This document shows positions 1 to 20,014 of a DNA stretch of 20,014 nt, in pieces (position 1 is the first letter of the stretch; every line of letters begins with the position of its first letter). Position numbers and translations under genes: made by a program. Source of the stretch: a virus; the IMG/VR virus record IMGVR_UViG_3300044616_000618, positions 1-20,014 of that record. One strand, written 5' to 3'. The notes under the pieces were generated by a model. The model saw only the letters and a program-made list of their open reading frames with translations, did not search any database and was not told the origin of the DNA.

Positions 1-618
1 TTTTTAAAAGGACCAGCTGGTACGTCTAAAACAACATTAGCAATGTATTGTGGTTTAACACTTTTAAATAAAAAAAGAGTTTCTGATTTGGTATTGGTAA
101 GATCTGCTGTTGAATCTTCGGATTCAAAACTAGGTTTTTTACCTGGTGATATTATTGAAAAATTCAATGTTTATTTGACACCTTTTCATGATAAATTTTC
201 GGAACTTTTAAATAAACCACAGATAGACAAGTTACAAAAGGATAATAGAATAACAATATGTCCAATTAACTTTGCAAGAGGATTGCATTTTTCTGCAAAA
301 TTTATTTGTGCCGATGAAATTCAAAACTTTTCAAAACGAGAAATACACACTATAATGAGTCGTATTGGAGAATTTTCTAAAGTATTTTTATGTGGCGATC
401 CCGAACAAAGCGATTTACCTGTTGGTAAATCAGGTTTCAATAAAGTTTACGATTTGTTTAACACCGACGAGGCCAAAGAACATGGTTTGTTTTGTATGGA
501 ATTGACAGAAGAAGACATTGTTCGTTCTGAGTTGTGCAAATACATAACACACAAATTCAAAGAACTTCAGTCACCGGAACAAAATAAAAATGAATGGAAA
601 CCATCTGAAGGAAAGTAA
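1..618 (+). CDS. phoH: PhoH-like P-loop ATPase (5' end outside the window)
   Basis: The reading frame is open from base 1, so the N-terminus lies upstream of the window; the ATG at 43 is internal because the ATP-binding loop is encoded before it. The visible fragment has a Walker A motif GPAGTSKT at fragment residues 4-11, a Walker B region ending in Asp-Glu (ICADEIQNF, about 103-111), and the PhoH signature SRIGEFSKVFLCGDPEQSDLP spread over about 120-140. This order and spacing match the C-terminal ATPase domain of PhoH proteins, which are common in T4-like and other lytic phages. The family binds ATP and is related to superfamily 1 helicase cores, but its phage role is unsettled. The second Gly of the usual GTGKT is Ser here. 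A small zinc-ribbon gene follows 8 nt downstream. The family assignment is strong; the biochemical role is unknown. Confidence 0.9.
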   Translation, partial: FLKGPAGTSKTTLAMYCGLTLLNKKRVSDLVLVRSAVESSDSKLGFLPGDIIEKFNVYLTPFHDKFSELLNKPQIDKLQKDNRITICPINFARGLHFSAKFICADEIQNFSKREIHTIMSRIGEFSKVFLCGDPEQSDLPVGKSGFNKVYDLFNTDEAKEHGLFCMELTEEDIVRSELCKYITHKFKELQSPEQNKNEWKPSEGK

Positions 619-626
619 ATAATAAT

Positions 627-794
627 ATGAGCAATAAACCAGAATATAAAGCCGTAAGCAACATACCAATCGGTTGCACTTTTTGTGGAGCAACTGTACA
701 TGGTAAAGTTATGGAAAGTTATAATAAATCAGAAAAACAAATTCGTTGGGTTTGTCCGAGATGTTCTAACTTGGTAAAAGTTGGAAAAGCATAA
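627..794 (+). CDS. Small zinc-ribbon protein, 55 aa
   Basis: This short gene lies between the PhoH-like gene and the next reading frame. It has an ATG at 627, a TAA at 792-794, and a purine-rich AAGGAAAG at about 608-615 that may serve as ribosome binding site. The product has two Cys pairs, CTFC at residues 17-20 and CPRC at 43-46, separated by 22 residues. That is the layout of a single zinc ribbon able to bind one zinc ion. The rest is short and basic, with no membrane segment. Such mini zinc ribbons in phages may bind nucleic acid or a host protein, but nothing here identifies the partner. The next gene begins 1 nt after its stop (TAATATG), so the two are probably co-translated. The coding call is supported by the gap it fills and by the paired cysteines. 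Confidence 0.75.
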   Translation: MSNKPEYKAVSNIPIGCTFCGATVHGKVMESYNKSEKQIRWVCPRCSNLVKVGKA

Positions 795-795
795 T

Positions 796-1320
796 ATGCT
801 AAATTTGAACAAAATACTTGATGAATCTTTAGATAGTATTTGGTCGCCTAGACAATATCAGGCTGGTAGTTATCCGCCTAGAAAAGATCAAGGGCCGATG
901 TTTAATCAAAAAGATGGCAAGAATTTTCCATATCAGCAAAATGCAAATGGACAATTTCCATCGTCGTTACCAGAACCAGTAAATCCTCAAGTTTTCCCAT
1001 GGCCATTGGAAACTATAAACTCTGATTTAGGTGATGGTTTTGTATTTTTGTTATCTGCTGCTAAAAAAATCAAACAATGCTCAACGCAAAATCCAAGCAT
1101 TAATCAGAAACAAAAAGAACAATTAGATAAAATGTTTGATTATTTGTTAAAAGTTTTAAAAGCTGTTGAAAAAGTTGGAACAAATATATCAGGCGTGGTG
1201 AATATGTCAGGTGAAAGACCACCACAAGTTCCTCTATCACCCACCAAAGCACCTTATATACCCACTACTGCGAATATGGGTAATCAAGATTCTCCAAATA
1301 TACAATCTCAAAAATTGTAA
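796..1320 (+). CDS. Unknown Pro/Gln/Asn-rich protein, 174 aa
   Basis: I do not recognise this family. The start is placed at the ATG at 796, one base after the preceding TAA, and not at the in-frame TTG at 781, which would overlap the zinc-ribbon gene. Residues 1-70 are rich in Pro, Gln, Asn and Tyr and look disordered. The middle (about 75-135) is predicted helical, with a Lys/Leu-rich amphipathic stretch around KMFDYLLKVLKAVEKV. The tail (about 145-174) is again Pro/Thr/Ser/Gln-rich. There is no signal peptide and no membrane segment. A disordered-helix-disordered layout is common in phage scaffolding or adaptor proteins, but that is only a shape argument. It sits in the PhoH and zinc-ribbon cluster and ends immediately before a strong promoter for the next gene. 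Confidence 0.7.
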   Translation: MLNLNKILDESLDSIWSPRQYQAGSYPPRKDQGPMFNQKDGKNFPYQQNANGQFPSSLPEPVNPQVFPWPLETINSDLGDGFVFLLSAAKKIKQCSTQNPSINQKQKEQLDKMFDYLLKVLKAVEKVGTNISGVVNMSGERPPQVPLSPTKAPYIPTTANMGNQDSPNIQSQKL

Positions 1321-1349
1321 TTGACATTTATTAAAAAATAAAATATTAT
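1321..1349 (+). promoter_or_regulatory. Sigma70-like promoter for the membrane zinc-ribbon gene, leaderless geometry
   Basis: TTGACA at 1321-1326 is followed by a 17-nt spacer and TATTAT at 1344-1349. The ATG at 1356 lies 6 nt after the -10 box, so a start site at the usual distance falls on or next to the first codon and leaves no room for a ribosome binding site. The -35 box directly follows the TAA of the previous gene. The same geometry recurs before 10117, 11089 and, on the minus strand, 6411. Confidence 0.75.
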
Positions 1350-1355
1350 CTTTTT

Positions 1356-1787
1356 ATGTTTAAAGATAAAAATTTGGCAAATGCTTTTATTAAATCCACA
1401 ATAAAAGTAATTTCACTATCATTGTTGGGAGCATTTTCGTTGTATTTAATAGGTTTAAATTTTTGGGGAACTTTTTTACTTTTAATTTGTTTGCAATATA
1501 TATTGTTTTATTGTATATCTTATGTTTTAAACGTTTTAGCAATTGAAAAAACAAAACAAAAAGAATTGGATAAGTTGGAAAAACTTTCAACTATATTGAA
1601 TTGTGCATATTGCAATAAATCAAACGTCATGACTTTTGATCCAAACGAAAGTAGTAGAATTGAATTTGAATGTGAACATTGCAAGAAGAAAAATTTAGTA
1701 ACAATGCAGTTTTTGGTTGCAAGAATAACAGAACCTGTTAATTTACCTAAAGTCACTGGAGTACACTTAGAAAATTATGAAGAATAA
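1356..1787 (+). CDS. Membrane protein with C-terminal zinc ribbon, 143 aa
   Basis: The N-terminal third has two hydrophobic stretches, at about residues 16-34 and 37-60, which together look like a helical hairpin in the inner membrane. A charged Lys/Glu-rich linker (about 63-77) follows, then a cytoplasmic domain with two Cys pairs, CAYC at about 83-86 and CEHC at about 106-109, typical of a zinc ribbon. There is no cleavable signal peptide. I do not recognise a named family; a membrane-anchored zinc ribbon could bring a partner protein or nucleic acid to the membrane, but this is inference. The gene has its own strong promoter ending 6 nt before the ATG. Its last codons overlap the next gene by 11 nt. 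Confidence 0.8.
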   Translation: MFKDKNLANAFIKSTIKVISLSLLGAFSLYLIGLNFWGTFLLLICLQYILFYCISYVLNVLAIEKTKQKELDKLEKLSTILNCAYCNKSNVMTFDPNESSRIEFECEHCKKKNLVTMQFLVARITEPVNLPKVTGVHLENYEE

Positions 1788-2082
1788 ATCACTAAAATGG
1801 TGGGATAATACATACAAGGAAGCATCAACATTATCGAGATGGATTGCTTTATATGAAGCAGTAAATGCTATAGCAGATAAAGCAGAAGAAAAAAATATAT
1901 CTTTTGAAAAAATTGAACTAAAACCACTGGCAATTCACAAGTATATGGATGCAACTGAAAATACTATCTTAAAAAAAGTTTTAAGACAGCTTTATAAGGT
2001 TGATGTTTGTTATAACGAAGACGCTCCTAAAATTTATTTTGAGTCTGGTGTCTTGGAAAAAGAAAACGTCAAACTGTATTAA
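1777..2082 (+). CDS. Unknown small protein, 101 aa
   Basis: No family is recognised. The product is short, mostly helical by composition and mixed in charge, with a Trp-rich start (KWWDNTY) and a Lys/Arg-rich middle (about residues 66-75). There is no Cys pair, signal peptide or membrane segment. The ATG at 1777 lies inside the last codons of the preceding membrane protein gene (11-nt overlap in another frame), which implies translational coupling. Its stop codon shares the tetranucleotide TTAA (2079-2082) with the stop of the convergent minus-strand neck gene, and no terminator lies between them. Confidence 0.7.
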   Translation: MKNKSLKWWDNTYKEASTLSRWIALYEAVNAIADKAEEKNISFEKIELKPLAIHKYMDATENTILKKVLRQLYKVDVCYNEDAPKIYFESGVLEKENVKLY

Positions 2083-2708
2083 TATTCACCATATACACTA
2101 GTGTCACTACATGGATTTTCTAAACCGTAGTCAAAATTGTTTTTAGACGCTTCTTCTATCTTATCATTATCATTGTTTGGGTTGTTTCCGTCACCAGAAC
2201 CTGCGCTATTTGATTCATGGCTGTAATCATATCTCTTAGCTTTAAAAAACCAAACATAGTGTCCAGCAATAGCATTTAACTTAAATTCGTCAATAACTTC
2301 TGTTATTTCGTAAACCGTTGGACCTCTCTTTGGAAAATTCAAACGATCACTTCCAAACTCAGACATTTTAATTAAGTCACCTGCTTTTGGTTCAGAAGAT
2401 AATCCATAAACAGCAGTAAAATGATCTGGATGAATAACTCCTTCCATATCACTATCTGCAACAATACCAAATTTGGATAGGAGATAAGAATCATTATTTA
2501 AATTAAGTAATAATATTAACTTTTCAGGATCTTGAAAAGAGGTGTTTGGTTGTTCGCCATATAATGGATTCATTTCTGATATAACAGCATTATTGAAATA
2601 ATAATCAACTTCTTGCCCATATATGTTGATTTGTTCTCTCCACCAACGAGAGAAATTATTTCTTTCATTGCTATTAATTTGTTTGTTTAAAAATCTTAAA
2701 CTTTCCAT
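2079..2708 (-). CDS. Probable T4 gp14-like neck protein, 209 aa
   Basis: The central part resembles, from memory, the layout of T4 gp14, the neck protein of the head-tail connector. In order there is a tyrosine-rich start (GQEVDYYFNN, about residues 31-40), an early 'NPLYGE' segment, a run ending in 'LLSKFGIVADSD' (compare 'FFSNFGMQVNDE' in gp14), then a 'KAGDLIKM' motif near 108-115 (compare 'KEGDLIYF') and 'YEITEVIDEF' (about 133-142). The last 45 residues are Asn/Asp/Gly/Ser-rich and look disordered. In the T4 family this protein closes the portal region of filled heads and joins the tail. The minus-strand genes upstream also look virion-related, which fits. The ATG is 1 nt after the preceding stop (TAATATG on the minus strand). 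The assignment rests on remembered motif order; an unrelated connector or completion protein is possible. Confidence 0.6.
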   Translation of the reverse strand: MESLRFLNKQINSNERNNFSRWWREQINIYGQEVDYYFNNAVISEMNPLYGEQPNTSFQDPEKLILLLNLNNDSYLLSKFGIVADSDMEGVIHPDHFTAVYGLSSEPKAGDLIKMSEFGSDRLNFPKRGPTVYEITEVIDEFKLNAIAGHYVWFFKAKRYDYSHESNSAGSGDGNNPNNDNDKIEEASKNNFDYGLENPCSDTSVYGEY

Positions 2709-2709
2709 A

Positions 2710-3084
2710 TTATATTTTTTTTATTTGTATAGAATATCCTAATTTGGGATCATACTCTAAATATCTACCAATTCCATTACCATCCCTTTGTTTAAGAGCT
2801 AAACTAAAAGGCTTGGTTTTGTCTTTGTTTATAAGATTTAAACCATATTTTTTTGCTAATGTATCTGCTTGTATTTCAGATAATTTAGTTGACCCTCCGT
2901 TATATTTTGCTTTAGTAATACTATAAGAACCATATTCGTTGCTTTTTCTTTGCGAATCGGCAACAATATTTTGATGTTTTCTACTTGGATTTGTTATAGC
3001 ACCTCCAGTTCTGTGTCTTGGATTTGATGCTAATTTCAATTTCGAAATATCTTGATAAGATTCAAAAAATTGTTTAAATGTCAT
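2710..3084 (-). CDS. Unknown small basic protein, possible virion component, 124 aa
   Basis: No domain is recognised. The N-terminus MTFKQFFESYQDI resembles the short amphipathic leader of T4 internal head proteins (pattern M-K-T-x-x-E/Q-F-x-x-E), which directs them into the prohead; here that is only an analogy. The rest is basic and polar, with a Ser/Asn/Arg-rich middle (about residues 20-55), a helix with 'EIQADTLAKKYGL' (about 69-81), and a Lys-rich end. There is no membrane segment. It lies 71 bp downstream of the acidic gene on the minus strand, beyond a strong terminator. It has its own late-type motif, TATAAGTA, 6 nt before the ATG, and is followed 1 nt later by the neck gene. Confidence 0.65.
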   Translation of the reverse strand: MTFKQFFESYQDISKLKLASNPRHRTGGAITNPSRKHQNIVADSQRKSNEYGSYSITKAKYNGGSTKLSEIQADTLAKKYGLNLINKDKTKPFSLALKQRDGNGIGRYLEYDPKLGYSIQIKKI

Positions 3085-3090
3085 TATAGA

Positions 3091-3098
3091 TACTTATA
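3091..3098 (-). promoter_or_regulatory. Late-type promoter motif TATAAGTA before the 124-aa gene
   Basis: Read on the minus strand the motif is TATAAGTA, one mismatch from the T4 late consensus TATAAATA, with 6 nt between it and the ATG at 3084. It lies just after the terminator at 3101-3132, as expected for a fresh transcription start for the 124-aa and neck genes. If the start site lies 5-6 nt downstream, as in T4, the mRNA would be leaderless. Confidence 0.5.
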
Positions 3099-3100
3099 AC

Positions 3101-3132
3101 AAAAAAGCCCTGTTTCAAAACAGGGCTTTTTT
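3101..3132. terminator. Bidirectional Rho-independent terminator
   Basis: A perfect inverted repeat has arms GCCCTGTT (3107-3114) and AACAGGGC (3119-3126) around a 4-nt loop. Six A's flank it on the left and six T's on the right, so a U-tract follows the hairpin on both strands. On the minus strand it directly follows the acidic-protein gene. It is the only strong intrinsic terminator I can find in the window. Confidence 0.9.
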
Positions 3133-3155
3133 GTTTTTTTGATTGTTACTAAGTT

Positions 3156-4019
3156 TTACTGATCGAAAAGAGACTTTCCTACAGTAACACCACCTACATT
3201 GTTACTTTTTCCTGTTAATTTGGAAACAGCACCTTCGGTTGAATGTGGTTTAAGCTGACCATCAGAACCTTTTCCGGAAGATGGAACTTGAGCGGATTTT
3301 TTAGAAACTGGAACAGCACCTTTTACTTCTTTGTTTGATTTGCTGGTCATTCCTTTTTCAAGTTTTTCTTGATCGACTAAAGCATGTCCCAATTCTTCTG
3401 CTTCTACCGATTCTTTAAATGGATTTTCGGATTGTTCGCCTTCTTCTGAATCTTCACCCTCTTCTGATTCAGAATCGTCTCCCATGTCTTCGATGTCTTC
3501 AACTTCTTCTTCGTCTTCTGATGAATTTAAAACGGCACTTAATACGTCCATTAATTTCATTGCAAGATCTTTGTCTAAAGAAATTTCAACAGTTTCTGAA
3601 TCTTCCATAGATTCATCTTCTGAATCACCAAATGGATCATCACCAAATGGATCATTTTCTTCAGAACCTTCCATAGAAGGCTCTAATTCGTTTTCGTTTT
3701 CGGTGGAGAAATTAAATTCTCCTTCTTCTCTCAATACTCTATTATAAAGAGCATCGAATGGATTTAATGTTTTACTTTCTTTTTTCATAACTTTAGATTT
3801 GCCATCGGCCCCATCGCTGTTCAATTCTCTATCAGACTCTTCAACATCTTCAAGATCGATGTTTTCATCGGATGTGCTTGGGAAAGTGTTTTTAACTTTA
3901 CTGTCTGATTCTGAATCACCAAAAGTTTTACCAACTTGTGATGTTGTTGATTTTACGATACCAGAAGAATCACATTTTTCTTCTAAAATTGACATGTATG
4001 CTTTTGTTATTGGGTCCAT
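3156..4019 (-). CDS. Very acidic low-complexity protein, 287 aa (possible prohead core or scaffold)
   Basis: The product is dominated by Glu, Asp and Ser. The middle (about residues 100-205) has long acidic runs, interrupted by one hydrophobic helix (about 147-166, around LAMKLMDVLSAVLN). The C-terminal 80 residues are Lys/Ser/Gly-rich and end in GKSLFDQ. The N-terminus holds A-Y-M-S-I-L-E-E-K-C at residues 7-16, a motif shared with the next upstream gene's product (A-Y-T-Q-I-Y-K-E-K-C). Acidic, Ser/Glu-rich proteins next to neck genes are often scaffold, core or internal head proteins, but I do not recognise a family. It is transcribed alone: a late-type motif TGTAAATA lies 12 nt before the ATG and a strong terminator lies just after the stop. 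Its acidity could pair with the Lys-rich 110-aa protein encoded upstream. Confidence 0.7.
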   Translation of the reverse strand: MDPITKAYMSILEEKCDSSGIVKSTTSQVGKTFGDSESDSKVKNTFPSTSDENIDLEDVEESDRELNSDGADGKSKVMKKESKTLNPFDALYNRVLREEGEFNFSTENENELEPSMEGSEENDPFGDDPFGDSEDESMEDSETVEISLDKDLAMKLMDVLSAVLNSSEDEEEVEDIEDMGDDSESEEGEDSEEGEQSENPFKESVEAEELGHALVDQEKLEKGMTSKSNKEVKGAVPVSKKSAQVPSSGKGSDGQLKPHSTEGAVSKLTGKSNNVGGVTVGKSLFDQ

Positions 4020-4031
4020 ATGTTGTAAGAA

Positions 4032-4039
4032 TATTTACA
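4032..4039 (-). promoter_or_regulatory. Late-type promoter motif TGTAAATA before the acidic-protein gene
   Basis: On the minus strand TGTAAATA matches TATAAATA at seven of eight positions and lies 12 nt before the ATG at 4019. No TTGACA-like box with suitable spacing was seen, which favours late (sigma factor gp55-like) recognition over a host-type promoter. Confidence 0.45.
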
Positions 4040-4064
4040 CTTGTTAAATTACAAATCTACAAAA

Positions 4065-4397
4065 TTATTTCTTTTTTACCGGTTTAGTGGTAACTTTTTT
4101 ACCAGTTTTTTTAGCACCAGAAGCTACTTTCTTTTTACAGCTTTTATATTTTTCTTCATCTTTTCTTCCAACAGATGCGGTACATACAGCATATGGATTG
4201 ACTGATTTCTTTTTAGCTTCACTTATTGGCTGTATTCCATGTACAAAATTTTCATAGTTTACATGTGGATCAGTCGGTGAAAGAGGGTTATTTGAAACTG
4301 TTTCATTTTTTTCTTTTGGTTCATTTACATTTTCACATTTTTCTTTATAAATTTGGGTGTATGCTTCTTCCAACATTAAATGGTCTTTATTTCTCAT
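4065..4397 (-). CDS. Lys-rich small protein with NPYAVCTASVG motif, 110 aa
   Basis: The product has three parts. Residues 1-30 contain the helix with A-Y-T-Q-I-Y-K-E-K-C (12-21), shared with the acidic neighbour. About 30-62 is a polar linker. About 63-92 is a conserved-looking block containing NPYAVCTASVGRKDEEKY and a second Cys shortly after. I recall similar 'NP-[WY]-A-[IV]-C-T-A-S-V-G' segments from hypothetical proteins of large phages, but know no function. The last 25 residues are almost all Lys, Thr, Ala, Gly and Val, like a histone H1-type tail, which suggests binding to DNA or to an acidic partner. A late-type motif (AGTAAATA on the minus strand) lies 5 nt before the ATG and overlaps the stop codon of the nuclease gene upstream. 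Confidence 0.7.
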   Translation of the reverse strand: MRNKDHLMLEEAYTQIYKEKCENVNEPKEKNETVSNNPLSPTDPHVNYENFVHGIQPISEAKKKSVNPYAVCTASVGRKDEEKYKSCKKKVASGAKKTGKKVTTKPVKKK

Positions 4398-4402
4398 GTT
4401 AG

Positions 4403-4410
4403 TATTTACT
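4403..4410 (-). promoter_or_regulatory. Late-type promoter motif AGTAAATA overlapping the nuclease stop codon
   Basis: On the minus strand AGTAAATA (six of eight matches to TATAAATA, with TAAATA intact) contains the TAA stop of the PD-(D/E)XK nuclease gene and lies 5 nt before the ATG at 4397. It marks the boundary between the non-structural pair upstream and the virion-type genes downstream. Confidence 0.4.
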
Positions 4411-5209
4411 TGTATTCATTTAATATTGTTTGTGAAATATTTTTCATATCCAAACATTTAATCAATTCATAATTTTCACCATTCATCCAAACAATGTAAG
4501 ATGTGGGTATAGGCATTTTTGTTATTTTTTCTATAATAGTAGAATATAAATTTAGTTGTAAGCTATATTTAACAAATTCACACTTGTCATAATCAGACAA
4601 ACATCCTAACATTTTTTCTTTATAATCATTTTTTCTTTTTATTTCCTTGTTTGTTTTATAGTCAAACATCACAAGTTCTTTTGTTTTTGTGTTATAAGAT
4701 AAATTGTCAACAGTACCACATATTTCAGTTTCTTTGTCACCTATAACAAATTCAGATTTAACAAGAATATGATCTTGCTTCCACCAATCGTAAAAATTTA
4801 AAAAGTTTTTAATTAACTTTTTTAATTCTTTTTTATAATTTTCAATCGAATTATTCGTAAAAAAATTTTTATTATGATTAAAAAACATTTTTATTGCGTT
4901 TTCATCTATTGATATTTGTTTTCTAACTAAAAAGTTTTCAACAAATTTGTGAAACTCAGAACCTTTGTGACATGAATAATCTCTTGTGAAATCCCATTGT
5001 TCTAAAATTTGTTCAACAGAGAATCCGTCTCTTTCGGCAACAGTTTTTGCTATTTTTTGTGCATCAAACGGTTTTTCGTATTTTTTAATAAGACCCGAAA
5101 CTGACATTTTTGCCAGTTTAGCATCTATTTTATATGTATGGTTTTTTTCTAAAAAAACTATATTAGAAAAAGCGTTTTCTAATTCTATTAAAGTGTCAAA
5201 ATTCATCAT
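4406..5209 (-). CDS. PD-(D/E)XK nuclease, RecB/Cas4-like, 267 aa
   Basis: The motif series of RecB-type nucleases is present in order. It comprises a conserved G..FH segment (GSEFHKFVE, residues 83-91), an acidic residue E153 in a 'SEFVIGDKE' strand, G-T-V-D at 165-168, the catalytic D183-Y-K185 in 'FDYKTNK', and the Q-x3-Y motif Q218...Y222. The family cuts DNA with Mg2+ or Mn2+ and includes RecB, AddB, Cas4 and phage exonucleases. There is no Cys cluster for an iron-sulfur centre, so a true Cas4 is unlikely. The start (ATG at 5209, or the adjacent ATG at 5206) overlaps the TGA of the AAA+ ATPase gene upstream by 4 nt (ATGA), so the two are probably translated together. The likely role is DNA end processing or recombination; a role in attacking other DNA cannot be excluded. 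Confidence 0.85.
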   Translation of the reverse strand: MMNFDTLIELENAFSNIVFLEKNHTYKIDAKLAKMSVSGLIKKYEKPFDAQKIAKTVAERDGFSVEQILEQWDFTRDYSCHKGSEFHKFVENFLVRKQISIDENAIKMFFNHNKNFFTNNSIENYKKELKKLIKNFLNFYDWWKQDHILVKSEFVIGDKETEICGTVDNLSYNTKTKELVMFDYKTNKEIKRKNDYKEKMLGCLSDYDKCEFVKYSLQLNLYSTIIEKITKMPIPTSYIVWMNGENYELIKCLDMKNISQTILNEYK

Positions 5210-6411
5210 TTACCAAACCCTATTCTTTTTTCTTCTTTTTTATTTTCATTCATTTCTGTTTTTTTGGTTAGATTATAAATATCTGCAATAACCATATTTT
5301 TGGTAATATTTTCTTCTATTTCTTTTTTAGAAAACCCAAGATGTTTTGCTAATTTTTTAGCATCCTCTATATCGAGAGGACCAAATTCATAATCAACTTG
5401 TAATCTGCCTTTTCTACGCAATGCATCATCGATGTCTTGTTTTGGGCAATTGTATGTAATAACCAAAGGACATCTTAAAACATCTCCCAGAATACCATCA
5501 GACAAGTTTAAAAGAGATGTTACAGCAGAAGAATCATAATTGTCGCCCATTCTTTTTACTATTGCTTTTTCTGCATCTTCTAAAATCAATACAGAATTTT
5601 TCTTTTTCAATAGACTGGAAAAAGTAGTAGGATCGTTAACAAAAGATTCTATCATTGTTGCTGGAATATAAATAAAATCCTTGTTTACTTTAGTAGTGAG
5701 ATACTTTAGGAATGTACTCTTTCCAGCACCAGGTGCACCATGAAACATATACAATCCATTATCGTCATTGTTCAATCTTTCAATAATTTGTTTTTCCACA
5801 CTCACAAATTTGCTACCATAATTTAATTCTATATTGATATCGTCTGGTATTTTCATATCAATTGGATCAAAAACATATTCATCATATCTGTTTTTAACAT
5901 ACAAATGAATTTTACTAGATTCTTGTTTTGCTATAAATGGTTCAAAATCTTTTAAATGTAAGTCCTCGATATTCGAGGTGTAAATTATAACCATTTCGTA
6001 GGTTTTTTTAGAATTTTCTTTTTGTTTTTCTTCTTTTATTATAGATGAAAATTCAACAATTTCTCCATCGGTTGACACAAAACTTGTAGAATTTGATTCA
6101 TCCACCTCATCTTTTACCATTATTTTTATAAAAATATCTTTATATTCAAAAATAATTGTTCCACTCTTAAAAGAAAGAGTGTCTTTGAGAAGATTTTTTA
6201 AATTTCCTGCACAAGAACTATAAATCAAACTTCCATTTTCCAGTAAAAAATTTAAAACTTCTGATTTAAATGCTTCACTGATATATAAAAAACATGGAGG
6301 ATATTCGGAATAAGTTGTAATGTATTTATTAATCGGAAATAAGTTTCCGCTATCATGAATGTCGTAATAACCATTTAAATTTGTTTTAAAATTGTTTTTT
6401 GATTTAAACAT
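5206..6411 (-). CDS. Bcs1-like AAA+ ATPase, 401 aa
   Basis: Residues 1-200 form an N-terminal region without a recognised domain, rich in beta-type sequence. Residues about 215-365 are an AAA+ module. It has Walker A GAPGAGKS (225-232), Walker B VLILEDAE (274-281), a probable sensor-1 Asn321 in 'VITYN', and Arg residues R332, R333 and R336 in 'LRRKGR' at the arginine-finger position. It then has 'FGPLDIEDAKKLAKHLGF' as in Bcs1 and CDC48-type ATPases. No membrane helix is seen. Such proteins form rings that remodel proteins or move polymers. The gene is coupled by a 4-nt overlap to a PD-(D/E)XK nuclease gene, which suggests a joint DNA-processing function. Transcription probably starts at or next to the ATG from the minus-strand promoter at 6418-6446. 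Confidence 0.85.
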   Translation of the reverse strand: MFKSKNNFKTNLNGYYDIHDSGNLFPINKYITTYSEYPPCFLYISEAFKSEVLNFLLENGSLIYSSCAGNLKNLLKDTLSFKSGTIIFEYKDIFIKIMVKDEVDESNSTSFVSTDGEIVEFSSIIKEEKQKENSKKTYEMVIIYTSNIEDLHLKDFEPFIAKQESSKIHLYVKNRYDEYVFDPIDMKIPDDINIELNYGSKFVSVEKQIIERLNNDDNGLYMFHGAPGAGKSTFLKYLTTKVNKDFIYIPATMIESFVNDPTTFSSLLKKKNSVLILEDAEKAIVKRMGDNYDSSAVTSLLNLSDGILGDVLRCPLVITYNCPKQDIDDALRRKGRLQVDYEFGPLDIEDAKKLAKHLGFSKKEIEENITKNMVIADIYNLTKKTEMNENKKEEKRIGFGK

Positions 6412-6417
6412 AAAAAT

Positions 6418-6446
6418 ATAATATTATGATTTTTTATAAATATCAA
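6418..6446 (-). promoter_or_regulatory. Sigma70-like promoter for the AAA+/nuclease operon, leaderless geometry
   Basis: On the minus strand TTGATA (6446-6441) is followed by a 17-nt spacer and TATTAT (6423-6418), with 6 nt to the ATG at 6411. The -35 box starts exactly 35 nt before the start codon, as in three plus-strand promoters of this window. It overlaps the divergent late-type motif of the 6457 gene at 6435-6442, so early minus-strand and late plus-strand transcription would compete for the same DNA. Confidence 0.65.
6435..6442 (+). promoter_or_regulatory. Late-type promoter motif TATAAATA before the 147-aa gene
   Basis: This is an exact TATAAATA, the T4 late consensus, 14 nt before the ATG at 6457. 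A purine-rich AAGAGA (6445-6450) lies between them and may act as a ribosome binding site, one of few in the window. The motif lies within the spacer region of the divergent minus-strand promoter. Confidence 0.5.
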
Positions 6447-6456
6447 GAGAATAAAT

Positions 6457-6900
6457 ATGGTAAATAATTATATGATCTCAAATTTTGAACTTTTATACGA
6501 AAATTTAATAAATTTTTTTTTAATTGAAGGGTTACAATATTCTAAGTTGAAAGAGTTAAACACACAAGTCAGTTTAATTGAAAAAAAATTTAAAAAAATT
6601 TCTGAAAGGAAAAATCAATTAAAAGAACTTTCTAAAAATTTAATATTACATATTGCTAATAACAATTATGAAAATATATTAAACAATGAAAAATTGTCAG
6701 ATTTAAAACAATTCGCCGGTAGAATGACCGATGAAAATTTTAAAAATCACTTATCTGATAAATTATCAACTTTAACATCAATAGATTATAATAATTTTTG
6801 GCAAAATATTGGAAATAAAATTATTACAATTTCTAAAAAAAATAACAATGAATTTGAAAATTTGAGAAAATTAAGACCTCAATATTTGATGGGATTTTAA
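6457..6900 (+). CDS. Unknown helical protein, 147 aa
   Basis: No family is recognised. The product is rich in Asn, Lys, Leu and Ile and appears almost wholly alpha-helical. Residues about 28-70 (from LKELNTQVSLIEKKF onward) have a heptad-like pattern that could form a coiled coil. The first 25 residues (NYMISNFELLYENLINFFLIEG) are hydrophobic but contain charges, so a membrane segment is doubtful. The end 'LRPQYLMGF' is aromatic. An AAGAGA purine run 6 nt before the ATG supports the start at 6457; the in-frame ATG at 6472 is an alternative. It lies divergent from the AAA+/nuclease operon and may be expressed late. Confidence 0.65.
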   Translation: MVNNYMISNFELLYENLINFFLIEGLQYSKLKELNTQVSLIEKKFKKISERKNQLKELSKNLILHIANNNYENILNNEKLSDLKQFAGRMTDENFKNHLSDKLSTLTSIDYNNFWQNIGNKIITISKKNNNEFENLRKLRPQYLMGF

Positions 6901-6945
6901 TTTTTTTTATAAGTTTTTGATGTTCTTATGAATTTGAAACGTAAT

Positions 6946-6973
6946 TTGATGTTATTTTAATTTATGCTATAAA
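6946..6973 (+). promoter_or_regulatory. Sigma70-like promoter with extended -10 before the metalloprotein gene
   Basis: TTGATG (6946-6951), a 16-nt spacer and TATAAA (6968-6973) preceded by TGC give an extended -10 layout. The ATG at 6986 is 12 nt after the -10 box, so the predicted leader is only about 5 nt. A partial duplicate of the TTTGATGTT segment lies about 29 nt upstream (around 6917), of unknown meaning. Confidence 0.5.
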
Positions 6974-6985
6974 ATAAGTATAGAT

Positions 6986-7357
6986 ATGAAAAAATTAACC
7001 AAAACACAAATTTCAAAAATACATGAAAAATGTTTAAATTTGGTTAAATCTAAACCAGCAGAATTTTTTCAACTTAGAAAAATGAAAGCGTCAGTTGGGT
7101 TATGTAACTGGACTGACATTGAATTGGATTATAGAAGAGATTTAATATCAACCGCATATCATGAATGCGTACATTATCTTTATCCTGAATATTCCGAATC
7201 TATGGTTAGATATATAGAAAGTCGATTGATAAATTGCTGTAATAGTTTAGACATTTCTTATTTTTTTAAAACATTAGCAAATAAATTATACAAATCAGAA
7301 TTAACAAAACATATCATGACTAGAAAAAGAAAAAAATTGACTTCAACCAAAAAATAA
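6986..7357 (+). CDS. Small HExxH zinc metallopeptidase-like protein, 123 aa
   Basis: A zinc-peptidase motif H-E-C-V-H lies at residues 59-63, preceded by a helix (DYRRDLISTAY) and followed by Glu71, a plausible third ligand in the HExxH-x7-E spacing. Upstream is a short strand 'ASVGLCNWTDIELD', as in small SprT- or WLM-like metalloproteases where a Gly-x-Cys strand leads into the active-site helix. The C-terminus (about 105-123) is strongly basic, so the protein may bind nucleic acid. At 123 residues it holds little more than the catalytic core. Small phage proteins of this type are usually annotated as putative metallopeptidases; substrates are unknown. It has its own promoter and precedes nrdB by 38 bp. 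Confidence 0.7.
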   Translation: MKKLTKTQISKIHEKCLNLVKSKPAEFFQLRKMKASVGLCNWTDIELDYRRDLISTAYHECVHYLYPEYSESMVRYIESRLINCCNSLDISYFFKTLANKLYKSELTKHIMTRKRKKLTSTKK

Positions 7358-7395
7358 ACCATAGTATTTCATTAAAAAATTTAAATTATAAAAAT

Positions 7396-8367
7396 ATGAT
7401 ATTCGAAGAACAAATCTCGCGTAAACCAAACCTGTACCCTTGGACTGAACAATTTATAGAATCTATGCACAATGGATTCTGGACAGATAAAGAATTTTCA
7501 TTTAAATCTGATGTTCAACAATTTAAAGTAAATTTGACAGACCAAGAACGAGAAATTATTATACGTACGTTGTCAGCAATTGGACAGATTGAAATTGCAG
7601 TAAAAACCTTTTGGGCAAAGCTTGGTGAGAATCTTCCCCATCCAGCATTGCAAGACTTGGGATATGTTATGGCTAACACCGAAGTTATTCATAATAATGC
7701 TTACGAAAGATTAATTTCAACTCTTGGTTTAGAAGACGTCTTTGAAAAAAACCTAAAACTGGATTGGATTCAAGGACGAGTAAAATATTTAAAAAAATAT
7801 ACACATCGTTACTATAAAGATTCTAAGAAACAATATGTTTATGCGTTGACATTATTCACGTTGTTTGTTGAGAATGTTTCTTTGTTTTCGCAGTTTTATG
7901 TAATCAATTGGTTTGCTCGTTTTAAAAATGTCCTTAAAGACACCGATCAACAGGTAAAATATACTCGAAATGAAGAAAATATTCATGGTATGGTTGGTGC
8001 TAAAATTATTAACACCATTAGAGAAGAATATCCAGATCTTTTTGATGATGATTTTATAAATAAAATTATTAGTGAAGCTAAAGAAGCATATGAATCCGAA
8101 GCAAAGATTATCGATTGGATGGTAAATGGAATCAAAGAAGATGGATTGAGTGCTGTCACTCTTAAAGAATTTGTTAAGAATAGAATCAATGAATCATTGG
8201 GGATGATCGGTTTTCCAGCTGCATTTGAGATTGACAAAGAAATTTTATCATCAACTATGTGGTTTGAGGAAGAATTATTGGGAAACAATATGACTGATTT
8301 TTTCCATTCCAGACCAGTTGAATATTCTAAAAAGAATCAATCATTTTCTGAAGACGATTTGTTTTAA
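7396..8367 (+). CDS. nrdB: Class I ribonucleotide reductase small (R2) subunit NrdB, 323 aa
   Basis: This subunit holds the metal site and radical that start reduction of ribonucleotides by NrdA. Visible iron ligands are E96 and H99 in 'NTEVIHNNAY'. Y103 is seven residues after E96, the spacing of E115, H118 and Y122 in the E. coli protein, so the radical tyrosine is kept. Further ligands are a Glu in 'LFVENVSLFSQF' (near 160) and the 'RNEENIH' motif (about 194-200) matching the second E-x-x-H. The first carboxylate is probably E66 in 'GQIEIAVKTFW'. The length is close to the usual R2 size and the protein is complete. The gene stands 50 bp before nrdA, so small-subunit before large-subunit order is used. 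No good ribosome binding site precedes the ATG. A weak TTGACT-17-CATAGT lies at 7337-7365. Confidence 0.95.
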   Translation: MIFEEQISRKPNLYPWTEQFIESMHNGFWTDKEFSFKSDVQQFKVNLTDQEREIIIRTLSAIGQIEIAVKTFWAKLGENLPHPALQDLGYVMANTEVIHNNAYERLISTLGLEDVFEKNLKLDWIQGRVKYLKKYTHRYYKDSKKQYVYALTLFTLFVENVSLFSQFYVINWFARFKNVLKDTDQQVKYTRNEENIHGMVGAKIINTIREEYPDLFDDDFINKIISEAKEAYESEAKIIDWMVNGIKEDGLSAVTLKEFVKNRINESLGMIGFPAAFEIDKEILSSTMWFEEELLGNNMTDFFHSRPVEYSKKNQSFSEDDLF

Positions 8368-8401
8368 AAATTGATTGCTATTCAGTTTCAATTTGCTAAA
8401 G

Positions 8402-8409
8402 TATAAATA
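8402..8409 (+). promoter_or_regulatory. TATAAATA motif before nrdA
   Basis: This is an exact TATAAATA, 8 nt before the ATG of nrdA at 8418. It could be a late-type promoter or the -10 box (TATAAA) of a host-type promoter with a poor -35. Late expression of a nucleotide-metabolism gene would be unusual, so the assignment is uncertain. Confidence 0.35.
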
Positions 8410-8417
8410 CACATTTT

Positions 8418-10073
8418 ATGGAAAAAAATATATATTGGCTTAACAAAGACTCACGTAAATTTCTTGAAAGAGGTTATTTGTTAGAGGGAGAAACAGCAGA
8501 ACAAAGAATCAGAGATATTGCAGAATCAGCAGAAAAATATTTAAAAATAAAGGGATTTGCTGATAAATTTGAAGATTATATGATAAGAGGGTTCTACTCT
8601 TTGTCTAGCCCCATATGGAGCAATTTCGGAAGAAAGAGGGGTCTTCCAATTTCTTGCTTTGGTTCTTATGTGCCAGATACTATGGATGGAATTATGGAGA
8701 AGGTTTCTGAAACTGCTGTAATGACAAAACATGGCGGTGGAACTTCTGCATATTTTGGCCATCTTCGCGGTAGAGGAACACCAATTTCTTCCGGTGGAGA
8801 ATCTACAGGTTCCGTACATTTCATGGAGTTGTTTGATAAACTTATGAATGTTGTTTCTCAAGGAAATGTTCGTAGAGGATCATTCGCGGCATATCTTCCG
8901 ATTGATCATCCAGACATCGAAGAGTTCTTGAAGATTAAATCCGAAGGAAGTGATATTCAAGATTTATCTATCGGCGTTTGCGTTTCCGATGAATGGATGA
9001 ACAAAATGAAAGATGGTGATAAAGAAGCTCGTAGAATTTGGGGTCTTGTTATCAAGAAACGTTTTGAATCTGGTTATCCGTATATTTTCTTTAGCGATAA
9101 TGTAAACAATCAAGCACCGCAAATTTATAAAGACAAAGGAATCAAGATTAACAATTCCAATTTGTGTTCTGAAATTATGCTTTCAAATTCAGAAGATGAA
9201 TCATTTGTTTGTGACCTTTCATCTTTAAACCTAGAAAGATGGTCAGATATGGTGGATACAGATGCTGTCGAAACATTAGTATATTTCTTAGATGCTGTAA
9301 TGTCAGAGTTTATTGATAAAACCGAAGGAATGAAATTTATGGAAGCACCTAGAAATTTCGCTATCAATCAAAGAGCATTAGGAGTTGGTGTTTTGGGGTG
9401 GCATTCTCTTTTACAGTCTAATATGATTAGTTTTGAATCCTTTCATGCAAAGACATATAATGTTAGAATTTGGAGTCAGATTAGAGAAAGGTGCGATAAA
9501 GCAACTCAAGAACTAGCAACTAAATTTGGAAAAGCACCAATATATAAAAACTCCGAAGAGAATAGAAGAAATACAACAACTCTTGCTGTTGCTCCTACAA
9601 CGTCCTCCAGCTTTATTCTCGGACAAGTATCGCCAAGTATAGAACCTCTTAATAGTAATTATTTTGTAAAGGATCTTGCGAAGGGTAAATTTACATATAA
9701 AAATTCTTATCTTAAAAAACTACTAAAGGAAAAGGGGAAAGATGACGATGATACATGGAAGTCTATTTTGGTAAAAGGTGGAAGTGTTCAGCATTTGGAA
9801 TTTCTCACGCAAGAAGAAAAAGATGTATTTAAAACATTTGGTGAGATTTCTCAGAAAGAAATTATTATTCAAGCCGCACAAAGACAAAAATATATTGATC
9901 AAGGTCAGAGTTTGAATATTATGATTCCACCAAATACAAAACCAAAAGAAGTAAATGAGCTTATGATTTTTGCTTGGGAACAAGGTATTAAATCTTTGTA
10001 TTATCAAAGAAGTGCAAACCCTGCGCAGGAATTGGCTCGTTCTATTCTTACTTGTAAAAGTTGCGAATCTTAA
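8418..10073 (+). CDS. nrdA: Class I ribonucleotide reductase large subunit NrdA, 551 aa, no ATP cone
   Basis: The enzyme reduces ribonucleoside diphosphates to deoxynucleotides with NrdB. The redox cysteines and active site are visible: C80 in 'PISCFGS', the substrate-site triad N248, C250 and E252 in 'NSNLCSEI', C265 in 'ESFVCDLSSLNL', the radical-transfer tyrosine pair in 'SLYYQRS' (near 534-535), and the C-terminal redox pair in 'CKSC' four residues from the end. The glycine-rich loop 'KHGGGTSAYFGHLRG' (104-118) is also typical. At 551 residues it is about 200 shorter than E. coli NrdA. It begins close to the catalytic barrel, so the N-terminal ATP cone that shuts the host enzyme off with dATP is absent. 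No frameshift or intein is seen. It lies directly after nrdB. Confidence 0.95.
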   Translation: MEKNIYWLNKDSRKFLERGYLLEGETAEQRIRDIAESAEKYLKIKGFADKFEDYMIRGFYSLSSPIWSNFGRKRGLPISCFGSYVPDTMDGIMEKVSETAVMTKHGGGTSAYFGHLRGRGTPISSGGESTGSVHFMELFDKLMNVVSQGNVRRGSFAAYLPIDHPDIEEFLKIKSEGSDIQDLSIGVCVSDEWMNKMKDGDKEARRIWGLVIKKRFESGYPYIFFSDNVNNQAPQIYKDKGIKINNSNLCSEIMLSNSEDESFVCDLSSLNLERWSDMVDTDAVETLVYFLDAVMSEFIDKTEGMKFMEAPRNFAINQRALGVGVLGWHSLLQSNMISFESFHAKTYNVRIWSQIRERCDKATQELATKFGKAPIYKNSEENRRNTTTLAVAPTTSSSFILGQVSPSIEPLNSNYFVKDLAKGKFTYKNSYLKKLLKEKGKDDDDTWKSILVKGGSVQHLEFLTQEEKDVFKTFGEISQKEIIIQAAQRQKYIDQGQSLNIMIPPNTKPKEVNELMIFAWEQGIKSLYYQRSANPAQELARSILTCKSCES

Positions 10074-10081
10074 AAAAAATA

Positions 10082-10110
10082 TTGATTTATATTTAAAAAT
10101 ATAATATAAT
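10082..10110 (+). promoter_or_regulatory. Sigma70-like promoter for the GMP reductase gene, leaderless geometry
   Basis: TTGATT (10082-10087), a 17-nt spacer and a perfect TATAAT (10105-10110) are followed by 6 nt and the ATG at 10117. The -35 box begins exactly 35 nt before the ATG. The intervening six bases are all T, so no ribosome binding site is present. Confidence 0.75.
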
Positions 10111-10116
10111 TTTTTT

Positions 10117-11052
10117 ATGGAAAATTCATTATATTATAGAGATGTTTATCTTTTACCTAAATTTTCAAACCTAGAAAGTAGGTCACACGCCGACACTTCT
10201 ATTATTTTAGGCAATAGAAAATTCAATTTACCAATTGTTCCATCTAATATGAAGTCCGTAATCAATCAGACATGGGCAAAATGGTTATCTCAAAATGATT
10301 ATTTCTATGTAATGCATAGATTTGATGAAATAAATGTTCCATTTATTCGAAATGCAAATAAAGAAAATTGGAAAACTATTTCCATAAGCGTTGGAGTAAA
10401 TGATGAAAGTAAAAAAGAAATTATTAAATGCAAATCTGAAAACTTAAGAATTGATTTTTTTACAATAGATGTAGCACATGGACATCATGTAAAGGTAAAA
10501 GAAATGATTTCTTTTATTAAAGAAATTTATCCAGATTCTTATTTAATTGCAGGTAATACGGCAACACCAGAGTCAACATTAGATTTGGAAAAATGGGGAG
10601 CAGATGCAACAAAATGCTGTATCGGAAGTGGTATGGCATGTAGTACAAAAATGAAAACAGGTTTTCATGTTCCTCCATTTTCTTGTGTTTTGGAGTGTGC
10701 TATTGTTGCAAAAAAACCAATTATAGCAGATGGTGGTATAGAACATTACGGTGACATCGCAAAAGCACTTGTTGCTGGTGGTACAATGGTAATGTGTGGT
10801 GGTTTATTTGCATCGTGTAATGACTCTCCTGCTCCTCATGTAAATGGTAAAAAAATATATTTTGGAAATGCATCAGAAAGAGCAAAAGGAGAAAATAAAC
10901 ACGTTGAAGGTTTTGAATTAGGGTTGTCGCCTGATGTTAATTTGGAACAAAAATTGAAAGAGATAAAAGAAGCATTACAAAGCTCTATTAGCTATGCCGG
11001 TGGAATCGATTTATCATGTTTTAATTCTGTTGAATATATTATTAAAAAATAA
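10117..11052 (+). CDS. guaC: GMP reductase (GMPR/IMPDH family), 311 aa
   Basis: GMP reductase converts GMP to IMP with NADPH. The family hallmarks are visible: 'LPIVPSNMKSV' at 38-48, 'DVAHGHH' (118-124), 'AGNTAT' (145-150), the catalytic loop 'GSGMACSTKMKTG' with C175 and T177 (171-183), 'IADGGI' (203-208), and 'GGTMVMCGGLFA' (221-232). The loop reads K-x-K-T-G as in GMP reductases, not T-R-E/Q-x-x-G as in IMP dehydrogenases. There are no CBS domains, and 311 residues is close to GMP reductase size. A remote IMPDH-like enzyme remains possible because both share the fold. In a phage with NrdAB and dCMP deaminase it would tune the purine pool. It has its own promoter, and the next gene has another 2 bp downstream. 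Confidence 0.85.
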   Translation: MENSLYYRDVYLLPKFSNLESRSHADTSIILGNRKFNLPIVPSNMKSVINQTWAKWLSQNDYFYVMHRFDEINVPFIRNANKENWKTISISVGVNDESKKEIIKCKSENLRIDFFTIDVAHGHHVKVKEMISFIKEIYPDSYLIAGNTATPESTLDLEKWGADATKCCIGSGMACSTKMKTGFHVPPFSCVLECAIVAKKPIIADGGIEHYGDIAKALVAGGTMVMCGGLFASCNDSPAPHVNGKKIYFGNASERAKGENKHVEGFELGLSPDVNLEQKLKEIKEALQSSISYAGGIDLSCFNSVEYIIKK

Positions 11053-11053
11053 T

Positions 11054-11082
11054 TTGACATTTCAATAAAATTATATTAATAT
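11054..11082 (+). promoter_or_regulatory. Sigma70-like promoter for the four-gene cluster 11089-12581, leaderless geometry
   Basis: TTGACA (11054-11059), a 17-nt spacer and TAATAT (11077-11082) are followed by 6 nt and the ATG at 11089, again with exactly 35 nt from the start of the -35 box to the ATG. It begins directly after the stop codon of the GMP reductase gene. Confidence 0.65.
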
Positions 11083-11088
11083 AAAAAA

Positions 11089-11688
11089 ATGGGAATGTAC
11101 GATTCAATTCAAGTAAAAAAAGATCTGGAAATTCCAGAAGAAGTTAAAAATCTTTACGATTGGAAAAATCATAATTTTCAAACAAAAGATTTGGATAATT
11201 GTCTATCAGATTATATTATCAATGAATATAATGAATTGGTTGAGGTTATTATTGATAGAAAATACATCCCATATACAGAAGAAGAAAGAAAAAATCCTGA
11301 TATAAAACCTTGGAATTTGTGGAAAGAAGTGATTGAAGGCGAAAAAACATATAATATTTTAAATTATCACGGAACAATAAATTTCTACACGTATGAATCT
11401 ATCGATGATGATACTGATTTTTGGCTTGATTATAAGGCATATTTCATATATGGTAAACTTGATAAAATAGAATTTTTAGAATTTAAAAAAGATTCTGGAA
11501 GAAAATCAAATAATAAAAAATTTTTCCAAGAATTAGAAAAAGAAAAGAAAACTTTTTGGTATAAATTTAAAATAATTGCAAATTTTCTAGGTTGGAAATG
11601 GTTTTGGAAGAATGTTGATTGGGGTATATATAAACTTTCAAATTTTTTAAATTGTATTAGAACTTTTATAATTAGAAATTTGTTTTAA
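11089..11688 (+). CDS. Phage hypothetical protein with MGMYD...FQTKDLD N-terminus, 199 aa
   Basis: The N-terminal 45 residues carry a pattern I recall from hypothetical proteins of many tailed phages: MGMYDSI at the start and 'FQTKDLDN' near residues 30-37. No function is known to me. The middle is rich in Glu, Tyr, Trp and Asp with a beta-like 'YNILNYHGTINFYTYES' region (about 87-103). The C-terminal 65 residues are Lys/Phe/Trp-rich and helical, with hydrophobic stretches around 'FLGWKWFWKNV' and 'LNCIRTFIIRNLF' that could touch a membrane but are short and charged. It is the first of four closely spaced genes ending in dCMP deaminase and is served by the promoter ending 6 nt before its ATG. 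The next gene starts 3 nt after its stop. Confidence 0.75.
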   Translation: MGMYDSIQVKKDLEIPEEVKNLYDWKNHNFQTKDLDNCLSDYIINEYNELVEVIIDRKYIPYTEEERKNPDIKPWNLWKEVIEGEKTYNILNYHGTINFYTYESIDDDTDFWLDYKAYFIYGKLDKIEFLEFKKDSGRKSNNKKFFQELEKEKKTFWYKFKIIANFLGWKWFWKNVDWGIYKLSNFLNCIRTFIIRNLF

Positions 11689-11691
11689 AAC

Positions 11692-11894
11692 ATGAAAATA
11701 GACAAAGAATACACCAAATTTACACACTATACCATGGGTTCTCGTGATTATCCAGAAACTAAAATCGAATTAACGATTGAAAGTGGTTCAACATTATCAG
11801 AAACAATCAATGCTGTTGATAGATTTTTAAAAGCTATGGGTTATGTTTATGATGGCGAACTTTCTATTGTTGATAACGACTATGAGCAAGAATA
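11692..11894 (+). CDS. Small unknown protein, 67 aa (stop codon ends at 11895)
   Basis: The reading frame runs from the ATG at 11692 to a TAA whose last base is 11895. The product is acidic, with a likely beta strand (TKIELTIESGS, about residues 23-33), a helix (LSETINAVDRFLKAMGY, about 35-51) and a short strand 'GELSIVDN'. This beta-alpha-beta pattern occurs in small phage proteins of unknown function. It has no Cys, no membrane segment and no recognised family. It lies 3 nt after the 199-aa gene and 1 nt before the AbrB-like gene (TAATATG), so it is part of a cotranslated cluster. Confidence 0.7.
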
Positions 11895-11896
11895 AT

Positions 11897-12184
11897 ATGA
11901 AAACTATATCTAAAATATTAGAACCCACGGGCGATGTATGCGTTAAATTTACTGATGAAGAACTTGAACATTTTAATATCAAATCTGGTGATAAATTTTC
12001 CATAATAGAACAAGATGGTGGTATTCTTTTAAAGAAGTATGAATCTATAGAAATAGACCTTTCGCAGTTTTCTAGAGAAGTATTGGAAATGCTAATAAAA
12101 GAATCTATTGAAAAATGTTTACCTGTTGAAAATGTTTTAGAAGATATAATTTCACAATATATAAAAACAATTGATGAGAATTAA
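11897..12184 (+). CDS. AbrB/MazE-like small protein, 95 aa
   Basis: The start is placed at the ATG at 11897, one base after the previous stop; an upstream in-frame ATG at 11843 would overlap the 67-aa gene for most of its length. Residues 1-45 resemble a swapped-hairpin SpoVT/AbrB/MazE fold: 'CVKFTDEELEHFNIKSGDKFSI', then 'EQDGGILLKKYE', the usual strand, 'G-D-x-[FV]', strand, 'GGI-L-L' order. The rest is two helices (about 54-66 and 70-90), which could dimerise or bind a partner. Proteins of this fold are DNA-binding regulators or antitoxins. No toxin gene is adjacent, so a regulator or a free phage protein is more likely. The 3' end overlaps the dCMP deaminase gene by 11 nt. Confidence 0.6.
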   Translation: MKTISKILEPTGDVCVKFTDEELEHFNIKSGDKFSIIEQDGGILLKKYESIEIDLSQFSREVLEMLIKESIEKCLPVENVLEDIISQYIKTIDEN

Positions 12185-12581
12185 TTGGCATGATCATGCT
12201 ATAAATTTAGCAAAAGCTGCTAGTAAAAGATCTGAAGACCCTTATAGGCAAGTAGGTGCTTGTGTTTTAAATAAAAACTACGAAGTTTTAGCAGTTGCTT
12301 ATAATGGATTAGCCAGCGGAAAAACGGTATCTGGTGATTTTTGGGATGATAGAGATAGAAGATTGCCATATATGATACATGCAGAAACAAATGCATTGGC
12401 AATGATTAAAAAGGGAGAAGGTCAAATTATTGCTTGTACACTTTTACCTTGTTCAAACTGTGCAATAAACATTGCGGCACATGGTATAAAAACTGTTTTA
12501 TATAGTGAATTATATGACAGAGATTCCAATGCATTGGAATTATTTAAATTCTACAACATTGAATGTTTTAAAGTTTCTTAA
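12174..12581 (+). CDS. dCMP deaminase, 135 aa
   Basis: The enzyme removes ammonia from dCMP to give dUMP for thymidylate synthesis. The zinc and catalytic motifs are visible: H69-A-E71 in 'MIHAETNAL' and P92-C93-S-N-C96 in 'LLPCSNCA', the H-x-E plus P-C-x-x-C pair of the cytidine/deoxycytidylate deaminase fold. An early 'SKRSEDPYRQVGACVL' (about 18-32) matches the substrate-side loop of dCMP deaminases. The start is taken as ATG at 12174; a TTG three bases earlier is in frame but less likely. It overlaps the AbrB-like gene by 11 nt. With NrdAB it raises thymidylate supply. The stop codon shares TTAA with the convergent HNH gene. ComE-type deaminases are the closest alternative. Confidence 0.88.
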   Translation: MRINWHDHAINLAKAASKRSEDPYRQVGACVLNKNYEVLAVAYNGLASGKTVSGDFWDDRDRRLPYMIHAETNALAMIKKGEGQIIACTLLPCSNCAINIAAHGIKTVLYSELYDRDSNALELFKFYNIECFKVS

Positions 12582-13153
12582 AACTTTAAAAACATATCCC
12601 ATTCTTTGATGTTGTGTTTATTCTTTATATAAAGAGTGGTTGGAAGTTCTTTTGGAGAAATTGGAGATTTAATCAATTTTAAACCTGCTTCATCTGGTGT
12701 TCTATCTGCCTTTTTAGCATTTATTTCTTTGTGTGATAAAACACAATTAGACCAATCAGTTCCACCTCCTCTACTTTTTGGTATAATGTGATCTATATTT
12801 CCCTCATTTGGATTTAATTTTTTTCCAGTATATTGGCATATACCATTGTCTCTTTTCCAAACATTTTTAGTTGTAAATTTTGGTCTTTTTTTAGGAACTT
12901 TGTTATAATTGCACAAAATTATAATTTTTGGTATTTTTATTTTTCCGTTTATAGTTTTTATGTGATAATCATCATCGCAACTTAATTTTATCCATTCTTT
13001 CCAGTTTAAAGGAATCATGTTGTGATCTTCTTTTATATCAAGACCTGTAGCATTTCCAGTATACATCATGGATATAGCATCACATGGAAATGTTGTATTG
13101 ATTGCTTGCCAATTTTTATTTAAAACTAAAACAATTTCAGAGTAAAGATTCAT
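12578..13153 (-). CDS. HNH endonuclease, 191 aa
   Basis: Residues about 95-152 form an HNH nuclease domain. It has the lead-in 'VWKRDNGICQYTGKKL', the metal-binding D121-H122 in 'IDHIIPKSRGGG', N136 in 'WSNCVL', and 'HKEINAKKADRT' (141-152) in place of the final His/Asn motif. The usual zinc-binding Cys pairs are incomplete: only C106 of the first pair is present, so the zinc knuckle is probably missing. The N-terminal 90 residues start with 'LVLNKNWQAINT', the typical opening of a widespread HNH family annotated in bacteria and phages. Free-standing phage HNH proteins act as homing endonucleases or in packaging; this location, between nucleotide metabolism and fibre genes, fits a mobile homing gene but does not prove it. 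A TTGACA-16-TATATT promoter lies upstream on the minus strand. Confidence 0.85.
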   Translation of the reverse strand: MNLYSEIVLVLNKNWQAINTTFPCDAISMMYTGNATGLDIKEDHNMIPLNWKEWIKLSCDDDYHIKTINGKIKIPKIIILCNYNKVPKKRPKFTTKNVWKRDNGICQYTGKKLNPNEGNIDHIIPKSRGGGTDWSNCVLSHKEINAKKADRTPDEAGLKLIKSPISPKELPTTLYIKNKHNIKEWDMFLKF

Positions 13154-13182
13154 ATTTTTTATATAAAGCCATATTTATTATT

Positions 13183-13210
13183 AATATAATAAATTACTTT
13201 CAATTGTCAA
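13183..13210 (-). promoter_or_regulatory. Sigma70-like promoter for the HNH gene
   Basis: On the minus strand TTGACA (13210-13205), a 16-nt spacer and TATATT (13188-13183) precede the ATG at 13153 by 29 nt. The expected leader is about 23 nt, longer than for the other early promoters here, and still without a clear ribosome binding site. Confidence 0.5.
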
Positions 13211-13219
13211 GTTTTATAA

Positions 13220-13227
13220 GGTAAATA
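13220..13227 (+). promoter_or_regulatory. Late-type motif GGTAAATA before the first fibre gene
   Basis: GGTAAATA keeps the TAAATA core of the late consensus and lies 11 nt before the ATG at 13239. It is the weakest match in the set. Confidence 0.35.
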
Positions 13228-13238
13228 TTTGGTAAAAC

Positions 13239-16200
13239 ATGAGATTTGATTTCCCAACACATAGAAGCGGTGATACGTGGCGTGGTATTAGTTCAATAAC
13301 TATATTAGATAATGAAGTTCCTATAGATTTGACTGGGTGTAAAATATATATACAATTTCGTTCTATTTATAATTTTGCCAGTCCTGTAGTTCTTACTCTT
13401 ACAACCGAAGACAATACCATAAAAATAGAAAATGCTGTTAATGGTATTATATCTATACCAGAACAAATAATAAATGTTCCTGTTGGGAGATATAGATACG
13501 ATTTACAGGTCGATTTTCCGGACGGTGCTTCCATAACATACATGGAAGGTGAGTTTGAAATAAAACCAGGTATTACGAGTCCAACATTTGATTCATCGAT
13601 AAATACTAGATACAACGCTTTACGTATAAATTCTTTATTATCTTTAATAAGTGCAAATTCAGCATTGTGGGCATATGATGGTTCAGATATTAAAAGTTTA
13701 ACTGCAAATTGGCAAGATGTTGCAACGTTAGTTCAAAAATCATCAAGTAGTTGGGCCGTTGATTCTCTTATCCGAGAATTATCAGGATATTGGCAAAGCA
13801 ATTATACTTATGTATCACAAAATAGTTCAATTTTTAGTATCGTTCAAAACGCATCAAGCAGTTGGGCAGTTGATAATTTCGTAAGATCTTTATCATCATC
13901 TTGGCAAAATTCTTACACCGTAACTTCAGAATCTTCTGCAAATTGGAATCTTGCTTACAGTAAACTTTATTTATTGGATTCTGTTTATAGTAATGTAAAT
14001 GAAACATCCAGCGATTGGAATTCCGTTTATACAACGGTTTTAGAATCTAGTAGTAATTGGAATTCTGCTTATAATTTAGTATCTTCTGTTTATACGTCAG
14101 TGTCTGAAATGAGTTCTAATTGGGACTCTGTATACACATCAGTAAAAGACACATCTGCCAATTGGGACTCTGTTTATACTTCTGTTTTAGAGACAAGTGC
14201 GAATTGGGATTCTGTTTATAGTTCGGTATTGGAAACTTCTGCGAACTGGGATTCGGTTTATACTTCCGTAAAAGACACATCTGCTAATTGGGACTCTGTA
14301 TACACATCAGTAGAAGACACATCTGCCAATTGGGACTCTGTTTATACTTCCGTTTTAGACACAAGTGCTAATTGGGACTCTGTTTATAGTTCGGTAAAAG
14401 ACACAAGTGCTAATTGGGATTCTGTTTACAGTAGTGTAACAAATACTTCTGCAAATTGGGATTCTGTTTACACATCAGTAACTGAAACATCTTCCAACTG
14501 GGACTCGGTTTATACTTCAGTAACTGAAACATCTTCCAATTGGGACTCGGTTTATACTTCTGTTTTAGACACAAGTGCTAACTGGGACTCGGTTTATACT
14601 TCTGTTTTAGACACAAGTGCCAATTGGAACTCGGTTTATACTTCTGTTTTAGAAACAAGTGCTAACTGGGACTCGGTTTATACGTCAGTAACTGAAACAT
14701 CTTCCAATTGGGATTCTGTATATAGTTCGGTAAAAGACACAAGTGCTAACTGGGACTCCGTTTATACTTCAGTTTTAGACACAAGTGCCAATTGGGACTC
14801 TGTATATAGTTCGGTAAAAGACACAAGTGCTAATTGGGACTCTGTTTACACATCAGTAAAAGACACAAGTGCTAATTGGGACTCTGTTTATACTTCTGTT
14901 TTAGACGCAAGTGCTAACTGGGACTCCGTTTATACTTCAGTTTTAGACACAAGTGCTAATTGGGACTCTGTTTACACATCAGTAAAAGACACAAGTGCTA
15001 ATTGGGACTCTGTTTATACTTCAGTTTTAGACACAAGTGCCAATTGGGACTCTGTTTATACTTCAGTTTTAGACACAAGTGCCAATTGGGACTCGGTTTA
15101 TACTTCAGTTTTAGACACAAGTGCCAATTGGGACTCGGTTTATACTTCAGTAAAAGACACAAGTGCTAATTGGGACTCTGTTTACACATCAGTAAAAGAC
15201 ACAAGTGCCAATTGGGACTCGGTTTATACAACGTACAACCAAAATAGTTCAACATATGCAACAATACAGTTTGTTGATAATAAATTTCTTCCATTAAGTG
15301 GAGGAACAGTTGATGGAAACTTGACTATAACTGGTGATTTTTCTATTTTAGGCGAACTTACTCAAATTAATACAGAGATAGTAACTACAAGTTCTATTGA
15401 AATAATAAACGAAGGTTCTTCTATTGCATTACGAGTAACACAAAACGGAAGTTCTGATGTTGCTAGTTTTAAAGACGATTCAAATGTTGCATTGATTATA
15501 AAAAACGGAGGAAATGTCGGAATAAATACAGAAAATCCGAACGTTCATTTAACAGTAAATGGTTCAATAAGTTCAAACGAAATAATATACGATAGTATAG
15601 GAAATTCAAATGAATGGAATCAAGCATATTCAAACGTTTCATCGAATTCTTCTGTTTTAGAGTCTGTATTTTCAACAGTATCTCAAAACTCGTCTGTTAA
15701 TTGGAGTAGAGACGCAGAATATGCTGAATTAAAATCTTTAAGTAGTACTTGGATATCAACACATACCACAGTATTACAAAATTCAGCATCTTGGTTAAGT
15801 GATTTTTCAATAACACAAGAATTTTTTGATGATTTTATAACATTAGGTGCTTCATCAACTTTACCAAACGCATTTTTAAAACCCGCAAATAAAGGTGGTG
15901 CAATTTTCGTAAACGCAGAAGATTCAAAGCAAGGTGTTTTAATATTAAGCACAAATCCTTTATTGAGTGCTAATCAAAGAAGTGGGGTAACGTCTAATTC
16001 AACAATAAATTTTGGTTGTGGAACCGAATATAGATTAATATTTTCTGCCAGAAGAGGCACAAATACTTTTGATAATATAAACGTATTAGGAAGAATAGAC
16101 ATGGGATTCCATAATCAAATTTATACTGATATGGATGAACCAAGTTATGGTTGCTTTTTTGTATCAGAAAATGGTGGAAATTGGAAAGCTGTAACTAAAA

Positions 16201-16484
16201 ACCAAATAAATTTACCTCTATTAACAGAAACATCCACAACTATTCCTTGTGATGAAACTTGGAGAACATTTGAAGTAAAAGTTGCTCAAGATTCTAGTAT
16301 TGTTGAATATTATATAGATAATATTTTAGTGGCAACACATACAACAAGCATACCTATTGGTAGTAATACACAATCTGCTATAGGTTACAGGTGTTTTAGA
16401 AAAACTATAGCGGCATTAAACGTGGAATTAAGAATAGATTGGCAATCTTTGATAATGAAAAGAAATAACCAACTTTGGAAATAA
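13239..16484 (+). CDS. Long repeat-built tail fibre/baseplate protein, 1081 aa
   Basis: Four regions can be seen. (1) Residues 1-115 resemble the N-terminal beta domain of phage upper baseplate proteins (BppU type): 'HRSGDTWRGIS', 'PIDLTGCKIYIQFRS', 'GRYRYDLQVDFPDG', 'GEFEIKPG'. It probably attaches to the baseplate or tail. (2) About 120-285 hold degenerate Ser/Trp repeats ('SSSWAVD', 'SSSWQNSY'). (3) Residues 286-663 are 27 uninterrupted 14-residue units with consensus TSVxDTSANWDSVY. (4) From 664, 'NSSTYATIQFVDNKFLPLSGG' opens a fibre module, followed after about 840 by a jelly-roll domain with 'WRTFEVKV', 'VEYYIDNILVATHTT' and 'IPIGSNTQSAIGYR', like concanavalin A-type sugar-binding domains. 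The 14-residue period equals two heptads (Val/Trp at a, Thr/Val at d), which fits a trimeric coiled-coil shaft. A receptor-binding role is inferred from this architecture. Confidence 0.85.
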   Translation: MRFDFPTHRSGDTWRGISSITILDNEVPIDLTGCKIYIQFRSIYNFASPVVLTLTTEDNTIKIENAVNGIISIPEQIINVPVGRYRYDLQVDFPDGASITYMEGEFEIKPGITSPTFDSSINTRYNALRINSLLSLISANSALWAYDGSDIKSLTANWQDVATLVQKSSSSWAVDSLIRELSGYWQSNYTYVSQNSSIFSIVQNASSSWAVDNFVRSLSSSWQNSYTVTSESSANWNLAYSKLYLLDSVYSNVNETSSDWNSVYTTVLESSSNWNSAYNLVSSVYTSVSEMSSNWDSVYTSVKDTSANWDSVYTSVLETSANWDSVYSSVLETSANWDSVYTSVKDTSANWDSVYTSVEDTSANWDSVYTSVLDTSANWDSVYSSVKDTSANWDSVYSSVTNTSANWDSVYTSVTETSSNWDSVYTSVTETSSNWDSVYTSVLDTSANWDSVYTSVLDTSANWNSVYTSVLETSANWDSVYTSVTETSSNWDSVYSSVKDTSANWDSVYTSVLDTSANWDSVYSSVKDTSANWDSVYTSVKDTSANWDSVYTSVLDASANWDSVYTSVLDTSANWDSVYTSVKDTSANWDSVYTSVLDTSANWDSVYTSVLDTSANWDSVYTSVLDTSANWDSVYTSVKDTSANWDSVYTSVKDTSANWDSVYTTYNQNSSTYATIQFVDNKFLPLSGGTVDGNLTITGDFSILGELTQINTEIVTTSSIEIINEGSSIALRVTQNGSSDVASFKDDSNVALIIKNGGNVGINTENPNVHLTVNGSISSNEIIYDSIGNSNEWNQAYSNVSSNSSVLESVFSTVSQNSSVNWSRDAEYAELKSLSSTWISTHTTVLQNSASWLSDFSITQEFFDDFITLGASSTLPNAFLKPANKGGAIFVNAEDSKQGVLILSTNPLLSANQRSGVTSNSTINFGCGTEYRLIFSARRGTNTFDNINVLGRIDMGFHNQIYTDMDEPSYGCFFVSENGGNWKAVTKNQINLPLLTETSTTIPCDETWRTFEVKVAQDSSIVEYYIDNILVATHTTSIPIGSNTQSAIGYRCFRKTIAALNVELRIDWQSLIMKRNNQLWK
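14094..15227 (+). repeat. 27 tandem copies of a 42-bp unit (14 residues) inside the first fibre gene
   Basis: Twenty-seven units of exactly 42 bp fill 1134 bp with no insertion or deletion. The encoded consensus is TSVxDTSANWDSVY; position 4 is mostly Lys, Leu or Thr. Units differ mainly by synonymous changes (for example TCT or TCG for Ser, TAC or TAT for Tyr) and by the Lys/Leu choice. Units in the 3' half are closest to each other at the DNA level, and units at the 5' edge and before it are degenerate. Confidence 0.95.
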
Positions 16485-16493
16485 AAATATAAG

Positions 16494-16501
16494 TATAAAT
16501 T
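16494..16501 (+). promoter_or_regulatory. Late-type motif TATAAATT before the second fibre gene
   Basis: TATAAATT (seven of eight matches to TATAAATA) lies 6 nt before the ATG at 16508, in the 23-bp gap after the first fibre gene. A start site 5-6 nt downstream would again give a leaderless message. Confidence 0.45.
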
Positions 16502-16507
16502 AGAATT

Positions 16508-18949
16508 ATGGCATCCGAATATCTTCTCAACCCACTAATATCAGCAATTCCTTTAAATTCCAACGTAGGGTTTAACAATTCATGGATATCTGTACAAAAT
16601 CCATTCAATATTCCTTTTTTTGCTCAACTAACATACGTAACTAATTTAGATGATATTGTATTAGAAGTTGATGATTTAGAAGAATTAGTTTATAGAAGTA
16701 ATACTTTATTAGATGTTTTAACTGCTTTTTCATCACAACAAGTAACTTTACTAGATAAATTAACTTCAATAGTACAAACAGAATTTGATGAAACGCAACT
16801 TCTTTTACAAACTGAATTTGATCAAACTCAAACACTTTTAGATACATTAACATCTATAACACAATCAGAATTTGATCAAACTCAAACACTTTTAGATACA
16901 TTAACATCTATAACTCAATCTGAATTTGATGATACACAGACGCTTTTAACTACCGAGTTTAATGAAACACAAACTCTTTTAGATTCATTAACATCTATAA
17001 CTCAGTCTGAATTTGATGATACACAGACGCTTTTAGATACATTAACATCTATAACTCAATCAGAATTTGATGATACACAGACGCTTTTAGATACATTAAC
17101 ATCTATAACTCAATCTGAATTCAATCAGACACAAACTCTTTTAGATACATTAACATCTATAACTCAGTCTGAATTTGATGAAACTCAAACAATACTTTGG
17201 AAATTAACATCTATAACTCAATCTGAATTTGATGATACACAGACGCTTTTAGATACATTAACATCTATAACTCAATCTGAATTCAATCAGACACAAACAC
17301 TTTTAGATACATTAACATCTATAACTCAATCAGAATTTGATCAAACTCAAACAATACTTTGGAAATTAACATCTATAACTCAATCAGAATTTGATGATAC
17401 ACAGACGCTTTTAGATACATTAACATCTATAACTCAATCTGAATTTGATCAAACTCAAACACTTTTAGATACATTAACATCTATAACTCAATCAGAATTT
17501 GATCAAACTCAAACACTTTTAGATACATTAACATCTATAACTCAATCTGAATTTGATGATACACAGACGCTTTTAACTACCGAGTTTAATGAAACACAAA
17601 CTCTTTTAGATTCATTAACCGCAATTCAAGTAGATAAACAAAACCAAATTATTAGTTTAGGACATTCTTTAACTAGTATATCTACAAAAATAGATCAAAA
17701 TACAGATCATCTTGAAAGTTTAATTAATGTAACAAACGATTATTTAAATATTATAATCGGGTGGGATTATTCGACTGCAACTAAACAAGACGAATTATAT
17801 GCTTTAACAGATTTGTTAAAAAATATTGTAATAGATAAACAAGATCAATTAATTGCTTTAAATCATTCTTTAACATCTATAATTCAGTCTGAATTTGATG
17901 ATACACAAACACTTTTAACTACCGAGTTTGATCAAACACAAACTCTTTTAGAGTCATTAACATCTATAACTCAGTCTGAATTTGATGAAACTCAAACTCT
18001 TTTAGATTCATTAACATCCATAATACAATTTGAATTTGATGGCACTCAGACACTTTTAAATACTGAGTTTAACGAAACACAAACTCTTTTAGATTCTTTA
18101 ACATCAATTCAAGTTGATAAACAAGATCAAGTAATTTCATTGTTACATAGTTTAACCGGAAAAGTTTTACAAGTAGATTTAAATACTGATTCTTTAGAAG
18201 TCAATACCGATGAAATTGAAGGTTTAATTGTAGAAAATAATGTTTTATTAAATGCTTTAACATCAATACAAGGAGATAAACAAGATCAATTAATTGCATT
18301 AAGCCATTCTCTTACATCATATGCTTTTGAAATAGAAAATAATACTGATGAATTAGAAGAACTTGTAGTTGAAAATAATGTTTTATTAAATGCTTTAACA
18401 TCAATACAAGGAGATAAACAAGATCAATTAATTGCATTAAGCCATTCTCTTACATCATATGCTTTTGAAATAGAAAATAATACTGATGAATTAGAAGAAC
18501 TTGTAGTTGAAAATAATGTTTTATTAAATGCTTTAACATCAATACAAGTTGATAAACAAGATCAATTAATTGCTCTTAGTCATAATATTACATCTATACA
18601 AGTTGATAAACAAGATCAAGTAATTTCATTGTTACATAGTTTAACCGGAAAAGTTTTACAAGTAGATTTAAATACTGATTCTTTAGAAGTCAATACCGAT
18701 GAATTAGAAGATTTAGTCAGAGAAAATAATACATTGTTAAATGTATTAACAGCATCAAATCAAAATATAGCAGGGTTTGAAATTCCACCATATGATGAAA
18801 TTGATATAGATTATTATTCGCCAACAAATAATATAGAAACGGTAGATTATTATAATGAAAACACTTTAGTTTTATCTTTATCATTTGCTTATTTGCCAAA
18901 TCCTCCAATTTGCGATGATGCATTATTAAAGAAAGTTAAAAAGTTATAA
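16508..18949 (+). CDS. Repeat-built fibre protein with long helical shaft, 813 aa
   Basis: The N-terminal 50 residues ('NSNVGFNNSWISVQNPFNIP') look like a folded attachment region. Residues about 60-375 are a helical shaft dominated by an 18-residue repeat with consensus LLDTLTSITQSEFDxTQT, 13 copies in one block, broken by two 11-residue inserts (LLTTEFNETQT) and by two ILWKL variants. About 375-745 holds related helical segments with 'VDKQDQLIALSHSLTS', two perfect 46-residue repeats (18263-18538) and a 35-residue block used twice. The last 60 residues form a beta-rich end, 'YDEIDIDYYSP...ETVDYYNENTLVLSLSFAY', like a common phage fibre C-terminal beta module. An 18-residue repeat equals five helical turns at 3.6 residues per turn. 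I read it as a fibre or fibre-like structural protein; its exact place in the tail is unknown. Confidence 0.8.
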   Translation: MASEYLLNPLISAIPLNSNVGFNNSWISVQNPFNIPFFAQLTYVTNLDDIVLEVDDLEELVYRSNTLLDVLTAFSSQQVTLLDKLTSIVQTEFDETQLLLQTEFDQTQTLLDTLTSITQSEFDQTQTLLDTLTSITQSEFDDTQTLLTTEFNETQTLLDSLTSITQSEFDDTQTLLDTLTSITQSEFDDTQTLLDTLTSITQSEFNQTQTLLDTLTSITQSEFDETQTILWKLTSITQSEFDDTQTLLDTLTSITQSEFNQTQTLLDTLTSITQSEFDQTQTILWKLTSITQSEFDDTQTLLDTLTSITQSEFDQTQTLLDTLTSITQSEFDQTQTLLDTLTSITQSEFDDTQTLLTTEFNETQTLLDSLTAIQVDKQNQIISLGHSLTSISTKIDQNTDHLESLINVTNDYLNIIIGWDYSTATKQDELYALTDLLKNIVIDKQDQLIALNHSLTSIIQSEFDDTQTLLTTEFDQTQTLLESLTSITQSEFDETQTLLDSLTSIIQFEFDGTQTLLNTEFNETQTLLDSLTSIQVDKQDQVISLLHSLTGKVLQVDLNTDSLEVNTDEIEGLIVENNVLLNALTSIQGDKQDQLIALSHSLTSYAFEIENNTDELEELVVENNVLLNALTSIQGDKQDQLIALSHSLTSYAFEIENNTDELEELVVENNVLLNALTSIQVDKQDQLIALSHNITSIQVDKQDQVISLLHSLTGKVLQVDLNTDSLEVNTDELEDLVRENNTLLNVLTASNQNIAGFEIPPYDEIDIDYYSPTNNIETVDYYNENTLVLSLSFAYLPNPPICDDALLKKVKKL
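16835..17602 (+). repeat. 54-bp (18-residue) tandem array in the second fibre gene
   Basis: Thirteen 54-bp units plus two 33-bp inserts account exactly for these 768 bp (13 x 54 + 2 x 33). The core is TTAGATACATTAACATCTAT followed by the codons for TQSEF. Units are near-identical at the DNA level, with alternating CAATCT/CAATCA/CAGTCT and GATCAA/GATGAT/AATCAG choices. Three more degenerate units follow at about 17870-18080. Confidence 0.9.
18110..18214 (+). repeat. 105-bp dispersed direct repeat, first copy
   Basis: By eye this 105-bp stretch is identical to 18599-18703, 489 bp downstream in the same gene and frame. It encodes the VDKQDQVISLLHSLTGKV segment and the residues after it. Confidence 0.85.
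18263..18538 (+). repeat. Two perfect tandem copies of a 138-bp (46-residue) unit
   Basis: Copy one is 18263-18400 and copy two is 18401-18538. I compared them base by base and found no difference. The 46-residue unit starts with SIQGDKQDQLIALSH and ends with VENNVLLNALT. A third, diverging copy starts at 18539. Confidence 0.95.
18599..18703 (+). repeat. 105-bp dispersed direct repeat, second copy
   Basis: This is identical by eye to 18110-18214. Together the two copies flank the 138-bp tandem pair, so recombination between them would delete or amplify about 489 bp without shifting the frame. Confidence 0.85.
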
Positions 18950-18953
18950 AAGC

Positions 18954-19316
18954 ATGTCTTTTACATTTAATCCATTCTCCGGAAATTTTGATAATACTCC
19001 ATCTTTAAAAAAAGCAAAATCCGTTTATACATCTGTAAGCGAAACAAGTGCTAACTGGAATTCTGTTTATACTACATATAACGAAAATAGTGCAACATAT
19101 GCAAAAATAGATTTCGTACAAAATAACTTTTTACCTTTAAGTGGTGGAGATTTATCAGGTCCGTTGGGAGTAACATCACAAATAAGTTTAACCGGAAGAC
19201 ATGTAATAAAAACAAATGGTCAATTGTTATCTTCTACGGATTTATCTTTATATGAAAACGAAAATGTTTTTTTAAAAATAATAGTAAACAACGAAAATAA
19301 ACTAATTAGAATATAG
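18954..19316 (+). CDS. Short fibre-module protein A, 120 aa
   Basis: The protein begins with MSFTFNPFSGNFDNTP and then carries the fibre repeat seen at the end of the 1081-aa gene's array: 'SVYTSVSETSANWNSVY', 'TTYNENSATYAKIDF' and 'NNFLPLSGG'. The last 45 residues are a different beta-rich tail. It is a small fibre or adaptor-like protein, paralogous to the next gene for roughly the first 80 residues. The ATG is 4 nt after the preceding stop and the TAG stop is 4 nt before the next ATG. It probably belongs to the tail fibre network, perhaps linking or decorating fibres, but no function is known. Confidence 0.75.
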   Translation: MSFTFNPFSGNFDNTPSLKKAKSVYTSVSETSANWNSVYTTYNENSATYAKIDFVQNNFLPLSGGDLSGPLGVTSQISLTGRHVIKTNGQLLSSTDLSLYENENVFLKIIVNNENKLIRI

Positions 19317-19320
19317 GAAT

Positions 19321-19761
19321 ATGCCATTTACATTTAATCCATTCTCCGGAAATTTTGATAATACTCCTTCTACAAAGGATGCAAAATCCGTCTATACTTC
19401 TGTAAATGAAACAAGTGCTAACTGGAATTCTGTTTATACTACATATAACGAAAATAGCGCAACTTATTCTACAATAAATTTCGTACAAAATAACTTTTTG
19501 CCTTTAAGTGGTGGAGATTTATCAGGTCCGTTGGGAGTAACATCACAAATAAGTTTAAGTGGATATAACAACATTATCATATTAACAGGAAGAGTTCTAT
19601 ATGAATCTGATTTGGTACAAGTAGTGAATGAAAATGAATTTTTAAAAGTTTATGTTAATGAAGAAAATAAAATTTTACGTTTATACAATTTAAATTTCCC
19701 ATGGGTAGATGGATTTGGAAATACTATTATAGACGAATTTGGAAATACTATAAAACTTTAA
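19321..19761 (+). CDS. Short fibre-module protein B, paralogue of A, 146 aa
   Basis: The first 80 residues are nearly the same as in protein A: MPFTFNPFSGNFDNTP, one SVYTSV-TSANWNSVY unit, TTYNENSATY and the 'NNFLPLSGGDLSGPLG' module. The C-terminal half differs, with 'GRVLYESDLVQVV', 'YVNEENKILRLYN' and a terminal 'GFGNTIIDEFGNTIKL' hairpin-like pair. The upstream TAGGA, which includes the stop of gene A, may serve as ribosome binding site. The DNA identity of the shared half indicates a tandem gene duplication followed by exchange or divergence of the C-terminal tip. Confidence 0.75.
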   Translation: MPFTFNPFSGNFDNTPSTKDAKSVYTSVNETSANWNSVYTTYNENSATYSTINFVQNNFLPLSGGDLSGPLGVTSQISLSGYNNIIILTGRVLYESDLVQVVNENEFLKVYVNEENKILRLYNLNFPWVDGFGNTIIDEFGNTIKL

Positions 19762-19779
19762 TGTTATGCGAAATAATAA

Positions 19780-19787
19780 TATAAATA
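19780..19787 (+). promoter_or_regulatory. Late-type motif TATAAATA before the last fibre gene
   Basis: This is an exact TATAAATA, 15 nt before the ATG at 19803, in the 41-bp gap after protein B. It implies that the last gene of the window is a separate late transcription unit. Confidence 0.5.
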
Positions 19788-19802
19788 TATATTAGTACTA
19801 AT

Positions 19803-20014
19803 ATGGCGAATCTTACAATATCTCAATTAAACGAAACAACTATTTTAAACCCTGAAATAGATGTATTACCAGTTATACATGACGATCTTACAAAAAAAAT
19901 AACTGCTAGAAACTTATTAAAATATTCATATCAAGGAACAGATTTAAAACAATTGAGTTCCTACTGGGATTCGGTTTATACCTCAGTAAAAGACACATCT
20001 GCTAACTGGGATTC
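19803..20014 (+). CDS. Tail fibre protein, N-terminal part (runs off the window)
   Basis: The frame is open from the ATG at 19803 to the window end (about 70 residues). The start 'ANLTISQLNETTILNPEIDVLPVIHDD' followed by 'LTKKITARNLLKYS' matches a common opening of phage fibre proteins (I-S-x-L ... V-L-P-V-x ... T-x-K-I-T-x-x-x-L). It then enters the same 14-residue repeat as the 1081-aa protein: 'SSYWDSVYTSVKDTSANWDS'. The total length and C-terminus cannot be seen. This is the fourth gene in the window to carry the repeat. Confidence 0.8.
   Translation, partial: MANLTISQLNETTILNPEIDVLPVIHDDLTKKITARNLLKYSYQGTDLKQLSSYWDSVYTSVKDTSANWD

Follow-up and report, generated by a model that had tools for sequence, protein, structure and literature searches.

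The 20,014-base IMG/VR virus record analysed here over its whole length (the window) encodes, at 13239–16484 on the plus strand, a protein of 1,081 amino acids that we interpret, at a probability of about 0.72, as a phage fibre composed of a BppU-type anchor, a coiled-coil shaft that is α-helical and most likely trimeric, and a β-rich tip at the C-terminus, with a rod whose length changes by whole 42-bp units. The gene carries a 27-unit array, its orthologues (in L010, L012 and L009) vary by whole units and the differences among units follow a purifying pattern. We propose that the protein would act as a receptor-binding or side fibre in which each 14-residue unit would form two heptads (a=V3, d=T6, a'=W10, d'=V13) and contribute about 2.1 nm of rod (about 56 nm for 27 units), and in which recombination or slippage between repeats would add or remove whole 42-bp units. 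Since such steps preserve reading frame and heptad phase alike, rod length could change step by step with anchor and tip unaltered.

The N-terminal anchor-like domain (residues 1–116; 13239–13586, plus strand) matches Pfam BppU_N (PF10651) at E=9.7e-4 and 19.3 bits, under the curated cut-off of 23.1, and phrog_1084 (function unknown) at E=1.7e-17. It is 33–35% identical to small Flavobacterium phage proteins, matches that would hint at a Bacteroidetes host but do not prove it. A zone of decayed 14-residue repeats, predicted to be helical, follows (residues 127–285; 13617–14093, plus strand); strongly decayed units fill about 120 residues 5′ of residues 251–278, and the zone includes a GSDIKSLTANW motif whose general form, G-S/T-D-I/L-K-x-L-S/T-x-x-W, is common to many phages. 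Downstream of the array, a joint region (FVDNKFLPLSGG ... NVGINTENPNVHLTVNGSISS, followed by short decayed repeats; 15270–15767, plus strand) precedes the C-terminal domain (15768–16484, plus strand), a possible binding tip; the FLPLSGG joint is found also in the ORFs starting at 18954 and 19321 and in relatives. Matches of the C-terminal domain to Pfam PF22237 (SO2946-like_C) fall under the cut-off both in the window (E=3e-4) and in L034 (E=4e-5), and its identity to relatives is 73% and 55%; the full-length AlphaFold2 model described below has low confidence there. In the 55% case (L034:4585–6705), the domain is preceded by a different N-terminus and by about two dozen copies of another 14-residue unit, VNSNSATELAVTSW, which argues that anchor, shaft and tip are swapped as modules. 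Sequence searches of the PDB gave nothing significant; weak Pfam matches of the repeats to DUF948 and MCPsignal were judged composition-driven and rejected.

The closest known kind of protein is BppU, which consists of an N-terminal domain, a helical trimeric linker and a β-sandwich (PMC7291167), and the window protein is putatively an extremely elongated version of this type. As in BppU of the lactococcal phage TP901-1, a BppU_N-like domain, a predicted helical linker and a putative C-terminal β-type domain follow one another, and the protein would plausibly anchor a receptor-binding device. The linker of TP901-1 BppU is short and non-repetitive (residues about 123–194; PMC7291167), whereas here it exceeds 500 residues with 27 near-identical units; further differences are the sub-threshold domain match and that no Dit or Tal neighbours are seen in the window. 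Instead of a tail fibre, the protein might be a head (capsid) fibre or decorate the virion in another way, its shaft working alike, which we regard as unlikely though of some weight: homologues of the N-terminal domain stand alone (about 110 amino acids) among portal, head-tail adaptor and capsid genes in the Flavobacterium phages FCV-1.01 and 11b (L115 and L116), and in L117 and L118 the fibre cluster has no visible tail gene next to it, its neighbours there having no assigned function. The tail-fibre reading is favoured, however, by the role of BppU_N in TP901-1, 80alpha and T5 p132, where it anchors fibres or receptor-binding proteins to the tail (PMC7291167), and by a sub-threshold match to phrog_15373, annotated ‘L-shaped tail fiber protein assembly’.

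Adjoining the fibre gene is a second fibre-like gene of 813 amino acids (16508–18949, plus strand) with 18-residue (54-bp) repeats of its own, FDQTQTLLDTLTSITQSE (7+11 residues), and a separate 138-bp duplication; its orthologues in L010, L012 and L034 carry another 18-residue-type unit (SLTSIQVDKQDQLIALGH), and its weak Pfam matches to LON, WWE_5 and Endotoxin_C2 were likewise discarded as composition-driven. Three further plus-strand ORFs with the 14-residue unit lie in a row and constitute a cluster of modular fibre genes: two are small, each with about two units and the FLPLSGG joint (18954–19316 and 19321–19761), and the third is the start of another gene of the same kind, which the contig end cuts inside its repeat (19803–20014). 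Near the fibre cluster of a 96-kb relative lies an IS605 OrfB/TnpB-like transposase gene (L118:6353–7615, G005). Upstream in the window, a domain scan identified PhoH-like, AAA ATPase, IMPDH/GMP reductase-like, deaminase and HNH nuclease ORFs together with both ribonucleotide reductase subunits, of which the large-subunit gene is uninterrupted; its counterpart in L010 (1–3375) appears to be broken up by inteins, with C...HN junctions, and a homing-endonuclease-like ORF lies between the parts. The window yielded no tail or capsid gene, and its contig ends downstream of the fibre genes. Against isolated phages, megablast with the whole window found no near relative, and tblastn with the array, the gene at 16508–18949 and the ORF at 18954 found no match.

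The array itself (14094–15227, plus strand; consensus TSV[KL]DTSANWDSVY) measures 1,134 bp, exactly 27 × 42 bp or 27 × 14 amino acids, with zero indels and a single reading frame, and is predicted to form a continuous helix. N9-W10 and S12-V13-Y14 are kept in 27/27 units, in which S2, V3 and S7 are likewise invariant. Position 4 varies most (L in 12 units, K in 9, T in 4, S and E in 1 each), followed by position 5 (D/E/N), and pN/pS among units is 0.23, so that most unit differences are synonymous. The autocorrelation, which is 0.82 at 42 bp but about 0.24 for the remaining lags, and a TRF score of 1207 exclude a chance origin. Units of the 3′ half resemble one another more closely (0.853) than those of the 5′ half (0.758; permutation 31/5000). 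The first-pass annotation had described the main ones among these features (27 indel-free repeats, the residues kept in every unit, variation chiefly at position 4 and by synonymous codons, and a more uniform 3′ half), and our measurements bear them out; its degenerate edges apply to the 5′ side, where unit 1 is decayed, but not to unit 27, which is canonical, the 3′ decay beginning only at the following, 28th unit (TTYNQNSSTYATIQ; 15228–15269, plus strand). Two further units can still be recognised 5′ of the array (residues 251–278), parted from it by NLVSSVY (14073–14093, plus strand), an insertion of exactly seven residues, or one heptad, which gives a spacing of 21 instead of 14 and is the sole spacing irregularity adjoining the array. 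The longest exact repeat within the array is 78 bp, so assembling reads of about 150 bp should preserve the count of 27.

Comparison with the orthologues revealed copy-number differences in whole units. The window has 27 canonical units, L010 24, L012 14 and L009 at least 15 (its contig ends there), all in 14-residue steps with no frame slip, in agreement with the earlier proposal that units are gained and lost without disturbing phase. Flanks of the L010 and L012 arrays are 98.4% identical downstream and 89% upstream, against about 85% in the surrounding genes, which indicates that the 3′ part has recombined. The first unit of one array corresponds to the first of the other, and the last to the last (41/42 and 40/42 bases), and their interior units cannot be aligned one to one; units of L010 do not separate from those of L012, and the window units are closer to one another than to those of any orthologue (0/2000 permutations for each of the three). 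On this sequence evidence, array-specific homogenisation and non-matching interiors are the outcome of turnover by recombination or slippage, and, with the more uniform 3′ half, they fit the exchange inside the array that the annotation had suggested.

The pace of this turnover is a separate matter. If the array were a fast contingency locus, its copy number would vary within a phage population and tune fibre length during infection or coevolution. The long near-identical direct repeats and the 27/24/14 units of the relatives are compatible with this improbable reading, as is the experimental precedent of Enterococcus phage EfV12-phi1, in which in-frame tandem duplications of a 1.8-kb tail-fibre segment arose during coevolution (PMC6365445). 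Copy number, however, did not change in any of four separately assembled pairs of relatives at 99.6–100% identity (L042/L043 with 28+25 units, L069/L076, L072/L097 and L045/L058), and the pair with 24 and 14 units is already about 15% diverged in its surrounding genes. Unit identity in the window array also shows no drop with separation (r=-0.04), and a search there for a short-range duplication signature found no adjacent unit pair forming a duplicated block. The constancy of near-identical pairs beside the differences among orthologues shows stepwise length evolution over lineage time, and leaves the heritable tuning of fibre length put forward in the first-pass annotation unsupported as a fast trait. 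EfV12-phi1 is nevertheless the closest precedent for length change in phage fibres: in both cases in-frame tandem gain alters fibre length, near a carbohydrate-binding domain in EfV12-phi1, but the units here are 42 bp and their variation is seen only between natural lineages. BACON domains are folded β-domains of about 90 residues, unlike the 14-residue shaft unit described here. In crAss-like phages of Bacteroidetes, tail-associated tandem repeats of this domain evolve by duplication (PMC6949934).

Structure prediction gave contrasting results depending on alignment depth. With four sequences, AlphaFold2 modelled the full protein at an overall pLDDT of 43 and assigned one β-strand of 8–11 residues to each unit of the array, where pLDDT reached about 60–78 in the best model only, the other four of five lying near 30. 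AlphaFold2 is known to invent β-solenoids for near-perfect repeats (PMC11795689), and this full-length model was set aside as belonging to that class of artefact. Given this risk, we gathered relatives with the decayed motif and reran AlphaFold2 on residues 127–369 (the decayed zone plus six units) with a 60-row alignment of diverse relatives drawn from 73 stretches carrying this motif. The predicted monomer now formed one unbroken helix through the final 160 residues of the fragment, with pLDDT mostly 75–90 there and 81–90 across most of the array part, and all five models averaged 65–76. A Foldseek search of the predicted helix against viral models found no match.

The sequence of the units is in keeping with such a helix. 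Hydrophobicity power is 58 at a period of 3.5, against 25 at 2.0 and 2.33, and positions 3, 6, 10 and 13, the predicted core, hold V, T/N/L, W and V/T. Among the four orthologues the most variable positions are 1, 4, 5 and 8, corresponding to f, b, c and f (p=0.015 if random); family-wide they are 5c, 4b, 2g and 6d, an outer face less clean than in the orthologues. At position 6 (d), 651 distinct matches comprise 228 N, 205 L and 107 T, and Asn recurs at d in trimeric coiled coils (PMC12933892). An a/d heptad pattern is thus present, and the regular shaft in heptad phase that had been claimed at first gains support from the 60-row helix, the 3.5-residue periodicity and the core-compatible residues, with the caveat that the four-sequence model contradicts the helical prediction. 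We infer that the shaft is most likely a trimeric helical coiled coil.

A β-structured shaft, either solenoid or spiral, with one strand and a turn per 14 residues, would accord with the strands of the full-length model, with the strand-forming residues V, T, Y and W, with the secondary hydrophobicity peak at 2.0 and with the L034 unit VNSNSATELAVTSW, which lacks the same a/d pattern; it is nonetheless highly improbable, because the strands came from only four rows, with four of five models near pLDDT 30 and in a known artefact class (PMC11795689), gave way to a helix once the alignment had 60 rows, and are at odds with the hydrophobic residues at position 6 (L/I/A/V), which match a spacing of i,i+3, not of i,i+2. 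An elastic linker rich in Ser/Thr/Asn, disordered and of no fixed shape, its repeats being neutral products of replication slippage, is scarcely credible: the composition is indeed rich in S/T/N and many relatives have Gly at position 8, but the hydrophobic and aromatic positions are strongly constrained (pN/pS 0.23–0.42; W10 in 178/185 distinct family units) and the 60-row alignment predicts a confident helix.

The helical coiled-coil shaft invites comparison with the stalks of SadA/YadA-type trimeric autotransporters, which have a V-x-x-N/T-S/T core with hydrophobic a and polar d positions. The window protein shares this core and a long repetitive spacer leading from an anchor to the heads, but it is viral and places Trp at every second a position, and no Pfam match to an autotransporter β-barrel membrane anchor was found in its C-terminal domain.

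Across IMG/VR, the canonical unit occurs in 19 stretches and a related motif in 73, roughly 90 in all. This 14-residue family is widespread and unnamed, and neither Pfam nor PHROGs describes it as a repeat; repeat-pattern matches in GTDB genomes amounted to three single, chance-like hits and were rejected. Neighbouring canonical motifs are separated by exactly 14 residues in 299 spacings. In the broader family, spacings of 29, 43 and 57 (one extra residue) are common and GG insertions also occur, so that strict heptad phase holds only inside canonical arrays; in L030, L049, L015 and L047, spacings of 24/28 residues or W-x-GG insertions inside the repeat break it. We suggest, speculatively, that the family (NSANW-x-S/T-V/T-Y-T-x-V) may be a common length-setting brick of uncultivated-phage fibres, the number of bricks, in phase-neutral steps of 2.1 nm, perhaps being adjusted by selection to how thick the surface layer of the host is.

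For structure prediction, this protein shows why AlphaFold2 calls for caution with repeats: the outcome was β with 4 sequences and helix with 60. For the phages themselves, the analysis identifies a recurrent fibre-shaft module, with its core register, in about 90 stretches from uncultivated phages, together with natural length variants of 14, 24, 27 and 28+25 units, three of which share the same anchor and tip, so that the effect of fibre length on adsorption becomes testable.
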